Assembly (NCBI GenBank): GCA_000752675.2
Contig: LM994626.1
Coordinates: 738,666-802,665 of the forward strand
Direction of reading: 5' to 3'
Source of the DNA: a bacterium OL-1
GTDB lineage: Bacteria; Actinomycetota; Coriobacteriia; Coriobacteriales; Atopobiaceae
Length of the DNA: 64,000 nt
In this document: positions 1-64,000 of the stretch, piece by piece
Layout of the letters: each line of letters opens with the position of its first letter
Numbering within the stretch: position 1 is the first letter of the stretch
The notes under the pieces: model-generated
Told to the model about the DNA's origin: nothing
Databases searched by the model: none
Seen by the model: only the letters and a program-made list of their open reading frames with translations
Translations under genes and position numbers: made by a program

Positions 1-1
1 T

Positions 2-517
2 CTCACGCTGCAGGGCGTGGACGAGAAGGAGGCGCGCGAGCGCGCGAGCGCGGTTATCGAGCACTTTGGGCTGCCTGCAGACGAGGCGCCCTTCTCGCTC
101 TCGCGCGGCCAGCGGCAAATGGTGGCGCTGGCATCCGTGGTGGTGATGGAGCCGGAAGTGGTGCTTCTCGACGAGCCCACGAGCGGCCTTGACTACCGCG
201 AGTGCATGACCGTGATGGACACGGTTAGCAAGATGGCCGAGCGCGGCTGCGCCGTGATCATGGTCTGCCACGACATGGAGGTTGTCTCGGACTTTGCCGA
301 GAGGATCGTGGTCATGGCAAACGGGCGAATCCTCGACCGCGGCGGCACGCTCGAGATGTTCTCCAACGCCAAGCTCATGCAGGAGGCAAGCGTGAGGGCA
401 CCGCAGGTCATCGAGCTGTCCGAGGTTCTCGCGCGCGATCTTTCGCCCGAGTTTGCCGGAATCAGCCAGGTCTCTGGCATAGTCGACCTCACCAAGGAGA
501 TGGTTCGCCGTGGTTAA
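2..517 (+). CDS. ecfA: ECF transporter energy-coupling ATPase (partial, 5' end outside window)
   Basis: This is the C-terminal part of an ABC ATPase that powers vitamin or metal uptake through an energy-coupling-factor transporter on the inner membrane face. The frame is open to the window edge, so the Walker A part lies upstream. Visible are the signature LSRGQRQ (an S-R variant of LSGGQ), Walker B VVLLDEP, the D-loop SGLD and the switch histidine in MVCHD. The last 8 bases overlap the GTG start of the EcfT gene, which shows translational coupling and supports an ECF assignment over a generic ABC ATPase. EcfA1 and EcfA2 cannot be told apart from this fragment. Confidence 0.9.
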   Translation, partial: LTLQGVDEKEARERASAVIEHFGLPADEAPFSLSRGQRQMVALASVVVMEPEVVLLDEPTSGLDYRECMTVMDTVSKMAERGCAVIMVCHDMEVVSDFAERIVVMANGRILDRGGTLEMFSNAKLMQEASVRAPQVIELSEVLARDLSPEFAGISQVSGIVDLTKEMVRRG

Positions 518-1256
518 CGTGATCGACTACGTGCCGGGAGACACCCTGCTGCATCGGCTGAACCCCGTGACCAAACTGGGCATTGCCGCGGCAATCATCA
601 TCTCCATCTTCCTGGCAGACACCTATCCCATGCTGCTGGGGCTTCTCGTCCTCACCTTTGCGCTGGGTGCCTACGCGCATGCTACGTCCAAGCTGGTCTC
701 GCTGCTCAAGCTGCTTGTGCCGCTGGCTGTGGTAATGCTTCTGCTGCAGACAGCGTTTGTGCACGGCGGCGAGCCCGTGTTTGCCTGGATGACCACGGAT
801 GGCCTGGTCACAGGCAGCAAGGCATGCCTGCGCCTGATGGGCGTGGCACTGCCGCTCATCCTCATGCTGAGCGTGACCAAGCTCAACGACCTGGCCAACG
901 CATGCGTCGAGGTGCTTCACATTCCGTATCGCTACGCGTTCACGTTCACCACGGCGCTGCGCTTTGTGCCCGTGTTCAGCCAGGAGATGAACGCGATCAT
1001 GGAGGCGCAGACCGCGCGTGGCGTTGAGTACGACACCAAGAACCCCATCCGCAAGCTGCAACTCATGCTGCCGCTGTGCGTGCCACTGCTGGTGAGCTCG
1101 GTGGGAAAGACCGACGCCACGGCGCTTGCCGCCGAGCAGCGCGGCTTCTACCTGCGCACGCGCGAGAGCAGCTACAAGCGCTACCCCATGGTGGGTCGCG
1201 ACGTGGTGGTGCTGGTTGCATGCGCCGCGCTGGTGGTTGCCGGCGCGCTGCTGTAG
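510..1256 (+). CDS. ecfT: ECF transporter transmembrane protein EcfT
   Basis: A 248-residue integral membrane coupling protein that links the EcfA ATPases to a substrate-binding S component. It has several hydrophobic segments in the first 145 residues and a long cytoplasmic stretch with the family's Ala-Arg-Gly signature (AQTARG, about residue 167), followed by a second, degenerate copy (AEQRGF). The length fits the CbiQ/EcfT family. The GTG start overlaps the ATPase stop by 8 bases. No S component is seen here, so the transported vitamin cannot be named. Confidence 0.92.
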   Translation: MVNVIDYVPGDTLLHRLNPVTKLGIAAAIIISIFLADTYPMLLGLLVLTFALGAYAHATSKLVSLLKLLVPLAVVMLLLQTAFVHGGEPVFAWMTTDGLVTGSKACLRLMGVALPLILMLSVTKLNDLANACVEVLHIPYRYAFTFTTALRFVPVFSQEMNAIMEAQTARGVEYDTKNPIRKLQLMLPLCVPLLVSSVGKTDATALAAEQRGFYLRTRESSYKRYPMVGRDVVVLVACAALVVAGALL

Positions 1257-1298
1257 TGGGGCGCAGGGCGGCGGCAGGCACGTTATTGCAGCTACAAC

Positions 1299-1335
1299 AA
1301 CCCCCTCGGGCGCTTTCATCTCGCCCGAGGGGGTT
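1299..1335. terminator. Bidirectional intrinsic terminator
   Basis: A perfect 14-bp stem (AACCCCCTCGGGCG and its complement) with a 9-base loop lies between ecfT and the convergent lactate dehydrogenase gene. A-rich and T-rich flanks on each side suggest it stops transcripts from both directions. Confidence 0.85.
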
Positions 1336-1367
1336 TCTGCACCAATGAAAGGAACTGCCGAGAGGCC

Positions 1368-2315
1368 CTAGAGCTTCTCGTCTAGGCCGTGGAGCATGTC
1401 GGCAGACTTTCTCAGCGCCTCAAGCTCGTCCGGGAGAAGGTCAATCTCCACAATCTCCTTTGCGCCGGTGCTGTCGACAATCGTGGGCACCGAGATAAAC
1501 GTGTCGTGGATGCCGTACTGCCCGTCGAGGTACACCGAGACGGGCATGATGCGGTTCTCGTCAAAGAGAATCGACTTGGCGATTGACGCGGTACTCGACG
1601 CAATGCCGTAGCAGGTGTTTCCCTTGCGGCTAAAGATGTCCCAGCCGGCCTGCACCGTGCGCTTGCGCAGCTCGTCGCGGGTGACACCGCGCGTACGTGA
1701 GGCGTTGTCGCGCAGGACGTCGTCCACGCGCTTGCCGCCGATGGTCGCGCTGTTCCACGAGACGATCTCCGAATCACCGTGCTCGCCCAGCACGTAGGCC
1801 TCGACGCTGTTGGACGCTAGATCGTACATGTCGGACAGCGCGCGGCACAGTCGCGCGGAGTCGAGGAGGGTACCGGAACCAATCACGCGCTCGTGCGGCA
1901 GGCCAGAGACTTTCCAGGTGTAGTAGCTCATCACGTCAACGGGGTTCGATACCACCAGGAAGATGCCGTCAAAGCCCGACGCCATGACCTGCTCGACCAC
2001 CGAGCGCACCACACCAAGGCTGGGCTTGAGCATCTCGAGGCGGTCGTTTGAGTCCTTGGGCATGGGTGCCGCCGCGGTGACAATGACAATGTCTGCGTCT
2101 GCGCACTCGCTGTAGTCGCCGGCGTGCACGTTGACGTTGCGGTTCATGAAGAAGACCGAGTCGCGCATGTCGAGTGCCTCGCCCACCGCGTGCTCGTGGT
2201 TCACGTCGATGAGGCACACGTCACCGCAAAGCCCCTGGTTGATGATGCTGAACGCGGTAGTGGACCCCACCTTGCCAGTGCCTACGATAACGACTTTGGT
2301 GTCCTTGAAGCTCAT
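1368..2315 (-). CDS. ldh: L-lactate dehydrogenase
   Basis: A 315-residue cytoplasmic enzyme reducing pyruvate to L-lactate with NADH. The N-terminus has the Rossmann motif VGTGKVGST; the catalytic histidine lies in LGEHGDSE; the SNPVDVMSYY segment is typical of the LDH/MDH family. The ATG at 2315 is chosen because AAAGGGG precedes it at good spacing and the Rossmann fold begins right after it; the frame stays open further upstream but has no ribosome site. Malate dehydrogenase is possible from fold alone, but length and active-site region favour LDH. It fits a fermentative anaerobe. Confidence 0.9.
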   Translation of the reverse strand: MSFKDTKVVIVGTGKVGSTTAFSIINQGLCGDVCLIDVNHEHAVGEALDMRDSVFFMNRNVNVHAGDYSECADADIVIVTAAAPMPKDSNDRLEMLKPSLGVVRSVVEQVMASGFDGIFLVVSNPVDVMSYYTWKVSGLPHERVIGSGTLLDSARLCRALSDMYDLASNSVEAYVLGEHGDSEIVSWNSATIGGKRVDDVLRDNASRTRGVTRDELRKRTVQAGWDIFSRKGNTCYGIASSTASIAKSILFDENRIMPVSVYLDGQYGIHDTFISVPTIVDSTGAKEIVEIDLLPDELEALRKSADMLHGLDEKL

Positions 2316-2386
2316 GTGGTTCCCCTTTCTGGCTCGCGGACGCTTGGCCTGCCAGGTAATGCCGGGACAAGCGCCACGCGACGAGC

Positions 2387-3001
2387 CTAGCCCCACGAGC
2401 AGGCGCACTCAAGACCGCTCACGATTCCTTGCAGCATGAGCGCAACCGGCATGCTGGGAGTTGCCTTGGCCAGATGACATGCCTGCTCGGGCGAGTTGGG
2501 AACGTGCACAAAGCCGGCACGCGCCGTAGACTGGGATGCCGCAAGCGCATCAAGCACCGAGAAGAGCACCGCATTGCAAACGTAGGTCCCCGCAGAGTAC
2601 GAGACAGCGGCAGGCACGCCGGCGTCGACCATCGCCTGTGCCATCGCACGAACGGGCAGCGTCGAGAAGCGTGCGTCCGGCGCGCCCGCCAGGAGGCGCG
2701 TTGCCTGGGGCTGCTCGCCGTCGTTGTCTGGGATGCGCGCATCTGCGTAGTTGATGCCCACGAACTCCGGCGTCACCTTGGCGCGACCGCCCGCCTGTCC
2801 CACGCAGAGCACGATGGAGGGGTCCTCGCGCTGGATTGCTTCAAGCGCGGCGGCGGGCCCACGGCGGAAGGACACGGGAATGCGCTCACGGACCACCGTA
2901 TGGCCGGCAATGACCCGCGGGAGCGCATTTACTACCTCCCACGAGGGGTTTGTTTGCTCGCCGCCAAAGGGCTCGAAACCCGTAACCAAGATCTTCTCCA
3001 T
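2387..3001 (-). CDS. pcp: Pyrrolidone-carboxylate peptidase (pyroglutamyl peptidase I)
   Basis: A 204-residue cysteine peptidase (family C15) that removes N-terminal pyroglutamate from peptides. The N-terminus VTGFEPFGGEQTNPSW is diagnostic of the family. The nucleophile cysteine is in SAGTYVCN and the catalytic histidine in GFVHVPNSPEQ; the GQAGGR segment borders the expected glutamate region. Length is slightly below the usual 210-215. It lies 71 bases upstream of ldh on the same strand, so they may share a transcript. Confidence 0.92.
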   Translation of the reverse strand: MEKILVTGFEPFGGEQTNPSWEVVNALPRVIAGHTVVRERIPVSFRRGPAAALEAIQREDPSIVLCVGQAGGRAKVTPEFVGINYADARIPDNDGEQPQATRLLAGAPDARFSTLPVRAMAQAMVDAGVPAAVSYSAGTYVCNAVLFSVLDALAASQSTARAGFVHVPNSPEQACHLAKATPSMPVALMLQGIVSGLECACSWG

Positions 3002-3064
3002 GTGCGCCGCCTCTCGTGGTTAATTGCCCGTGCTCCACCTGGAGCGAGGGCACCCAGCCACACT

Positions 3065-3259
3065 CTAGCGGTCGAAGGTGAAGACAACGCTGACAAAAGG
3101 CTGCCAGCCGCCGCGCTTCTTGGCGGCCTTCCGGCGGTAGTTCTCCTCTGCCTCCTCACGGTCTGCCTCATCGCACATGCGCTTGCAGTCCTCGAAGTCG
3201 AGCTCTCCCCTGCGATACTGCTCGAGTGCCTCTTCCAGCTCGTCATCGGTGTAGCTCAT
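3065..3259 (-). CDS. Small charged protein, function unknown
   Basis: A 64-residue acidic-then-basic protein starting MSYTDDELEEALEQY. The start at 3259 has GGAGGT just upstream, which supports translation. The central part is rich in Glu, Asp, Arg and Lys and likely alpha-helical, with two cysteines. It ends 63 bases upstream of pcp on the same strand. I do not recognise the family. Confidence 0.6.
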   Translation of the reverse strand: MSYTDDELEEALEQYRRGELDFEDCKRMCDEADREEAEENYRRKAAKKRGGWQPFVSVVFTFDR

Positions 3260-3908
3260 GGTGACCTCCTGACCTAGGGCCAACGTGCCGAGGCCTCTGC
3301 CTCGGATTGGCTCGACTATATCCGACGGACGCGACATAAATAAGGGTCTCAAGTTTGGACAACGTGAGGAGACGAGCATGCACGCCGGGTGCTGGGAATC
3401 ACACGAGTTTTCGCCGTTTAGGGGCGCCCAACCGTTCGATTTTCGCGTCTTAATTTCAGTACCGCGCCATTTCGCCGGTTAAGCATCCCTAAACGTTCGG
3501 ATAATTCCTAAATGGCGAGAACGCGCGGCATTGGCTCCGCGACAGACGGCGCGACAGACGGCCGCGTCAACGCTGCCCTTGACTTCCCTCGCCGACACGC
3601 CCTTCTCGACTGGCATCGCCTTTGACAACAGGGCAAGGAAGGTTAAGGGGCTTGCAGAGAACACCGCAGCAGGACTCGGGACGCTCGACCTGCAAAGATG
3701 CCCAGGCTTGGGAACCGCATTTCCCTCCGTTACTATTGGGCTTTGATGCGAATAGTTTTCGAATCTATGCTCGGCCGCCCTGTCCTACCATTGTCCGATG
3801 GCAGACGGCCGGGTATCCGTATGCCGCGCGAGAAAGGTAGGGGGATCCCATGGTGTGGCCAGCACCACAATGCACAGACGCCCAAGCTTGCGTGGGTGGT
3901 GGGCAGTC
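3260..3908. other. Long intergenic region upstream of the MalT-like regulator
   Basis: No gene is supported in these 649 bases; the frames that stay open lack ribosome sites and recognisable products. It contains an 8-bp inverted repeat (CGCCATTT at 3465-3472, complement at 3510-3517) enclosing the string ACGTTCGGATAATTCC at 3493-3508. Nearly the same string occurs at 22593, upstream of the SPFH gene. The size suggests a regulated promoter for the downstream LuxR gene. Confidence 0.5.
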
Positions 3909-6275
3909 ATGCTAGCCAAGGTTCCTCTCGAGCTCGACGAATACCTGTGGGCGCAATGGAAGTGCTCGCGCCTGGCCTTTGTCTATGCACCACTCGGCTT
4001 TGGCAAATCAGAGTTCGCGCACCGTATGCTCGAAGGCATGGACGTGCTTGAGGTGGACGCCGCCACAGTCGACGTCACCCAGGCAGTTACCGCAGAGGCT
4101 TCCGAGAAGCACGACGCTGTCCTTGTCGACAACATCCACGACGCCGTTTCCAACGCGCAGGGCGCTGCTCTGGCATCCGTTATCTCCCGCTGCACGAGCA
4201 CGCGCTTCGTCTTTCTCTCCCGCGCGCCCATGCCGGGCTGGCTCACGCCCTTCTTTGCCAAGGGCGAGCTTCTCATTGTCACGGCGGACGACCTCCTCTT
4301 CACCGACACCGACATCGCCCACCTGCTGTCGGCAAACGGAATTGCCTCCACGCCGGAGCTCGTCGAGCGCGTGGCGAACGCCTCCCAACGCTACCCCCTT
4401 GCCGTAGCTGCGGCGATAGCCCACATCCAGCGTGACGAAGGCTCCTCCTGGGAGGCTCCCCTGCGCGACGAGGTCGTGGCTTACTTTGAGGCGGAGTTCG
4501 AGAACCGCTTTGACGAGAAGACCCAGGACGTTTTGCTCCTGGTTCCACTCTTCGACACCATTGACGACGACCTCATTGTCCACGCGCTGGGGGAGGACGA
4601 GGGCACGCGCCTCCTCGACGCCCTCCACCACGCAACGAGCTTCATCACGCGAGAAGGTCATACGTGGAAGGTCCGCGAGGGCATGCTCAACTTCTGCAAG
4701 TGGGAGCGTGCCAGGCGCCGCAACGACGCCACCGTCACCGACATCGTCAACCGAGTCATTGAGTACTACGAATCCCAGGGCAACTTCTCGAGCGCCCTCG
4801 ATCTGTGCTCGCGGCTTAGTGACGACGAGCGCATGCTTGCGATTCTCGAAGACCATGCGCGCCTCAATCCCGGCAGCGGCAGCTACTACGAGCTGGAGCA
4901 CTACTACCACGAGCTGCCGGAAGACATTGTCCTCTCGTCTCCGCGCCTCATGCGCATCATGTCCATGCTGGATTCCATGGCAATGTGCATCACGGACTCG
5001 GAACGCTGGTACACGAGGCTCGAGGAGTACGCAAAGGCGCCGGAGAGAACCTCGGAGGAGCGCCGCACCGCCGAGTCCTACCTGGCATTTCTTGACATCT
5101 CGCTACCACACCGGCATCTCACGAACATCGTCGCTGCCATGGGGGCGCTGGCCAAGCTGCACGCGAGTGACAACCCCGAGCTTGTGCCCTCGGTGACGAG
5201 CGGCCTGCCGAGCGTCATAAACGGCGGGCGAGACCTTAGCCCCTGGACCCCCTCCGATGACCTCACGGCCCGAGCAATGAGCAGAATCGTTGGCAACGCG
5301 CTGGGGCGCCTGGGTGTGGGCATTGTGGAGATTGGCCTCTGCGAGAGCAAGTTCGAGAAGGGCGGGGACGTCACCCCCTACCTCGCGCGCGTCAGCGCCA
5401 CGCTCCCCAAGATCCGGCGCGACGGAGACCAGGCGCTCGAATTCGCCGCCGTTGGCATTCAGTGCCGCTGCCTCATCGACCAGGGGAACATCCGCCAGGC
5501 GCTCTCCCTTCTCGACTCGCTGCGCCGGCGCCTCTCGCAGGAAGAGAGCCCGGAGGCCAGGCGCATCCTCAAGAACCTCGCGGCGCTGCGCTGCCGCATA
5601 TGGCTGCGGCTAGGCGAGACGGAGCGCACGCACGCATGGCTCGAGGAGAACGCGCCCGATCTCTCCGAGCGGCTGTTCTACATGGACCGCTACGTCTATC
5701 TCACCGTGTACCAGGCGTTCATCGCGGAGGGTCGCTACACGGAGGCGCGAATGCTCATGGCCGCGCTCAGCGAGTACCTCATGGCGTGCGATAGGGTTAT
5801 CGACACCATCCACTACGACGTTCTCACGGCAATCACGCACTGGCGCAGCGGCCGGGAGGAGTGGGAGCAGTGGATGACGCGCGCCCTGGCGCGGGCAAAC
5901 TGCTACGGGTACGCACGGACGATCACGCAGTACGGCGGCGCAGTGCTGCCGCTTCTGCTGGAGCTCTTGGAGCGCGAGGGCACGGGCAAGGCCGAGAAGG
6001 AGCAGCTCGCGCGGCTGGTAAAGGGCGCCCGGATGCAGGCGTCACACTATCCCAAGTACCTGGAAGCCGCGGGCGGTCTCGCCGACCCTCTCACCGAGAC
6101 CGAGCTGCAGGTGCTGCGCCTCATCTGCCAGGACAAGAGCAATGTCGAGATTGGCGAGCTTCTCGGCATCAAGCTGCCCACGGTGAAGACGCACGTGAGC
6201 CATATCCTCACCAAGCTGCGCGTGAGCCGCCGCGCACAGGCGGCAAGCGAGGCACGGCGGTTGCGGCTGGTGTAG
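3909..6275 (+). CDS. MalT-like LuxR-family transcriptional regulator
   Basis: A large regulator of about 788 residues: an N-terminal STAND-type ATPase with a degenerate P-loop (APLGFGKSEF), a long helical middle of MalT/TPR-like repeats, and a C-terminal LuxR helix-turn-helix (LTETELQVLRLICQDK through LPTVKTHVSHILTKLR). Such proteins are abundant in Coriobacteriia and usually activate a neighbouring or unlinked operon on binding a ligand. The start is uncertain: ATG at 3909 begins the conserved ATPase part and has only a weak GGTGGTGGG ribosome site, while the frame is open to 3798. The first G of the Walker A motif is replaced by A. No obvious partner gene is adjacent. Confidence 0.8.
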   Translation: MLAKVPLELDEYLWAQWKCSRLAFVYAPLGFGKSEFAHRMLEGMDVLEVDAATVDVTQAVTAEASEKHDAVLVDNIHDAVSNAQGAALASVISRCTSTRFVFLSRAPMPGWLTPFFAKGELLIVTADDLLFTDTDIAHLLSANGIASTPELVERVANASQRYPLAVAAAIAHIQRDEGSSWEAPLRDEVVAYFEAEFENRFDEKTQDVLLLVPLFDTIDDDLIVHALGEDEGTRLLDALHHATSFITREGHTWKVREGMLNFCKWERARRRNDATVTDIVNRVIEYYESQGNFSSALDLCSRLSDDERMLAILEDHARLNPGSGSYYELEHYYHELPEDIVLSSPRLMRIMSMLDSMAMCITDSERWYTRLEEYAKAPERTSEERRTAESYLAFLDISLPHRHLTNIVAAMGALAKLHASDNPELVPSVTSGLPSVINGGRDLSPWTPSDDLTARAMSRIVGNALGRLGVGIVEIGLCESKFEKGGDVTPYLARVSATLPKIRRDGDQALEFAAVGIQCRCLIDQGNIRQALSLLDSLRRRLSQEESPEARRILKNLAALRCRIWLRLGETERTHAWLEENAPDLSERLFYMDRYVYLTVYQAFIAEGRYTEARMLMAALSEYLMACDRVIDTIHYDVLTAITHWRSGREEWEQWMTRALARANCYGYARTITQYGGAVLPLLLELLEREGTGKAEKEQLARLVKGARMQASHYPKYLEAAGGLADPLTETELQVLRLICQDKSNVEIGELLGIKLPTVKTHVSHILTKLRVSRRAQAASEARRLRLV

Positions 6276-6309
6276 CATGCCGGCTGCGGCTGGCAGGCGC
6301 CTGGGAGTC

Positions 6310-6376
6310 GCCACACATTCGGCGTTCGAATCTGTGGCGACCTGCGCGGGTCACACATTCGCGTGCGAACCTGTAG
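6310..6376. repeat. Tandem pair of CACACATTCG palindromes (family B)
   Basis: Two related hairpins lie between converging genes: GCCACACATTCG-5 nt-CGAATCTGTGGC at 6310-6338 and TCACACATTCG-4 nt-CGAACCTGTAG at 6351-6376. A second pair of the same family occurs at 41684-41751. They may act as terminators here, but they lack clear T-tracts. Confidence 0.7.
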
Positions 6377-6395
6377 CTAGAAGCGCCTGTCGTCG

Positions 6396-7169
6396 TCACT
6401 CAAACGCGTAGCTGGTCATCGATATCGCGCCAAGGTTGCGAACGTCATTGAAGACCTCGGGCTTCTCGCCCTGGGACGCACCCAGGACCGTGAGCAGCGG
6501 CAGAAAGTGGTCGGGTGTGGGCACCGCGTAGCTCGCGTGCGGCAGTCGCTCGTAGTTGATGACCTTCTCGTCGTCGCGCGCCTCCACGGCCGCGCGAACC
6601 GCGGCGTCAAACTCGTTGCAGGCCTTGGTGCCTGCGGGGTTATCCCACTCGACCTCGCGCAGGTTGTGCACCACGTTTCCGCTCCCCAGCACCACAAAGC
6701 CCTCGTCGCGCAGCGGCGCAAGGCGTCGGCCTAGGTCATAGGCATAGCGCGCGTCGCCAAGCGCGTTCACCGAGAGCTCCACCACGGGAACGTTAGCCGC
6801 AGGCAGCATATGGTGGAGCGGGGTCCACACACCATGGTCGATGCCCCAGGTGTCGTCAACCTCCACATCGCTGCCCAGAAGCTCCTGCACGCGTGCCGTA
6901 AGGTCCGCGTTCCCGGCGGGGCGATACTTGATCGCGTAGAGCTCCGGCGGAAAGCCGTACATGTCGTTCACCTGGCGCGGCGTGGGGTCGCTCTGCACCA
7001 GCGTGCCGCGCGTGAACCAGTGCGCCGAGACGGCGAGAATTGCGTGCGGCGCGTCTGCCAGGAGCTTCTCTCCCATCGCTCGAAGGCCGTGCGCCACATC
7101 GTCATTCCGGAGCGCCATCATGGGGTCGCCGTGACCCACGAACACCGCTATCTGCCTCTTGTCTGCCAT
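6396..7169 (-). CDS. LigB/DODA-type extradiol dioxygenase-fold protein (YgiD-like)
   Basis: A 257-residue protein of the class III extradiol ring-cleavage dioxygenase family (PF02900). Metal-ligand motifs are visible in order: FVGHGDPM near the N-terminus, VSAHWFTRG, and GIDHGVWTPLHHMLP; the C-terminal half has HASYAVPTPDHFLPLL. Characterised relatives in E. coli and plants cleave L-DOPA with a metal ion. Whether an oxygen-using reaction operates in an anaerobe is unclear. ATG at 7169 has GGATGA upstream; ATG at 7181 is the alternative. The gene is monocistronic. Confidence 0.85.
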   Translation of the reverse strand: MADKRQIAVFVGHGDPMMALRNDDVAHGLRAMGEKLLADAPHAILAVSAHWFTRGTLVQSDPTPRQVNDMYGFPPELYAIKYRPAGNADLTARVQELLGSDVEVDDTWGIDHGVWTPLHHMLPAANVPVVELSVNALGDARYAYDLGRRLAPLRDEGFVVLGSGNVVHNLREVEWDNPAGTKACNEFDAAVRAAVEARDDEKVINYERLPHASYAVPTPDHFLPLLTVLGASQGEKPEVFNDVRNLGAISMTSYAFE

Positions 7170-7394
7170 TTTGTCATCCATCGCTACTAGGTAGTAAGTT
7201 TGTACTTGCTTTCTGGCATCCATGCTACGCGCCGATAAATGCCACGCAAGAGGTATCTTTTGGCATACCAGGTGAAGGCGCGGGCTGCCAAGGAGCGCAG
7301 CGACCAAAACCAGAGCCGCCCACCCTGGTCAGACGCGATTCTCGGCACTACAATAAGGCCAGCTATATACCCCACCCCCGTAATGGAGACATCG

Positions 7395-8327
7395 ATGAGA
7401 GACATCCAGGACACCTGCAGGATTGCCGTGGTGCAGTCGCGACCCCAACCGTTTGATCGCGACGCCTGCCTGGCGGGAGCCCTCGATGCCATCCGGCGTG
7501 TGGCCGAGGAGCGCCCCAGCGACCTGGTGGTTCTGCCCGAGCTGCTCATTCCGGGCTATCCGCATGGCCTGACCTTTGGCTTTGTGGTTGGCGCACGCGA
7601 GCCCGGCAGCAAGGAGCTGTGGAAGCGCTACTACGACGGCTCGGTTGTGGTGGGTGGCCCCGAGACCGAGGCCATTGCCGACGCGGCGCGCGAGACGGGC
7701 GCCTGGGTGAGCGTGGGCGTCTCGGAGCGTGATGCCACCTCGGGCACGCTCTATAACACCAACCTGGTGTTTGCGCCGGACGGCCACCTTGACGCCTGGC
7801 ACCGCAAGCTCAAGCCCACCGGTGCCGAGCGCCTGGTGTGGGGCGATGCGCAGAATCACTACTTCCCCGTGAGCCAGACGCCGTGGGGTCCCATGGGCAC
7901 GCTCATCTGCTGGGAGAACTACATGCCGCTGGCCCGCGCTGCGCTCTACCAGAAGGGCGTGGCCATCTACCTGGCCCCCAACACCAATGGCAACCCAGAG
8001 TGGCAGGCAACGGTGGAGCACATCGCCATCGAGGGCCGCTGCTTTGTGGTGAACTGCGCGCCCTACCTGGTGCGCGACGACTACCCTGCGGACCTTCTCG
8101 CCTCGAGTGAGGTGGCGAGCCTGCCCGAGGTGGTGTATCGCGGTGGCTCAAGCGTGATCGACCCGTTTGGCCACCCGGTGCCCGGCGCCGAGCCGCTGTG
8201 GGACACCGACGGCATTCTCTACGCCACGCTCGACATGCAGCAGGTGCCGGCGTCCAAGTGGGAATTTGACCCCATGGGCCACTACGCGCGCCCCGACGCC
8301 GTGCACCTCGAGGTGAACGACATCTAG
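7395..8327 (+). CDS. Nitrilase (carbon-nitrogen hydrolase)
   Basis: A 310-residue carbon-nitrogen hydrolase. The catalytic triad is visible: Glu in VVLPELLIPGYP, Lys in HRKLKPTGAERLVWG, and Cys in LICWENYMPLAR. The CWENYMP box is characteristic of true nitrilases, which turn nitriles to acids and ammonia, rather than of amidases. ATG at 7395 has GGAGAC eight bases upstream; the frame also has ATG at 7383. No aldoxime dehydratase or nitrile-related partner is adjacent, so the physiological substrate is unknown. Confidence 0.88.
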   Translation: MRDIQDTCRIAVVQSRPQPFDRDACLAGALDAIRRVAEERPSDLVVLPELLIPGYPHGLTFGFVVGAREPGSKELWKRYYDGSVVVGGPETEAIADAARETGAWVSVGVSERDATSGTLYNTNLVFAPDGHLDAWHRKLKPTGAERLVWGDAQNHYFPVSQTPWGPMGTLICWENYMPLARAALYQKGVAIYLAPNTNGNPEWQATVEHIAIEGRCFVVNCAPYLVRDDYPADLLASSEVASLPEVVYRGGSSVIDPFGHPVPGAEPLWDTDGILYATLDMQQVPASKWEFDPMGHYARPDAVHLEVNDI

Positions 8328-8373
8328 CGAGAAGCCCGGGCGCTTCTCGGCATGTGGGCGCTTCTCGGCAGGC

Positions 8374-8408
8374 GCAACGGGATTCCATTGCCCGTCAACT
8401 CAATCCCG
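8374..8408. repeat. Copy of the GCAACGGGATTCCATTGCC repeat (family D)
   Basis: The 19-mer GCAACGGGATTCCATTGCC (8374-8392), followed by a TCAATCCC tail at 8400-8407, is repeated at 13635. It lies downstream of nitrilase among three copies of the CGAGAAG/CTTCTCG heptamer packed into about 45 bases (8328-8366). Confidence 0.7.
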
Positions 8409-8455
8409 CCATCAACCGCCGACCTTCTCGCTGCGAATTATTGTGGTGCCCCACA

Positions 8456-9082
8456 CTACCCGCGGTAGTAGTACACCGCAATCTGCGTGCGGTTTCGCAG
8501 CCCAAGCTTGGCGAGAATGGCCGAGATGTGATTGCGCACCGTCCCCTCGCTCATGTAGAGCGCAGCGGCAACCTCCGCGTTGCTCATCCCGTCGGCAATG
8601 GCGCGCACCACCTCGCGCTCGCGCTCGGTGAGGCCGCGCATCTCGGGCTCCCCCCGGCTCGGCCGCACGCCGTCGGCCGAGAGCGCCGCCGCCCGCGCCA
8701 GCACCTCGCCCTCGAGCACGCTCTGGCCAGCCATCACGGACCGCAGCGCCGGCGCGATCGTTGCCACGTCCTGCTTGATGAGGTAGCCACGCGCGCCCAG
8801 CCGCAGTGCACGCACAATGTAGTCATCGTCGGAGAACGTGGTGAGAAAGACCACCCGCGCCGCGGGATCGGCGGCCAGGATCTTCTCGGCGGCGCTCAGT
8901 CCGTCTCCGCCAGGCATCTGGATGTCCATGAGCACCACGTCGGGCTCGCACGCCGAGAAGAGCGAGACGGCCTCCTCCCCGCTTGTCCCCGTGCCCTCAA
9001 CCTCGATGTCCGGCTCCGCGCCAAGGATGGTCGCCAGCGAGCGCACCACAATGGCGTCGTCGTCCACCACGATGACCCTCAT
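8456..9082 (-). CDS. NarL/LuxR-family response regulator (LnrK/DesR-like)
   Basis: A 208-residue response regulator with an N-terminal receiver (acidic pocket VVDDD, phospho-accepting Asp in VVLMDIQMPGGDG, Lys in YLIKQDV) and a C-terminal LuxR helix-turn-helix (LTEREREVVRAIADG). It is co-transcribed with the kinase upstream; start and kinase stop overlap by 4 bases. The divergent ABC transporter and the TGACATTTGTCA palindrome between them suggest that it controls that exporter, as LnrK does in Bacillus. Confidence 0.92.
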   Translation of the reverse strand: MRVIVVDDDAIVVRSLATILGAEPDIEVEGTGTSGEEAVSLFSACEPDVVLMDIQMPGGDGLSAAEKILAADPAARVVFLTTFSDDDYIVRALRLGARGYLIKQDVATIAPALRSVMAGQSVLEGEVLARAAALSADGVRPSRGEPEMRGLTEREREVVRAIADGMSNAEVAAALYMSEGTVRNHISAILAKLGLRNRTQIAVYYYRG

Positions 9083-10176
9083 GCCTGCCCCTTCCTGGGA
9101 ATCGACGCAAACACCGAGAAGCGCCGCCCGTCCGACTTCACCAGTAGCGTACCGCCAAGCCCCTCCACGCGCTCGCGCATACCGCGCAGGCCCATGCCGC
9201 GCCCCTCGAGGCCGGTCACGTCTGCGGGCACGTCACCGTCGTTCTCGACGCGCAGCTGCCAGATACCGGGAAGCCCGGTGACGTGCACCGTCGCGTGCGC
9301 GGCGTGCGCATGGCGAGCCGCGTTCGTGAGCGCCTCGCGCGTCACGGCAACCAGGCAGCGGCTCACCTCGGCGGGCGGCGCGCCTTCAAGGCCACAGTCC
9401 ACATCCACGTGCGCAATGCCGCTCTGGCCGGCAAGCCGGTTGAGCTCAACACCCACGTCAAGAGCGGAGTCCTCCAGTGCATGGACGCTCGTGCGCATGG
9501 AGGTAAGCGCCTCACCCAGGCCGTCCGAAAGCTCGCCAAGCTCCTCGACGGCGGCAGGGTCGTCGCGGTGCATCACCTTCAGGGCCTCCACCTCGAGCAC
9601 CAGCCGGGTGAGCTGGTGGCCCACGGAGTCGTGGATCTCTCGCGCGATGCGCGTCCGCTCGGCCAGAGCGGCGGCATGGGACTCGTACGCGCGCGCGTCC
9701 TCTAGCTCGCGGTTCTTCTCGCGCAGGTCAATGACCTTGTCCTGAAGGTCATCCTGCAGGGCATGGAGCTCGCGCTCAAGCCCAACGGCGCGCCCGCAGC
9801 GCCACGAGAGCGCCGTCGAGCACGCAACCAGGGCGAGAAGGACCGCCGCCGTGGTCGCGGGCACACCGGCCGCCCACGCCCACGCAACGCAGCACGGCGC
9901 CACCGCCAACGCCCAGCGTGAGCGAACGCGGGGCAGGTCGTAGCATGCAAGCGGCAGCGCCACCCACGCCCCCGGCACCAGCGCCGCCAGTGCGCACGCG
10001 GTACAGCACACGGCCTCGGCAACAGCCGGCCGGCGCCCGCGCGCAAGCTCAAAGCAGGCGCTCGCGCCTAGGGCGACAAGCAGCGCCACCACGCGCACGG
10101 CATCCACCGAGCCTGCCAGCACCACAAGTGCCAGACAGGCGAGAAGCACCACGCACTTGTCGGCAATTCTCTCCAT
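9079..10176 (-). CDS. Sensor histidine kinase (HisKA_3 type)
   Basis: A 365-residue kinase with several N-terminal hydrophobic segments (about residues 1-140), a coiled coil, the phospho-acceptor box RIAREIHDSVGHQLTRL, and an ATPase domain with REALTNAARHA (N box) and GRGMGLRGM (G box). It should phosphorylate the overlapping response regulator and probably senses a membrane-active compound. ATG at 10176 has no ribosome site; a TATAAT box 7 bases upstream suggests a leaderless transcript. Confidence 0.92.
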   Translation of the reverse strand: MERIADKCVVLLACLALVVLAGSVDAVRVVALLVALGASACFELARGRRPAVAEAVCCTACALAALVPGAWVALPLACYDLPRVRSRWALAVAPCCVAWAWAAGVPATTAAVLLALVACSTALSWRCGRAVGLERELHALQDDLQDKVIDLREKNRELEDARAYESHAAALAERTRIAREIHDSVGHQLTRLVLEVEALKVMHRDDPAAVEELGELSDGLGEALTSMRTSVHALEDSALDVGVELNRLAGQSGIAHVDVDCGLEGAPPAEVSRCLVAVTREALTNAARHAHAAHATVHVTGLPGIWQLRVENDGDVPADVTGLEGRGMGLRGMRERVEGLGGTLLVKSDGRRFSVFASIPRKGQA

Positions 10177-10183
10177 GGCCGCA

Positions 10184-10189
10184 ATTATA
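10184..10189 (-). promoter_or_regulatory. Minus 10 box (TATAAT) of a probable leaderless promoter
   Basis: A consensus TATAAT on the minus strand ends 7 bases before the A of the kinase ATG, so transcription would start at or next to the start codon. No good minus 35 box is visible, only TGTGGC at 17-bp spacing. Confidence 0.6.
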
Positions 10190-10239
10190 CGGACGCCAGG
10201 CGCGCCGCCACAGCTCTTGCCCCCAGGCGGCCAAACCCA

Positions 10240-10251
10240 TGACATTTGTCA
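10240..10251. promoter_or_regulatory. TGACATTTGTCA palindrome, probable response-regulator operator
   Basis: A perfect inverted repeat, TGACA-TT-TGTCA, lies between the two-component system and the ABC exporter, 89 bases before the exporter start. Short palindromes of this form are typical DesR/LnrK-class binding sites, so it probably mediates activation of the exporter. Confidence 0.6.
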
Positions 10252-10340
10252 CGCCCCAACGGCGCAACCGATGACGCCGCTCACTTCTCGTGCACCGTCC
10301 GCCGCGCGACACTTTCACCAGGCAGACGAGAGGAGCCGGC

Positions 10341-11294
10341 ATGGCGTCTAACAAGGCGGTCGTTCGCATTCGCAACCTGGTCAAGCGCTACGGGGAGCTG
10401 GTGGCGGTGGACCACCTGTCGCTGGACATCGCTCCCGGTGAGGTCTTTGGGCTTCTCGGCCCCAACGGCTCGGGCAAGACCACGACCATCAACTGCATCC
10501 TGCAGCTCCTCTCGTACGACCACGGCGAGATAGAGCTCTTTGGCCAGCCCATGCGCCCCACCAGCTACCAGCTCAAGCGCCGCATTGGCGTGGTTCCGCA
10601 GGAGGTCGCCGTCTTCGACGAGCTCACCGCACGCGAGAACGTGGACAGCTTCTGCGCGCTCTACGTGAGCGACCGTACACGCCGCCGCGAGCTGGTCGAT
10701 GCGGCCATCGACTTTGTGGGACTCCAGAAATTCGAGGACTTTCGCCCCAAGAAGCTCTCCGGCGGCCTGCTTAGGCGCCTCAACATTGCCTGTGGCATCG
10801 CGCACCGGCCCGAGCTCATCATCATGGACGAGCCCACCGTGGCCGTAGACCCGCAGAGCCGCGAGTCGATCCTCTCGGGCATCGAGCGCCTGAACGCCGA
10901 GGGCGCCACCGTGATCTACACCTCGCACTACATGGAGGAGGTCGAGCGGCTCTGCTCGCGCATCATGATCATGGACCACGGCCGCAGCGTTGCCAGCGGC
11001 ACCGCCGACGAGCTCAAGGGCATGATCGGCACGGGCGAGAAGGTCTCCGTCGAGGTGGGCGAGATGGACGAGGCGACCCTCGAGCGCGTGCGGTCCCTCC
11101 CCCACGTGCGCACGGCTGAGCTGGACGCTGGCATGCTGCACGTGCAGTGCACCTCGGGCGCGCATAACCTGGCAGACGTGCTGGGCGTGCTTGCGGAGGC
11201 GGGTCTCTCATACGGGCGCGTGCTTTCCGAGCCGCCCACCTTGAACGACGTCTTCCTCGAGATCACCGGTCGCGCGCTGCGCGATGAGGCATAG
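10341..11294 (+). CDS. ABC-2 exporter ATP-binding protein (LnrL-like)
   Basis: A 317-residue ATPase with Walker A LLGPNGSGKTT, Q-loop VVPQEVAVFDE, signature LSGGLLRRL, Walker B LIIMDEPTVAVDP and switch histidine in YTSHYMEEVERL. A C-terminal extension of about 100 residues is typical of drug and lipopeptide exporters. AGAGGAG precedes the ATG at 10341. It heads a three-gene operon with two ABC-2 permeases, the arrangement of linearmycin-type LnrLMN. The neighbouring two-component system supports a role in defence against amphiphilic antimicrobials. Confidence 0.92.
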   Translation: MASNKAVVRIRNLVKRYGELVAVDHLSLDIAPGEVFGLLGPNGSGKTTTINCILQLLSYDHGEIELFGQPMRPTSYQLKRRIGVVPQEVAVFDELTARENVDSFCALYVSDRTRRRELVDAAIDFVGLQKFEDFRPKKLSGGLLRRLNIACGIAHRPELIIMDEPTVAVDPQSRESILSGIERLNAEGATVIYTSHYMEEVERLCSRIMIMDHGRSVASGTADELKGMIGTGEKVSVEVGEMDEATLERVRSLPHVRTAELDAGMLHVQCTSGAHNLADVLGVLAEAGLSYGRVLSEPPTLNDVFLEITGRALRDEA

Positions 11295-11303
11295 GGGGCA
11301 GCA

Positions 11304-12473
11304 ATGCTTGCAAGCCTTAGGGCCAGCGTGCTCTCGCTCGCGCGCGACAAGGCGCTCCTCGTGTGGGCGCTGGCCTTCCCCATCATCATGACCCTCATCT
11401 TCATGGGCATGTTCTCGGGAATCCAGGACGCCTACACCACCGTGGGCTCCACGCTGGGCGTGGTGCGCGACAAGAACTATTCGGCCGCCATGGGCCTGGA
11501 CGAGACGATCCAGGCCATCTCGGATCCCGCGTCGAGCGACCGCATCTGCGACGTGGCCTACTACGAAAGCGCCGCAGACGCCGAAGCCGCCGCCAACGCG
11601 GCCGAGGTAGACGCCTATCTCACCGTAGACGCAGGCGGCGCGCCGCAGCTCCACGTGACCAATGCAAGCCTCTCTGAGAACGGCACTCTCCCCACCTCGG
11701 TCCTTGCCGAGGTGCTGGACACCTACCAGCACACACGTGCGGCGGTCGAGAAGGTCGCGGCCACGCGGCCGGAGCTTCTCGCCACGGGCGAGGCCATCGG
11801 CGCCTTCACCGAGAGCGCCGTCCAGACGGTGCGGCTCACGGCAACCAAGAACCCGCCCAGCCCCGACGCGCGCTACTACTACGCGCTTCTCGCTATGGCC
11901 GCGGGCATGGGGGCAACCGCCGCCATGGAGTCGGTGCGGAGGCTCCTTCCAACCGCAGGTCCGTTGGGCGCCCGGCAGTCGCTGGCCGCCGTGCCCCGCT
12001 GGCGCATGCTTGTGGGCGCGCTTCTCGGCGCATGGCTCTGCGAGTTTGCGTGCCTTCTGGTGGCAGTCCTCTTCATGCGGGGCGTGGCGGGCGTCTCGTT
12101 TGGAAGCGACACCCATGGCGTGGTGGTTGCCCTTGCTGCGTCCTCGCTCATGGCATGCGCAGCGGGCGCCCTCTGTGGGACCGCCCCGCGTATGGAGACG
12201 GGCATGATATCCGGCATAACCTGCCTGCTCTCGCTCTTCACGGGCCTATACGGCACGTCCTCGCAGCAGCTCGCGGACGCGATCGAGGCCACGGCACCGG
12301 CCCTTGCGCACGCAAACCCCCTCTGGCAGACAACCAACTGCTTCTACGCGCTGCTCTACTACGACACGCCCGACGCCTTTCTCGAAAGCGTCGCAGCCCT
12401 GCTGATAATGGCGCTCGCGTTTCTCGCCCTGGCATCGTTCCGCATGAGGAGGACCTCGTATGACCACCTTTAG
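11304..12473 (+). CDS. ABC-2 type permease (LnrM-like)
   Basis: A 389-residue permease: one N-terminal membrane segment (LLVWALAFPIIMTLIFMGM), a large extracytoplasmic domain to about residue 190, then about five membrane segments. It follows the ATPase by 9 bases and overlaps the second permease by 14. It forms the membrane channel of the exporter with that partner. Confidence 0.88.
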   Translation: MLASLRASVLSLARDKALLVWALAFPIIMTLIFMGMFSGIQDAYTTVGSTLGVVRDKNYSAAMGLDETIQAISDPASSDRICDVAYYESAADAEAAANAAEVDAYLTVDAGGAPQLHVTNASLSENGTLPTSVLAEVLDTYQHTRAAVEKVAATRPELLATGEAIGAFTESAVQTVRLTATKNPPSPDARYYYALLAMAAGMGATAAMESVRRLLPTAGPLGARQSLAAVPRWRMLVGALLGAWLCEFACLLVAVLFMRGVAGVSFGSDTHGVVVALAASSLMACAAGALCGTAPRMETGMISGITCLLSLFTGLYGTSSQQLADAIEATAPALAHANPLWQTTNCFYALLYYDTPDAFLESVAALLIMALAFLALASFRMRRTSYDHL

Positions 12474-13659
12474 GACCTACCTCAAGATCTTTCTCTCGCA
12501 CCGGGTCTACATAGCCATCTACCTGGTCATGCTTTCGCTTGTGGGCGTGATCATCGGGCTTTCCGCATACTCTGGCACCACGGGCGAGTTCCAGGTTGCG
12601 CCCGCAAACGTCGCCGTGATAGACCGCGACGGCTCCGAGCTCTCCGCCGCGCTGGCACAGCACGTACTTCAGGGCAACAACCAAGTGCAGGTGGCGGACG
12701 AGAAGCGCGCCATCCAAGACGCAGTGGCGCGCGACCAGGTGAGCTACCTGCTCGTTATTCCCGAGGGCTGGGGCGAGGGGCTGCTTGACGCCGCACGGCA
12801 GGGCACGCAGGCGCCCAACCTCGAGACCTATGTGTCGTACTACTCGGGCATGGGGCGCCTGCTGGACATCGAGGTCACCGGCTACGCCGACGGACTCTAC
12901 GGCATGGCGGCAACGCTAGGCGGCAGCGCCGCGGACGTGATTGCCGCCACGGATGACGCGTGGGAGGGGTCCACCCAGGTGAGCATGGTCAAGCAGGCCG
13001 CGTCGCCTTTGCCCACGAGCATCGTCACAGCGGCGGAGTTTGCCTCGTACCCCATCTTCTCGAGCGCGATGGTCTGCATTGCGGTGCTCATGTCCTCCGT
13101 GGGACGCAGGCCGGTGCGCGACCGCAGGCTTGCCTCGCCCGAGCCGGCCCGGGCGCGCAACCTCGCGCTGCTCGGCGCGTGCGTGGTGATTGCCCTTATC
13201 GCGTGGGCATGGAACTTTGCGCTTGAGGTGGCGGTGCTGGGCGGCTCTGCGCTGGCAAGCTCGCCCGTGCAGCTGGCGCTTGTGGGGGCGGCGCTTCTCG
13301 TCTACGCGCTGGTGTCGGCGAGCATCGGCTTTCTTGCGGGGCAGCTTGGCGTGAGCGAGAACGCCGCCAACGCGCTGGCGAACATCCTGGGCATGGTGAT
13401 GTCGTTTCTCGGCGGGGCGTGGACGGGCCTCTCGCTTCTGCCCGACGAGCTTCTCGCCGTGGCGCACTTCACCCCGGCGTACTGGGTGACGCTTGTGGTG
13501 GAGGGCGCTGCCGGCATGGGCGAGGTGAGCACCGCGACCGTGCTGCCGCTCGTGGGGGACCTTGGCGTCTGCGCCCTGTTTGGCGTGGCCGCCGTCCTGG
13601 TAGGCCTGGCTCTGGGACGGGATTCAGTTACCGGGCAACGGGATTCCATTGCCGGGTAA
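12460..13659 (+). CDS. ABC-2 type permease (LnrN-like) with repeat-encoded C-terminus
   Basis: A 399-residue permease with the same layout as its neighbour: an N-terminal membrane helix, an extracytoplasmic domain, then about five helices from residue 185 on. It should pair with that protein in the exporter. The last 14 residues or so (RDSVTGQRDSIAG) are encoded by a 50-base palindromic repeat of family D that also contains the stop codon, so the C-terminus looks like an extension created by repeat insertion. Confidence 0.88.
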   Translation: MTTFRTYLKIFLSHRVYIAIYLVMLSLVGVIIGLSAYSGTTGEFQVAPANVAVIDRDGSELSAALAQHVLQGNNQVQVADEKRAIQDAVARDQVSYLLVIPEGWGEGLLDAARQGTQAPNLETYVSYYSGMGRLLDIEVTGYADGLYGMAATLGGSAADVIAATDDAWEGSTQVSMVKQAASPLPTSIVTAAEFASYPIFSSAMVCIAVLMSSVGRRPVRDRRLASPEPARARNLALLGACVVIALIAWAWNFALEVAVLGGSALASSPVQLALVGAALLVYALVSASIGFLAGQLGVSENAANALANILGMVMSFLGGAWTGLSLLPDELLAVAHFTPAYWVTLVVEGAAGMGEVSTATVLPLVGDLGVCALFGVAAVLVGLALGRDSVTGQRDSIAG

Positions 13660-13668
13660 ATCAATCCC
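13619..13668. repeat. Family D palindrome, likely also a bidirectional terminator
   Basis: Two 20-base arms (13619-13638 and 13649-13668) pair at about 16 positions around a 10-base loop. It includes the 19-mer also found at 8374. The stop codon of the + strand permease is inside it and the stop of prfC is 2 bases beyond, so it separates two converging genes. Confidence 0.75.
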
Positions 13669-13669
13669 A

Positions 13670-15283
13670 CTAGAACGTGACGTTGCCAAACTCCGAGAGC
13701 TGCAGGCCGGGATTGTGCTCGATGGCCCAGTCGAGGTTCCAGTCGCTCGTGAGCAGCAGCAGGCGGCCGCCGCGCATGTCCTCCACGCGGCACGTCTCGC
13801 GCGTGAGCTTGAGCGTGCGCACGTCCAGCTCGTCGGGCGAGTTCTGAATCCAGCGGATGATCGAGTACGGCAGTGACGTCCTGCTCACCTCGACGTGGTA
13901 CTCGCTCCTAAGGCGCTGCTCCAGCACCTCAAACTGCAGCACGCCCACGGCACCCACAATCACGCTCTCCAGTCCGGTGCCCAGCTCGCGGAAGATTTGA
14001 ATCGCGCCCTCCTGCGCCAGCTCCTCCATGCCCTTCACGAACTGCTTGCGCTTGAGGGTGTCCACCTGCGTGATGCGGGCGAAGTGCTCGGGCGCAAAGG
14101 TGGGGATGGGCGGGTACTGCACGCGCATGCCCGGCGCGCAGATGGTGTCGCCAATCGAGAAGAAGCCCGGGTCGAAGAGGCCCACGATGTCGCCGGCGTA
14201 GGCCTCGTCCACGGTGGCGCGGTCGTCGGCCATCATTGCGGTACCGGTTGCAAGCTTGATGGTTCGGTCGCCCTGCACGTGGTAGGCGTCCATGCCGCGC
14301 TCGAACTTCCCCGAGCAGATGCGCACGAAGGCGATGCGGTCGCGGTGGCGGCGGTCCATGTTGGCCTGGATCTTGAAGACAAAGCCCGAGAACTCGTCGC
14401 GCGAGGGCTCCACGGCCTCGCCGCTCAGCGTGTCGGTGTAGGAGAGCGGCGGCGGGGCGAGGCGCAGGAAGTCCTTGAGGAAGGGCTCCACGCCAAAGTT
14501 GGTGAGGGCCGAGCCAAAGAACACCGGGGTCAGACGCCCATGGCGAACGGCGTCGAGGTCAAACTCGTTGTCCGCGCCATCGAGCAGCTCGATGTCATCC
14601 ATCAGGTTCTTGTGGTTCTCCTCGCCGATAAGCTCATCCAGCGCGGGGTCCCCCAGCTCGGCCTCGATCTCGCCCACCTTTTTGGTGGCGTTTGCGTGGC
14701 CGTCGCCCTCGAACGCAATGACGCGGCGAGAATTGCGGTCGAAGACGCCCTTGAAGTTGCGGCCAGAGCCAATGGGCCAGGTCATGGGATAGGTGCCAAT
14801 CCCCAGGACGTCCTCGATCTCCTCCATGAGGTCGAAGGGGTCGCGCGTGTCGTGGTCGAGCTTGTTCACAAAGGTGAAGATGGGAATGTGGCGCAGCGTA
14901 CAGACCTTGAAGAGCTTGATGGTCTGGGCCTCGACGCCCTTCGCGCCGTCAATGACCATGACCGCCGCGTCCGCCGCCATGAGCGTGCGGTAGGTGTCCT
15001 CGGAGAAGTCCTGGTGACCGGGGGTGTCAAGGATGTTCACGCAGGCGCCGTCATAGGTGAACTGCAGGACGGAGGAGGTCACGGAGATGCCGCGCTCCTT
15101 CTCGATGTCCATCCAGTCAGAGACCGCGTGACGAGCGCTGGCCTTGCCCTTGACCGAGCCCGCCGTCTGGATGCTGCCGGTGTAGAGCAGGAGCTTCTCG
15201 GTGAGCGTTGTCTTGCCGGCGTCCGGGTGCGAGATTATTGCAAAGGTGCGCCGCGAGGCCACCTGTTCCGCAATGCTTGGCAT
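13670..15283 (-). CDS. prfC: Peptide chain release factor 3
   Basis: A 537-residue translational GTPase that recycles RF1/RF2 from the ribosome. G motifs are clear: SHPDAGKTTL (G1), DTPGHQDFSED (G3) and VNKLDHDTRDP (G4). The length matches RF3 (about 530), and the long insert in the GTPase domain and lack of EF-G domain V exclude EF-G. ATG at 15283 has GGGAAG upstream. Monocistronic, divergent from a small + strand gene. Confidence 0.95.
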   Translation of the reverse strand: MPSIAEQVASRRTFAIISHPDAGKTTLTEKLLLYTGSIQTAGSVKGKASARHAVSDWMDIEKERGISVTSSVLQFTYDGACVNILDTPGHQDFSEDTYRTLMAADAAVMVIDGAKGVEAQTIKLFKVCTLRHIPIFTFVNKLDHDTRDPFDLMEEIEDVLGIGTYPMTWPIGSGRNFKGVFDRNSRRVIAFEGDGHANATKKVGEIEAELGDPALDELIGEENHKNLMDDIELLDGADNEFDLDAVRHGRLTPVFFGSALTNFGVEPFLKDFLRLAPPPLSYTDTLSGEAVEPSRDEFSGFVFKIQANMDRRHRDRIAFVRICSGKFERGMDAYHVQGDRTIKLATGTAMMADDRATVDEAYAGDIVGLFDPGFFSIGDTICAPGMRVQYPPIPTFAPEHFARITQVDTLKRKQFVKGMEELAQEGAIQIFRELGTGLESVIVGAVGVLQFEVLEQRLRSEYHVEVSRTSLPYSIIRWIQNSPDELDVRTLKLTRETCRVEDMRGGRLLLLTSDWNLDWAIEHNPGLQLSEFGNVTF

Positions 15284-15385
15284 GTGCTTCCCATCTTGTT
15301 TCTATGCAACTGACCTCGCGTATTGTAGCTAACGCAGGGGCATGCGCGCGGCATTGCACAAAATGCCGAGACGGACGAGACAAGA

Positions 15386-15452
15386 CAACGGAAGCGAATC
15401 GCACTCTGCTTCCGTTGCTTCCAAGGAAAAAGAAGCAAGCAGCATTGGAAGC
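15386..15452. repeat. Two adjoining hairpins in the divergent prfC intergenic region
   Basis: CAACGGAAGC (15386-15395) pairs with GCTTCCGTTG (15408-15417), and GCTTCCAA (from 15417) pairs with TTGGAAGC (15445-15452). The arms share GCTTCC, so the two hairpins can also exchange partners. They lie between prfC and the next + strand gene; no function is assigned. Confidence 0.6.
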
Positions 15453-15518
15453 GCTTCTCTCGCCGCCACCTCCCATGCCCAGGGTGCCATACTGGGACAA
15501 GGGCCAAGGGAGGCACGC

Positions 15519-15764
15519 ATGACGAGAAGCACGAAGATTGCGGACACCACGCGCGAGGAGCGCATCCAAATTGTGGCCGAGGCGCTTGCCTGGGGCGACG
15601 ACTGCGGGGACTGCTCGCTTGACGCTTGCGGCATCGACAAGTACTACCAGCCATACATCGATGGCGAGCTGGAGCTGGCAGAGCTCAACATGGCCCGCGC
15701 GAGCACGACCTATGTACTTGGCGACGCAGACCGCGGGGAGCGCGGCACCAGCTGCGTCATGTAG
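15519..15764 (+). CDS. Small cysteine-containing protein, function unknown
   Basis: An 81-residue soluble protein starting MTRSTKIADTTREERI, with GGGAGG before the ATG. A DDCGDCSLDACG stretch around residues 26-37 holds three cysteines that could bind metal, and another cysteine is near the C-terminus. It sits 56 bases upstream of the alkylation-repair gene on the same strand and may be co-transcribed with it. No family recognised with confidence. Confidence 0.65.
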   Translation: MTRSTKIADTTREERIQIVAEALAWGDDCGDCSLDACGIDKYYQPYIDGELELAELNMARASTTYVLGDADRGERGTSCVM

Positions 15765-15820
15765 AGCGACAGGCATCGCTACCTGGGCGTGGAGGACGCG
15801 TCGTAGCAACGGAGGTGCGC

Positions 15821-16522
15821 ATGCAGTGGGTCGAGGACAGGCTGCGCGAGCTTGCCGACAAGGACGGCCAGTACCGCGAGTTCAACGCGCGAGTGGTGGC
15901 CACGGCAGACCCCGCAACCATGCTGGGCGTGCGGGTGCCCAAGCTGCGCCGACTTGCTCGGGAGGTCTCCCGCTCAAGCGAGCGCGACGCGTTTCTCGTC
16001 GAATTGCCCCACCGCTGGTACGAGGAGTACCTTGTGCACGCCTTCGTGCTCAACGAGACGCGCGAGGTTGAGCCGGCCGTGCGCCTGTTGGACGCGCTTC
16101 TCCCCTTTGTGGACAACTGGTGCGTGTGCGACGCGCTCAACCCGCACGCGTTTCACGACGAGCGCGCACTTGGCGGCCGGGTGGCGGAGACGCTTGTTCC
16201 TCTCGCCAAGCGCTGGATGGCATCAGACCACACGTATACCAGGCGCTTTGGCATCTCGGTCCTCATGCGCGACCTTCTGGGCGAGGGCTACGACCCTGCT
16301 CAGCTTCGCCTGGCGATTGCCGCGGACAACGGCGAATACTACGTACGCATGATGATTGCCTGGTACCTGGCCGAGGCGCTTGTCCCCCACGAGAAGGACG
16401 CCCTGGCGGCGATTGCCTCGCCCGAGCTTGACACGCAGCTTAGGCGCATGGCCATCCGCAAGGGAATCGAGAGCCTGCGCGTGCCCGCAGAGACCAAGGA
16501 CGCGCTGCGGCGGCTGCGGTAG
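15821..16522 (+). CDS. DNA alkylation repair protein (AlkD-like)
   Basis: A 233-residue all-helical protein of the DNA alkylation repair family (PF08713), whose members excise N3- and N7-alkylated purines through HEAT-like repeats. Family features: the opening GVRVPKLRRLAREV, a middle VDNWCVCDALNPHAF and TRRFGISVLMRDLL. GGAGGTGC precedes the ATG at 15821; the open frame upstream overlaps the preceding gene and is not coding. Specificity cannot be derived from sequence alone. Confidence 0.88.
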   Translation: MQWVEDRLRELADKDGQYREFNARVVATADPATMLGVRVPKLRRLAREVSRSSERDAFLVELPHRWYEEYLVHAFVLNETREVEPAVRLLDALLPFVDNWCVCDALNPHAFHDERALGGRVAETLVPLAKRWMASDHTYTRRFGISVLMRDLLGEGYDPAQLRLAIAADNGEYYVRMMIAWYLAEALVPHEKDALAAIASPELDTQLRRMAIRKGIESLRVPAETKDALRRLR

Positions 16523-16547
16523 GTCCTCTCGCCCAACGTCTGACGGG

Positions 16548-16622
16548 GTTTAGCTCCTTTTCTTAATCGCAAGCCATACCAACTGCGCAAACGTGGCTGC
16601 CGTTTAAGAATGGGAGCTAAAC
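16548..16622. terminator. Long-stem inverted repeat, probable terminator
   Basis: Arms 16548-16566 and 16604-16622 (GTTTAGCTCC...TTAA) match at 17 of 19 positions around a 37-base insert. It lies between the + strand alkylation-repair gene and the convergent lipoprotein gene. There is no T-tract, so an REP-like role is also possible. Confidence 0.55.
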
Positions 16623-16718
16623 TCTGAAAAGAGGAGACGAGAGCGGCACTCACCGGCGCCAGCAAATGGCCCCCGGGCCGCAGTGACCCGGGGACCGACC
16701 CCCAAGCGCAGTTGCATG

Positions 16719-17585
16719 CTACATGGCAAACGGGTACTCGCCCAGCGTGTCGAACGTTTCGTCGTCGTAGACCTCGATGGTGCCCTCGACGTTCACCAGC
16801 GCGTCAACGCTCGCGACGTCGTCATCGCTGAACCACATGAAGCCCTCGACGTACTTACCAGGCTGGATAGTTTCGACAAGCACGGGGTCCACCATCTTGC
16901 CGTCAACCGAGAACGTGCCGTACTTGGAAACGGCGCTGACGGCCTTGTCGGACTTGTTCGTGATCTTGACCGTATAGCCCGGATCGCCAGCCCAGTCGGC
17001 CTTCTTGTCGACAATCTCAATCGTGCAGATGTCATCGTCGGCAATGGTCAGCCCGATGGGAACAACTGCCTCTTCGCCACCGTCAACCACCGTTGTCCCG
17101 TTATCCGTACTCGTGGGCGTTTCGGTACCGCCCGTGGTGGCGCTACCGCTGGTCGCCGCGGCACCGCTCGAGCCAGCACCGCCCGAGCTCACGGCCACCG
17201 TTCCCTTCTCGAATTGCATCTTTGTGCCGTCCGACTCCAGGGTCAGGACGCCATCGGCGAGCGTGGCGGGAACACTCTGGCCATCAACGGTAAACGTGGC
17301 CTCGGAAGCGCTCTTTGTCTCCCACGTGCCAGACGTCTCGTCACCCATGACGTTGAGCGAGAAGGTCTTGTCCTCCTTGACGCTAAGCGTGATGGCCATG
17401 CCAAGGTCTTCCATGAGCTTAAGGTCATCGGCACTGGTCACCTCACCGTTCTCCTCCATGCCAGATAGCTTCCAGTCTCCCACGTAATTCTTCGCCGCAT
17501 CTGCGCCTCCGCCACAGCCCGCCAGCACAAGGCACAGCGCGAACACCGAGGCCAGCATTGCCACCCATTTCTTCCCAATGCTCAT
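16719..17585 (-). CDS. Lipoprotein, function unknown
   Basis: A 288-residue secreted lipoprotein: a basic N-terminus, a hydrophobic segment and the lipobox LVLAGC, so mature protein would be anchored to the outer face of the membrane. The body has an N-terminal beta-rich part, a Ser/Gly/Thr-rich linker (about residues 125-155) and a C-terminal Ig-like part. ATG at 17585 immediately precedes the signal peptide; the longer frame is an arginine-rich artefact. Not assigned to a named family. Confidence 0.8.
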   Translation of the reverse strand: MSIGKKWVAMLASVFALCLVLAGCGGGADAAKNYVGDWKLSGMEENGEVTSADDLKLMEDLGMAITLSVKEDKTFSLNVMGDETSGTWETKSASEATFTVDGQSVPATLADGVLTLESDGTKMQFEKGTVAVSSGGAGSSGAAATSGSATTGGTETPTSTDNGTTVVDGGEEAVVPIGLTIADDDICTIEIVDKKADWAGDPGYTVKITNKSDKAVSAVSKYGTFSVDGKMVDPVLVETIQPGKYVEGFMWFSDDDVASVDALVNVEGTIEVYDDETFDTLGEYPFAM

Positions 17586-17646
17586 TCCCACCACTTCCCT
17601 TCTGCTCTCAAAATGCATCCTGTTGAACAGGCGTTTGCAGCCACGC

Positions 17647-18381
17647 CTACGCGCCCATGGCGCCGCCGCAGTACTCGCAGCGCCCGTTCGCATCCGGTAT
17701 CGTCGTCGCGCCGCAGAACGGGCACGTGCGCGCCGTCTTGGGCGCCGCTGCCGCAACGACCTTCTCGCGCTCGCTCTCTCGCAGCTGCGTAAGCGCCTCG
17801 CGAATCTCTCGCGCCTGCCGCTCCGCCTCGCGAAACTCCACGGAGTCGCGCTCCTCGATCCGGTAGTCGTTCACCTTGAACGAAATCGAGTCGTAGTAGG
17901 GCACGTTCACGTGGATGGTCAGGTAGACGTCGTAGTCCACGTCGTAGCGGGGCGGGTTGTAGCTGTGCTCCTCACCCTCCTTGTCCTTCCAGTGAAGCTC
18001 GGTGCGGGTCTCGCGCGTCTCGGTGTCGCATCCCGTGACCTGCGAGAAGTCCAGCACGTCGGGATTCGTGTCGCGCCAGCGCGAGACCGGCGTCACCAGA
18101 AAGCGCCCCGCGTCCTCGTCCAAGAGCACCTTGGTGTCGCAGCCCAACGTGCGCGTGACGTTGAAGGAGGCAACGCGCTCCTTGTTGGCCTCACGCCAGT
18201 CAAGCTGCTCACGTATCTGCTCGACCGTCGAGCGCCGCCTGTCGTTGAAGAACGGCGAGAGCTTCTTGGCGCACTCCTTGCAGAGGTTGCCGTCTTCGAG
18301 CTTGCGATTGCCGAGAAGGCCAATCTCTCCGCCGCAGATGCTGCAGGTCTTCTTCTCGAACATCTTCCCGAACAGCCCCAT
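17647..18381 (-). CDS. DUF4428 zinc-finger protein with C-terminal zinc ribbon
   Basis: A 244-residue protein with two probable zinc sites: an N-terminal treble-clef-like CSICGGEIGLLGNRKL...CKEC (about 11-40), the hallmark of DUF4428, and a C-terminal ribbon CPFCGAT...CEYCGG. The middle is a beta-rich domain followed by a charged helix. GGAGATGTGACG precedes the ATG at 18381. It is 61 bases upstream of the lipoprotein gene. Such proteins often carry a membrane-associated PH-like domain; the exact role is unknown. Confidence 0.8.
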   Translation of the reverse strand: MGLFGKMFEKKTCSICGGEIGLLGNRKLEDGNLCKECAKKLSPFFNDRRRSTVEQIREQLDWREANKERVASFNVTRTLGCDTKVLLDEDAGRFLVTPVSRWRDTNPDVLDFSQVTGCDTETRETRTELHWKDKEGEEHSYNPPRYDVDYDVYLTIHVNVPYYDSISFKVNDYRIEERDSVEFREAERQAREIREALTQLRESEREKVVAAAAPKTARTCPFCGATTIPDANGRCEYCGGAMGA

Positions 18382-18471
18382 CGTCACATCTCCTTTCCCG
18401 CCAGCACGATTGCCCGTTTTCCCAACACCCGTCACCACAGATTGTGCCGCCCGCCCGACGCGCACAGAAGT

Positions 18472-18500
18472 GCCCCGCGGCCCATCCGAGGCCGCGGGGC
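18472..18500. terminator. GC-rich hairpin
   Basis: GCCCCGCGGC and GCCGCGGGGC form a 10-bp perfect stem with a 9-base loop, upstream of the DUF4428 gene and downstream of the response regulator stop on the minus strand. It probably ends the sensor/regulator transcript, though no T-tract follows. Confidence 0.55.
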
Positions 18501-18533
18501 ATGACATGACGTCCAATCGCAGGGCTGTCACAA

Positions 18534-18562
18534 TGAGACAAAGGGACTGTCCCTTTGTCTCA
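18534..18562. repeat. TGAGACAAAGGGA palindrome (family C)
   Basis: A perfect 13-bp inverted repeat with a 3-base centre. The stop codon (TGA) of the minus-strand response regulator is the outer end of the right arm. A related palindrome lies at 53326, also at the end of a minus-strand gene, so the family may serve as 3'-end elements. Confidence 0.75.
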
Positions 18563-19174
18563 CATGCCGGGGACGATGAGGCCGTTCGAGACCGCGTGGA
18601 CGGCCAGGCGCAGGATGTTGTCGTAGCCGGTCTTGGCGAGAATCTCCGAGATGTGCCGCTTGACCGTCCCCTCGCTCAGGTAGAGCTCCGCGGCAATCTC
18701 TCTTCTTGTCTTTGACTCGCAGACCAGGCGGAGAATGTCTATCTCCACGGGCGTCAGCTCCACGCCGTCGGGAATGATGCGCTGCTTGGACAGGGGGAAC
18801 GTCGAGTAGCCCTCCATGGTCGAGCGAATGATGGCGAGTAGTTCGTCGGTCCCCACGTTCTTGTAGACAAAGCTGTCCACGCCCGCCTCGCGCGCTCGCT
18901 CGACAAAGGTGATCTCGGGCAGGCCGGTCATCACCACCACCCGCACACCCGGCAACTGGTCCTTGATGAGGCGTGCCGCCACGATACCGCTCGAGTCGTT
19001 CTCGGTACACACGTCGAGAAGCGCGCAGGTGGCACCAGACCGACGCGTGGCCTCAAGCGCATCGGCTGCGTTGGCGAGAGAGGCAACGACCTCCATGTCC
19101 TGCTGAGCGTTGATGGTGCAGGCAAGCGAGTCGCGAAGCATCGCCTGGTCCTCGACGAGCACGATGCGAATCAT
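18560..19174 (-). CDS. LuxR-family response regulator
   Basis: A 204-residue regulator: receiver domain (VLVEDQAMLRDSL; phospho-Asp in CALLDVCTEND; Lys in FVYKNVG) and LuxR helix-turn-helix (LTPVEIDILRLVCESK...SEGTVKRHISEIL). It overlaps the upstream kinase by 4 bases, forming an operon of two sensors and one regulator. The palindrome upstream of the first sensor (22579-22600) is a candidate target. Confidence 0.92.
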   Translation of the reverse strand: MIRIVLVEDQAMLRDSLACTINAQQDMEVVASLANAADALEATRRSGATCALLDVCTENDSSGIVAARLIKDQLPGVRVVVMTGLPEITFVERAREAGVDSFVYKNVGTDELLAIIRSTMEGYSTFPLSKQRIIPDGVELTPVEIDILRLVCESKTRREIAAELYLSEGTVKRHISEILAKTGYDNILRLAVHAVSNGLIVPGM

Positions 19175-20652
19175 TGGTGGCCCCTCTCGTTCTGGGTTTC
19201 TGGGAGAATCCGTTCGCTCGAATTACCGGGGACGTCACGCGGCGGAAGCGTTACCTCAACGGCAAAGGGCGGCCCAACGCTCACGGAAAACGTAGCGCCC
19301 ACCGCGGTCGCCATCTGGCGCATGCCCGGAATACCCGTCCCTTCAACGATAGCGTCCGGTACACCGCCATCGTTGGTCACAACCAGCGATGCCTCGCCAT
19401 GGCCGCCGCCCCCAAGCCTCACGTCCACGTGAGCTGCCTGGGCGTGCTTGGCAGCATTTGTCACAGCCTCAAGAACAATCTCGGCAAACACGCAGGCAAC
19501 GGCCTCGTCTGCGGGCAGCTCCCCCGTAACGCGAACCTCCACGCCCACAAGCGAGAAGGCGTTGCAGATGGATGCCAGCCCCGCGCTGGCGGCAGGCCGG
19601 CTTGGCTCCGCAAGGTCATCCACAATGCTCGAGAGCAGCCCGGTGACCTTCTCGAGCGTCTGCGGGTCCTCTCGTCCATCCTCGAGGTAGCGGTGGAGAA
19701 TCGAGAGGCGCGAACCCACGGTATCGTGCACGCGAGTCCTCATCCGCATGACGGCCTCTTCCTCGGCAACCCTCTTCACCTGCAGAATCGAGGCTCTCAG
19801 CTCCTCGTTGGCCGCCTCGAGCAGCCTGTTGACGCTCTCGAGGCGCGCGTTGAGCGTTGCCTCCTCGGTCACGTCGAGCGCCATGATGCGCCTGCAGCGC
19901 CTGTTGCGCAGCGCCACCGCGTCGCGAACAAAGAGTCGGACCGTCTGGGGGTCGGTCTCGATAATCAGGCGGTCGTGCGCGGCCTGACGGGCATGGGACT
20001 CGAGACATCCCCACAGCCCGCGGGCATCCGCGAGGTCTGTCGCAAGCCCCAGTGAGGTGAGGCTCCCACGCATGGCGTCGTTCATGAAGAGGACCTCGCC
20101 GCGCTCGCTCACCCACATCACGCCCTCGGGCAGGGCGTCAAGGGCATCCACGATCGAGAGGCGCGACACCGAGGTCTTGCTGTCGTGCAGGTCAAACGCA
20201 AGCGTTGCCGCAACCCGCGCGGCATAGTACGAGGCATCCACAGCCAGCAGTGCCTGGGAGCCCTGCCCCATGGCTCCAATGGCCACCGGTGTGCAGCAGG
20301 CAAGGAGGGCAACCTCGGCAAGCGCGCTCCATCGGTGCAAGCGCACGGCACGGATGCCGCCCATCACCGCAGCGACAGCATTTGCCCAGAGCAACGGCAC
20401 AACCGGCAGGACCACCGGATGCAGCCAGAGAATGAATACTCCCTGGTTCTCCATGGCCGAGTTCGCCACGGCACATGCCAGTACTAGGTGGACGACAAGC
20501 GCCACCTCATAGGCAATCCCCAGTCGTCGCAGGGCAGCGCCACGTTGCATGGTCGTGAAGCACGCATGTATCGTCTGACCAGCAGAGAGCAGGTAGAAGA
20601 GCACGCAGATAAGCATCAGGGCAGAGGAGCGCATTGCGTAGAGATGGCTCAT
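19171..20652 (-). CDS. Membrane sensor histidine kinase
   Basis: A 493-residue kinase: about six to seven N-terminal membrane helices (to about residue 180), a PAS-like segment (DALPEGVMWVSERGEVLFMNDAM), a coiled coil, the phospho-acceptor region RVHDTVGSRLSILHRYL and an ATPase domain with LEAVTNAAKHA and GTGIPGMRQM. ATG at 20652 overlaps the stop of the upstream sensor (ATGA), fixing the start. It pairs with the LuxR-type regulator downstream. Confidence 0.9.
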   Translation of the reverse strand: MSHLYAMRSSALMLICVLFYLLSAGQTIHACFTTMQRGAALRRLGIAYEVALVVHLVLACAVANSAMENQGVFILWLHPVVLPVVPLLWANAVAAVMGGIRAVRLHRWSALAEVALLACCTPVAIGAMGQGSQALLAVDASYYAARVAATLAFDLHDSKTSVSRLSIVDALDALPEGVMWVSERGEVLFMNDAMRGSLTSLGLATDLADARGLWGCLESHARQAAHDRLIIETDPQTVRLFVRDAVALRNRRCRRIMALDVTEEATLNARLESVNRLLEAANEELRASILQVKRVAEEEAVMRMRTRVHDTVGSRLSILHRYLEDGREDPQTLEKVTGLLSSIVDDLAEPSRPAASAGLASICNAFSLVGVEVRVTGELPADEAVACVFAEIVLEAVTNAAKHAQAAHVDVRLGGGGHGEASLVVTNDGGVPDAIVEGTGIPGMRQMATAVGATFSVSVGPPFAVEVTLPPRDVPGNSSERILPETQNERGHQ

Positions 20653-22531
20653 GGCGCCCCACCGCCCGACTGCATGGCATCTGGCACGCACATGCGAACG
20701 GCAACGTTGAGCGACGTGGGAGACGCCTCCAAAGAGAGGCTGCCGCCCGTCTGCGCGGAGAGGTTTTCTCGCAGGTTCTCGACAGCCGCCTCCAGACGCT
20801 CGGGCAGCACCTCCGCAACCTCAAGCGCCGCACGCATCTGGACGCCCGTCTTGTTCCCGCTCACAAAGAGCATGAGGATTGGCTCGGTCGCAAAGAGCGC
20901 AACAGACGCCACGTCGTACAGGCAGTCGTAGAGCACGCTCACCACGCAGGCCGGCAGAACTCCCTCCACGCTCACCACCGCTGCACAGTCGACGCCAATG
21001 GAGCGCAGGTCAGAGGCCGTCTCGTTAAACACGAGCTGCGGCGGTCACGGTCGAACTCGGGATTGCTCTCCTCGGAGAGAACAAGGGCGCCCTTGCGCTT
21101 GCAGTAGGCAACCAGCAGCTTGACCTCCGTCAAGATGTCGCGGCGCTCCGCTCGCTCGCGCGGGCTGTCCCCGCGCGGAAGCACGGAGAGCAGCTCACCC
21201 ATGCGCTCGACCTTGTCCGCGATGGATGCCTCGATGCTGCGGAGCAGACGGTCCTCGCTCTCGAGTCGCCACAGCTCGCGCCGGACGGCACCCTCGTGTT
21301 GCAGGACGCCATTGCTTCTCCGCAGGCGCTCCTGTCGCTCCGTGAGCATGCGGCGCTGCTCGTCCAGGATGGTCACGTCCTCGGCGAGAAGTGCCGCGCC
21401 TCCGCTCACCCCGTAGGCCTTGAAGAGCGCATGCGGAATTACCGACGTCCTAAACCTGGTGACTCTTCCCCTGGCCGGCGATCGCGCCGCGTCGCGCGCA
21501 AGGTCGAGCACGGCGGCGGGCAGCGCGTCAGCTACGTCTGTGGCAAAGGCAATCGAGCCGTCCCGCTCCAAGACCTTGAGGTCAAGCGGCAGACGCGAGA
21601 AGGCCTCGTTATACCAGGCATACGAGGGCAGCAGGCCAAAGTCCAACGCAAGCTCCAGAAGAGCCACCACTACCAGGCAATAGTTGAGCGAGAAGTTTGT
21701 CGTGAACGCAAACTCGCGACGGAGCGCGTACAGGATGGCGTATGTGGCAAAAGATACCGCCGCAATGATGAGAAGGCCAATGACACCGTGCAGCCTCCGG
21801 CGCGAGGTGGCAAAGAGAAAGCCAAAGAAGGCCAGGTACTCGGCTATGTAGATGACAACTGCAAGCCGGTAGCCCCAGTTGTAGGCATAGGAGTTCTGCC
21901 AGTCTGGCGCAGAGATGTCAAACGAGAAGACCTGGAAATGCGTGCCGTTGGTGAGAACAAGCACGATGAGCGCAGCGTCAACCGCCACAAGCACGCGGCG
22001 CATGGCAACAGCCCATGGCTTGGCATCGAGCCCCGACGCGCGGACGGCACACAGCAGGCAGAGCGTGGGAATGAGCGTCATGGGAACGTAGTAGAGGTAC
22101 CACAGGAACGCGATGAGCCGCTGGTTTTCTATGGGATAGCGATACTTGACGAGCACGTCGAGCATCCAGAGGCCAACGAGCAGCGCCACGCCCTTAAGAC
22201 AGTGGCGCACCCGGGCATCCGAGCAGCGAATATGAACCGAGAAACCCCAGATGGCGGCAGCCGGGGCCACAAGGATCATGAGACCAGAGCTGGACGAGGA
22301 CACCACGCTAAAGGTGCTCGGCGGGAAGACGGAAAGGCCAAGCGACATGAATTGGGTACCCGGCATGGGAGGCGGCGTGCCACCAAACGCCTGCAGCGCG
22401 AGAAGGACAAGGCACAGCGCGGCACCACCGGCACACGAACCGGCAAGAACCCTGCGCCCAAACGTGTCATCCGACCGGCTCAAGCGAGCAGCCCCTCTCG
22501 GCAGTGCCCCAAGGCATTCCCTGCAACCCAT
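20649..22531 (-). pseudogene. Seven-helix membrane sensor (pseudo-kinase) interrupted by a frameshift
   Basis: The first frame (from 22531 or an upstream alternative) encodes about seven membrane helices, a PAS-like segment (LPLDLKVLERDGSIAFATDV) and a long coiled coil ending NPEFDRDR near 21043. The frame then runs into unrelated sequence and stops at 20972, while an overlapping frame (QLVFNETASDLRS...) continues to 20649 with a degenerate ATPase-like domain and couples by ATGA to the next kinase. A shift back by one base (equal to one missing base) at about 21039-21045 restores a protein of roughly 645 residues. No phospho-acceptor His is evident (ESEDRLLRSIE). The start has no clear ribosome site. 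A sequencing error cannot be excluded. Confidence 0.7.
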
Positions 22532-22578
22532 TCTAACGTTGGTATGCATACCGAATTTGGTCGTGAGGCCAAGCTTCG

Positions 22579-22600
22579 CCGAACGTTTTGGGACGTTCGG
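22579..22600. promoter_or_regulatory. Palindrome CCGAACGT-6-ACGTTCGG, candidate operator
   Basis: A perfect 8-bp inverted repeat in the divergent region between the sensor operon and the SPFH gene. The right arm and its continuation TAATTCC recur at 3493 upstream of the MalT-like regulator. Placement suggests a binding site for the LuxR-type regulator of the sensor operon. Confidence 0.5.
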
Positions 22601-22667
22601 TAATTCCATCGGAGCCGGGCGCACGTCACGCTGTGGCCACGGCAACGCACGGACAAAGGAGTGAGCC

Positions 22668-23921
22668 ATGGGACTTCTGAGGGCAGGCATGGGTGCCGTG
22701 GGCGGCGTTCTCGCCGACTCCTGGCGCGAATACTTCTACTGCAACTCGCTTGACGCAAACACACTCGTGGCAAAGGGGCACAAGCGAACGTCGGCGCAGG
22801 GCCGCTCGTCCAACACGCTTGGCGAGGACAACATCATCTCAGACGGATCCGTCATCGCCGTGAACGAGGGCCAGTACATGATCATCGTCGAGCAGGGCGC
22901 CGTGGTCGAAGCATGTGGCGAGCCGGGTGAGTTCGTGTTCGACAGCTCAACGGAACCGAGCCTCTTCTTTGGCGAGGGCGGCTCGTTGGGCGAGCGGATA
23001 AGGGCGTCCTTCGAGCGCGTGGGGACGCGCTTCTCGTTTGGCGGTGACACGGGCAAGGACCAGCGCGTCTACTTCTTCAACGCCAAGGAGATTGTGGGCA
23101 ACAAGTACGGGACGGCGGCGCCGGTGCCCTTCCGCGTGGTCGACAACAACATTGGACTGGACGTGGACATCTCCGTGCGCTGCAACGGCGAGTACTCGTA
23201 CCGGATTGTCGACCCGCTCATGTTCTACAAGAACGTGTGCGGCAACGTCGAGCAGCCCTACACGCGAGACAAAATAGACTCGCAGCTCAAGAGCGAGCTG
23301 CTCACGGCACTGCAGCCGGCATTTGCGCGCATCTCGGCAATGGGTGTGCGGTACTCGGCGGTGCCCGCGCACACCAAGGAGCTGGCGCAGGCGCTGAACG
23401 AGGAGCTCTCCCAATCCTGGGGGCAGATGCGCGGCATAGAGGTGGCGGCCTTTGGCGTGAACTCCATCGTTGCCTCCCCCGAGGACGAGGCCATGATCAA
23501 GGAGCTGCAGAAGGCGGCCGTCATGCGCGATCCCACGATGGCGGCGGCAAACCTTGCCGCGTCGCAGGCAGACGCCATGCGCATGGCAGCCTCCAACAGC
23601 GCGGGAGCGGCCGTGGGGTTCATGGGCATGGGGATGGCAAACGCCATGGGCGGCGGTGTCAACATGCAGGGGCTTTACGGCATGGGCTCCGGAGGCGGTG
23701 CGCCAGCCAGGGGTGGTGCGGCACCGGCTGCGGGCGCGACGGCGGCACCGGCTGCGGCGCCCGGCACCTGGACCTGCTCGTGCGGCGCCCAAAACACCGG
23801 GCGCTTCTGCGGCAACTGCGGAAGCCCAAAGCCTCAGCCCGCGGACGGGCCGTGGACCTGCTCGTGCGGCACGCAGAACACGGGACGGTTCTGCGGCAAC
23901 TGCGGAAGCCCGCGCCCGTAG
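22668..23921 (+). CDS. SPFH-domain protein (YdjI/virion-core-like) with two C-terminal zinc ribbons
   Basis: A 417-residue protein. Residues 1-270 form an SPFH/band-7-like domain of the YdjI group (DGSVIAVNEGQYMIIVEQG; VRCNGEYSYRIVDP). A Met/Ala/Gly-rich linker leads to two nearly identical zinc ribbons (WTCSCG.QNTGRFCGNCGSP) at about 365-387 and 394-416. Family members assemble at the membrane with DUF4428 or PspA-like partners in envelope-stress responses. AAAGGAG precedes the ATG at 22668. The tandem ribbon duplication is unusual. Confidence 0.85.
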   Translation: MGLLRAGMGAVGGVLADSWREYFYCNSLDANTLVAKGHKRTSAQGRSSNTLGEDNIISDGSVIAVNEGQYMIIVEQGAVVEACGEPGEFVFDSSTEPSLFFGEGGSLGERIRASFERVGTRFSFGGDTGKDQRVYFFNAKEIVGNKYGTAAPVPFRVVDNNIGLDVDISVRCNGEYSYRIVDPLMFYKNVCGNVEQPYTRDKIDSQLKSELLTALQPAFARISAMGVRYSAVPAHTKELAQALNEELSQSWGQMRGIEVAAFGVNSIVASPEDEAMIKELQKAAVMRDPTMAAANLAASQADAMRMAASNSAGAAVGFMGMGMANAMGGGVNMQGLYGMGSGGGAPARGGAAPAAGATAAPAAAPGTWTCSCGAQNTGRFCGNCGSPKPQPADGPWTCSCGTQNTGRFCGNCGSPRP

Positions 23922-23940
23922 GCGGCTCTCGGGACGATTG

Positions 23941-24030
23941 CCGCAAGAATGTGCCCCCCGACGAGTGCGTGCCGCCGGAGGGCCTCATGTGTTGCAAATC
24001 GCATCAAAGCGGCCTCTCCGGAGACAAGAA
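23941..24030. repeat. Family A repeat, copy 1
   Basis: About 90 bases, nearly identical to 28179-28269 (a handful of mismatches), starting 20 bases after the SPFH stop. It contains GTTGCAAATCGCATCAA and CTCTCCGGAGACA. In this copy the second half of the hairpin present in copy 2 is missing. Confidence 0.85.
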
Positions 24031-24090
24031 GCGCGGGCCCGCCCAAGGCGAGCCCGCGCAAAAGGCCGCGGATGCAGGAGCGGTGTCTTG

Positions 24091-25485
24091 CTACTCCTCC
24101 TCGGGAGTGTGGTTGATAACCGGGCTCTTGGTCTTGATGAAGTTGGGGATGAAGGCCACAACGAGCAGGATGGCGAGAATAACGTAGACGCCGGTGGGGC
24201 CGAAGGCGGCAGCGGTGCGGCCGAGGGTGATGCCGATTACGCCAAAGTCAAAGTCGCCGAAGGTGGTGTTCTGGAAGCCAAAGACGCTCAGAACGGGGAG
24301 CAGCAGGGCCGGCGCAAAGGTGATGAGCAGACCGTTGACGAAGGCGCCAAGCGCTGCGCCCTTGCGGCCGCCGGTCGCATTGCCAAAGATACCAGCGGTA
24401 GCGCCGCAGAAGAAGTGGGGAACCATGCCGGGAATGATGAAGACGCCCATGGTGGCACCCACGATGAACATGCCAACCACACCGCCAATGAAGGAGGCAA
24501 CAAAGCCGAGGATAACGGCCGTGGGGGCATACGGGAAGAACACGGCGCAGTCGACGGCGGGAATGGCACCGGGGATGAGCTTGTTCGAGATGCCCTGGAA
24601 GGCGGGAACGAGGTCAGCAAGGATCATACGAACGCCGTTGTAGACGATAGTGACGCCAACGGCGAAGGACAGCGCGCAGGTCAGAGCATAGACGATGAAG
24701 TTATCGCCACCAGCAAGCTCGTCGACCACGGAGGGATCGGCAACCCAAGCGACAATGCCGGTGAGCAGGTAGAAGAACGCCATGGTCAGGCCAGTGGAGA
24801 TGGTGGTGTCGCGCAGGAAGGACAGGCTCTCGGGAACCTCGATCTTCTCGGTGCTGTTCTCCTCAGCATCCTTCTTGAAGATGCTGCCCACCGCAGCGGA
24901 GATGTAGTACGCGAGGGAGCCAAAGTGGCCCATGGCGATCTCGTCGCCCTCGGTGACCTTCTCGGTGAAGTGCTGGCCAACTGCGGGAAGCATGGCGCTC
25001 ACAAGGCCGAGGAACAGGCCGCCCGTGATGACCAGGGGGACATCGGTGAAGCCGGAAGCCTGGAGCACGGCGGAGAGCAGGCAGGCCATGAAGAGGCTGT
25101 GGTGACCGGTGAGGAAGATGTACTTGAACTTGGTGAAGCGGGCAATCAGGATGTTGACCACGTAACCGAGAATCAGGATGACCATGGTCTGGACGCCAAG
25201 AACCGTCTGTGCCATGGAGACGATGACCTCGTTGTTGGGGACAACGCCCTGGATGTGGAAACCGGTCTCGATGAAGGTGCCAAGAGGGGCAAGGTTGGTC
25301 TGGATGAGGCCGGCGCCCGCAGAGAGCATAAGGTAGCCAAGGATTGGCTTAAGGGTGCCGGTCATAATCTTGTGGGCGGGACGCTTGAGTGCCACAAGGC
25401 CCACAAACGAGAACAGACCCATGATCCACGCCGGCTTGGTGAGAATAGACTCAAAGAACTTGAGTACAACGAGAAGTGCGTCCAT
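24091..25485 (-). CDS. ulaA: PTS ascorbate-type transporter subunit IIC
   Basis: A 464-residue membrane permease of the EIIC-GAT superfamily with about 11 helices. Motifs shared with UlaA/SgaT: LTGHHSLFMACL and ISNKLIPGAIPAVDC. It carries L-ascorbate or a related sugar acid across the membrane as it is phosphorylated. ATG at 25485 is preferred because AAGGAG is 6 bases upstream; an ATG at 25491 directly abuts that site. It is last in an operon with IIB, IIA and a transaldolase. The substrate is inferred from family only, since no ascorbate-6-phosphate lactonase is present. Confidence 0.87.
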   Translation of the reverse strand: MDALLVVLKFFESILTKPAWIMGLFSFVGLVALKRPAHKIMTGTLKPILGYLMLSAGAGLIQTNLAPLGTFIETGFHIQGVVPNNEVIVSMAQTVLGVQTMVILILGYVVNILIARFTKFKYIFLTGHHSLFMACLLSAVLQASGFTDVPLVITGGLFLGLVSAMLPAVGQHFTEKVTEGDEIAMGHFGSLAYYISAAVGSIFKKDAEENSTEKIEVPESLSFLRDTTISTGLTMAFFYLLTGIVAWVADPSVVDELAGGDNFIVYALTCALSFAVGVTIVYNGVRMILADLVPAFQGISNKLIPGAIPAVDCAVFFPYAPTAVILGFVASFIGGVVGMFIVGATMGVFIIPGMVPHFFCGATAGIFGNATGGRKGAALGAFVNGLLITFAPALLLPVLSVFGFQNTTFGDFDFGVIGITLGRTAAAFGPTGVYVILAILLVVAFIPNFIKTKSPVINHTPEEE

Positions 25486-25548
25486 ATACATCTCCTTCGA
25501 TTAGTAACTGCTCACGCCCGGGTGCTGCTCCCAGGCGCAACGTCATCG

Positions 25549-25827
25549 CTACTGGGCCTTTGCCGCTGCGGCCTTGATTGCCTCGAGGGCGTCCTCGCGG
25601 ATCTTCTTCTTGTTCACGTAGCTGCGAACAATGACGATGTTGCCGTGAAGCTCGGGCGCAAGCTCCTTGACCGTGATGAAGAGATCCGGGTTGGAGGAGG
25701 AGGCGCCGTTCAGGTCCATGGACTCAACGTCGGCGGCTATACCCTCCTCGTCGCAAATCTCCTGCACCTTGCCGGCGAGCATCAGGCTCGAGCCGATGCC
25801 ATTGCCGCAAACCGTAATGATGTGCAT
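25549..25827 (-). CDS. ulaB: PTS ascorbate-type subunit IIB
   Basis: A 92-residue cytoplasmic phosphocarrier. The active-site cysteine is in the P-loop VCGNGIGSSLML at the N-terminus, as in UlaB. AAGGAAG precedes the ATG at 25827; the longer frame lacks a ribosome site. It passes phosphate from UlaC to the incoming sugar. Confidence 0.88.
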   Translation of the reverse strand: MHIITVCGNGIGSSLMLAGKVQEICDEEGIAADVESMDLNGASSSNPDLFITVKELAPELHGNIVIVRSYVNKKKIREDALEAIKAAAAKAQ

Positions 25828-25926
25828 GCTTCTTCCTTTCATATTCAGCCCGCATTCGCGCGGGCGCCATTCCAAGCGTCTGACGTTGGTGCAGCCCCTT
25901 GAGGCCGTCCTTATCAGCAGCCAGCC

Positions 25927-26376
25927 CTACTTGAAGAACGAGTCCATCGTGGCAATGACGTCTTCCGGCGTCGCACACACCGCGAGCTTTGGGATGGCAT
26001 CCTCGTCATCAAAGATCTTTGCCAGCTCGGCAAGACAATCGAGGTGCTCTCGTGGATTGGGGGCGCAGATGCCGATAAGCACGCTCACCGGGTCATACTC
26101 GTCGTGGCCAAACCTCACGGGCTCGTCAAGGGTGAGGATGCAGATGCCCTCCTCGGAGACGTTTCCATTGGACTGGGCGTGGGGCATTGCCACGCCCTCC
26201 TCAAGCACTACGTACGGCCCGAACTTCTCGATGGAGGAAACCATCGACTCGGTGTAGGTGTGGTCGCACTTCCCGGCGGCCTCCAGCAGAGCTCCCGCCT
26301 TGATCACCGCGTCACGCCAGTCCGTCGCGTGAACATGGCAGCGAATCACCTGAGGGGTAAGCAGGTCCTTCAGCAT
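25927..26376 (-). CDS. ulaC: PTS ascorbate/mannitol-type subunit IIA
   Basis: A 149-residue phosphocarrier. The phosphorylated histidine lies in GVAMPHAQSNGNV, and the preceding Glu-rich VVLEEGVAMPH is the family signature. It takes phosphate from HPr and passes it to UlaB. ATG at 26376 has GGTGG five bases upstream and lies 9 bases after the transaldolase stop, so the two genes are co-transcribed. Confidence 0.88.
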   Translation of the reverse strand: MLKDLLTPQVIRCHVHATDWRDAVIKAGALLEAAGKCDHTYTESMVSSIEKFGPYVVLEEGVAMPHAQSNGNVSEEGICILTLDEPVRFGHDEYDPVSVLIGICAPNPREHLDCLAELAKIFDDEDAIPKLAVCATPEDVIATMDSFFK

Positions 26377-26385
26377 CCCAACCAC

Positions 26386-27090
26386 CTACGGCAGGATGTG
26401 GAAGCCCAGCGCCTGGGCGTCCTTGTTGAATCCGCGCACGGTGTCGAGCGAATACTCGAAGAGGTCCTTGCCCACGTTCTTGCGCTTGGCGAGGATGGAG
26501 TTCTGCACGGTGATGATCTGGCAGCCCACCGACTCGGCCTGGAAGATGTTGAGCAGCTCGCGCGTGCTAGCCCAGAGGATCTCGCACTGGGGCTTAGGAG
26601 CGGCGAGCTTCACGGCATCCGCAACCACCGGCAGGGGGTCGACGCCGGTGTCCGCGATGCGGCCGGCAAAGATTGAGATGATCGACGGCACCTCGGGGGA
26701 CACGGCATCGATGAAGTCAGCAATCTGCTCGTTAGTGAAGAGGGTCGTGACGTTGATCTTGATGCCGTCATGCGAGAGCTTGCGCACCAGGTCCTTGGTG
26801 GACTCGCCCTTGGTGTTGAGCGCGGGGATCTTCACGTAGACGTTCTCGGCCCACGTCGCAATCTCGCGCGCCTCGGCCTCCATGCCCTCAAAGTCATCAG
26901 CAAAGACCTCGAACGAGACCGGCAGGTCCTTGATCTGGGCGAGAACCTCCTTTGCGAAGGCACGGTAGTCCGTGACCCCACCCTGCTTCATGAGCGATGG
27001 GTTGGTGGTGAACCCCTGGACGTTCCCCTCGCGGTACATGTCGAGCATGCCCTCGATGTTGGCGCCATCTGCAAATACCTTGATGCTCAT
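26386..27090 (-). CDS. Transaldolase-family protein
   Basis: A 234-residue TIM-barrel enzyme of the short transaldolase/fructose-6-phosphate aldolase group. The Schiff-base lysine is in VYVKIPALN; other family motifs are GFTTNPSLM at the N-terminus and SIFAGRIADTGVDP. GGAGG precedes the ATG at 27090. As first gene of the PTS operon it probably processes the phosphorylated sugar into central metabolism, though the exact reaction is unknown. Confidence 0.85.
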   Translation of the reverse strand: MSIKVFADGANIEGMLDMYREGNVQGFTTNPSLMKQGGVTDYRAFAKEVLAQIKDLPVSFEVFADDFEGMEAEAREIATWAENVYVKIPALNTKGESTKDLVRKLSHDGIKINVTTLFTNEQIADFIDAVSPEVPSIISIFAGRIADTGVDPLPVVADAVKLAAPKPQCEILWASTRELLNIFQAESVGCQIITVQNSILAKRKNVGKDLFEYSLDTVRGFNKDAQALGFHILP

Positions 27091-27120
27091 TCCTCCGCCC
27101 TCCACTAAATGATTCATAAA

Positions 27121-27162
27121 GTTCAGATTTATGTTCATAAGTAAATTACTTATGTTCTGAAC
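27121..27162. promoter_or_regulatory. Nested operator repeats in the PTS/DeoR divergent region
   Basis: A perfect 9-bp inverted repeat CATAAGTAA-A-TTACTTATG (27136-27154) lies inside an outer pair GTTCAG...CTGAAC (27121-27126, 27157-27162). The same segment gives direct repeats TTATGTTC starting 21 bases apart (27129 and 27150). This AT-rich block is the best candidate binding site for the divergent DeoR regulator, 30 bases ahead of the transaldolase start. Confidence 0.75.
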
Positions 27163-27313
27163 TTCATTTACATGGAGGTAGTGTACACACATGGAGACTA
27201 TGTGGTCGATTTACCTTGTATGATTCTGTGAACGGCTAAATATCAACCGTAAGTGGCAAATTGTCCAACACATGTCGTGATGGGTGTTCTTATTTCGAAA
27301 TCGGAACTCTAAG

Positions 27314-28162
27314 ATGAACATACGCGTGCTTTCCGCAATATCGCGCACCGACTTTCGAAAGGGATGGCAGCAGGTGTCCTCCGAGGAATCGACTCCAGCA
27401 GATAGACAGTCGTTCATTCTTGAATGGCTGGACAGCAATCCAAGCATCGCAGTCTCTGACGTGCAGAAGAAGTTCGGGGTGTCTGACGTCACGGTTCGCC
27501 ACGACCTCGTTGCCCTTGAGTCCGCTGGAAAAGTGCGGCGCGTTCGCGGCGGAGCAGTCTCTCTCGCACGCACCATGCTCATGAGCTATCCGGAGGAACG
27601 GATCAACTTCAACGTCGCTGCCAAGGACCGCATTGCGCATGCAGCTGCAGAGATGGTCGAGGATGGGGACGTAATCATTGCCGACATCGGGACAACTGCG
27701 TACCAGTTCGTGCGTCATCTCGAGAGCAAGAAGGACATTACCATAATCACCGGGGACCTCTCGATTGCGCACTTTGCAAGCTTCAATCTTCCTGGAGCCG
27801 AGGTCATGCTCCTTGGGGGCAAGGTGCGCAAGGAGCACCTGTACCTGGCGGGTGCCATGACACTCGACGCAATGTCGAAGCTCTATGCCGACAAGGCGTT
27901 CCTGAGCTGCGACGGGTTCCACCAGGACCGCGGCTTCACGGTCGAGCACGACTTCAGTGTGACCATCAAACAGGCTTACATTGCAAACTCGCGTCAAAGC
28001 ATCATGATGCTTGACTCAAGCAAGCTCGGACGAACGAGTTTCTATCGCTTCTCAACTATGGAAGACTTCGACTGCGTCATCACGGACGCCGACCCCGACG
28101 GCTACCTTGCCCAGTCCGTGGAACGCACGAAGCACACCCCTCAGCTGGTAATTGCCAGCTAA
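27314..28162 (+). CDS. DeoR/GlpR-family transcriptional regulator
   Basis: Up to 282 residues: an N-terminal DeoR helix-turn-helix (ADRQSFILEWLDSNPSIAVSDVQKKFGVSD...VRRVRGG) and a C-terminal sugar-phosphate sensing domain (IIADIGTTAYQF; VMLLGGKVRKEHLYLAG). It is divergent from the PTS operon and probably represses it until the sugar phosphate appears. Start is uncertain: ATG 27314, or GTG 27374 which would give a family-typical 262 residues. Confidence 0.88.
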   Translation: MNIRVLSAISRTDFRKGWQQVSSEESTPADRQSFILEWLDSNPSIAVSDVQKKFGVSDVTVRHDLVALESAGKVRRVRGGAVSLARTMLMSYPEERINFNVAAKDRIAHAAAEMVEDGDVIIADIGTTAYQFVRHLESKKDITIITGDLSIAHFASFNLPGAEVMLLGGKVRKEHLYLAGAMTLDAMSKLYADKAFLSCDGFHQDRGFTVEHDFSVTIKQAYIANSRQSIMMLDSSKLGRTSFYRFSTMEDFDCVITDADPDGYLAQSVERTKHTPQLVIAS

Positions 28163-28178
28163 CAGATACGGGGAACAG

Positions 28179-28330
28179 CCGCAACAATGTGCCCCCCGAC
28201 GAGTGCGTGCCGCCGGAGGGCCTCATGTGTTGCAAATCGCATCAATGCGGCCTCTCCGGAGACAAAAAGTCGCCGGAGAGGCCCAAATGTTGCAGACTGC
28301 GCCAAATGGCGCCTTCCGGCGACGAGAAGC
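28179..28330. repeat. Family A repeat, copy 2 (full-length)
   Basis: Starts 17 bases after the DeoR stop. The first 90 bases match copy 1. Then GGCCTCTCCGG (28249-28259) pairs perfectly with CCGGAGAGGCC (28273-28283), followed by a second, diverged unit (GTTGCAGACTGCGCCAAATGGCGCCTTCCGGCGAC). The element is thus a tandem of two about 45-base units around a hairpin. Confidence 0.85.
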
Positions 28331-28356
28331 GCTGGCAGCAGCGCCCTCGGGCGCCC

Positions 28357-28728
28357 CTACCCCTTCGCCGGGATAATCTCAATCCACTGGCCCTCGGGGT
28401 CGGCGATGAAGTAGAGCCCCATTGCGTGGTTCTCGAACACGATGCAGCCCATCTCCTCGTGAAGGCGGTGGAAGGCGTCGTAGTCGTCCACCTCAAAGGC
28501 AATGTGGGTGTCGTCGCCGCCGTTGGCGTACGGCTCGGTGCGTCCGCGGTTCCACGTGAGCTCCAGCTGGAACGGCGAAGCGTCGCTCTCCATGAACGTG
28601 TTTGTCCAGGAGCCGTCGTCCGGGCCGGACTCCCTCACCACGTGGAAGCCAAGCGCCTTCTCGTAGAACGCAATAGTCTTCTCCTTGTCCAGAACATGCG
28701 TGCAGCGATGGACGAACTTTGCCTTCAT
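28357..28728 (-). CDS. gloA: Glyoxalase I-family protein (lactoylglutathione lyase-like)
   Basis: A 123-residue vicinal-oxygen-chelate protein. Candidate metal ligands lie in HRCTHVLD (His), FQLELTWN (Glu), DTHIAFEV (His) and GQWIEIIP (Glu), the order expected for bacterial glyoxalase I. AAGGAGG precedes the ATG. It would detoxify methylglyoxal using a thiol cofactor; the cofactor is not known for this organism. Confidence 0.88.
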   Translation of the reverse strand: MKAKFVHRCTHVLDKEKTIAFYEKALGFHVVRESGPDDGSWTNTFMESDASPFQLELTWNRGRTEPYANGGDDTHIAFEVDDYDAFHRLHEEMGCIVFENHAMGLYFIADPEGQWIEIIPAKG

Positions 28729-28876
28729 GGTGGCCTCCTTAGAAAAACGTGGACGCGAGCGCCTGCCCGCATCCGCTCGTGTTGCGTGCCCGAATCTCAG
28801 GATACCAGCGACAAGCGCCGCGCGGCCACTACCGCTTGGCGAGCATCTTGCTGAACGACGTGTCGGAATGGCGCGC

Positions 28877-30034
28877 TCACGTCACGTAGACAATCACGCT
28901 CAGCACGCCGGCGAGAGAAACAATCGACCACATGGCCGAGTAGCCCAGCCCCGTGATGAGCGAGCCTGCAATGCCTCCGCCTAGGCCGTAGCCAATGTCG
29001 TAGCCGCAGAGGAAGGTCGAGTTGGCCGAGCCGCGCGTCTTTTCGGTCGAGGCGTGCACGGCCATCGACTGAAGCGACGGCTCCAAGCCGCCAAAGGCGT
29101 AGCCGGCAAGCACCGCCGAGAGGATATAGGTCACGGCGTTGGGGACAAACGCCAGCAGCAGGAACGCAACGAGCATGGCCGCGTTGCACGAGTAGACGAA
29201 GAACGCCTCGCCGCGCTGGTCAACAAGCTTGCCCAGGGTAATGCGCACCAGAAGCAGCATCCCGGACATCACGAGGAAGTAGATGGATCCCGAGGGCAGC
29301 GAGCTCTCGGCCGCAAAGATTGCCACGAAGTTCTCAAGTGCACCAAAGGTGAACATGAAGACGAGCATGGTCACCGTAGCGGGCAGCGAGTCGCGGTTGA
29401 TGATGGTGCGCAGGTCGAGCTTCTTCTTGGGCACGTCAACCTTGGGCGCACGCACAAAGGCAAAGAGAACCAGGCCCAGGCCGGCGATAGCGGCGGCCGC
29501 AGCGTACAGCGCGTTGAAGCCAAAACCCTCCATGAGCGAGAGGCCCAGCGCCGGCGCGATGGCCGAGGCAAGCGCCGTCGCCATGCCAAAATAGCCCATG
29601 CCCTCGGCAAAGCGCGGGCGGCAGATGACGTCTGACGCCACGGTGGCCGTGGTTGAGTTGGAGAACGACAGGCCAACGCCGTGCAGCATGCGAACGGCAA
29701 TCGCCACAGAGAGCACGGGGACAAACACGTAGCCCAGAGGCGCAAGGCCCATGAGGACAAGGCCCGCAATGAGCGCCGCCCTTCGAACGCCGTTGTCGAG
29801 CCACCAGCCCACAAACGGCCTGATAATCACGGCGACAAACGAGAATGCCGCAGCGCAGATGCCCGCCACGGCCTCGGTGCCTCCAAGGCTCTGTATGTAG
29901 AACGGGAAGGTAGAGAGGCTCATGATGTGGTTTGTGAAGACGCACAGGTTCACCAGGATGATAAGAACCAGCTCGCGCGTCCACAGCTTGGGCTCGCCCT
30001 TGCCCTTGGCGGCAGCAGATGTTGCTTCAGTCAA
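28877..30034 (-). CDS. MFS transporter
   Basis: A 385-residue major facilitator with about 12 membrane helices; the cytoplasmic loop after helix 2 has RPFVGWWLDNGVRR, the usual MFS signature region. It probably exports a small molecule; substrate unknown. Translation starts at TTG 30034, with GGAGGG four bases upstream. The ribosome site itself lies in a short hairpin (see the leader). A truncated, closely similar gene is at 58684. Confidence 0.85.
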   Translation of the reverse strand: MTEATSAAAKGKGEPKLWTRELVLIILVNLCVFTNHIMSLSTFPFYIQSLGGTEAVAGICAAAFSFVAVIIRPFVGWWLDNGVRRAALIAGLVLMGLAPLGYVFVPVLSVAIAVRMLHGVGLSFSNSTTATVASDVICRPRFAEGMGYFGMATALASAIAPALGLSLMEGFGFNALYAAAAAIAGLGLVLFAFVRAPKVDVPKKKLDLRTIINRDSLPATVTMLVFMFTFGALENFVAIFAAESSLPSGSIYFLVMSGMLLLVRITLGKLVDQRGEAFFVYSCNAAMLVAFLLLAFVPNAVTYILSAVLAGYAFGGLEPSLQSMAVHASTEKTRGSANSTFLCGYDIGYGLGGGIAGSLITGLGYSAMWSIVSLAGVLSVIVYVT

Positions 30035-30037
30035 AAA

Positions 30038-30117
30038 ACCCTCCTAGACGGGTTGAAGTGACCGTCCAGCAGGAATCGATCGTGCGCAGCGCGCGGATAC
30101 GTCACGGCTGGACGGCG
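30038..30117 (-). promoter_or_regulatory. Structured leader of the MFS gene
   Basis: On the minus strand, GCCTCAGCC-like pairing is formed by CCGTCCAGC (30062-30070) with GCTGGACGG (30107-30115). Nearer the gene, AACCC and GGGTT enclose the ribosome site GGAGGG and run directly into six Ts and the TTG start, so the hairpin resembles an intrinsic terminator overlapping the initiation region. Suggests control by attenuation or by hiding the ribosome site. Confidence 0.45.
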
Positions 30118-30205
30118 TAGCCATCAATTGGACTTACGCCGTACGGCAGCTCATTGACGTAGTGCAGTATAGCCGAGAAGCGCAGACTCGGACGGGGCAC
30201 CAGCG

Positions 30206-31297
30206 TTAGCCCTGCCCCTCGGCCTGCCCCTGGGAGCGTTGCGGCTTGGGGACGTCGATGCTCCCCGCGCCGGGGGACCAGTACCCGAGCTTGATTCCGC
30301 GCTGGTAGACGGCGACTGCCTTGGCAAAGTAGCCACGCGCGTTAAGGTGGGTCCAGTCCGAGCGCAGCTGCTTCGAAATGCACCCCAGGCGCGCATCCGC
30401 CACGTCCTCTGGAGTTGGCGTGAGGCCCGAGATCTCGAGCCCGTGCTTGATGAGAAAGACGCGCATGTTGATGAAGTGGTCGCCAAAGGCCTCGCGAAGC
30501 GCCGTCTCCCAGCTGGTCTCGCGCGGCGCGTAGTCATCCGTGAAGGGGACCTGGCTTGTGTCACCAACGGAGGTGCCCGGGTCATCGGTGTCGCCCAAGA
30601 TGAGATAGTCGTCGCAGCCGGAACGGTCGATCATCGCGCGGTACTGGTCGATGAGGACCTGGTAGTCGCCATCCCAGCCGCCGTTGCTTCCTATCTCGAG
30701 CACGAGGATGTCGCCCGTGTGCTCCTCGCCCTCGTCAACGACCTCGGGGTCTATGTGCCTGATGGGTTGCTCGCCCTCGTCCGCGGGAGCGTCCTCGTCC
30801 GCGGGCGCGTCCGTATCCGAATCGTCGTTTTCGCCCTTGTCGTCAGAGTCACTGGTTGCGTCCGCGCCGTCGTTGTCGAGCGTTGCCCACGGGAGGGCTC
30901 CCTGCATGACGGCAATCTCCTCCGAGGTCGCCCCGGCAACACCAAAGTTGTACGTGTCGAGCCCCGTGAGTTGCGAGAGTACCTGAGGATATGACTGGTA
31001 GCTGGTGTCATACAGCTCGTCATCCGCTAGCGAGACAAGCGCCCCGGGGTCATCGTCGGCACCCACGCCCTGGGTCATGCTGTCGCCCCAGCAGACAATC
31101 TCGCGCGTGTCATCGTCGCTGGTGCCGGGGTAGAAGCGCCAGTCGAAGTCGTCCACGTACGAGACGTCCCCCTCAGCCTGCTGGGTACTCTCCTCGTCCG
31201 CATCTACCTGGGAGGCATCGCTCGTGGAGCTCTGTTCGCAGCCAGCAAGAGACGCCGCCAGCACAATGGCGGCAATCGCAACACCAAGCCTTCTCAC
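30206..31297 (-). CDS. SGNH-hydrolase-like lipoprotein with acidic insert
   Basis: A 363-residue exported lipoprotein (lipobox LAASLAGC). SGNH/GDSL blocks appear in order: CWGDSMTQG (Ser), FGVAGATSEE (Gly), LEIGSNGGWDG (Asn) and SDWTHLNARGY (Asp-x-x-His), so it is probably a catalytically active esterase or deacetylase acting on cell-surface glycan. An Asp/Glu/Ala-rich insert of about 60 residues separates blocks II and III. The preceding intergenic stretch carries no recognisable partner. Confidence 0.85.
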   Translation of the reverse strand: MRRLGVAIAAIVLAASLAGCEQSSTSDASQVDADEESTQQAEGDVSYVDDFDWRFYPGTSDDDTREIVCWGDSMTQGVGADDDPGALVSLADDELYDTSYQSYPQVLSQLTGLDTYNFGVAGATSEEIAVMQGALPWATLDNDGADATSDSDDKGENDDSDTDAPADEDAPADEGEQPIRHIDPEVVDEGEEHTGDILVLEIGSNGGWDGDYQVLIDQYRAMIDRSGCDDYLILGDTDDPGTSVGDTSQVPFTDDYAPRETSWETALREAFGDHFINMRVFLIKHGLEISGLTPTPEDVADARLGCISKQLRSDWTHLNARGYFAKAVAVYQRGIKLGYWSPGAGSIDVPKPQRSQGQAEGQG

Positions 31298-31425
31298 AAG
31301 CGCACCTCCCCTTCGCGCGCATTCTCTCCAACACCCAGAAGGATAGTCGCGTGAAAGGGAGGCGTAATGAAATCACACGGTACGTACCCGTAGCCAAAAA
31401 CGCCTGTCACGGGCGCCAACCGCAG

Positions 31426-31995
31426 CTACATCTCGCTGCCAGGCTCGGCTTGCAGCGACGCTGCGTCCGCGTTCTTCTCGGCCTTGGACTCACCCACGTG
31501 CGAGAAGCACTTGGCAAACACCAGGCGCGAGGTGGGGCCAGCCGCAAAGAGGTTCCACAGGAGCGCCATCGGGAAGTTCTTGATGAGCGTCCCCACCCAG
31601 ATGGCGGGGAGCTGCGCCACGGGCATGCCCGCAAGAATCACGTTGAAGAGGATGCTTGCAACCAGGCTCATCGTGGGGCACATGATGAGGACGGTGCAGC
31701 ACGAGCGAACGGTGCCCTGGATAAAAGCACTGTCGCGCTTGGGGTCGGTGAGGCGTGCCGCCAGCGCCGCGCCGCCGCGCGTGCCCCACAGGTTCGAGAA
31801 CAAGAACACGAAAAGCCACATGTACGAGGCCTCGACCAGAGCGCTAGGGAACACGTCGTTGGTCATGTTGGAGAAGCCTCCGGGCATGGTAGGGACGCCC
31901 ATCTTCCAGGCCACGTTGTAGACCTCCATCCCGTAGGCCATGGTGATGGACATGAGAATCCCAAAGATGACTCCCTGTGCCTTGTTCTTAGGCAT
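31426..31995 (-). CDS. DUF2798 membrane protein
   Basis: A 189-residue protein with four predicted membrane helices and an N-terminus (MPKNKAQGVIFGILMSITMAYGM) that closely resembles the protein at 42934. Function unknown. It is preceded by a leader that ends in an intrinsic terminator, so expression is probably controlled by read-through. Confidence 0.8.
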   Translation of the reverse strand: MPKNKAQGVIFGILMSITMAYGMEVYNVAWKMGVPTMPGGFSNMTNDVFPSALVEASYMWLFVFLFSNLWGTRGGAALAARLTDPKRDSAFIQGTVRSCCTVLIMCPTMSLVASILFNVILAGMPVAQLPAIWVGTLIKNFPMALLWNLFAAGPTSRLVFAKCFSHVGESKAEKNADAASLQAEPGSEM

Positions 31996-32040
31996 GCCTT
32001 GCTCCTCTCCGCCGCGCTTGCCCTGGGGTTCGCGTCACAC

Positions 32041-32162
32041 AAAAAAGGCGTGCGGCCGCCCACCGAGGGCAACCGCACGCTTTGCTGACTACACCTTTTC
32101 GCCGCGGAGGATGGCATTGTCGGGCATCCGGCTCGCGACGGCTTTGCGCTACACGCAGGAAA
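32041..32162 (-). ncRNA. Structured 5' leader with intrinsic terminator (riboswitch-like)
   Basis: On the minus strand, GCGTGCGG and CCGCACGC (in 32047-32080) form an 8-bp stem with a 17-base loop followed by six Ts, 46 bases upstream of the DUF2798 start. Upstream lies a G+C-rich stretch with GCGCAAAGCC and the pairing GGATG/CATCC. A weak promoter (TTGTCG and TATGGT) is placed so the RNA begins near 32162. The layout aptamer plus terminator fits an attenuator or riboswitch, but I cannot match it to a known class. Confidence 0.5.
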
Positions 32163-32300
32163 GACCATAGCACGCACGCGACGCGGCGCGACAAAATCAA
32201 CATGTGGCGAGAGGGGCGACGATAAGGCCCGTCGCCTGCGCCGGCAGCATACGGCCGCGCAAGTCGCCGGAAGCACGCTTTCCGCAGCAAAACCCTTAAA

Positions 32301-32400
32301 AACAGCCCCTCCGGAGACGAATTGTCACCGGAGGAGCCAAGTTGGATGCAATTCTCGCCAAAAGGGGGCTTCCGGCAACTTTGCTTCCGGCAACAACCAC
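32301..32400. repeat. Family A repeat, copy 3 (diverged)
   Basis: CCTCCGG-CCGGAGG hairpin (32307-32333) followed by GGATGCAATTCTCGCCAAAAGGGGGCTTCCGGCAAC aligned to the second unit of copy 2 in the same orientation. It fills the space downstream of map; a shorter related string CTTCCGGCAAC follows. Confidence 0.7.
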
Positions 32401-32415
32401 CGGGCAGCTTGCCCC

Positions 32416-33300
32416 CTACCAGGACAGCAGCTCGTAGCCGTCCTCGGTGACCACCAGCTGGACTTCCCACTGCGCGGAGTCCGAGCCGTCTGCCGTCCGC
32501 ACAATCCACCCGTTGTCTTTGTCGGTCGTGATGTCGGGCGCGCCGGCGTTGACCATGGGCTCGATGGTAAAGCACATGCCAGGCACCAAGATGGGACCGG
32601 TGCCCTTCTCGGAGACAAAGCTCACAAACGGGTCCTCGTGGAACTCGCGGCCAATGCCGTGGCCGCCGTACTCCTCGACCACCGTGAAGCCGGCCTCACG
32701 GCACGGCTCGTTCACTGCCGCGCCCACGTCGCCCAGGTGGCCCCAGGGGCGCACGGCGGCAAGGCCCGCCTCCACGGACTTCTTGCACGTCTCTACCAGA
32801 CGGCGGCGCTCGTCAGAGACCTCGCCAATGCAGTACATGCGGCTGGAATCCGAGAAGTACCCGCCCTTGATGGTGGACATATCGACGTTGATGATGTCGC
32901 CATCCTGAAGGACGTCCTTCTCGTTGGGGAAGCCGTGGCAGATGACGTCGTTGATCGAGGTGCACACGCTATAGGGGTAGCCCTCAAAGTTGAGGTCGGC
33001 CGAAACCGCGTCGTGCGCCGAGAGATACTCCTCGACCCAGCGGTTGATGTCCATGGTCGAGACACTCGCGGCAATGTGCTCGCCAACGTAGTCGAGGACG
33101 CCCATGTTGACGGCGGCCGACGCCTTGATGCCCTCGATGTCTGCGGCGGTCTTGAGGAGCGAGCGGGGCAGGACCTCCTCGCCGTCGAGGTACAGGCGCT
33201 CCATGCGCTCGTCCGCAGGGCCGTGGCACTTCTTGTACTTGCGACCGCTCCCGCACCAGCAGGGGTCGTTGCGCCCGGGAACTGGCAGCTTGTCGAACAT
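32416..33300 (-). CDS. map: Methionine aminopeptidase with N-terminal SEC-C zinc motif
   Basis: A 294-residue type I methionine aminopeptidase that trims initiator methionine from new proteins. The N-terminal SEC-C motif RNDPCWCGSGRKYKKCHG binds zinc and may help ribosome association. Catalytic metal ligands are in NVDMSTIKGGYFSDSSR, HGIGREFHEDP and TIEPMV. The usual SAQFEHT near the end reads SAQWEVQ, so one conserved H-T pair is replaced. Monocistronic. Confidence 0.93.
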   Translation of the reverse strand: MFDKLPVPGRNDPCWCGSGRKYKKCHGPADERMERLYLDGEEVLPRSLLKTAADIEGIKASAAVNMGVLDYVGEHIAASVSTMDINRWVEEYLSAHDAVSADLNFEGYPYSVCTSINDVICHGFPNEKDVLQDGDIINVDMSTIKGGYFSDSSRMYCIGEVSDERRRLVETCKKSVEAGLAAVRPWGHLGDVGAAVNEPCREAGFTVVEEYGGHGIGREFHEDPFVSFVSEKGTGPILVPGMCFTIEPMVNAGAPDITTDKDNGWIVRTADGSDSAQWEVQLVVTEDGYELLSW

Positions 33301-33641
33301 GGCGATTCTCCCATCGGGTCGAGTTTGGTTAACGTTTCAACGATACCCTCGCGGGACGCCTGCCGACGCCGGGATTGCAAGTTAGACGAATCTAATCACA
33401 CCGTTTCGTGAATGGATGTCGGGGCCGCCAAGGCGCCCGACACGCGGCTGATGAAAAAACTCAGTCATAACGTCGTAATCCATTCTGCCCTGCCCAATCG
33501 GGGACATTCGCGTTGGTTGGTAGCGACATGACCTCACGAGCAGCGTCGGAAAGAAGCGGACGCAAGTTTGTAAGCACTCGGAGAGCATTGTAAAGTATAT
33601 ATACCTGACTTTAGGTTCATATCTATCTCGGGAGGCACCGC
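33301..33641. other. Intergenic region with the MerR autoregulatory site
   Basis: No gene is supported. The 3' end holds AT-rich promoter-like sequence (TTGTAA at 33588, TATATA at 33596) and the operator ACCTGACTTTAGGT at 33603-33616, whose exact complement occurs at 44277-44290. The rest shows nothing recognisable. Confidence 0.55.
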
Positions 33642-34094
33642 ATGTACACCATAGGCCAGGTGTCGCAGATGTTCGACCTGCCTGTATCGACGCTGCGCTA
33701 CTACGACAAGATGGGGCTTCTCCCGGGGCTGGCACGCACGTCGGGTACCCGCCGCTTCGACGAGGAACAGCTGGAAGCGCTGCGCGTAATCGAGTGTCTC
33801 AAGCGCTCCGGGCTGGAGATTCGCGACATCAAGAAGTTCATGGACTGGTGCCAGGAGGGGCCAAGCACGTACGCCGACCGGCTGGAGCTCTTCCGCAAGC
33901 AGAGGTGCGAGGTGGACGAGAAGGTCGCTGAGCTGGAGCGCACGCGCGCAATGCTCAGCTGGAAGTGCTGGTACTACGGCAAGGCCTGCGAGCAGGGCAA
34001 CGAAGACTTTGCGGCCAACCTGCCCGAGGGGCTCCCCGAGGATGGCCGCCGCCTCTGGGACGCTGCGCACAGTGAGGCGGACAAGACGGCATAG
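33642..34094 (+). CDS. MerR-family transcriptional regulator
   Basis: A 150-residue regulator: winged helix-turn-helix (MYTIGQVSQMFDLPVSTLRYYDKMGLLPG), dimerisation helix and a C-terminal part with two cysteines (WKCWYYGKAC). GGGAGG precedes the ATG. This matches the NmlR/AdhR-like group responding to reactive electrophiles. The shared operator makes the hydrolase gene at 44349 a likely target in trans. Confidence 0.9.
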   Translation: MYTIGQVSQMFDLPVSTLRYYDKMGLLPGLARTSGTRRFDEEQLEALRVIECLKRSGLEIRDIKKFMDWCQEGPSTYADRLELFRKQRCEVDEKVAELERTRAMLSWKCWYYGKACEQGNEDFAANLPEGLPEDGRRLWDAAHSEADKTA

Positions 34095-34118
34095 CGGCAA
34101 CGTGATGACAGCTCTGCT

Positions 34119-34223
34119 GCAGATTCCGATTGGTTACGGCCTCCTAACCGATCGAAATCTGCAAGATCGCTGCCAACTTGCAAATTCCGATCGGTTACGT
34201 ACGCTTAACCAATCGGAATCTGC
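34119..34223. repeat. Tandem pair of GCAGATTCCGATTGGTTA palindromes (family E)
   Basis: Two hairpins of the same sequence family: arms 34119-34136/34145-34162 and 34180-34197/34206-34223, each 18 bases with two mismatches and an 8-base loop, 61 bases apart. They lie between the MerR gene and yhbY, both on the + strand. Confidence 0.85.
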
Positions 34224-34346
34224 AGGTAGCGAGAAGGTCGCCCAGCAAGCACCCGCAGCCGTCCGCGCGTGGTAACCTGCCATACCGTTATCAAAAGCGA
34301 GAAGCCCGCGCGCTTCGAAGCACCGCGCTTCCACATAGGAGGAACC

Positions 34347-34646
34347 ATGGAACTCACCGGCCGTCAGATTCGCCAGCTCCGCAGCATGGCCAACCGACTC
34401 GAGGCGACCATCGGCGTTGGCAAGGCCGGCATCACGGATGCCGTCGTGCGCCAGACCGACTCGGCACTCGAGGCAAACGAGCTCGTCAAGTGCTCGGTCC
34501 AGGGCACCTCGGGCATGGACACCCGCGAGGCAGCCATTGCGCTCGCGCGCCCCACGCACGCCGAGGTCGTCCAGGTGATCGGCCACAAGTTCGTGCTCTA
34601 CCGCACGTCTCAGCGCGAGGATATCGAGCACATCCAGCTGGTGTAG
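34347..34646 (+). CDS. yhbY: YhbY-family RNA-binding protein (CRM domain)
   Basis: A 99-residue CRM-domain protein (MELTGRQIRQLRSMANRLEATIGVGKAGIT) that associates with 50S ribosome precursors. The GVGKAGIT loop corresponds to the RNA-binding GxxG motif. AGGAGG precedes the ATG at 34347. Monocistronic. Confidence 0.9.
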   Translation: MELTGRQIRQLRSMANRLEATIGVGKAGITDAVVRQTDSALEANELVKCSVQGTSGMDTREAAIALARPTHAEVVQVIGHKFVLYRTSQREDIEHIQLV

Positions 34647-34761
34647 AGACAGAATCTGCGCTCTGGGGGCCGCTCACCAACGAGAAGTGTGACAAAACGC
34701 GACGACCTTTCGTCGCATATGCGACAACTATTGCGTCGCATATGCGACGGTCTTCTCGTTG

Positions 34762-35295
34762 CTACATCGTGTACGCAGCAACAACCTCGCCGTAGTAGGC
34801 AATGTGCATGTCGCGATTTGCATCGCAATTGGTGCTGGGCACGTCCTGCGGATAGAAACGGTCAAGGATGCCCGCCGGCAGGGCGTTGCGGTCCTGGGGC
34901 TGACGGTACACCACGCGGCACTCAAGGGTCATGGCGGCCTCAGCGATTGCTGGCACGGAGACAACCTGGGACTTCACCGTGTGCAGCCCCAGCTCGGCAA
35001 TCTTGTCGATATCGCGGCCGGTGACGCTACCCGCGCGACCCAAAATCTTGCGGTCGAACCCCTCCCCCGGGATTCCAATGGTGAACTCGCCCGTCTCGTC
35101 CAGCAGCGTGCGGGTGAAGCGACCCTCGCGCACAAAGGTCACGAACACCGGACGCGCCCACTCAACGCCCAGCATTCCCCACGAGATGGTCATGGTGTTG
35201 GCCTTCCCGTTTGCCGCGCTGGTGAGCAGCACGCCCTTGTTGACGGCAGGTAGAATCTCGCCCGCGTGCTCGAGCACGTCGATCTTCTCGCCCAT
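34762..35295 (-). CDS. Flavin reductase-like FMN-binding protein
   Basis: A 177-residue protein of the flavin-reductase-like domain family, with TMTISWGMLGVEWARPVFVTFVR (flavin-binding region) near residue 35 and GIPGEGFDRKILGRAGS. It probably uses NAD(P)H to reduce flavin or a small compound in the cytoplasm. ATG at 35295 has GGGGTGA upstream; the frame is open to 35343. Confidence 0.82.
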   Translation of the reverse strand: MGEKIDVLEHAGEILPAVNKGVLLTSAANGKANTMTISWGMLGVEWARPVFVTFVREGRFTRTLLDETGEFTIGIPGEGFDRKILGRAGSVTGRDIDKIAELGLHTVKSQVVSVPAIAEAAMTLECRVVYRQPQDRNALPAGILDRFYPQDVPSTNCDANRDMHIAYYGEVVAAYTM

Positions 35296-35405
35296 GCAAT
35301 CACCCCACTTCCAAAGGCCCCACGCCAGGGCGCCTGGAGACAACTCGAAACTGTCACAGTTGTACCCAGGCGCTTAGGAAATTGCTTCTCGGGCGTCATC
35401 GGCAC

Positions 35406-36053
35406 CTACTTGCTCACAACCGAGATGCGCTCACGAATGTGATTCCCGGACTCGGCCTCGTCGACCATTGCGATGGCGTAATCGGCGTACGAGATAACAG
35501 ACTCGCCCTTCTCGTTAGGCGTAAGCTCCTCGCCAGCCAAGGTGTACTCGCCGGTGCGCTCACCTTCGGCCTGGAAGTCCGCCGCTGGCGAGACGTACGT
35601 CCAGCGCACGTCGTCGCAGGTACGCAGGAAGTCGAGGGAGCGCTGCGCCTCAGAGGCCACGCCCTTGAAGGCGTCGGGGAAGTCTGGCGTCTGCGCCAGA
35701 GTCATGGTGTGCTCGGGGTTCACAAAGAGGGAGCCCGCACCGCCAACGACAAGCAGGCGCACGTTCGTGCCGGCAAGGACCTTTGCAAGGTGCTCGACAG
35801 CATCGGGAACAAGGTGCAGGGTCTCCTTAGTCCAGCCGCCCACGGCATCAACAACGGCGTCAAAACCCTCGAGCTGCTCGCGGGTAAGTGCCAGCGCGTC
35901 GCCCTGGAGGAAGTGCTGCGCCTGCGTGCGGTTAGCGCTGCGAGCGATGGCGGTGACGTCAAATCCGCGACGCACCGCTTCCGCAACAACAAGGCTGCCC
36001 ACGCGACCGTTTGCTGCGACGACGGCGATCTTCTTGGTGATGTTCTGGCTCAT
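35406..36053 (-). CDS. NAD(P)-binding oxidoreductase (atypical SDR, YwnB-like)
   Basis: A 215-residue atypical short-chain dehydrogenase with a degenerate nucleotide motif (VVAANGRVGSLV), VDAVGGWTKETL and the loop VVGGAGSLF. The family lacks the Tyr-x-x-x-Lys pair of classical SDRs and often acts in redox stress. Divergent from an HxlR regulator, which probably controls it. Confidence 0.83.
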   Translation of the reverse strand: MSQNITKKIAVVAANGRVGSLVVAEAVRRGFDVTAIARSANRTQAQHFLQGDALALTREQLEGFDAVVDAVGGWTKETLHLVPDAVEHLAKVLAGTNVRLLVVGGAGSLFVNPEHTMTLAQTPDFPDAFKGVASEAQRSLDFLRTCDDVRWTYVSPAADFQAEGERTGEYTLAGEELTPNEKGESVISYADYAIAMVDEAESGNHIRERISVVSK

Positions 36054-36137
36054 GGTGGTTCCCTTCTCAACTGGCGTCGGCCCGGTGCCGCCGCCCTCCT
36101 GACACTTGCAACCTTACGGGGAACGGTGCATATTGGG

Positions 36138-36176
36138 AAGTAAGCACAATAAAGTGCTGTAAGTACCGAAAAGTAA
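36138..36176. promoter_or_regulatory. Candidate HxlR operator
   Basis: In the divergent region, AGCAC (36143-36147) and GTGCT (36154-36158) form an inverted repeat flanked by AAGTAA-like strings at 36138, 36160 and 36171. HxlR regulators bind such spaced repeats; both divergent genes are within 90 bases. Confidence 0.5.
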
Positions 36177-36195
36177 CTATTGGAGGCAACCAGCC

Positions 36196-36555
36196 ATGTC
36201 GCAAAGCGAAGAACTTCTCAGCAAGCTACCGGCATGCCCGGTAGAAACTACGCTCACACTCATTGGCAATAAGTGGGAAGTTCTCATCCTGCGCGACCTC
36301 ATGGCGGGCACCAAGCGCTTTGGCGAGCTGCGGCGCTCGGTGGGTCACATCTCGCAGAAGGTGCTCACCAGCCAGCTGCGTACCATGGAGGAGGCGGGCC
36401 TCGTGCATCGCGAGGTGTTTGCCGAGGTGCCACCGCGCGTGGAGTACTCGCTCACGCCGCTGGGCAAGAGCCTCCAGCCCGTTCTTGACGCGCTGCGAGA
36501 CTGGGGCACCGAGTACAAGCGCCACCTGTCAAGCGGTGCGCCGATGGTAGAGTAG
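36196..36555 (+). CDS. HxlR-family transcriptional regulator
   Basis: A 119-residue winged-helix regulator: CPVETTLTLIGNKWEVLILRDL at the N-terminus with the redox-suited first cysteine, and the wing VHREVFAEVPPRVEYSLT, both diagnostic of HxlR. GGAGG precedes the ATG. It is divergent from the YwnB-like gene and probably responds to electrophiles through the cysteine. Confidence 0.9.
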   Translation: MSQSEELLSKLPACPVETTLTLIGNKWEVLILRDLMAGTKRFGELRRSVGHISQKVLTSQLRTMEEAGLVHREVFAEVPPRVEYSLTPLGKSLQPVLDALRDWGTEYKRHLSSGAPMVE

Positions 36556-36601
36556 TTCCACGCAAATCCCCTGATACCCGCGACGAGAGGCACGCGCAGC
36601 A

Positions 36602-38092
36602 ATGACGTCGAGGCAGACCATACGCCACCGGCTCCTTGTCTCCAACGTGATCATGGTCGTGGTGCCGGTCCTCGTGACCGCGCTCGTCGGCCTGGCATGC
36701 CTTGCCGTGATGCTTAACACGGCCAGCCACAAGGGTCTGGGACTCGACAGCGAGAGTGACTTCTACTGGGCGGGCACTACGGCGGCAGAGCTTGTCGAGA
36801 ACACCGTGGGCAACGCCGAGCCTGCGTCCGTCTCGTACGACGGTGTCACCTCCGTCCTCCAAGGGCAAGGTCTTGACCTCGCCGTCATTGAAGATGGGGA
36901 CGTCGTCTTCTCCACCAGCGGCATCACGGGAACGGACCTCTCGTTTGCCCTCGCTGCCAGCGCCACGGGCGAGAGCCCCGTCACGATGCGCTCCGGCGAG
37001 CGGACCATGTTCCTGAAGGCCGAGGCGGCCGAGGACGGCGCGACAAGCTACCAGGTTGCCGTCTTTGGCTCGCTCACCGAGGTCGCGGACAGTACCATCA
37101 AGCAGATGGCCGTGGCCAGCGCCTTCATCCTGGCGCTCACCGCGGCGCTCTCGGTCTACCTGGTGAACCGCTTCTGCCACCGCTACGTGTTCGACCGCAT
37201 CGAGTGGTCGCTAGGGCACCTCGAAGAGGGTGTGCAGCAGCTCTCTGCCGGTAACCTCTCCTATCGCATCCGCTATGATCGCGACGACGAGTTTCGCCCC
37301 ATCGCGGACTCGTTCGACCGCATGACGGCCCAGCTCCAGGCGTCGGAGGAGCGCCAGCGGCGCGATCAGCGCAACCGACAGGAGCTCATCGCGTGTATCT
37401 CGCACGACCTGCGCTCCCCACTCACCTCCATCCGCGGCTACGCCGAGGGACTGCGCGACGGCATTGCCACCACGCCCCAAATGCGCGAGCGCTACGCAAC
37501 GCGCATCGCCTCCAAGGCCGAGGAGATGGACGGCCTGGTGTCCGAGCTGTTCATGTTCTCCAAGCTTGACCTGGGCGACTTTCCGCACGAGGAGCGTCCC
37601 GTGCGCGTGGACACGTTCCTGCAGAACGTGCTGGACAACCTCGCGCCAGAGCTCGAGCGCACGGGCAACACGCTTGCCCAGGTGGAGCTTACGCCCGCAA
37701 CGGTGCTTGCCGACGAGAGACTCCTGCGCCAAGCGGTGACAAACGTGCTGCTCAACGCTTCAAAACACGCACCGGGCTCTGCAATCACGGTTCGTGCGAG
37801 CGTCGCGCCGGACGGCAGCCACGTTGACGTTGCCATCACCGACAACGGCCCCGGCGTGCCAGAGGAGTCGCTGGGACGCATCTTTGAGGTCTTCTACCGC
37901 ACCGACCCGTCGCGCACCGCAGCGTCTGGTGGCAGCGGGCTTGGCCTGGCCATTGTCCAGCGCGCCATGCGCGCGATGGGCGGCGAGGCCACGGCAGAGA
38001 GCATCGAGCCGCACGGGCTGCGCGTGATTCTCACGCTGCGCGTCACCGGGCAGAAAGCCGCCGAGAATAGCACAAGGGAGGCATCCGCATGA
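36602..38092 (+). CDS. Sensor histidine kinase (EnvZ-type)
   Basis: A 496-residue kinase: membrane helix 1 (about 12-38), extracytoplasmic domain, membrane helix 2 (about 168-185), HAMP, HisKA box SHDLRSPLTSI and ATPase domain with LLNASKHAPG (N), DNGPGVPEE (G1) and GGSGLGLAI (G2). It overlaps the response regulator by 4 bases. Ligand unknown. Confidence 0.93.
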   Translation: MTSRQTIRHRLLVSNVIMVVVPVLVTALVGLACLAVMLNTASHKGLGLDSESDFYWAGTTAAELVENTVGNAEPASVSYDGVTSVLQGQGLDLAVIEDGDVVFSTSGITGTDLSFALAASATGESPVTMRSGERTMFLKAEAAEDGATSYQVAVFGSLTEVADSTIKQMAVASAFILALTAALSVYLVNRFCHRYVFDRIEWSLGHLEEGVQQLSAGNLSYRIRYDRDDEFRPIADSFDRMTAQLQASEERQRRDQRNRQELIACISHDLRSPLTSIRGYAEGLRDGIATTPQMRERYATRIASKAEEMDGLVSELFMFSKLDLGDFPHEERPVRVDTFLQNVLDNLAPELERTGNTLAQVELTPATVLADERLLRQAVTNVLLNASKHAPGSAITVRASVAPDGSHVDVAITDNGPGVPEESLGRIFEVFYRTDPSRTAASGGSGLGLAIVQRAMRAMGGEATAESIEPHGLRVILTLRVTGQKAAENSTREASA

Positions 38093-38811
38093 GCAAGATC
38101 TTGATCGTCGAGGACGACGAGGACATCGCCGAGCTCGAGCGCGACTACCTCGAGGCCAGCGGCTTTGACACCGCCCTTGCCGCAGATGGTCGCAAGGGCC
38201 TCTCGCTTGCGCTGGGGGGTGGCTTTGACCTGGTCATTCTTGATCTCATGCTACCGGGCGAAGACGGCCTTTCCGTGTGTTGGTCAATCCGCGAGCGCTC
38301 CGGCATCCCCGTCATCATGGTGACCGCGCGCAGCGAGGACATCGACGTGATCCGTGGCCTAGGCATTGGCGCCAACGACTATGTGACCAAGCCCTTCTCT
38401 CCCAGCGTGCTCGTGGCCCGCGTGAAGGCATGCCTCGCTTCCGCCGAGCGTGCGAGCAGTGCCGTCGCAGCGGCCGCCGAGACAAACGAAACCCAGGCAG
38501 ACGACCTTGTTTTTGGTGACGTGCGCATCTGCCCCACCTCGCACACCGTGAGCGTGGCAGGAAGCGAGGTCACGCTCACCAACCGCGAGTACGAGCTCTT
38601 GCTGTTCTTGGCCCAGCGCCCCGACACCGTCTTTAGCCGTCAGGCCCTCTACGAGCGCGTGTGGGGCGAGGATGCCGTGGGCGACGGCGCCACGGTCACG
38701 GTCCATGTAAACAGGCTGCGCGAGAAGCTCGAGCACGATCCGGCACATCCGGCGCTCATCCAGACCGTGCGCGGCGCAGGCTACATCCTGCGCTCGGAAG
38801 CCGGCAAGTAG
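38089..38811 (+). CDS. OmpR-family response regulator
   Basis: A 240-residue regulator: receiver (VEDDEDIAELE; phospho-Asp in LVILDLMLPGEDG; Lys in VTKPFS) and OmpR winged helix (LTNREYELLLFLAQ; QTVRGAGYILR). It is coupled to the preceding kinase by a 4-base overlap. Target genes are not evident in this window. Confidence 0.93.
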   Translation: MSKILIVEDDEDIAELERDYLEASGFDTALAADGRKGLSLALGGGFDLVILDLMLPGEDGLSVCWSIRERSGIPVIMVTARSEDIDVIRGLGIGANDYVTKPFSPSVLVARVKACLASAERASSAVAAAAETNETQADDLVFGDVRICPTSHTVSVAGSEVTLTNREYELLLFLAQRPDTVFSRQALYERVWGEDAVGDGATVTVHVNRLREKLEHDPAHPALIQTVRGAGYILRSEAGK

Positions 38812-38966
38812 CGCTGCCGGGCGGCTCGCAGCGCTACATCAGCTGCCGCCACGTTTAGCCAGCTTTTATCTTTGCGTACCAGAGCGTTTAGCGCGCCACC
38901 TTAGCATGTCTCACCGTCAAGAAGCCAACACGGCGCCGCGGTGGCGCCCATGCTAGGGAGTGTGCC

Positions 38967-39614
38967 ATGCAGGCCTTTGTCCTTTCTTTTGTCGCCCAGT
39001 ACGGTTACCTGGCGCTTTCCGCGCTGATCTTCCTCGAGAACGTCTTTCCCCCCATCCCCAGCGAGGCCATCCTCCCCGCCGCGGGCTTCATGTCGAGCAT
39101 TGGGTCGCTCTGGCTTCCCGTGGCCATCCTCGCGGCGACCATTGGGTCACTGTTGGGCGCCTACGTCCTCTATGGCGTTGGTCGCGTCCTTAGCCAGGAG
39201 CGCCTCGAGCGCCTGATGGGCACCAAGCCCCTGGGCATGCTGGGCTTTGAGCCCGGCGACGTCTCGAGCGCCATCGGCTGGTTCAAGAAGCACGGGCAGG
39301 TCAGCGTCCTGGTTTGCCGCTGCATCCCCATTGTGCGCAGCCTCATCTCCATTCCCGCCGGCATCTCGGGCATGGGCGTGATGCGCTTCTCGGCTTACAC
39401 CTTCCTCGGCTCGCTTGTGTGGAACACCATCCTCTGCACGGTGGGCTACGTCGCCGGCTCTGCCTGGGAGAGCGCCTCGGCGGGCGCCACGCAGGCCATC
39501 GACGTGATGACCCTCGCGGTGACTGCAATCATGGTGGCTGTGGTGGCAGTCTGGGCTGCCAAGCGCGCGATTCCCGCCATCAAGAACGCCGTGCGCTCCG
39601 AGGGCGCAGAGTAG
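38967..39614 (+). CDS. DedA-family membrane protein
   Basis: A 215-residue DedA/SNARE-associated domain protein with about five membrane helices. Family motifs: FLENVFPPIPSEAILPAAG and GLIKKHG-like WFKKHGQ, then CRCIPIVRSLISIPAGISGM, which carries the conserved Arg pair. DedA proteins act in lipid flipping and envelope homeostasis. AGGGAG precedes the ATG. Confidence 0.9.
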   Translation: MQAFVLSFVAQYGYLALSALIFLENVFPPIPSEAILPAAGFMSSIGSLWLPVAILAATIGSLLGAYVLYGVGRVLSQERLERLMGTKPLGMLGFEPGDVSSAIGWFKKHGQVSVLVCRCIPIVRSLISIPAGISGMGVMRFSAYTFLGSLVWNTILCTVGYVAGSAWESASAGATQAIDVMTLAVTAIMVAVVAVWAAKRAIPAIKNAVRSEGAE

Positions 39615-39635
39615 TGCGAGAAGGGCGCACGGTTC

Positions 39636-39956
39636 CTACGCGCAGGTCTCGCAGCCACCACACGAGCAGCTATCCCTCTTGCCATCTGTCGATGTGAGCC
39701 CTGCAAAGAACCCGGCAAGATCGGCCGCCACCTGTGGGTCTATCGAGTAGTGGCACCAACGGCCCTCTCGCCGGCAGCGCACTATGCCGCAGCTGCAGAG
39801 CACCTTCATATGGTGGGAGAGCGTGGGCTGCGAGATGTTAAGGTCCGCGAGCAGGTCGCACGCACACGCCTCTCCGCACGAGCCCACCATGCGGACAATG
39901 GCAAGGCGATTCTCGTCTGCCAGGGCCTTGAACACCTCGGCATCAATCTCGCTCAT
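39636..39956 (-). CDS. arsR: ArsR-family repressor
   Basis: A 106-residue winged-helix repressor. Cysteines C26 and C31-C33 (GSCGEACACDL), CSC (53-55) and a Cys-rich C-terminus (SCSCGGCETC) could bind As(III)/Sb(III). It overlaps arsC by 14 bases and is last in the ars operon. It would release the promoter region upstream of acr3 on binding arsenite. Confidence 0.88.
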   Translation of the reverse strand: MSEIDAEVFKALADENRLAIVRMVGSCGEACACDLLADLNISQPTLSHHMKVLCSCGIVRCRREGRWCHYSIDPQVAADLAGFFAGLTSTDGKRDSCSCGGCETCA

Positions 39957-40392
39957 CCGTATCCCCTTTGTGCATGTGCCCGGTTTTATCGATCCCCATT
40001 CTCACACGAAGGTCGGCAAGGTGGAGCAAAATGTCCTCGGCGCATGCTGCGTAGTACTCCTTTGGTCCGCCCGTGGGATCTTTCAGACCCCAGTCTTCAC
40101 GGTGCGTACACGCAAGCGCGGGATAAGCGACGCCGCAGCCCATGGTTACCAGCCAGTCAACGCGTGCGGGCAGCTCAGAGACGTACTTGGGGCGCAGCGC
40201 CGTAACGGTCTCTTCCGGAACCCCACGGCGCGAGAGCTCTTCCAGGGCGCCTGCGTCAACGCGGGGAGCGGGGTCCGTCCCCGCCGAGAGGAACGTGGCT
40301 TCGCCCGGCATCATGCGCTCCGCCAGCGCCTGGGCCATCTAGCTGCGACAGGCGTTGTGCATGCAGACAAAGGCAACAACAGGGAGATCCAT
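39943..40392 (-). pseudogene. arsC: Arsenate reductase (LMW phosphatase type) with in-frame amber codon
   Basis: The reading frame begins ATG 40392 and encodes MDLPVVAFVCMHNACRS, which is the catalytic P-loop (C-x5-R-S) of thioredoxin-coupled arsenate reductases, then hits TAG at 40339-40341, then continues in frame MAQALAERM... to 39943 for 131 more residues. Relatives have glutamine (CAG) at this spot (CRSQMAEA), so a single C-to-T change explains the stop. The ATG overlaps the acr3 stop (TAATG). Either the gene is inactivated, reads through, or re-initiates at ATG 40338 without a P-loop. Confidence 0.85.
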
Positions 40393-41597
40393 TAGGCATG
40401 TCCCTTCTCGGCTCCCTGGCCAGCTGCGGAAGGCGCGGCACCTTCTGGCCACGCAAGGCGACGACGCATGGCAAGCGCCGCGTTCACCAGCAGGATAAGC
40501 GAGGGCACCTCAATGAGGGGCCCAACCACAGCGGCAAATGCCTCGCCGGAGCCCAGGCCAAAGGTCGCCACCGCAACGGCAATTGCCAGCTCGAAGTTGT
40601 TACCTGTCGCGGTAAAGGCAATGGCGGTCGTGTGCGGGTACGAGAAGCCCGCTCCGTGGGCAACCGCAAAGCTCGTGAAGAACATCACCACAAAGTAGAT
40701 GACCAGGGGAATAGCAATGCGCACGGCATCGAGCGGCAGCTGCACGATCTGCCTGCCCTTGAGCGAGAACATGAGGACAATGGTGGCGAGAAGCGCCACA
40801 AAGGAGATGGGCGAGACGTGCGGGAGAAAAACGACCTCGTACCAGTCACGGCCCTTTGCGTGCTCAAGGAGAAGGCGCCCCAGCGCGCCGGCCGCAAAGG
40901 GTATCCCCAGGTAGAGGAGGACGGTCCCGGCAACGTCTCCCGCAGAGAGGCTCACCGTCACCACAGGGGCGCCCACGAGGGCCGTGAGCTGCGTGGCAAA
41001 GAGCCACGCCATGGGGCCGTAGAGCAGCACCTGCAGGATCGCGTTAACCGCGACAAAGCCAGCGCACCACTCCGTGTCTCCGCCGGCAAGACCGTTCCAC
41101 ACGATGACCATTGCGATGCAAGGCGCAATGCCAATGAGGATGAGGCCGGTCATGTAGTCTAGCTGGTCGCGCAGGAACGTGGTTGCCAGCACAAACATGA
41201 GCAGGGGCCCAATTACGGCGCAGAACAGGAGCATGAGCCCAAGAGCGCGCACGTTGCGAAACACACGCGGAAGCTCTGCGTAGCGCACCTTTGCGAGCGG
41301 CGGATACAGCATGAGCATCATGCAGATGGCAAGCGGGATGTTGGTGGTGCCAACAGAGATCGAGTTGAGAGCATCGGAGACGCCCGGCGCCACGGCACCA
41401 AGCAGAATGCCAGCTGCCATGGCGAGGAAAATCCACAGGGTGAGGAGGCGGTCCCGCACTCCCAGGCGGGCGGCGGTTCCGGCGGGAGGCGTTGCCGTTC
41501 TCGTTGGCGTGACGTCTGAAGTTGCGTTTGTTTCTCTCGCCATGGTTGCGGCTCTCTTCTCAGCGGCTTCAGAGGGCGGAAGTGCCTCCAAAGTCAT
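40392..41597 (-). CDS. acr3: ACR3-family arsenite efflux transporter
   Basis: A 401-residue carrier with about ten membrane helices after a poorly conserved N-terminal extension. The conserved GIAPCIAMVIVWNGLA contains the essential cysteine, and ATGNNFELAIAVA is the other signature. It exports As(III). Start uncertain: ATG 41597 (used here), ATG 41543 gives 383 residues. First gene of the ars operon acr3-arsC-arsR. Confidence 0.92.
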   Translation of the reverse strand: MTLEALPPSEAAEKRAATMARETNATSDVTPTRTATPPAGTAARLGVRDRLLTLWIFLAMAAGILLGAVAPGVSDALNSISVGTTNIPLAICMMLMLYPPLAKVRYAELPRVFRNVRALGLMLLFCAVIGPLLMFVLATTFLRDQLDYMTGLILIGIAPCIAMVIVWNGLAGGDTEWCAGFVAVNAILQVLLYGPMAWLFATQLTALVGAPVVTVSLSAGDVAGTVLLYLGIPFAAGALGRLLLEHAKGRDWYEVVFLPHVSPISFVALLATIVLMFSLKGRQIVQLPLDAVRIAIPLVIYFVVMFFTSFAVAHGAGFSYPHTTAIAFTATGNNFELAIAVAVATFGLGSGEAFAAVVGPLIEVPSLILLVNAALAMRRRLAWPEGAAPSAAGQGAEKGHA

Positions 41598-41605
41598 ATC
41601 GATAT

Positions 41606-41641
41606 ATATCAATGCGTTACTGATAGTAGCCTTTCATTGAT
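41606..41641. promoter_or_regulatory. Promoter and candidate ArsR operator of the ars operon
   Basis: TATCAAT (41606-41612) and ATTGATA (41635-41641) form an inverted repeat containing GATAGTAG between them. On the minus strand a TTGACA box (41645-41650) lies just upstream. This overlap fits repression by ArsR. Confidence 0.6.
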
Positions 41642-41683
41642 AATTGTCAATCTATTTAATTCGAGCGCAGCATGGGCGCGCTT

Positions 41684-41751
41684 CGTCACACACTCGTGTA
41701 CGAATGTGTGACGCGCGCAGGATGATACAGATTCGTCCCTCGAATGTGTGA
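41684..41751. repeat. Tandem pair of CACACATTCG palindromes (family B), second locus
   Basis: CGTCACACACTCG-4-CGAATGTGTGACG (41684-41713) and TACAGATTCG-5-CGAATGTGTGA (41726-41751). Same family as 6310-6376, again a pair in tandem, here between a minus-strand gene end and the start region of acr3. Confidence 0.75.
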
Positions 41752-41779
41752 CGGTTAGCACCACCTCGGGCGCGCAGCC

Positions 41780-42610
41780 CTACGCATAGCGCCGGGCAAT
41801 AGAGAGCGCAAGCCCTACGTAGCTCTCGCCAAAGAGCACGCAGTGCAAGAGTACCGGCACAAGCTGGTGGATGCCCACGCGCTCACGCCAGCCATCTGCC
41901 AGCGGCGACACCTCGTTGTAGCTGGCAAGGAGATCGTCCAGGTACGCGCAGCCAAAGAGCTGGAGCATGGCGAGGTCGGTCTCGGCGTGGCCGCCCGAAG
42001 CCATGGGGTCGATAAGCGCAGCGCCGGTAGCCGCGGCGCGGGAGCCATCGGCCGCCCACAGGAGGTTGCCTGCCCAGAGGTCGCCATGGATGCGCGAGCA
42101 ACGGTGACCATGGCTGCGAACAAGCTCTGGCTCTGGGGAGTCGAAGTCGCCGGCAGCCATGCGATCTGCCACACGGACGAGAAGACGTGATTCCGAGGCG
42201 TCTACCAGGCCGTCGTCGCGAATGGTACGCACGTGGGGCATCACGCGCCACTCGGCGCACGTAGCACCCCACCCCCTGCTGCCCGCCGGCTCGATTGGCA
42301 CCACGGTCGTAAGCGAGCGACCAATCACGTACCCTGTACCGCCCCAACCCGGTGGCGGGCAGCCGTACCACGACGCTCCGGCAGCGTGCGTGCGCGCAAG
42401 CGCGGCACCGGCAAGACGGGCCTTCTCGCGCGAGGGAACGCCTTCGTCGATGCGCTCCTCCAGTAGAGAGTGAGCGTCCGCCCGCACAACACGTGAGCAG
42501 ACAAGGCCGCCGTCTTTCTCGGCCTCCCCAAGCCAGCGCAGCCCGGCGGCCTCACCCGTAAGGTCAGCCCGTGGGTTGTCATCTCTCTTCTCGAAGGTCT
42601 CGGACATCAT
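41780..42610 (-). CDS. Fructosamine kinase-family protein
   Basis: A 276-residue kinase-fold protein of the fructosamine/ketosamine-3-kinase family. The catalytic loop is CSRIHGDLWAGNLLWA with the metal-binding ALIDPMASGGHAETD, both diagnostic. It phosphorylates sugar-modified amines, leading to deglycation. The N-terminal ATP-binding lobe is poorly conserved. Monocistronic. Confidence 0.87.
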   Translation of the reverse strand: MMSETFEKRDDNPRADLTGEAAGLRWLGEAEKDGGLVCSRVVRADAHSLLEERIDEGVPSREKARLAGAALARTHAAGASWYGCPPPGWGGTGYVIGRSLTTVVPIEPAGSRGWGATCAEWRVMPHVRTIRDDGLVDASESRLLVRVADRMAAGDFDSPEPELVRSHGHRCSRIHGDLWAGNLLWAADGSRAAATGAALIDPMASGGHAETDLAMLQLFGCAYLDDLLASYNEVSPLADGWRERVGIHQLVPVLLHCVLFGESYVGLALSIARRYA

Positions 42611-42933
42611 ACCGCCCCAAGCACAGGCATCGCTTCAAAGGAATCTATCGGCGAGTATAGCCGCTGACCAGGTAGATTGCATCACCAATAGCACCCATTG
42701 CGAGACGCGCATCAGTACCACCAAGCCGATAATGCTTGCGGAGAATTGCTCCATAAGGGAAATCAGACGCTTTTCGGCTGTCTGTGAAAAGTTTGTCCGC
42801 ATCCCGATATCGCATCGAAATTGCTGGCGCCTGGCATGTTACGGTCATTGGCACATATCCATTGCAGGTACTCTTGGAAACGCACACCCTCCCGGTGATA
42901 ACGAACAACACTGCATCAACCCGGGAGGTCTAC
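42611..42933. other. Intergenic region without recognisable features
   Basis: Divergent region between fructosamine kinase and the second DUF2798 gene. It is more AT-rich than its surroundings; open frames here lack ribosome sites and similarity. Presumably holds two promoters, none matching consensus well. Confidence 0.4.
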
Positions 42934-43437
42934 ATGCCGAAAAACCGCGTCCAAACAGCCATTTTCACCATCATGATGGTCCTCGTCATGGTGTATGGGA
43001 TGATTTGCTACAACATCACGCTCGAGGTCGGCGGCCTATCCAACTTCGTCTTTCTCGAGGCCCTACCCGAGCTTGCTTTTATGGGACCAATCGCATTCCT
43101 TCTCGATATGCTTGTTGTCTCCCCCATTGTGTCGCGTCGCGCGGTCAAGGTGGTTGGGCCTCACCCTCAGACCCCCTTTGCGATGGTCGCTGCCATCTCT
43201 GCGCTGAGCGTCCAGCTGATGTGCCCGCTCATGAGCCTTGCCGCAACGCTCATCATCAAGCGCCCCGCCAACGTCGACATCCTTGCAACGTGGATCCAGA
43301 CTACCGTCCTCAACCTTCCCATGGCGTTCTTCTGGCAGTTCTTTGTTGCCGGTCCCGTTGTCCGCGGGGTCTTTGGTGCCCTGGTCGGCGAGAAGCGCGA
43401 GGCCGCAGACAGCGCTGCAGAGCAGGTCGCGCAATAG
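42934..43437 (+). CDS. DUF2798 membrane protein, second copy
   Basis: A 167-residue protein with four predicted membrane helices, starting MPKNRVQTAIFTIMMVLVMVYGM like the protein at 31426 (MPKNKAQ...). Similar C-termini (LNLPMAFFWQFFVAGP) confirm paralogy. GGGAGG precedes the ATG at 42934. Function unknown; unlike its paralogue it has no leader terminator. Confidence 0.8.
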   Translation: MPKNRVQTAIFTIMMVLVMVYGMICYNITLEVGGLSNFVFLEALPELAFMGPIAFLLDMLVVSPIVSRRAVKVVGPHPQTPFAMVAAISALSVQLMCPLMSLAATLIIKRPANVDILATWIQTTVLNLPMAFFWQFFVAGPVVRGVFGALVGEKREAADSAAEQVAQ

Positions 43438-43503
43438 CCTCGACTGCAGAGGCTCCAACGCAGGCTCATCGTTGAGAAGCCGCCCAAACCCCATAGAACC
43501 GCA

Positions 43504-43535
43504 ATGGCGCCGTCGGTCAATGCCGGCGGCGCCAT
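43504..43535. terminator. Bidirectional terminator hairpin
   Basis: ATGGCGCCG and CGGCGCCAT form a perfect 9-bp stem around a 14-base loop between the converging DUF2798 and rpiB genes, 9 bases from the rpiB stop. Confidence 0.7.
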
Positions 43536-43544
43536 CCTCATGGG

Positions 43545-43988
43545 CTACTGCTCGTTCTCGATCTGGGCGATCTTTGCGATGCGGCGCACATGGCGCTCGT
43601 CACCGCTGAACGGCGTATCAAGGAACGTGTCCACGATCTTCAGCGCAAGGCCGGGGCCGATCACGCGGGCGCCCATCGTAAGGATGTTGGCGTCGTTGTG
43701 CTGGCGCGTGGCCTCGGCGGAGAAGCAATCGCCGCACAGAGCGGCGCGAATGCCCTTGAACTTGTTGGCAACAATGGAGACACCGATGCCCGTGCCGCAG
43801 ATGATGATGCCGCGCTCGCACTCGCCGCTCTGGACCGCGCGGGCCACCTTGGAGGCATAGTCCGGATAGTCGACGGAATCGGTGCTGTAGGTGCCAAAGT
43901 CCTTGTACTCCAGGCCACGCTCGTCCAGGTGCGCCTTGACCTCCTGGAGAAGCTCGTAGCCGCCGTGATCACAACCCAAAGCAATCAT
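43545..43988 (-). CDS. rpiB: Ribose-5-phosphate isomerase B
   Basis: A 147-residue RpiB/LacAB-family isomerase interconverting ribose-5- and ribulose-5-phosphate. Signatures: ALGCDHGGYELLQEVKAHL at the N-terminus (Asp, His) and IICGTGIGVSIVANK with the catalytic Cys. Length matches the family. It has its own promoter in the 360-base region upstream. Confidence 0.92.
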   Translation of the reverse strand: MIALGCDHGGYELLQEVKAHLDERGLEYKDFGTYSTDSVDYPDYASKVARAVQSGECERGIIICGTGIGVSIVANKFKGIRAALCGDCFSAEATRQHNDANILTMGARVIGPGLALKIVDTFLDTPFSGDERHVRRIAKIAQIENEQ

Positions 43989-44273
43989 TTCTTATCCTTC
44001 CCTCGTGGATGGGCCCGCGCGGCGGAAGCGCCGGCGCAGGCGACACCTCATGGTACGACCTCGCGGCCACGAATGCGTCCTCGTACCGCGGCGTCACGAC
44101 TCGAGCATCTGCGCCGCATCAACCCGGTCTATAAGATACGGGCAAGTAGCTTACTCGAAAGTAGTTTATCGAAGCTCCTAACGCGCGAGTAGCGATGCCG
44201 CAAGGCCAGACGAGGACGGTCACAGCCAAATATGTGCAAAAGGCGTGCGTCAGGCGGGCGTCGCAATTCTACC

Positions 44274-44304
44274 TTGACCTAAAGTCAGGTTTAGATTCTA
44301 AGGT
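44274..44304 (+). promoter_or_regulatory. MerR-type promoter (TTGACC, 19-bp spacer, TAAGGT) with operator
   Basis: TTGACC at 44274-44279 and TAAGGT at 44299-44304 have an over-long 19-bp spacer, as in promoters activated by MerR-family proteins. The spacer holds the operator ACCTAAAGTCAGGT (44277-44290), exact complement of the site at 33603 in front of the MerR gene. The rest of the 43989-44348 intergenic region shows nothing else definite. Confidence 0.8.
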
Positions 44305-44348
44305 TCATATAACAGCGCGACCGTCAGAAGACAACCAGAGGAGCCACC

Positions 44349-45329
44349 ATGATGCAAACCGAGAAGCTCGAGCTTACGCAGGAGTGGGACAAGACGTTCC
44401 CGCAGGACACACGCGTTGACCACGAGAAGGTAACGTTCGTGAACCGCTATGGCATCACCCTCGCGGCAGACCTCTACAAGCCCAAGGGCGTGCAGTGCAA
44501 GCTCTCCGCAATCGCAGTAAGCGGCCCCTTTGGCGCAGTGAAAGAGCAGGCAAGTGGCCTGTATGCGCAGGAGATGGCAACCCGCGGGTTTCTCGCCATT
44601 GCCTTTGACCCGTCGTTCACCGGCGAGAGTGGCGGTCAGCCCCGCCGCGTGGCCTCCCCCGACATCAACACCGAGGACTACTGCGCTGCGGTGGACTATC
44701 TAAGCTGCCGAGACGACGTAGATCCGGAGCACATTGGCATCATTGGAATCTGCGGCTTTGGCGGTATGGCAATCAACGCAGCCGCGCTCGACCCGCGCAT
44801 CAAGGCGACGGCGGCCATGACCATGTACGACATGTCGCGCGTGACCCGCGAGGGCTACTTTGGCTCCAGCGACAACAAAGAGGCCCGCGACGAGCAGCGC
44901 CGCGCCTGGGCCGCCCAGCGCACGGCCGACTACAAGGCCGGCGAGTACACGCGCGCCGGCGGCGTGGTGGACCCGCTGCCCGATGATGCGCCGCAGTTCG
45001 TGCGCGACTACCACGACTACTACAAGACGTCGCGCGGCTTCCATGACCGCTCGGGCAACTCCACCGATGGCTGGAACGCCACAGGCACCATGTCGTTCAT
45101 GAACCAGCCGCTCCTGGCAATGGCAGGCGAGATAGACACCCCCGTCCTTCTCGTCCATGGCGAGAAGGCCCACTCGCGCTACTTTAGCGAGGGCGCGTTT
45201 GCGCAGCTCAAGGGTGACAACAAGGAACTCATGATCATTCCGGGCGCCAACCATGTGGACCTCTACGACAACCGCAACGCCATTCCCTTCGACAAGCTCG
45301 AGGCGTTCTTCGACAACAACCTTCGTTAG
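44349..45329 (+). CDS. Alpha/beta hydrolase (YcjY/dienelactone hydrolase-like)
   Basis: A 326-residue serine/cysteine-type hydrolase. The nucleophile elbow reads GICGFGG, with Cys at the nucleophile position; the acid lies in the DTPVLLVHGE region and the histidine in GANHVDLYD. Related proteins often have a Ser or Cys here. The upstream MerR-type promoter indicates induction by an electrophile or metal stress sensed by the MerR protein at 33642. Substrate unknown. Confidence 0.85.
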   Translation: MMQTEKLELTQEWDKTFPQDTRVDHEKVTFVNRYGITLAADLYKPKGVQCKLSAIAVSGPFGAVKEQASGLYAQEMATRGFLAIAFDPSFTGESGGQPRRVASPDINTEDYCAAVDYLSCRDDVDPEHIGIIGICGFGGMAINAAALDPRIKATAAMTMYDMSRVTREGYFGSSDNKEARDEQRRAWAAQRTADYKAGEYTRAGGVVDPLPDDAPQFVRDYHDYYKTSRGFHDRSGNSTDGWNATGTMSFMNQPLLAMAGEIDTPVLLVHGEKAHSRYFSEGAFAQLKGDNKELMIIPGANHVDLYDNRNAIPFDKLEAFFDNNLR

Positions 45330-45413
45330 GGAGACTAACTACGCGACGCCATCTTTGAGGGGTATTGTGTCCGATACTGTACTCATGATCACTCGGACCA
45401 GGAAAGAGCGCTC

Positions 45414-45920
45414 GTGACCAAACTCTACATTGACGCCGACGCCTGTCCCGTCATTCGCGAGGCCCTGGCAGCAGCCAGGGCCCAGGGCGTCCCCTGCGTC
45501 ATCGCCGGCAACTCCACCCAGAACCTCGAGCGTCACCTTCGCGCATCAGATCCGCGCGAGCCAAAAGACCCCGCGCATCCAGACCGCGGCTTCTGGGCAA
45601 GCACCATCCAGGTGGGTGTGGGCGCCGACTCCGCGGACTTTGCGATCGTCTCCGCCATTACCCCCGCCGACGTGGTGGTGACGCAGGACATTGGCCTCGC
45701 GGACATCGTCCTTGGCCGCGGGGCCCGCGCCATCGGCGTACGCGGTCACGTGTACAACCCGCTCACCATTGACTCGATGATGTTCATACGCCATGAGGAG
45801 AAGAAGGTGCGCCGCGCAGGAGGCAGGACCAAGGGTCCGGCAGCCTTCACGGATGAGGACAGGGAGCGCTTCTCGCACAGCCTTGCCCGACTTCTGCGAG
45901 AAGCGCGCCAGGCAGAGTAG
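45414..45920 (+). CDS. YaiI/YqxD-family protein (DUF188)
   Basis: A 168-residue protein of the UPF0178 family, with the diagnostic TKLYIDADACPVI at the N-terminus, ADFAIVSAITPADVVVTQDIGLA in the middle and the C-terminal HEEKKVRRAGGRTKGP. It has a PIN-like fold, suggesting nucleic acid processing, but the role is unknown. Starts at GTG 45414. Confidence 0.9.
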   Translation: MTKLYIDADACPVIREALAAARAQGVPCVIAGNSTQNLERHLRASDPREPKDPAHPDRGFWASTIQVGVGADSADFAIVSAITPADVVVTQDIGLADIVLGRGARAIGVRGHVYNPLTIDSMMFIRHEEKKVRRAGGRTKGPAAFTDEDRERFSHSLARLLREARQAE

Positions 45921-45957
45921 CCAGGTGACGGTCCTCCACCTCATAGCCCCAACATGA

Positions 45958-46150
45958 CTACTCCTCATCAAGAGCAGCCAAGGCCTCCTTGACCGAGTTG
46001 TAGGGACCAGACAGATTTCTTCCCGTCGCCGCATCATCCATGGCTGCCAGAAGGCGCCGCCTCCACCACCCGAGCTAGAGCCCGAGGAAGCCACGGAGAA
46101 CGCTGCATTCAGGCTGATGCCCATCGATGTCGCGGGCGCAGGAGTTCCGT
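45958..46150 (-). pseudogene. Remnant of a RelB/DinJ-type antitoxin gene
   Basis: The last in-frame stretch, ending at TAG 45958-45960, reads TGRNLSGPYNSVKEALAALD, like the C-terminus of DinJ antitoxins. In an overlapping frame just upstream SMGISLNAAFSVA resembles the antitoxin N-terminal region. The two are joined by a frameshift and Ser/Gly-rich low-complexity sequence. No toxin gene is adjacent. Assignment rests on remembered family patterns only. Confidence 0.4.
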
Positions 46151-46160
46151 AGCCCATACC

Positions 46161-46515
46161 GCACCAGACGTTTGTCGGCGAGAAGTCATCTCCTCAGCGC
46201 CTTCATCTTCGCCTTGATCTCGATTGCATTGTTGGAGAGCTTGGGCATGTGCTTGCCGACCCTCGAGATGAGAAACACGTCGACCAGCAGGGTGCCAACT
46301 TTGAAAAAATAATTCGCGGGCAAGCAAAGTGGGGCGAGCGGCTCATGCGAACGCCTGGCGGCTGCCCAGCCAGAAGCACCGTCGGCACGCCACCTACAGA
46401 CAAAACCATGTGTGGGTAGTATGGGCGAGTCGCATGTTGTATTACTTACTGATACATTTATGAGGAAGCAAGAGTCCGATACACAACTGGCAAAAAAGCC
46501 CGAAGGGAGCAAGAC
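46161..46515. other. AT-rich intergenic region upstream of the Rrf2 gene
   Basis: It holds a minus-strand frame ending at 46186 whose tail MPKLSNNAIEIKAKMKALRR lacks a ribosome site, and the dyad TGTAT-9-ATACA at 46438-46456, 60 bases before the Rrf2 start, a candidate Rrf2 operator. Nothing else is definite. Confidence 0.4.
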
Positions 46516-46953
46516 ATGGACACAAAGTTCTCGACGGCCATCCATATGCTAATCCTGGTGTCCGAGGCGAAGACCCCCATGAACTCGGAGCAGATTGCCC
46601 ATAGCGTGGGGACAAACGCCAGCTACATCCGCAAGGTGGCCACCCGTCTCAGCCGGGCGGGAATCATCGAGGGACGGCGCGGTGTGAGTGGGTTTTCCCT
46701 GCTCAAGGCACCAAAGGACATCTCTCTTCTCGAGGTGTACCGCGCGGTCGAGCAGAGCGAGGACGTCCACGTGTTCGACGTTCACCAGAACCCCAGCGAC
46801 GAGTGCATCGTGGGACGCAATATCCGCCCCGTGCTCAACGGGATGTTCCGCCAGGCGGAGCAGGTGGTCGAGCGCAAGCTGGCGGGCACGACGCTTGCAG
46901 ACTGCATAACGCAGATGCGCAAACAAATCGAGAGCAGCGAGAAGACCGAGTAG
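46516..46953 (+). CDS. Rrf2-family transcriptional regulator
   Basis: A 145-residue winged-helix regulator (FSTAIHMLILVSEAKTPMNSEQIAHSVGTNASYIRKVATRL). It has a single cysteine in the region where IscR/NsrR hold a cluster (DECIVG), so an iron-sulfur cluster is unlikely; it resembles the YwnA/CymR group. GAAGGGAG precedes the ATG. It is co-directional with the oxidoreductase downstream (28-base gap), which it probably controls. Confidence 0.88.
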   Translation: MDTKFSTAIHMLILVSEAKTPMNSEQIAHSVGTNASYIRKVATRLSRAGIIEGRRGVSGFSLLKAPKDISLLEVYRAVEQSEDVHVFDVHQNPSDECIVGRNIRPVLNGMFRQAEQVVERKLAGTTLADCITQMRKQIESSEKTE

Positions 46954-46981
46954 GTCACCCACAACAGGAGGGCAAAGACCA

Positions 46982-47992
46982 ATGAAGGCCGCAATTCTGG
47001 ACAAGTACGACAAGAACGGCACGACCCTGGCAGTGAGGGACGTCCCCACCCCCAAGCCGGCGGCGCACGAGGTGCTCGTGCGTATCCACACCGCTGCCGT
47101 AAACCCGCTGGACAACATGATAATCCGTGGGGACGTTCGTCTCATCGTCCCCTACCGCACGCCGCTCGTGATGGGAAACGAGTTCTCGGGCACCGTAGTG
47201 CAGATGGGTACTGCAGCCGGCAAGTTCAAGCCCGGCGACCGCGTGTACGGACGCATGCCACTCGCGAAGATTGGGGCGTTCGCCGAGCATGCCGCAATAG
47301 ATGAGAGAGCGCTTGCGCTCGTCCCCAGCTACCTCTCCATGGAAGAGGCCGCCTGCGTGCCACTGACCGCGCTCACCGCCCTGCAGGCGCTGGACATCAT
47401 GGAGGCACAGCCAGGTCAGACGCTGTTCATCTCCGGAGGGACGGGCAGCCTTGGCGCCATGGCAATCCCCATTGCGGCGCGCATGGGCCTCACCGTGGTA
47501 ACCAACGGCAGCGCCCGGAACGAGGAGCGCGTCCGCAACCTGGGAGCCAGCGTGTTTCTCGACTACAAGACCCAGCGCTACGTCGATGAGCTGCACGACG
47601 TGGACTGCGTGCTTGACACCCTGGGCGAGCGCGAGCTGCCGGACGAGTTTGCCGTGCTCAAGCCGGGCGGGCACCTGGTGTCGCTACGCGGCATGCCCAA
47701 CGGGCGCTTTGCCAAGCGAGAAGGGCTGCCTACGCTCAAGCGGGCGCTGTTTGGCCTTGCAGGTCGCAAGCTCGACAAGATGGCAGCGCGCAAGCAGCAG
47801 ACGTACGACTTCATCTTTGTGCACGAGGATGGCACGCAGCTCGCGCGCGTCGCGGAGCTCTTCCCCGCCGAGAAGCCGCTTGCGGTGTCGATCGACGGCA
47901 CGTACGGCCTTGATCAGGTGAATGACGCCCTCGAGCGCGTGAGGTCCGGCCACTCGCAGGGCAAGACGCTGCTGCGCATCGAGGAGGCGTAG
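46982..47992 (+). CDS. Medium-chain NADP-dependent oxidoreductase (quinone oxidoreductase-like)
   Basis: A 336-residue MDR protein: GroES-like N-terminal domain (VRIHTAAVNPLDNMIIRGD), Rossmann motif SGGTGSLGAMAIPIAA and VDCVLDTLGE. It lacks the cysteines of zinc alcohol dehydrogenases, so it is probably a zeta-crystallin/enoyl-type reductase detoxifying quinones or enones. GAGGGC precedes the ATG. Confidence 0.87.
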   Translation: MKAAILDKYDKNGTTLAVRDVPTPKPAAHEVLVRIHTAAVNPLDNMIIRGDVRLIVPYRTPLVMGNEFSGTVVQMGTAAGKFKPGDRVYGRMPLAKIGAFAEHAAIDERALALVPSYLSMEEAACVPLTALTALQALDIMEAQPGQTLFISGGTGSLGAMAIPIAARMGLTVVTNGSARNEERVRNLGASVFLDYKTQRYVDELHDVDCVLDTLGERELPDEFAVLKPGGHLVSLRGMPNGRFAKREGLPTLKRALFGLAGRKLDKMAARKQQTYDFIFVHEDGTQLARVAELFPAEKPLAVSIDGTYGLDQVNDALERVRSGHSQGKTLLRIEEA

Positions 47993-48549
47993 TTGGCGTA
48001 CCTTACTACGGGCAATTCGTATGTGGACGTAGGCGGCAGGCGCATTGCATACCGTGAGCTTGCCGCCGGACGGTCCGCAGGCTCATCCTTGTTGGCACGG
48101 CGCCTCGTGGCGGTATGGGGGCCGATCGCGTAACGTCCGTCACGTTTCGCCACATGCTCCACGCAGTTGCCAGGCGCAAGGACATGAAGCGCTACATCTT
48201 CTTCACGGACGACGCGACCGGGGAAGCCGCGGCAAACGCCACGTTCGCGCGGCTCTATTCCAGGGCATTGTCCAACCAGGACGCGCCCGTAACGGTGCCT
48301 GCCTTTCTCGCCCAGCTCGGCGCAATCAAGCGTTGGGGCAAAGCGGCGAAAGACGACCTGTCGTTCGTTCGCGTTCCCACGCTCATCGCAAACGGTGACA
48401 ACGACGCGATGGTCCCCACGCCCAACTCGAATGCGATGCACGAGAAGATCGTCGGCAGCCAACTGGCGCTCTACCCTCATTCCGGCCATGGATCGCTCTT
48501 CCAGTATCCAAATGAGTTTGTCGGCGAGGTCGACGAATTCCTGAGCTAA
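47993..48549 (+). pseudogene. Alpha/beta hydrolase with internal deletion
   Basis: TTG 47993, directly after GAGGAGG, starts an N-terminus typical for the family (YVDVGGRRIAYRELAAG). The frame breaks at about 48075 and a different frame resumes with RLILVGTAPRGG, then the cap and C-terminal part to 48549 (VPTLIANGDNDAMVPTP; YPHSGHGSLFQYP with the catalytic His). The segment containing the nucleophile elbow, about 80-100 residues, is missing. It formed one operon with the preceding oxidoreductase, as the start overlaps its end closely. Confidence 0.75.
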
Positions 48550-48582
48550 CGCCGGTGTGGGACGTGTCGCGGCAAGCGTTGC

Positions 48583-48872
48583 CTACCGCTTGCCTCCACA
48601 GAACGTACCATGAAGCGTGGCCACTAAGGACACCTCATCTTCCATAGCGGCCACCTCGTCACAGAGCGCCGCAAGCCTCGCATCACCTGCCTACTCGGCA
48701 CGTACTCGAAGGCGGCGTGGAGCGCGTCGGTGACCATGCCCTGCCCGGCGTCATAGTAGATCTTTACGATGTCGTAGGCCTGCAAGGTCTCCAGCTTGTC
48801 GAAGAGCAGGAGGATCAGGTCCCTCTTCGTCTTGGAGCCGAGAGCTCTCTCATGCGAAACCTCCTTAGGCAA
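48583..48872 (-). pseudogene. C-terminal remnant of a DUF3800-like protein
   Basis: The stretch KLETLQAYDIVKIYYDAGQG followed by MVTDALHAAFEYV is typical of the DUF3800 C-terminus (YYDNGQ motif). Downstream the frame changes: a second frame ends LCDEVAAMEDEVSLVATLHG and stops at 48583-48585. The N-terminal RNase H-like part is absent. Family assignment is from remembered motif only. Confidence 0.45.
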
Positions 48873-48875
48873 AGA

Positions 48876-48903
48876 AAATGCCGGGGGTGATCCCCCGGCA
48901 TTT
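48876..48903. terminator. Perfect intrinsic terminator
   Basis: AAATGCCGGGGG-4-CCCCCGGCATTT, 12-bp perfect stem with A/T flanks, working in either direction. It is in front of the DUF3800 remnant and marks the start of the low-CGAGAAG part of the window. Confidence 0.85.
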
Positions 48904-49028
48904 GATTACCCCCTCGTTTCCAGGTGACTGATTGCCTTTTATCATCGGATGGTTGCCGCGCCAAGGCTCTCACGCGTAGCAAGACGCACGAGAAGCGCCC
49001 GACGCCCCATTTTTTTCAGTTACCTAGC

Positions 49029-49751
49029 CTAGGCCTTCACAAGCGTGACCGCGATGGTATTCAAGAACTCGAGCGCACCCGCCTCAACGGCCGCGCGGTC
49101 GCCTTGAGCGTACTCGTTATCGCAGGTAATCCAGTCAGCCCATGCCTCGGACGTGCACGTCATCTGGTGCATATCCTCGATAATTACACCGCTCGTTTGG
49201 CCAATCATGTCTCGCCACCAAGCCAAATCGTGCATATAATCGAGCTGCTCTGCATCCCAGGATGCGAGCAGGCATGCCGGCAGCGCGTCATGGCAGTCGC
49301 GCACCATGCCGGGGATGGAAAGGTAAATCCTTCCGCCAGACTTCACATACGGAAGAAGCCTCTCCCCCAGATAGTACGGATCGCGTCCGAAATAGTTATA
49401 TGAATCGATGCTCACCACGCCGTCGAAGAACTCCGGCCCGAAAGGCAGGCCTTCCGCGGCGTTGGCCTTGACAGGATGAATCCGCTCGTCCGGCACGCTC
49501 ATCTCTCGAAAGAACGCGCGATTCTCATCGGGGTCGCTCCACAGGTCGACGGCGTACACGTCGAGCCCGTATTCGCGCGCAAGCATCACGCTTGTTATAC
49601 CAGTGCCGGAGCCGAGGTCGCACACGCGCGACCCCTTCGCGATATTCACGCCGCGAAGAAGTTCCTCGCAGAGCTTAAGCGGATTGGGGCCCATGATCTT
49701 TGATCGGACAAGGTTGACGTCAAAGCTATTCGCTTTTGGGAAGTTGTTCAT
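49029..49751 (-). CDS. Class I SAM-dependent methyltransferase
   Basis: A 240-residue methyltransferase with motif I VCDLGSGTGITS, motif II VYAVDLW and post-I VSIDSYNYFG. The N-terminus ANSFDVNLVRSKIMGPNPLKL and C-terminal Trp-rich segment resemble small-molecule methyltransferases that act on cytoplasmic metabolites. AGGAGT precedes the ATG at 49751. Its codon usage is less GC-biased than the neighbours to the left, consistent with import. Confidence 0.85.
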   Translation of the reverse strand: MNNFPKANSFDVNLVRSKIMGPNPLKLCEELLRGVNIAKGSRVCDLGSGTGITSVMLAREYGLDVYAVDLWSDPDENRAFFREMSVPDERIHPVKANAAEGLPFGPEFFDGVVSIDSYNYFGRDPYYLGERLLPYVKSGGRIYLSIPGMVRDCHDALPACLLASWDAEQLDYMHDLAWWRDMIGQTSGVIIEDMHQMTCTSEAWADWITCDNEYAQGDRAAVEAGALEFLNTIAVTLVKA

Positions 49752-50345
49752 TGTTACTCCTGTTTGCTGAGCTGATGATGAAAACAGGTGCGGAACGGCG
49801 CAAAAGCACAAGGCCTTGATGCGGCCTTTTCAACAACGCTCTGCGATTAACCGTTCCCTAAAGAACAATGACCAAAAAGACATCCCCTAAGATGTGTTTA
49901 CGCGGAGCACGACTGCCCCACCGGGCGCAGTATACAACCGAGCACAGTCGTACGGCAACTGGTCGCAGGCATCAGGCGCGCGTAACCAACATGGCGCTAA
50001 TCTCCGATGGCCGAAACGGCAGGTGACTTCTCACGGTTTCGATAAACGCTGGGGAGTTTCTCTTGGTTTCATCGTGAGATAATTGCGCATATCGATTCTC
50101 GGAGGTGCAGTCGCATGACTGCACCAGATGCGTTTTCGTTTGAAGAGGGACCGTGCATCCCCGCCGACCACGCTGGATACGATTTGCTTCCTCGTTGCCG
50201 AGGGGAAGGCGGAGATGTTTCCGTCCTATTCTGGCCCACCGGTTGGACGTCGACGCCCTGGACCAGCGTGGTCCAGGGCGCGAAGGCGGCAAGCAGGGCG
50301 ACGTCCGCCTCTAGACCGTTGTTTCGTTCTGTGTTCGATTTACGC
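49752..50345. other. Intergenic region, possible gene remnants
   Basis: No gene is supported in these 594 bases. An ATG at 50115 has a good GGAGGTGC site and opens a frame of unknown product that I do not trust. A perfect hairpin GCCCTGGACCA-3-TGGTCCAGGGC lies at 50255-50279. AAGGCC-type hairpin with four Ts at about 49810-49830. Confidence 0.4.
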
Positions 50346-50642
50346 TTAGCGCTTCTCTATCGGAAGCCAGACCTGGCTCCTGTAGTCGTCGGCTGTCATG
50401 TTCGGGCCGAAGTAGACCTCCACGTCGGACTTCGATGCCCACTCGTAGCCCGAGCTGGGCACCCACTCGGCGAGGATGCGGTGCTGCAGCCTCTGCATCG
50501 CGTCGGGCATCGGGCCTGCGCAGTCGAAGACCGCGTACGTCGCGGCGGGAACGACGCGCTCTTCCATGCCCTCCGGGCAGGGCGCGCCCGTGGCGGCGCC
50601 CACGCTCTCGATGAGATTGCCCGCCTCTCCGGCATCTTGCAT
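50346..50642 (-). pseudogene. GyrI-like effector-binding domain, C-terminal fragment
   Basis: 98 residues matching the second half of GyrI-like/AraC effector domains: PEGMEERVVPAATYAVFDCAG, then ILAEWVPSSGYEWA, DVEVYFGP and the terminal SQVWLPIEKR. The N-terminal half and any DNA-binding domain are missing, so it is a remnant of an AraC- or MerR-type regulator. It starts 12 bases from the TetR operator. Confidence 0.7.
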
Positions 50643-50648
50643 GCTTTC

Positions 50649-50697
50649 TTGACAGGTGACCGAACGGTAACTATACTAGGTTACCGTTCGGTCACCT
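50649..50697 (+). promoter_or_regulatory. TetR promoter with perfect 18-bp inverted-repeat operator
   Basis: TTGACA (50649-50654), a 17-bp spacer and TATACT (50672-50677) form a near-consensus promoter. AGGTGACCGAACGGTAAC (50654-50671) and its exact complement (50680-50697) flank an 8-base centre that contains the minus 10 box, so repressor binding would block it. It ends 18 bases before the TetR start: autorepression. Confidence 0.9.
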
Positions 50698-50715
50698 AGT
50701 ATAGAGAGGACTGAT

Positions 50716-51327
50716 ATGGAACCGAGCACGAAGGATCGGATCACAGAAGCAGCGCTGCGGTTGTTCTCCGAAAAAGGGTATCTGGGCGCGTCTTTGAGCG
50801 ATATCGCGAAGCAGGTCGGAATCTCGAAGGCCGCCCTTTATAAGCATTTCGCCAGCAAACAAGAAATCTTGGATCACATCGTCGCGCGGATGGATGAGCT
50901 GGACACTGAGCGGTCGCAGCGGTTCTCCATGCCGGGGAATGAGCTGGGCGGCACTGCTGCCTATAAGGAGATTCCCGTCGAGAAGATCCGCGCATACAGC
51001 AAGGCGCAGTTCCTGCATTGGACGGAGGAGGAATTCCCCTCTCGTTTTCGCAAGATGCTGACGTTGGAGCAGTATCGGGATTCGGGCATGGCCAATCTGT
51101 ACCAAAAGTATTTGGCAGGCGGCCCCGTTGAATACATGGCGTCGGTGTTCGGTGAGATTACAGGCTCTGAAGACGCGGCTTGGCAGCTTGCACTGGAGTT
51201 CTATGGGCCGATGTTCCTGTTATACGGCTTGTCCGACGGGGGAATGGACGAAGCGCGCGCAATGGAGCTGCTGGACGATCATGTAAGCCGATTCATTGAC
51301 CAGATAGAAGCAGGAAAGGTTCGTTGA
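50716..51327 (+). CDS. TetR-family repressor
   Basis: A 203-residue repressor with N-terminal helix-turn-helix (ITEAALRLFSEKGYLGASLSDIAKQVGISKAALYKHF) and a C-terminal ligand-binding domain. GAGAGGA precedes the ATG. The operator in front of it, and a small membrane protein 23 bases after it, indicate an autoregulated operon responding to an unknown small molecule. Confidence 0.93.
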   Translation: MEPSTKDRITEAALRLFSEKGYLGASLSDIAKQVGISKAALYKHFASKQEILDHIVARMDELDTERSQRFSMPGNELGGTAAYKEIPVEKIRAYSKAQFLHWTEEEFPSRFRKMLTLEQYRDSGMANLYQKYLAGGPVEYMASVFGEITGSEDAAWQLALEFYGPMFLLYGLSDGGMDEARAMELLDDHVSRFIDQIEAGKVR

Positions 51328-51350
51328 GCAGCGGGTAAGGAGGGTTCCCA

Positions 51351-51767
51351 ATGACAAAGCCTTACTTCGGCGATACGACCACCATAGCCACAACGATCAT
51401 GATTCTTGGTCTTGTCGTCTTCATCGGCTACACGATCGTCAACCGCGGCAGTGTCCAGCACTGGGGAATGCGGGGGCTGTTGCTCCTTGCGTTCGGCCTT
51501 GTCGTTTGCTGTTTCGCGGCGGCTCGCGACGGGTTGGACAAGACCATTCAATCCTCCATCGACGGGAGTTGCGCGGCCGGGCTGTTCCCGTTGGTCAGCA
51601 TCCCGACCGTCGTAGGGTGCATTGGCGCCCTTGTCATAATCGCGTCCGCAATCGCCATGCTCATCGCGAACTCGCAACAGGCTAAAGAACTCTGCTTTTG
51701 GTTTATGGCGTCAGGCGTTGCCGTGAAGATCATGGTCGTGGAAATCGCGAGAGTTATTGCGCTGTAA
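51351..51767 (+). CDS. Small membrane protein, four predicted helices
   Basis: A 138-residue protein with hydrophobic segments at about 13-27, 42-58, 78-104 and 113-133. GGAGGG precedes the ATG. It lies 23 bases after the TetR stop and 37 bases before the DUF6487 gene, so all three are probably one transcript. No family recognised. Confidence 0.75.
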   Translation: MTKPYFGDTTTIATTIMILGLVVFIGYTIVNRGSVQHWGMRGLLLLAFGLVVCCFAAARDGLDKTIQSSIDGSCAAGLFPLVSIPTVVGCIGALVIIASAIAMLIANSQQAKELCFWFMASGVAVKIMVVEIARVIAL

Positions 51768-51804
51768 TCCCGACCGATAACAAAATGCATGGAAAGGAGC
51801 GACT

Positions 51805-52020
51805 ATGAACTGCCCTGAATGTGGCGCGAGTATGGAACAAGGTTGGTTGTTTGCCAGCAAAGACGGCGCTTTCGGGTTCGCAAGTCGGGTTCCCGGCGTT
51901 TTCGAGAACGCGCGGAATGCCGAGGGCTTCGTGCAAATCACCGAACCGAAACTAGGATGCCGAACTAGCGTGGAAGCTTGGCATTGCGCGGGCTGCAAGG
52001 TTGTTGCATTCAAACACTAG
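51805..52020 (+). CDS. Small zinc-ribbon protein (DUF6487/PF20097-like)
   Basis: A 71-residue protein: N-terminal CPECGASME and C-terminal CAGCKVVAF give two CxxC knuckles, with the characteristic GWLFASKDGAFGF between. GGAAAGGAG precedes the ATG. Members often sit beside transporters or regulators; role unknown. Confidence 0.75.
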   Translation: MNCPECGASMEQGWLFASKDGAFGFASRVPGVFENARNAEGFVQITEPKLGCRTSVEAWHCAGCKVVAFKH

Positions 52021-52298
52021 CTCCCGCCACGCTCTGCGCCGGTACGCTTGCCTCCGCCCTCGATCATGCTCGACCCGCATCGCCCCTCTCGAGGTCTCGC
52101 GGTGCGCCTGCGGTAACCGCTCGTGCTACAACAATACGGACATCAGAGATTAAAACACGGTCCCCGTCGGGTAGTCGTGGGCGTGCGGGAGTCCGCATCA
52201 GTAACCTGCCTCCTTGGTTGTCCCTTCTCTGCATGGTCATCTACATTTCAGTAGTAGAAACTAGCCCTAATCATAGACGGTCGAGAGGGGGCTATCGC

Positions 52299-53093
52299 GT
52301 GAAGCTGCCGAGGCATTATTCAGGGTTGCGCACCAGCACCAGATTTCTCCTGACAACCTTCCTCATCACTTGGCCCGCATGGTGGCTGAATGCGGTCCTA
52401 ACCTCAGCGGGCATCATCGATTATTCAAGTCCCATCGGAACGGCGATCCACACCGCCGGTGTCTTTGGACCCACCATCGCCGGACTCTCGTTGATCCCGG
52501 GAGACTTTACCCTGAAGCGCAGCCTCGCGTTCACGTTCGGCGGACTGAGACGCTCGCTCCCTTGGACCGCGGCGTTTCTCGTCGTGCCGCTGGTTCTTCT
52601 CACCGCCGCTTCCGATGGCCTCGCGGAAAGCTTCAGCCCAATCTCCGCCATGGGGGTCTTCCTTGCTGCCCTCATGGTGAGCGGCGGCAACGAGGAGCTG
52701 GGTTGGCGAGCGGTCCTGGAGCCTGAGCTTGAGCGAAGAATTCCTTTTTTCGCGGCCTGTCTTGCCACCGGGGCGATTTGGGGCCTGTGGCATCTGCCGC
52801 TGTGGTTCACGCAGGGCGCCGGGAGGGAGACGACCCCGTTTCTTGCGTTCGTAACCCTCGCCGTGCTCCTCTCGTTCTGGCTGTCAGCGCTCTATCGCGC
52901 GGGCGGGTGCGCCTTCTCCTGCTGCCTTCTCCATGCATTAGCGAACACGCTAATCGGGGTGCTTTCGCTTTCAAGCATTTCACTTGTGATAGCCGCGATG
53001 CTCGCCCTCACGGGGCTCTCGTTGGCCGCTTTCCGCCGCAAGCTCCCAATCGAAGAGGTCTGCGACGGAAAATCGGAATGGCCTGCTCCGTGA
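52299..53093 (+). CDS. CPBP-family intramembrane metalloprotease
   Basis: A 264-residue membrane protein with about seven helices. CPBP/Abi motifs: NEELGWRAVLEPELERR (EExxxR), WGLWHLPLW (WxxxH) and HALANT. The family includes bacteriocin immunity proteins and prenyl protein proteases. GTG at 52299 has GAGAGGGGG upstream; the open frame before it overlaps the zinc-ribbon gene and is spurious. The 278 bases upstream (52021-52298) contain nothing recognisable. Confidence 0.88.
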   Translation: MKLPRHYSGLRTSTRFLLTTFLITWPAWWLNAVLTSAGIIDYSSPIGTAIHTAGVFGPTIAGLSLIPGDFTLKRSLAFTFGGLRRSLPWTAAFLVVPLVLLTAASDGLAESFSPISAMGVFLAALMVSGGNEELGWRAVLEPELERRIPFFAACLATGAIWGLWHLPLWFTQGAGRETTPFLAFVTLAVLLSFWLSALYRAGGCAFSCCLLHALANTLIGVLSLSSISLVIAAMLALTGLSLAAFRRKLPIEEVCDGKSEWPAP

Positions 53094-53325
53094 ATTAGGT
53101 GAGGCCGCGCTGGCGAACGATCGCAGACAGGCGAGCACCCTTGAACCGGAATGCCGTTCCGATCCAGGATGCTCGTTTTTTCTATATGTGGACAGGCGTG
53201 CAAAGGGGGGCACGAGAAGCGACCCTGAGGACCCCACCCCCCACTCGACCACGCTGACGGGCTTCGTCGTGAGCTCGTGGTAAACGCGGCAAATACCGGG
53301 GATCTCGTCCTTTTACAGCCGCTCG

Positions 53326-53356
53326 ATATGACAAAGGGACTGCCGCTTTGTCATAT
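53326..53356. repeat. ATATGACAAAG palindrome (family C, second copy)
   Basis: A perfect 11-bp inverted repeat with a 9-base centre, 8 bases after the stop of the minus-strand TlpA gene. It shares the core GACAAAGGGACTG with 18534-18562, which also sits at the end of a minus-strand gene. Confidence 0.7.
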
Positions 53357-53363
53357 TCCGCAC

Positions 53364-54314
53364 CTACGCGAGCGCTTGATCGATCAGCTTGTTGAGTGCC
53401 TCGCGCCGCTCAGCAGAGTTGATACCGCCCATGATCGGTTCTCCCACGATGTTGCCGTTCTGGTCGATCACGTAGGTGGTCGGGAACGAGTACAGGTTGG
53501 AGGTGAACTTTCCGGCCTCGCTATCCGACTTAAACCAGATGTTATTATACGTCACGCCCTTCTTGGAAAGCACGTCCTTGGCATCGGCCACCTCGTCTTT
53601 GTTACCATCGAGCGTAAAGGAATTAACGCCCACGACCTGGCCGCTCTTTGCAACAAGCTCCTTGTTAAGCTCCTCCAGATCGCCTAGCTCTCCCACGCAG
53701 GGCTTACAGGTGGTAAACCAGAAATTCATGACGGTCACCTTGTTCTTGGAGAACAGCTCGTCGCTGTTTACATCGTTGCCGTCCAAGTCCTTGCCCTTAA
53801 AGCTGGGGAACTTCGCTGCCTCGCTCTTGCCGTTGGTCATCCCTGCGGTCGAAGCATCAACGCTCTCCCCCTCGCCAGGCGTGCTGCCACATCCGGGGAA
53901 CTCCTTCTCCAGCGCCGTGAGCTTTTCCTCGATCTCCTTGACCTGCTGTGCGCCGGCCTTAAGCGTCTTGAACTCGTCAGCCGTAAACTGGTCCTTGGCG
54001 CTCTCGATGGTATCAAGCAAAAAATCGCCGTAATTCTTGCCGTCCTCAATCATGGGAACGTCTTTGTTGGCCGCAAGGAACACCTTTTCCCACAAAGCGC
54101 TATCGCTCGCAAAGATCTCGTTCTCCTTTTGCAACAGCTGCTGAAACAGTTCGGTGGCCTCCTCGGCACTCGACGGCTTTTGCGCTATGAGCTCGGCAAT
54201 CTGCATATCGCCGCTCGCGGTATTGTTCGCGTCACTCTTAGGTGCAGAACACGCCGCGAGACTCAGCGCCAGCACGGGCACCATCAGCAGGGCCGTAATT
54301 TTTGACAGTTTCAT
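53364..54314 (-). CDS. TlpA-like thioredoxin-fold lipoprotein
   Basis: A 316-residue lipoprotein (lipobox ALSLAAC). An N-terminal helical domain is followed by a TlpA/AhpC-TSA thioredoxin fold with active site WFTTCKPC (Cys203, Cys206) and cis-Pro region SFPTTYVID. It would reduce or rearrange disulfides outside the membrane. It follows the 4Fe-4S membrane protein by 34 bases and forms a redox module with it. Confidence 0.9.
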   Translation of the reverse strand: MKLSKITALLMVPVLALSLAACSAPKSDANNTASGDMQIAELIAQKPSSAEEATELFQQLLQKENEIFASDSALWEKVFLAANKDVPMIEDGKNYGDFLLDTIESAKDQFTADEFKTLKAGAQQVKEIEEKLTALEKEFPGCGSTPGEGESVDASTAGMTNGKSEAAKFPSFKGKDLDGNDVNSDELFSKNKVTVMNFWFTTCKPCVGELGDLEELNKELVAKSGQVVGVNSFTLDGNKDEVADAKDVLSKKGVTYNNIWFKSDSEAGKFTSNLYSFPTTYVIDQNGNIVGEPIMGGINSAERREALNKLIDQALA

Positions 54315-54348
54315 GGTTCCTCCGTTATATCGAAGCTTATATAGGTAC

Positions 54349-55260
54349 CTATTTGTTTTCGCGGGCTTGCGCGGACTGCGCGGTGCTGTTGCCCGTCACG
54401 CCCAGCCCGTAGCGAAAGCTAATGGCATCGACGGGGCACGCACCCACGCACTTGCCGCAGCGGATGCACTCGGCATGGTCGGGCGTACGCGTAACGTCCA
54501 CGTCCATCTGGCACACCTTGGCGCACTTGCCGCACGAGACGCACTTGCACTGATCAACCTGGATCCCCAGTAACGACACCTTGTTCATGAGTGCATAAAA
54601 TGCACCGAGGGGGCAAATCCATTTACAGAAGGGGCGATAGAACAGTACACTCAGCACCACAACCGCAATGAGGATCGCGAGCTTCCAGGTAAAGAGCTTT
54701 CCCAGCGCGAAGCGGATCCCCGTATTCATGATGGACAGCGGAATCGCGCCCTCGAGCACGCCCTGTGGGCAGATGTACTTGCAAAAGAACGGATCGCCCA
54801 TGCCCACATCGTTGACCACCAAGACGGGCAGCAGCACCACGGCAAACAGCAGCACGGCATACTTGATGTACGTGAGCGGCTTGAGCTTTTTCGTGGAGAG
54901 TTTTTTGCCAGGAATCTTATGCAGAAGCTCTTGCAGCCATCCAAACGGACACAAAAAGCCGCATACAAAACGCCCCAACAGCACGCCGATCAGAATGAGT
55001 GTCCCGGTGACGTAATACGAAAAGCTGAACTTAGACGAGCCCACCACCGACTGAAACGACCCGATGGGGCACGCGCCCGAGGCAGCCGGACACGAGTAGC
55101 AGTTGAGCCCCGGCACGCAGACGGCTTTGCCCGCCCCCTGGTAGATGCCTCCCTTGGCAAAGTTGGGCAGATGAATGTTGGTCGCGAGCGTCGCCGCCGC
55201 CTGAATCAATCCGCGGAATCGCGCCAAAAGGTGCGATACGGTGTTTATTCTTTTATCCAA
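54349..55260 (-). CDS. 4Fe-4S binding membrane protein (NapH/CcdA-like redox relay)
   Basis: A 303-residue polytopic protein with about five helices. CVPGLNCYSCP and several CxxxCP motifs (CGFLCPFGW, CKYICPQG, CKWICPLG) precede two ferredoxin-type 4Fe-4S motifs (CVSCGKCAKVC, CIRCGKCVGACPVD). It passes electrons across the membrane to the TlpA-like partner. TTG 55260 starts it, overlapping the small CXXC gene by 8 bases, which fixes the start. Confidence 0.88.
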   Translation of the reverse strand: MDKRINTVSHLLARFRGLIQAAATLATNIHLPNFAKGGIYQGAGKAVCVPGLNCYSCPAASGACPIGSFQSVVGSSKFSFSYYVTGTLILIGVLLGRFVCGFLCPFGWLQELLHKIPGKKLSTKKLKPLTYIKYAVLLFAVVLLPVLVVNDVGMGDPFFCKYICPQGVLEGAIPLSIMNTGIRFALGKLFTWKLAILIAVVVLSVLFYRPFCKWICPLGAFYALMNKVSLLGIQVDQCKCVSCGKCAKVCQMDVDVTRTPDHAECIRCGKCVGACPVDAISFRYGLGVTGNSTAQSAQARENK

Positions 55261-55399
55261 TTCCGATACACTCCAAGCACAGCCTGATTGCCTTGGCCAG
55301 CACGGCATCCGCCTCGCCGCGCATGACGCCAAAGCACACCATGGCCATCCCGACGATCAGCAAAGCAACCTGCGCCACAGGCTTAATCGCTTTGAACAA
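55253..55399 (-). CDS. CD1871A-family small CXXC membrane protein
   Basis: A 48-residue protein with one hydrophobic helix and the C-terminal motif RLCLECIGIG, as in the CD1871A family. Starts at TTG 55399 with AAAGGAG upstream, and its last 8 bases overlap the 4Fe-4S gene. The Cys-x-x-Cys is likely a redox pair. The three genes together form a conserved electron-relay operon. Confidence 0.85.
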   Translation of the reverse strand: MFKAIKPVAQVALLIVGMAMVCFGVMRGEADAVLAKAIRLCLECIGIG

Positions 55400-55488
55400 T
55401 CTGACCACTCCTTTCGCTTCGCGACCCATTGGACCATACCGACTATAAAATCCGCGTTAAGCGCGAATGACTATGCAAGGAGAACGTT

Positions 55489-56163
55489 ATGCGCATCTTG
55501 GTCGTCGAGGACGAGCGGGCGCTGTGCGATGCGATCGCACGCAGCCTGCGCAACTTGGCCTATAGCGTCGACTGCTGCTACGACGGACAGCAGGCCCTCG
55601 ATCTGCTCGATGTCGAGACCTTTGACCTTGTCGTGCTCGACCTCAATCTCCCCCATGTCGACGGCATGACCGTGCTCAGGCAACTCAGAAATACCGATTG
55701 CGAGACCAAGGTGCTCGTGCTCTCGGCACGTGGCGAGGTCGCCGACAAGGTGGCGGGGCTCGATGCCGGCGCCAACGACTACCTCACCAAACCGTTCCAT
55801 CTTGACGAGCTGGCGGCGCGCATCCGTAGCCTCACGCTCAGGCGCTTCACGCAAAACGATACTGTCCTCATCTGCGGGTCGCTGAGCTTTGATACCAAGA
55901 CTCGCGTCGCCTCGGTGGGCGACGTGCCCCTATCCCTCACACGCAAGGAAGCCGGCATCTTGGAATACCTGATGCTCAACCAAGGTCGACCGGTGAGCCA
56001 AGAAGAGCTTATCGAGCACGTATGGGACAGCAGTGTCAACAGCTTTAGCAACGCGACCCGCGTGCATATCTCGTCGCTGCGCAAAAAGCTGCGCGGCGCG
56101 TTGGAGCTCGACCCCATCCGCAACCGGATCGGCGAAGGCTACGTTATGGAGGATGGCGAATGA
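55489..56163 (+). CDS. OmpR-family response regulator
   Basis: A 224-residue regulator: receiver with VVEDERALCDA, phospho-Asp in LVVLDLNLPHVDG and Lys in LTKPFH; OmpR winged helix (LTRKEAGILEYLML; RNRIGEGYVM). AAGGAGAA precedes the ATG. It overlaps the kinase by 4 bases and is divergent from the redox module (89-base gap), which it probably controls. Confidence 0.93.
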   Translation: MRILVVEDERALCDAIARSLRNLAYSVDCCYDGQQALDLLDVETFDLVVLDLNLPHVDGMTVLRQLRNTDCETKVLVLSARGEVADKVAGLDAGANDYLTKPFHLDELAARIRSLTLRRFTQNDTVLICGSLSFDTKTRVASVGDVPLSLTRKEAGILEYLMLNQGRPVSQEELIEHVWDSSVNSFSNATRVHISSLRKKLRGALELDPIRNRIGEGYVMEDGE

Positions 56164-57299
56164 AGCGGCTGTCGCTGCAGTGGCGCATCACGTTGATGAC
56201 GGCCCTGCTGATGTGCTTGACCGGCGTGCTCATTAATTGCATGGTCGGCTACTCCGGCATGCGCTACATGGACTCGATCGGCACTGAAGTGTCGGCGCAT
56301 GGCGAGGTGCAGGCGGACTTGCCCAGCTCATTTGACCCGGCGGGCAAAGAGCTCGACGACGAGCTGACCATCGTCGTGAGCAACGCCCAGGAATCGTTTG
56401 GCGCGACGAGCTGGTATATAACCGCGGCGGTAACGCTGCTCGGCGGCGTGCTGGCCTATTTTGTGAGTGGGCATGCGCTGCGGCCGCTGCGCTCCTTTGC
56501 GGCGCAAGTCGAGAGCGTGCAACCCGACAACCTCGCCGACACAAAGATCAGCGAAGACGTGCCTACCGAACTCAGGCGCTGCAGCGCGTCGTTTAACGAC
56601 ATGATTGCCCGCCTTGACGAGGGTTTTTCTGCGCAAAGGCAGTTTACGGGCAATGCGGCGCACGAGCTGCGCACGCCGCTCGCGCTCATGCAGGCCCAGG
56701 TTGAACTGTTTTGTGCCGAGCACCCCGGCATCGACGCTGACACGGCTAGCCTGCTCGGCCTGCTGCAGGAGCAGACCGAGAGAATGACGCACATGACAAC
56801 GACGCTACTTGAAATGAGCGAGCTGCGCGGTGTTCCCTGCAACGACGAGATTGACCTGGCGCCGATGATCGAGGAAGTGCTCACCGACCTGGCGCCGCTT
56901 GCCGAGGAAAAGGGCATCACGCTTGCAAGCGAGGGCGAAGCGCAAACGATCGGCAGCGACACGCTGATCTATCGACTGCTGTTCAACTTGGCCGAAAACG
57001 CCATTCGCTACGGCGCGCCCAGCTCGACCGTGCAAATCAGCACCCGCGACGAGGGCGACCGCGTGCTGCTGCGCGTGCGCGACCAGGGGCTGGGCATTCC
57101 CGAGCAATACCAGACGAGCATCTTCCAGCCCTTCTTTCGCGTCGACAAATCGCGTAGCAGGGCATATGGCGGCGTGGGCCTGGGACTTGCGCTAGTCTGG
57201 GAGATTGCCGCGCTCCATGGTGGCTCCATCGAGGTCGAAGAGAGCTCGGAGAGAGGAACGACCATGCTCGTGACCCTTCCAGCACGCGCGCTCGGCTAA
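56160..57299 (+). CDS. Sensor histidine kinase
   Basis: A 379-residue kinase with two membrane helices (about 10-30 and 86-105), HAMP-like linker, HisKA box NAAHELRTPLALMQ, N box LAENAIRYG, G1 RDQGLGIPE and G2 GGVGLGLAL. The periplasmic loop is short (about 55 residues). It is the partner of the preceding regulator. Confidence 0.93.
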   Translation: MKRLSLQWRITLMTALLMCLTGVLINCMVGYSGMRYMDSIGTEVSAHGEVQADLPSSFDPAGKELDDELTIVVSNAQESFGATSWYITAAVTLLGGVLAYFVSGHALRPLRSFAAQVESVQPDNLADTKISEDVPTELRRCSASFNDMIARLDEGFSAQRQFTGNAAHELRTPLALMQAQVELFCAEHPGIDADTASLLGLLQEQTERMTHMTTTLLEMSELRGVPCNDEIDLAPMIEEVLTDLAPLAEEKGITLASEGEAQTIGSDTLIYRLLFNLAENAIRYGAPSSTVQISTRDEGDRVLLRVRDQGLGIPEQYQTSIFQPFFRVDKSRSRAYGGVGLGLALVWEIAALHGGSIEVEESSERGTTMLVTLPARALG

Positions 57300-57366
57300 T
57301 AACGCCTCGCCACAAGGCAGCGCAACGCCAAGACCCGCACTCCAATGTCTACTCTTTTCGAAAAAG

Positions 57367-57391
57367 GGGCCCCGCGCGATTGCGCGGGCCC
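57367..57391. terminator. Terminator hairpin after the two-component genes
   Basis: GGCCCGCGC and its near-complement with a 4-base loop, preceded by AAAAAG; lies 68 bases after the kinase stop. Confidence 0.6.
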
Positions 57392-57479
57392 TCATTCATA
57401 GAGCATGACCGGAGTAGACCGAACAGCCTACCCCCACTCGTATATTGGATGCGCTTTAAATAACTGAGCTTTATGATCT

Positions 57480-57859
57480 TAAGCAAAGGCACGGAGGAAA
57501 GCAGGGGCGAAGTTACCCCCCTGGGGCAAAAGGCCTCGTAAATGGGCGAAGCTCGCGTTCTTCGGCGACGACCCCGCCGAGGCGAGCAAGCCCGCGAAAA
57601 CCCCAAGCGCCGAGCCCGCGAGGCATCGAAGGCCCTTAAGCAGCCGGCGATGGGAACCAAGGCGCAGCAGGCGCTCGCGAGTCAGCGGGAGACAATGAAA
57701 CGGGAGTCGGCCCGCGCAAGAAGCCAACGTCGCACGGACGAGGCGGAGGCGCGCTTCGAGCAGCGGAAGCTGAGGCGCAAGCAGAAGCACCGCGGGCATT
57801 TATCGCCATCTGTGGCAACCCTTAAACCCTTATACAGAAGCGGTGTCAGTTCCGCTTGA
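57480..57859 (+). pseudogene. Possible relic of a conjugation-element protein
   Basis: The highly basic ARFEQRKLRRKQKHRGH ending resembles the C-termini of mobile-element proteins such as the DUF3801/PcfB group. Frames before it (KWAKLAFFGDDPAEASKPAK) are separated by a shift. No ribosome site or full domain is present. Assignment is weak and rests on pattern memory. Confidence 0.25.
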
Positions 57860-57912
57860 AACCGACACCGCTGTCTATTGCGCCGCTCGTCAACAGCCAA
57901 TCCCCATCCCGC

Positions 57913-58635
57913 TCAGAAGGTCCTCCCCTCCTGTATGAACTCGGGGAAGTTGGCATGGATGATGCCGTCCCTTTGCTGAACGGGGTCGCTTCGCGTCAGC
58001 AGGTACTTGGGGTAGTTGTCTCTGACCTGCTCGAACGGGCGGTATTCGCGCTCCTCGGTGGACCGGTCGGCCATGATGTCCATTGCGACCTGAACGTATG
58101 CGTAGCCCATCTCCGGGTTCCTGAGGATGAAGTCGCATTCCAGCTTTCCAATGCGCCCAACGCTGACCTTGCAGCCCTGCGCGCGAGCGTAGCGGTAAAC
58201 GATGTTCTCGAGGACGGGCCCGTAGTTGATGCGGTTGTCAGTGTTGGGGGCGAAGTAGAAGCCTAGGTCCGCCAGGTAATACTTCTGCTCGCCTCGAAGC
58301 GATTTTCGTGACTTCAGGTCGAAGCGTGCGCACTTGCTGACGATCTTCGCGTCCTCGAGGATCTGGAGGTATCGCGCGAGCGTCTCGCGCTTGACCCTCA
58401 CGCCCTGCTTGCTCTCGAGGTCGGACTGGATGCTCGCAAGCGAAGTGGTGGCGTCGAAGTTGTTGATGACGTAGTCGCGCATCTGGTTGAACACCGAGAT
58501 GTTCTTGATCTTCACGCGCCCGCGGATGTCCTTTTCGAAGATCTCCTGGATTACCGCCGCGACGTAGGCGCGCTTGTCGGCGAGCCCGGAGGTGGTGATG
58601 CGCGCCATGTCGTCAGGGCGCTTGTTGGAATCCAC
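57913..58635 (-). pseudogene. DUF4143/AAA_14-type ATPase, C-terminal part only
   Basis: 240 residues matching the C-terminal half of the ATP-binding DUF4143 proteins: IFEKDIRGRVKIKN, RETLARYLQILEDAKIVSK, KYYLADLGFYFAPN and IVYRYARAQGCKVSVGRIGKLECDFI. The N-terminal P-loop ATPase is missing, so the gene is truncated. GTG 58635 happens to have AAGGAG upstream, so the fragment might still be translated. Confidence 0.75.
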
Positions 58636-58683
58636 GTAGGGCTCCTTCGGGGTCGATGGGATGCGCCGGCGCGCGCAGGCGCA

Positions 58684-59031
58684 TTGGTCACAACATTAAA
58701 TTACATGCAGACACGACCCGGTTTTCCCTACCGAGCGCGAACGGAAGACGCAGCACGGCTCATCGTACTGGTGAACCTCTACGTCTTCACCAACCACATC
58801 ATGACCCTGGCCACCCTCCCGTTCTTTATCCAAAGCCTGGGCGGAAGCGAGGCGGTCGCGGGCATCTGCGCAACGGCCCTCTCTTTAGCCGCCGTGATCA
58901 TCAGACCGTTTGTGGACTGGTGGCTCGATAACGGAGCCCGCAAGGTGGCGCTTGTGATAGGCCTTCTGCTCTTGGGCGCCGCACCTCCAGGCTATGTGTT
59001 TGTGCCGATTTTCTGTCATGCCGCCCAATGA
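58684..59031 (+). pseudogene. N-terminal fragment of an MFS transporter
   Basis: About 115 residues. From VLVNLYVFTNHIM to GYVFVPI the fragment is very similar to the intact carrier at 28877 (VLVNLCVFTNHIM... GYVFVPV), then a few residues follow and a stop. About 70% of the protein is missing. It is a decayed paralogue or imported orthologue. Confidence 0.8.
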
Positions 59032-59082
59032 CCCCGAAGCGGGTATCACCCAAGAGGCACAGACCCAGTTGAAAGAGGCATC

Positions 59083-59637
59083 ATGTCCAAGCTTGACGAT
59101 TTCATGCGGCTCCTATGCGGCGAGTTCGACAACAGGGAGCAGTTCGAGGCGAAGCGGGCCGCGGGCGAGACCTTCCCCCTTGCCCGCCACGTCAACACCG
59201 CCTGCAACGACAAGATCCTGGGGCTTCCCGACGACTTCGCCGGCACCTTCATGGTCGAGGAGAGCTACTACGAGGTTGACGGCAAGAAGTCTGCCTCGCC
59301 CCACCTGTTCCTCTTCACCGAGGAGAAAGACGGCGTCCTTCTGACCTCCTACGACACGCCCGAGGGCAACGACAAGCGAACGTTCTCCTACGCGACCATG
59401 GTCCCCGCCGAGTTCTCGTCCCTGCGCGAGTCGGGCAAGTTCACGCCCGCGCTCTACCGCGAGCACGATGGCGTATGGGAGGGCGGCTCGGACTCCATGT
59501 TTTCGCCCGTCATGAGGTTCCACCTGTTCGAGAGGTTCTCCGCCGACGTCCTGGAGGTCTCCGAGTCCATGGAGATGAACGGCAAGCGTGTGTTCGGCTT
59601 CGACGAACCAATCCTCTACAAGCGCATCGGCAAGTAG
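59083..59637 (+). CDS. Protein with CpcT/CpeT-like pattern, function unknown
   Basis: A 184-residue soluble protein. The N-terminal GEFDNREQFEAKRAAGETFPLA resembles the start of CpcT/CpeT chromophore lyase-fold proteins, but no phycobiliprotein context exists here, so function is open. Plain ATG at 59083 with AGAGG upstream. Flanked by fragments on both sides. Confidence 0.55.
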   Translation: MSKLDDFMRLLCGEFDNREQFEAKRAAGETFPLARHVNTACNDKILGLPDDFAGTFMVEESYYEVDGKKSASPHLFLFTEEKDGVLLTSYDTPEGNDKRTFSYATMVPAEFSSLRESGKFTPALYREHDGVWEGGSDSMFSPVMRFHLFERFSADVLEVSESMEMNGKRVFGFDEPILYKRIGK

Positions 59638-59750
59638 TCACGAGGCGAGCACGGATAGGCTGTTCCGCGAGGGATGGAGGAGCTTCTACGAGACCCTCGG
59701 ACCACAGGAAGGGACTGGGCGTGCCTGCCCCCTCCCTCGAGGTCAGCTAG

Positions 59751-60116
59751 GGTTGGTACGGAAATGCTGCCGCAGTCCCGAGAGGCTATGTCTTCTCTGG
59801 TTGGTTCAGCAACAAGGACTGCACCACGGCCTACGGCTTCGACGCCGCCGTGGACGGCACTGAGGCCGAGTTCACCCTGTATGCAGGTTGGAAGGCTGAG
59901 GCCCAGCCCGGCGCTGGCGAAAACGGGGGCAACGGCGGAAACTCCTCTGCCAATGCGAACGCAAACGCCAACACCGCTAACAGCAACAGCTCCAACAAGG
60001 GCAACTTGCCCCAGGCCGGCGACAGCCTCACTCTTGTCGGTAGCGCGTTTGCTTTGGTTGCCGCTGTCGCTGCCCTGATTGCGGCATCCGCGCTTCGCCA
60101 CAAGGAGATTCACTAG
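59751..60116 (+). pseudogene. C-terminus of a sortase-anchored surface protein
   Basis: An InlB-type B repeat (GYVFSGWFSNKDC...TLYAGWK), an Asn/Ala/Gly-rich linker and a sortase signal: LPQAGD, a hydrophobic helix (VGSAFALVAAVAALIAASAL) and RHKEIH. No start or signal peptide is present; a stop (TAG 59748-59750) precedes the fragment. It shows that cell-wall-anchored proteins exist in this lineage. Confidence 0.7.
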
Positions 60117-60178
60117 CGAATTAAGCTCGTTTGTCTCCGTTTGCCGGACGGTAGTACAGAAATTGGGCTGCTTGATGA

Positions 60179-60217
60179 AAGGGGCCGAGCCTGGAGACAA
60201 TCCAGACTCGGCCCCTT
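60179..60217. terminator. Intrinsic terminator
   Basis: AAGGGGCCGAG with CTCGGCCCCTT (11 bp), with inner CTGG/CCAG pairing; follows the surface-protein fragment by 63 bases. Confidence 0.75.
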
Positions 60218-60391
60218 CGAGAAGCATTCCGACCACACCCGAACGAATCTCGTTCCTGGACTGCGCCCTCAACGACCCCGAACTATCCCCGCAGGGCACC
60301 GTTCAAACAGTTACGAAACAATCTTGTTGACAAACTGATCCCCGGCGGCCAACCACGGGCGACGCCGGGCAAGGCGCAGGTAGACAAGCTC

Positions 60392-60730
60392 ATGGCATTC
60401 CTTCGCGACCTTGGCGCCCGCGATCGGTTTAGCTCCTACCATTCGCCAGTGCTCGACGGCAAACAATGGCAGCTCTTCGATGGATGCCGCTCGCACGAGG
60501 GGTCTAACGCATATCCCAAAGGCTTCGAGAAGCTGCTGAAATACCTGGCGGACGAATTCGGCTGTGAGGAGATGCGACCGCAGTCCGACGATACCTGCGA
60601 TGGCCCGACCGAATCGGAATGCCTCGCGATGCTGGCCTTTTACGACCTGCCAAGCGGCGAAGAAGCCAGGCAAAGGCTCGAGAACGGCACCTTCGCACAC
60701 TGGACAAAGAGGCTTCGCGAGCTTTTGTAG
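60392..60730 (+). CDS. Hypothetical protein, possibly a fragment
   Basis: A 112-residue frame (MAFLRDLGARDRFSSYHSPVLDGKQWQLF). The same frame is open for 22 codons further upstream, reading PGKAQVDKL, and there is no good ribosome site, so it may be the tail of a larger gene. It is not recognised. Confidence 0.4.
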   Translation: MAFLRDLGARDRFSSYHSPVLDGKQWQLFDGCRSHEGSNAYPKGFEKLLKYLADEFGCEEMRPQSDDTCDGPTESECLAMLAFYDLPSGEEARQRLENGTFAHWTKRLRELL

Positions 60731-60846
60731 ACCCCTCGAAGACGTGAGCCTTCCCTCCCGCCCGCCTCCACGCATCGCCCGTGGCGAGCGCAGGCCGTTT
60801 GGCCGCTTGCGCCCACCATGGGACGCGTCTCCAGGCGGCGCTCCCG

Positions 60847-61173
60847 CTACGAAACAATCGTCTTGTAATAAGCGCCGAAGTCTGCGAGCGAGTCCATGAC
60901 GGGCATCATCTGGCGGCCGAGTTCAGTGAGGCCATACTCGACGCGGGGAGGATTCTCGCCATAGTCATGGCGAAAGACCAGCCCGTCATCCTCCATCTGT
61001 CGCAGGCTGTCGGTGAGCACCTTCTGAGAGATCCCCTCGAGGTCGCGGCGCAACTCGTTGAAACGCCAGGGGCGCACGCGCAGGTTACGGATAATGAGCA
61101 ACTTCCACTTGCCGCCGATGAGCGCTACCGCCGTCGCGACCGGACACTCCGGAAGCTCCTCTTTCGCCTTCAT
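60847..61173 (-). CDS. HxlR-family transcriptional regulator
   Basis: A 108-residue HxlR regulator (ECPVATAVALIGGKWKLLIIRNL; GLVFRHDYGENPPRVEYGLT). ATG at 61173 follows GGTGGG; ATG at 61197 lacks a ribosome site. It is divergent from the cupin gene across about 150 bases containing paired CGTATTTGC/GATACGC-like strings, and probably regulates it. Confidence 0.88.
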   Translation of the reverse strand: MKAKEELPECPVATAVALIGGKWKLLIIRNLRVRPWRFNELRRDLEGISQKVLTDSLRQMEDDGLVFRHDYGENPPRVEYGLTELGRQMMPVMDSLADFGAYYKTIVS

Positions 61174-61323
61174 GGGAGACCCACCCTCCTCGATCATGCC
61201 GGTTTCAAAAAAGATACGCAGTTACAAATAAGTGCGTACTCGTATTTGCATGTGCCTTTGCGTTGAATGTATCCCACGCAGGAGATGCCTGCAAGGTAAA
61301 TCAGCCTCAGGAGAGGAGCCATT

Positions 61324-61677
61324 ATGGCCAATTACGCAAAGACCAACATCGGCAATGAGGGCCGCGTCGAGCTGCACGAAGTGCTTGGGCTTACCGGAGC
61401 AGAGGCGAGCGTCAACAAGCTTCCCGCCGGCGCCGGCGTTCCGTTCGTGCATGCGCACAAGGATAACGAGGAGATCTACGGCGTGCTCGAGGGCGCTGGC
61501 TCGGCCACGATCGACGGAGAGGACATCGAGCTTGCCGCCGGCGAGTGGCTGCGAGTCTCCCCCGCCGCGCACCGCCAGTTCCGCGCCGCGTCCGACTCGG
61601 GCATCACGTACGTTTGCATCCAGGTCAGGCAGGGATCCCTCGACGCCTTCACGGCCGACGACGCCATCATGCTCTAA
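61324..61677 (+). CDS. Cupin-domain protein
   Basis: A 117-residue single cupin. Metal-ligand motif 1: PFVHAHKDNEEIYGVLEG (two His, one Glu); motif 2: WLRVSPAAHRQFRA. AGGAGAGGAG precedes the ATG. Paired with the divergent HxlR regulator, such cupins usually detoxify or sense reactive compounds; the reaction is unknown. Confidence 0.87.
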   Translation: MANYAKTNIGNEGRVELHEVLGLTGAEASVNKLPAGAGVPFVHAHKDNEEIYGVLEGAGSATIDGEDIELAAGEWLRVSPAAHRQFRAASDSGITYVCIQVRQGSLDAFTADDAIML

Positions 61678-61689
61678 TTCGCGATCAGC

Positions 61690-61729
61690 GCGCGAGGGGC
61701 CAACGAAGCCACACATTGGCCCCTCGCGC
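61690..61729. terminator. Intrinsic terminator after the cupin gene
   Basis: Perfect 14-bp stem GCGCGAGGGGCCAA with its complement around a 12-base loop, 12 bases after the stop. Confidence 0.8.
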
Positions 61730-61741
61730 AAATCTCACGCT

Positions 61742-62110
61742 CGCTACCACCTCTACCCCAGCCTCGAGCAGCCCATGTTCGCCCCGCTCGCGCAGTACTC
61801 GTCGCGCGGCTTTGCCGAGGGTCACCGCACCATCCGGGTCTTCACCCGCGAGAAGGCGATCGGGCTCGAGGTCTTCGCGGTGGACGTGGTGGACGCGAGC
61901 TCGGAGGGCAAGCGGACCGACTTCGCCGACGCGGCGGAGCTCGACGCTTACCTCTGGGACAAATTGCCCCGATGCGAGGTCGTCCTGGAAGAGCCGGCGG
62001 ATATCGCCCAGGCATGGGCCTTTGTGACGTGCGGCTACCAGACGAGCAACTCCCACACCGTAGTCTACGCGAAGGAAGTGGAAGCATGGGATTCGCGCCC
62101 ATCGGAATAG
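61742..62110 (+). pseudogene. Class B sortase, C-terminal fragment
   Basis: About 122 residues matching the end of SrtB: MFAPLAQYSSRGF...HRTIRVFT, then VVLEEPADIAQAWAFVTCGY with the catalytic Cys. The conserved Arg after the Cys reads His (TSNSHTVVYA), and the N-terminal half with the catalytic His is absent, so it cannot be an active sortase. It lies near the sortase-signal fragment at 59751. Confidence 0.6.
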
Positions 62111-62172
62111 GGCTCCTCACGCTCACGGCCTACGCCTGCTGCGCAGCCGGCGGCGACGACGACCGAGACTAG
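62086..62172 (+). CDS. Possible 28-residue membrane peptide
   Basis: A short frame with a hydrophobic stretch (IGIGLLTLTAYACCAAG) and an acidic tail, GGAAG upstream, overlapping the sortase fragment end. No similarity known; might be noise. Confidence 0.3.
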   Translation: MGFAPIGIGLLTLTAYACCAAGGDDDRD

Positions 62173-62209
62173 CCTTCGAAAATCGGAATCGCAACCAAGC
62201 AGAACGATC

Positions 62210-62243
62210 AAGCCCCTCGCTCCGATGGTCGGACGAGGGGCTT
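62210..62243. terminator. Intrinsic terminator
   Basis: AAGCCCCTCG and CGAGGGGCTT enclose a second stem TCCGA/TCGGA with a 3-base loop; a strong hairpin ahead of the last gene. Confidence 0.8.
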
Positions 62244-62351
62244 GCGCATGGTGGGATAATGAAGAGCACGTGAGACGCGTCGTGTGTGCCGTGTTGCATC
62301 GGTTGCGCATGAGAGCCTTACGCAAGGTTCGTTTACGTCAGGAGATACAGA

Positions 62352-64000
62352 ATGGCGCTCAAATTCGATCTCGGGGAAGCCCTGTCCCAAGCTGCCCACG
62401 CCGCAGGAGAGATGGCAAAAGGTGCATCGGCGACCGTCGAGTCCGCCGCCAAAGGCGTCGCGAATGCGGCCGAGGACGCGGGGAACGCCATCGTCGATAC
62501 GGCCGTCTCGGCATCCGAAGCCGTCGGAAGCGCCATGTGCTCGGCTGCGGAAGGCGTGTCGAGCGCCGGCGAGCAGATCGCGTCGTCCGATGCGGACAAA
62601 GCGATCGCAGGGGCTGCGAACGCGGTGGGCGGAATCGCCGTCGGCGCCGCAATGGGTTTGGCCCAGGGAGCGTCGTCCCTTGCGTCCGGCGCGGCGTCGA
62701 CCGTCGAGGGCGGCATCAACGCCATCAAGGAGAACTCGTTCTCCGCGCGCCTCCGCAAGGCGCGCATCAAGGGGTTCCGTGACGGCATCAAGCAGGGCGC
62801 CTACCTTGCGGGCCAGAAACGGTACAACTTCATCTACGCCTACGTGGCGACGCTCTGCTTCCTGATGCGCTGCGACGGCGATTTCTCCCAAGAGGAGCAG
62901 GAGTGGCTCGAGGACGGCCTCAGCTACCTCAAGCTGGACGGCGGCCTTCCGGACGACGTGAAGGCGAGGGTGCAGGCAATCGCGGACGACGAGGACCTGT
63001 CCTTCGACCGGGTCAAGGACTACCTGGACAACGTGAGCATCGTGTCGCTGGACTCCATCGCCGAGCAACTGCAGGTCGCCGCGGCAGCGGACGGTCAGGT
63101 GACAGAGGAAGAGGAGCACGCTTGCAGGCTCTTCGCCGACTACATGGCGGCGAGGGCGGCATGCGTGGCGGTCGACGAGAGCTGGGCCGAGCAGGCAGTC
63201 GAGAAATCCGTCCGCGAGTACGGCGAGAACCTCGAGCGCATCGACCGCGAGTTCAAGGAGCGGACGAAGCTGCAGGACGCCGACGCGGCCTTCGTCATCG
63301 CCGCGACCATGCTCCAGGTCGTCCGCGTGCTCGTCATCAACTCCCTGACGGAGGTCGAGCGGGCGGGGGCGGGCAACGCCAAGGAAGACGCCCTGCATAA
63401 CTTCCAGGACCGCGTTTTCTCCGGCTTCGACGATGGGGGTCCGGCGGAATCGGGCCGCCTGTTCGCCTCCAAGAGCCACATCCTCTCCTCGCGAGGCGTG
63501 CCGTACGACGCGACACGCTACGAGGCCGAGAACCTCAAGATATTCAAGGGGGCGAACCACCGGTTCGCGACCCTCGGCCACGACCCGGTGCTCGGCCTCG
63601 TGTTCGGGACCTCGAACATCATGACCAACAGCATCACCTGCGTTAAGGACGCCAACGTCTTCGGAATCGGCGCGCGGATCCCCGCGACCTACTCGGTCTC
63701 CTACGACGCCTTCGGGAAGAACCCGCTAATCGGGGCGCCCGCCGGGACCGTGGAGATGCTGGTCGCGGCAGGAAGGCGCGTCGTAAGCGAGCCGGATGCC
63801 GCCGCAGCGGCCCTGATCAAGCAGCTGATCCACATCGGCACGGACCTCTACACGCCGTGCGGGATACAGGTCCCGTTCGCCAACCTCGTTCTCGACAAGG
63901 CGCACACCGAGGCCCTCACCAAATACGTCAGCACCGGCGACGTATTGAAAGTCGGCATGCAGGCTGGCATGACGGTGCTCATCAACTGGCTGATAGCGGC
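62352..64000 (+). CDS. Large TerB-like protein, open at the window edge
   Basis: More than 549 residues with no stop before the window ends. Residues 1-120 are Ala/Gly/Ser-rich amphipathic repeats; about 150-270 form a TerB-like helical domain with paired acidic clusters (MRCDGDFSQEEQEWL; ADGQVTEEEEHACRL); the C-terminal part has GHDPVLGLVFGTSNIMT and IHIGTDLYTPCG, conserved-looking strings I cannot assign to a characterised function. AGGAG precedes the ATG at 62352. TerB domains often link stress or defence complexes to the membrane. Confidence 0.6.
   Translation, partial: MALKFDLGEALSQAAHAAGEMAKGASATVESAAKGVANAAEDAGNAIVDTAVSASEAVGSAMCSAAEGVSSAGEQIASSDADKAIAGAANAVGGIAVGAAMGLAQGASSLASGAASTVEGGINAIKENSFSARLRKARIKGFRDGIKQGAYLAGQKRYNFIYAYVATLCFLMRCDGDFSQEEQEWLEDGLSYLKLDGGLPDDVKARVQAIADDEDLSFDRVKDYLDNVSIVSLDSIAEQLQVAAAADGQVTEEEEHACRLFADYMAARAACVAVDESWAEQAVEKSVREYGENLERIDREFKERTKLQDADAAFVIAATMLQVVRVLVINSLTEVERAGAGNAKEDALHNFQDRVFSGFDDGGPAESGRLFASKSHILSSRGVPYDATRYEAENLKIFKGANHRFATLGHDPVLGLVFGTSNIMTNSITCVKDANVFGIGARIPATYSVSYDAFGKNPLIGAPAGTVEMLVAAGRRVVSEPDAAAAALIKQLIHIGTDLYTPCGIQVPFANLVLDKAHTEALTKYVSTGDVLKVGMQAGMTVLINWLIA

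Follow-up and report, generated by a model that had tools for sequence, protein, structure and literature searches.

A putative small orphan cis-regulatory RNA with an intrinsic terminator upstream of DUF2798-family genes in Coriobacteriia and Clostridia

A structured leader with a terminator lies ahead of a DUF2798-family gene in the window, which is the whole 64,000-nucleotide stretch of contig LM994626.1 of bacterium OL-1 that was analysed, and the question is whether this leader is a regulatory RNA and how it would act on the gene. The reading preferred here, with a probability of roughly 0.62, is that the leader, termed type A, represents a new and very small orphan cis-regulatory RNA which would work as an ON riboswitch by transcription attenuation. 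The features of the locus, and those of a paralogous locus, are collected in Table 1.

Table 1. Features of the leader, its gene and related elements in the window
Feature	Position	Strand	Basis or remark
Extended -10 element, TGC TATGGT	32164..32172	-	9 nt from end of best -10 hexamer to GUGUAGC
Core block 1, GUGUAGC	32148..32154	-	at predicted 5' end; 7/7 nt invariant in 35 leaders
Insert hairpin, CGTCGCG/CGCGGCG, inner GGATG/CATCC	32100..32140	-	covaries in 11 long leaders
Second GUGUAG copy	32089..32094	-	leaders with long insert, read from alignment A2
Core block 2, GCAAAGCGUGC, consensus GCAARGCGYRY	32075..32085	-	GCAA.GCG constant in all 35 aligned leaders
Intrinsic terminator, 14-bp stem and six U	32041..32080	-	scan, fold, covariation in homologues
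Shine-Dalgarno sequence, GGAGAGGAG	32002..32010	-	read from sequence
DUF2798-family gene, four-helix membrane protein	31426..31995	-	ORF, homologues, AlphaFold, DUF2798 in divergent relatives
Separate terminator-like hairpin of map, GCTCCTCCGG..CCGGAGGGGC TGTTTTT	32298..32337 (approx.)	-	sequence
Type E leader of the DUF2798 paralogue, P1 GCAG/CUGC, P2 CACC/GGUG, loop CUCCC	42864..42928	+

The DUF2798-family gene comprises 189 codons, and its ATG is located at 31995. Judging from orthologues with 91-95% identity to the window protein, the organism is related to Tractidigestivibacter/Olsenella. No match was obtained when Pfam was searched with the window protein, while relatives 29-36% identical to its family matched DUF2798 (PF11391) above the cut-off, with E-values of 1.8e-9 to 1.1e-6 in the homologues. 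The AlphaFold model was confident (pLDDT 88) and consisted of four long bundled helices; Foldseek returned nothing significant in the PDB for this model, and a sequence search of the PDB with the window protein gave no match. The map gene lies upstream (33300-32416, minus strand), and two terminator-like hairpins were found between the two genes. Since map has a hairpin of its own, the one nearer to the DUF2798-family gene is not simply the map terminator. In another part of the window, an azaaromatic (yjdF) riboswitch was observed at 52139-52241 (plus strand, 60.2 bits), which was the sole Rfam match in the window.

A terminator had been proposed before the gene in a preliminary description of the sequence, and it was indeed identified on the minus strand together with the six Ts (32046-32041), although the stem (GCGTGCGGTTGCCC/GGGCGGCCGCACGC, 32080-32048, with loop TCGGT) has 14 bp instead of 8, and the ATG follows 45 nt further downstream. 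The terminator scan of 31000-33500 yielded 6 sites against 2.2 expected, among which this site was the strongest by far, and the fold of leader plus terminator gave z = -2.0. In the homologues, 93% of cells paired over 13 pairs of the helix, and eight of these pairs were changed on both sides. Its covariation score was 0.481 versus 0.216 in shuffles (0/500), a count that is not a probability because the leader sequences are related, and slid controls gave 0.075-0.139. RNAalifold recovered the same helix independently. Covariation in homologous leaders, on which the preliminary description had made its proposal depend, is thus present in the terminator stem.

Upstream regions of 80 loci encoding orthologues of the window protein were fetched and read. 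The type A leader was recognized in 38 of them, from Coriobacteriia and Clostridia, a count skewed to this gene because the homologues were gathered via it; the motif-first genome scans given below are free of this bias. When 35 leaders from both groups were aligned, 14 core positions were invariant and one was A or G. The 3' part of block 2 is also the 5' arm of the terminator, whose helix starts within this block (AARGCGYRY...). The spacer between GUGUAGC and GCAA(A/G)GCG ranged from 7 to 89 nt across type A leaders, and the shortest leaders were only about 50 nt long from the predicted start to the U tract. Judged from the alignment, this conservation is far more than expected by chance, with invariant blocks in two phyla, and it could be partly due to horizontal transfer of the gene with its leader between phyla.

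The GC-rich stem (GGATG/CATCC, GCCG/CGGC), which had been stressed in the preliminary description, proved to be a lineage-specific insert, while the core consists of GUGUAGC and GCAARGCG. The insert hairpin sits in the spacer between the two blocks and was absent from Clostridia and from shorter leaders within the window's own family; it covaries within that family, and over the whole alignment 12 pairs had two-sided changes. A P1 helix formed from UUGC/GCAA, given by RNAfold for the window leader, was rejected as a general model, as most Clostridial leaders cannot form UUGC/GCAA. Four further leaders (L160, L161, L113 and L116) looked conserved, had a terminator, contained GCAGACAGC and preceded DUF2798-family genes.

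A promoter had been considered plausible, and an extended -10 element was identified, with its hexamer TATGGT at 32169-32164 upstream of the leader; no canonical or convincing -35 was found upstream of the window leader. The best -10 hexamer ended 9-10 nt ahead of GUGUAGC in 29 of 39 type A leaders, and from this near-constant distance the RNA probably begins a few nucleotides before GUGUAGC. For the window, the transcript start was predicted at about 32157-32155, upstream of the terminator and not downstream of it, which had been named as the case that would speak against attenuation. The leader RNA would have about 115 nt.

The blocks come directly after the -10 box, as would be found if a transcription factor recognised them as an operator in the DNA near the start site. 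Such an operator is hard to reconcile with the varying inter-block distance given above and with the covariation, at the RNA level, between block 2 and the distal arm of the terminator, so that this explanation is very improbable. Ribosome-mediated attenuation via a leader peptide was judged more improbable still. Firmicutes are known to use leader-peptide attenuation at resistance and efflux genes, and GUG-UAG might serve as start and stop codons; against it, the shortest type A leaders, inspected by eye, were too tight to hold both a Shine-Dalgarno sequence and an ORF, and contained no evident leader peptide, and UAG was replaced by UGG, UCG or UUG in the related type C described below.

Pairing of GUGU(A)GC with GCGYRY was possible in every type A leader (209/209 cells). 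The three variable partner positions were Y only, R only and Y in 39 of 41, the pattern that obligatory pairing with G, U and G would impose. This helix had one-sided changes only, and it was unstable alone by nearest-neighbour energies; its role as an antiterminator is suggestive. From this instability, the default state should be the terminated one, and the alternative would need stabilising. In the mechanism proposed for the riboswitch, RNA polymerase would start just upstream of GUGUAGC, and the 14-bp terminator would form when the signal is absent, stopping transcription ahead of the gene. When the signal is present, GUGUAGC and GCAARGCG would be held together, then GUGU(A)GC paired with GCGYRY would occupy the 5' arm of the terminator, and transcription could run into the DUF2798 gene. 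The signal would presumably be a small molecule that turns expression ON, and the membrane protein may remove or handle the sensed compound, a role suggested by the related leader type before MATE efflux pumps. As for the attenuator with an aptamer that had been proposed for this site, the covarying terminator, the invariant upstream nucleotides and the fixed promoter distance fit, while ligand binding was inferred.

A covariance model was built from the type A alignment and used for genome scans. The scan of the window's family (140 genomes) gave 21 strong matches (E <= 5.5e-6), which coincided with DUF2798-type genes, the copy in genome G119 being split from its gene by an insertion. In 220 Lachnospiraceae there were 4 matches (E < 1e-6), for which DUF2798-type genes were confirmed by tblastn. 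Exact-pattern scans gave one type A match in the window's genome and matches in 2 of 391 Clostridia genomes, both ahead of a DUF2798-type gene. Long-spacer exact-pattern matches in five genomes (L134, L136-L139) were discarded as chance, with no DUF2798 gene nearby by tblastn. No genes other than DUF2798-type ones were found under type A in the genome scans, and since a single gene family is controlled, the ligand could not be read from gene context. One locus of Olsenella sp. kh2p3 (L040) at first seemed to be without a leader, which was then located some 1.5 kb ahead of the gene; an apparent insertion element with a transposase-like ORF by eye (L040 about 540-1960 / L133) lies in the type A U tract there and parts the leader from the gene.

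The strength of the terminator and the discrete transcript of about 115 nt to be expected would also suit an unregulated partial terminator that sets a low basal level, or a separate 5' small RNA. Invariant nucleotides outside the stem and strict linkage to one family in two phyla would be unexpected in either case, and the blocks hold their position despite the varying spacer, which makes this explanation quite improbable.

Two sibling leaders were recognized among the 80 loci. Type B ([NAGA]AAUAAGUC..GGCGUAG[UCUN] plus a terminator) occurred in 14 and type C ([CAGC-like]GUGUNGC..GCGUAANUCCA[GYUG], within a terminator) in 17, and the helices proposed for both had some two-sided changes in small alignments. 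All 8 type B matches in 299 Lachnospiraceae genomes preceded DUF2798-family genes, six of which belonged to a divergent subfamily, and the two subfamilies under type B shared just 29-36% identity. The type B loci of the two subfamilies (L059, L063, L067, L078 and L140-L147) carried AAUAAGUC..GGCGUAGUCU plus a terminator. For type C, 7 matches were found in 250 Lachnospiraceae genomes, 6 before MATE-family efflux pumps and 1 before a DUF2798-type gene. The MATE-linked loci (L179, L180, L181, L182, L183 and L185) had GUGUNGC..GCGUAANUCCAGYUG in the terminator hairpin, and in four of these six a second similar element was present between leader and gene. Types A and C have GUGUNGC and a similar predicted start in common, and forms that seem to stand between them occur in L068 and as the second element of L183, which suggests that the two types may form one class. 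With type C before MATE pumps and GUGUNGC in common, an efflux or detoxification signal would be the best guess for the ligand. A link between types B and C by circular permutation is unproven. In L162-L166, a hairpin without U tract was observed before DUF2798 paralogues, and its loop GCATAAGTCCAGTTGC resembles type C.

The paralogue at 42934 had been described as lacking the leader, so that the two copies would differ in regulation. It is without a type A leader, of which the genome holds one copy, but it is not leaderless, since it has a conserved, structured type E leader that extends over its Shine-Dalgarno sequence. Type E has a run of invariant nucleotides, its P1 alternates between GCAG/CUGC and ACUG/CAGU, and its P2 apex between C-G, G-C and U-A. 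In 248 Coriobacteriia genomes, 11 matches were found in 10 genomes, only at DUF2798 paralogue positions. The loop CUCCC is complementary to the Shine-Dalgarno sequence GGGAGG of the paralogue and can pair with it, which suggests translational control; type E probably controls translation.

These leaders bear on a further explanation of type A, in which a trans-acting RNA-binding protein would recognise GUGUAGC...GCAARGCG and control the terminator. A protein site would fit short specific blocks separated by a spacer of varying length, and also the control of a single gene family. In the gene-neighbour analysis, the DUF2798-family gene was monocistronic, its neighbours differed between loci, and no regulator gene was conserved next to it. 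In addition, several leader architectures occur before the DUF2798 family and MATE pumps, which are easier explained by several aptamers for one compound. A protein-dependent attenuator is the most serious of the alternatives, and still an unlikely one.

The statement that the leader matches no known class agreed with the Rfam searches. At the gathering threshold, Rfam 15 gave nothing in the leaders of the window and 40 homologous loci, and a permissive search of the window leader gave chance matches only. At gathering and permissive thresholds, no relevant match, guanidine classes included, was obtained for types A, B, C and E with Rfam 15, in which the presence of a guanidine-IV model is uncertain. 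The preQ1-I riboswitch has a very small aptamer adjoining the terminator, but its consensus and genes are different, and type A has no Rfam match. The closest precedent for an overlap of aptamer and terminator is the HMP-PP (thiS) riboswitch, which is compact, controls a thiamin-precursor gene and has conserved nucleotides overlapping the terminator hairpin (PMC6478431), whereas type A has some of its conserved nucleotides upstream of the terminator and matches no Rfam family. The nearest known mechanism is that of guanidine-IV and its variant Gd4v. In guanidine-IV (mepA motif / GGAM-1), a kissing-loop pseudoknot connects two hairpins, and the C. botulinum aptamer measures 88 nt; this riboswitch is a terminator-based ON switch, mostly of Firmicutes, that controls efflux pumps including MATE/MepA (PMC7736828, PMC12186494, PMC11611296). 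Its aptamer lies partly in the terminator and MATE genes are under its control, and here MATE genes follow type C leaders; compared with the described plan, however, the spacer of short type A leaders is only 7 nt and the terminator is their sole hairpin, a first hairpin being absent. The texts consulted on guanidine-IV (PMC7736828, PMC12186494, PMC11611296) contain no mention of DUF2798. The Gd4v motif, an orphan candidate that also relies on a terminator, follows the two-hairpin pseudoknot plan of guanidine-IV and is enriched among gut bacteria from several phyla; its genes are mainly transaminase, also GNAT and MATE (PMC9788692). The association with MATE and with gut bacteria is similar, but type A has neither the two-hairpin pseudoknot nor transaminase genes, and its genes are DUF2798. 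Type C may be distantly related to guanidine-IV/Gd4v. In the literature search, none of the texts covered contained both DUF2798 and riboswitch, and the family is absent from the main text of two large motif surveys.

A broader reading was held only tentatively. DUF2798 may be a new efflux or detoxification family, and one gut-relevant compound may be sensed by unrelated or rearranged aptamers, acting through termination in types A, B and C and through translation in type E. Types A and C would then share one ligand-binding core (GUGUNGC + GCGU) placed on opposite strands relative to the terminator, as the bridging leaders L068 and the second copy in L183 suggest. If this broader reading were true, knowing the ligand would establish both a new riboswitch superfamily and the function of DUF2798. 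If the riboswitch reading of type A is true, it would be a previously undescribed candidate whose core of about 25 nt in the shortest form would be among the smallest known, tied to a membrane protein family of unassigned function that gut bacteria from two phyla possess, and its sibling leaders would link it to MATE pumps.
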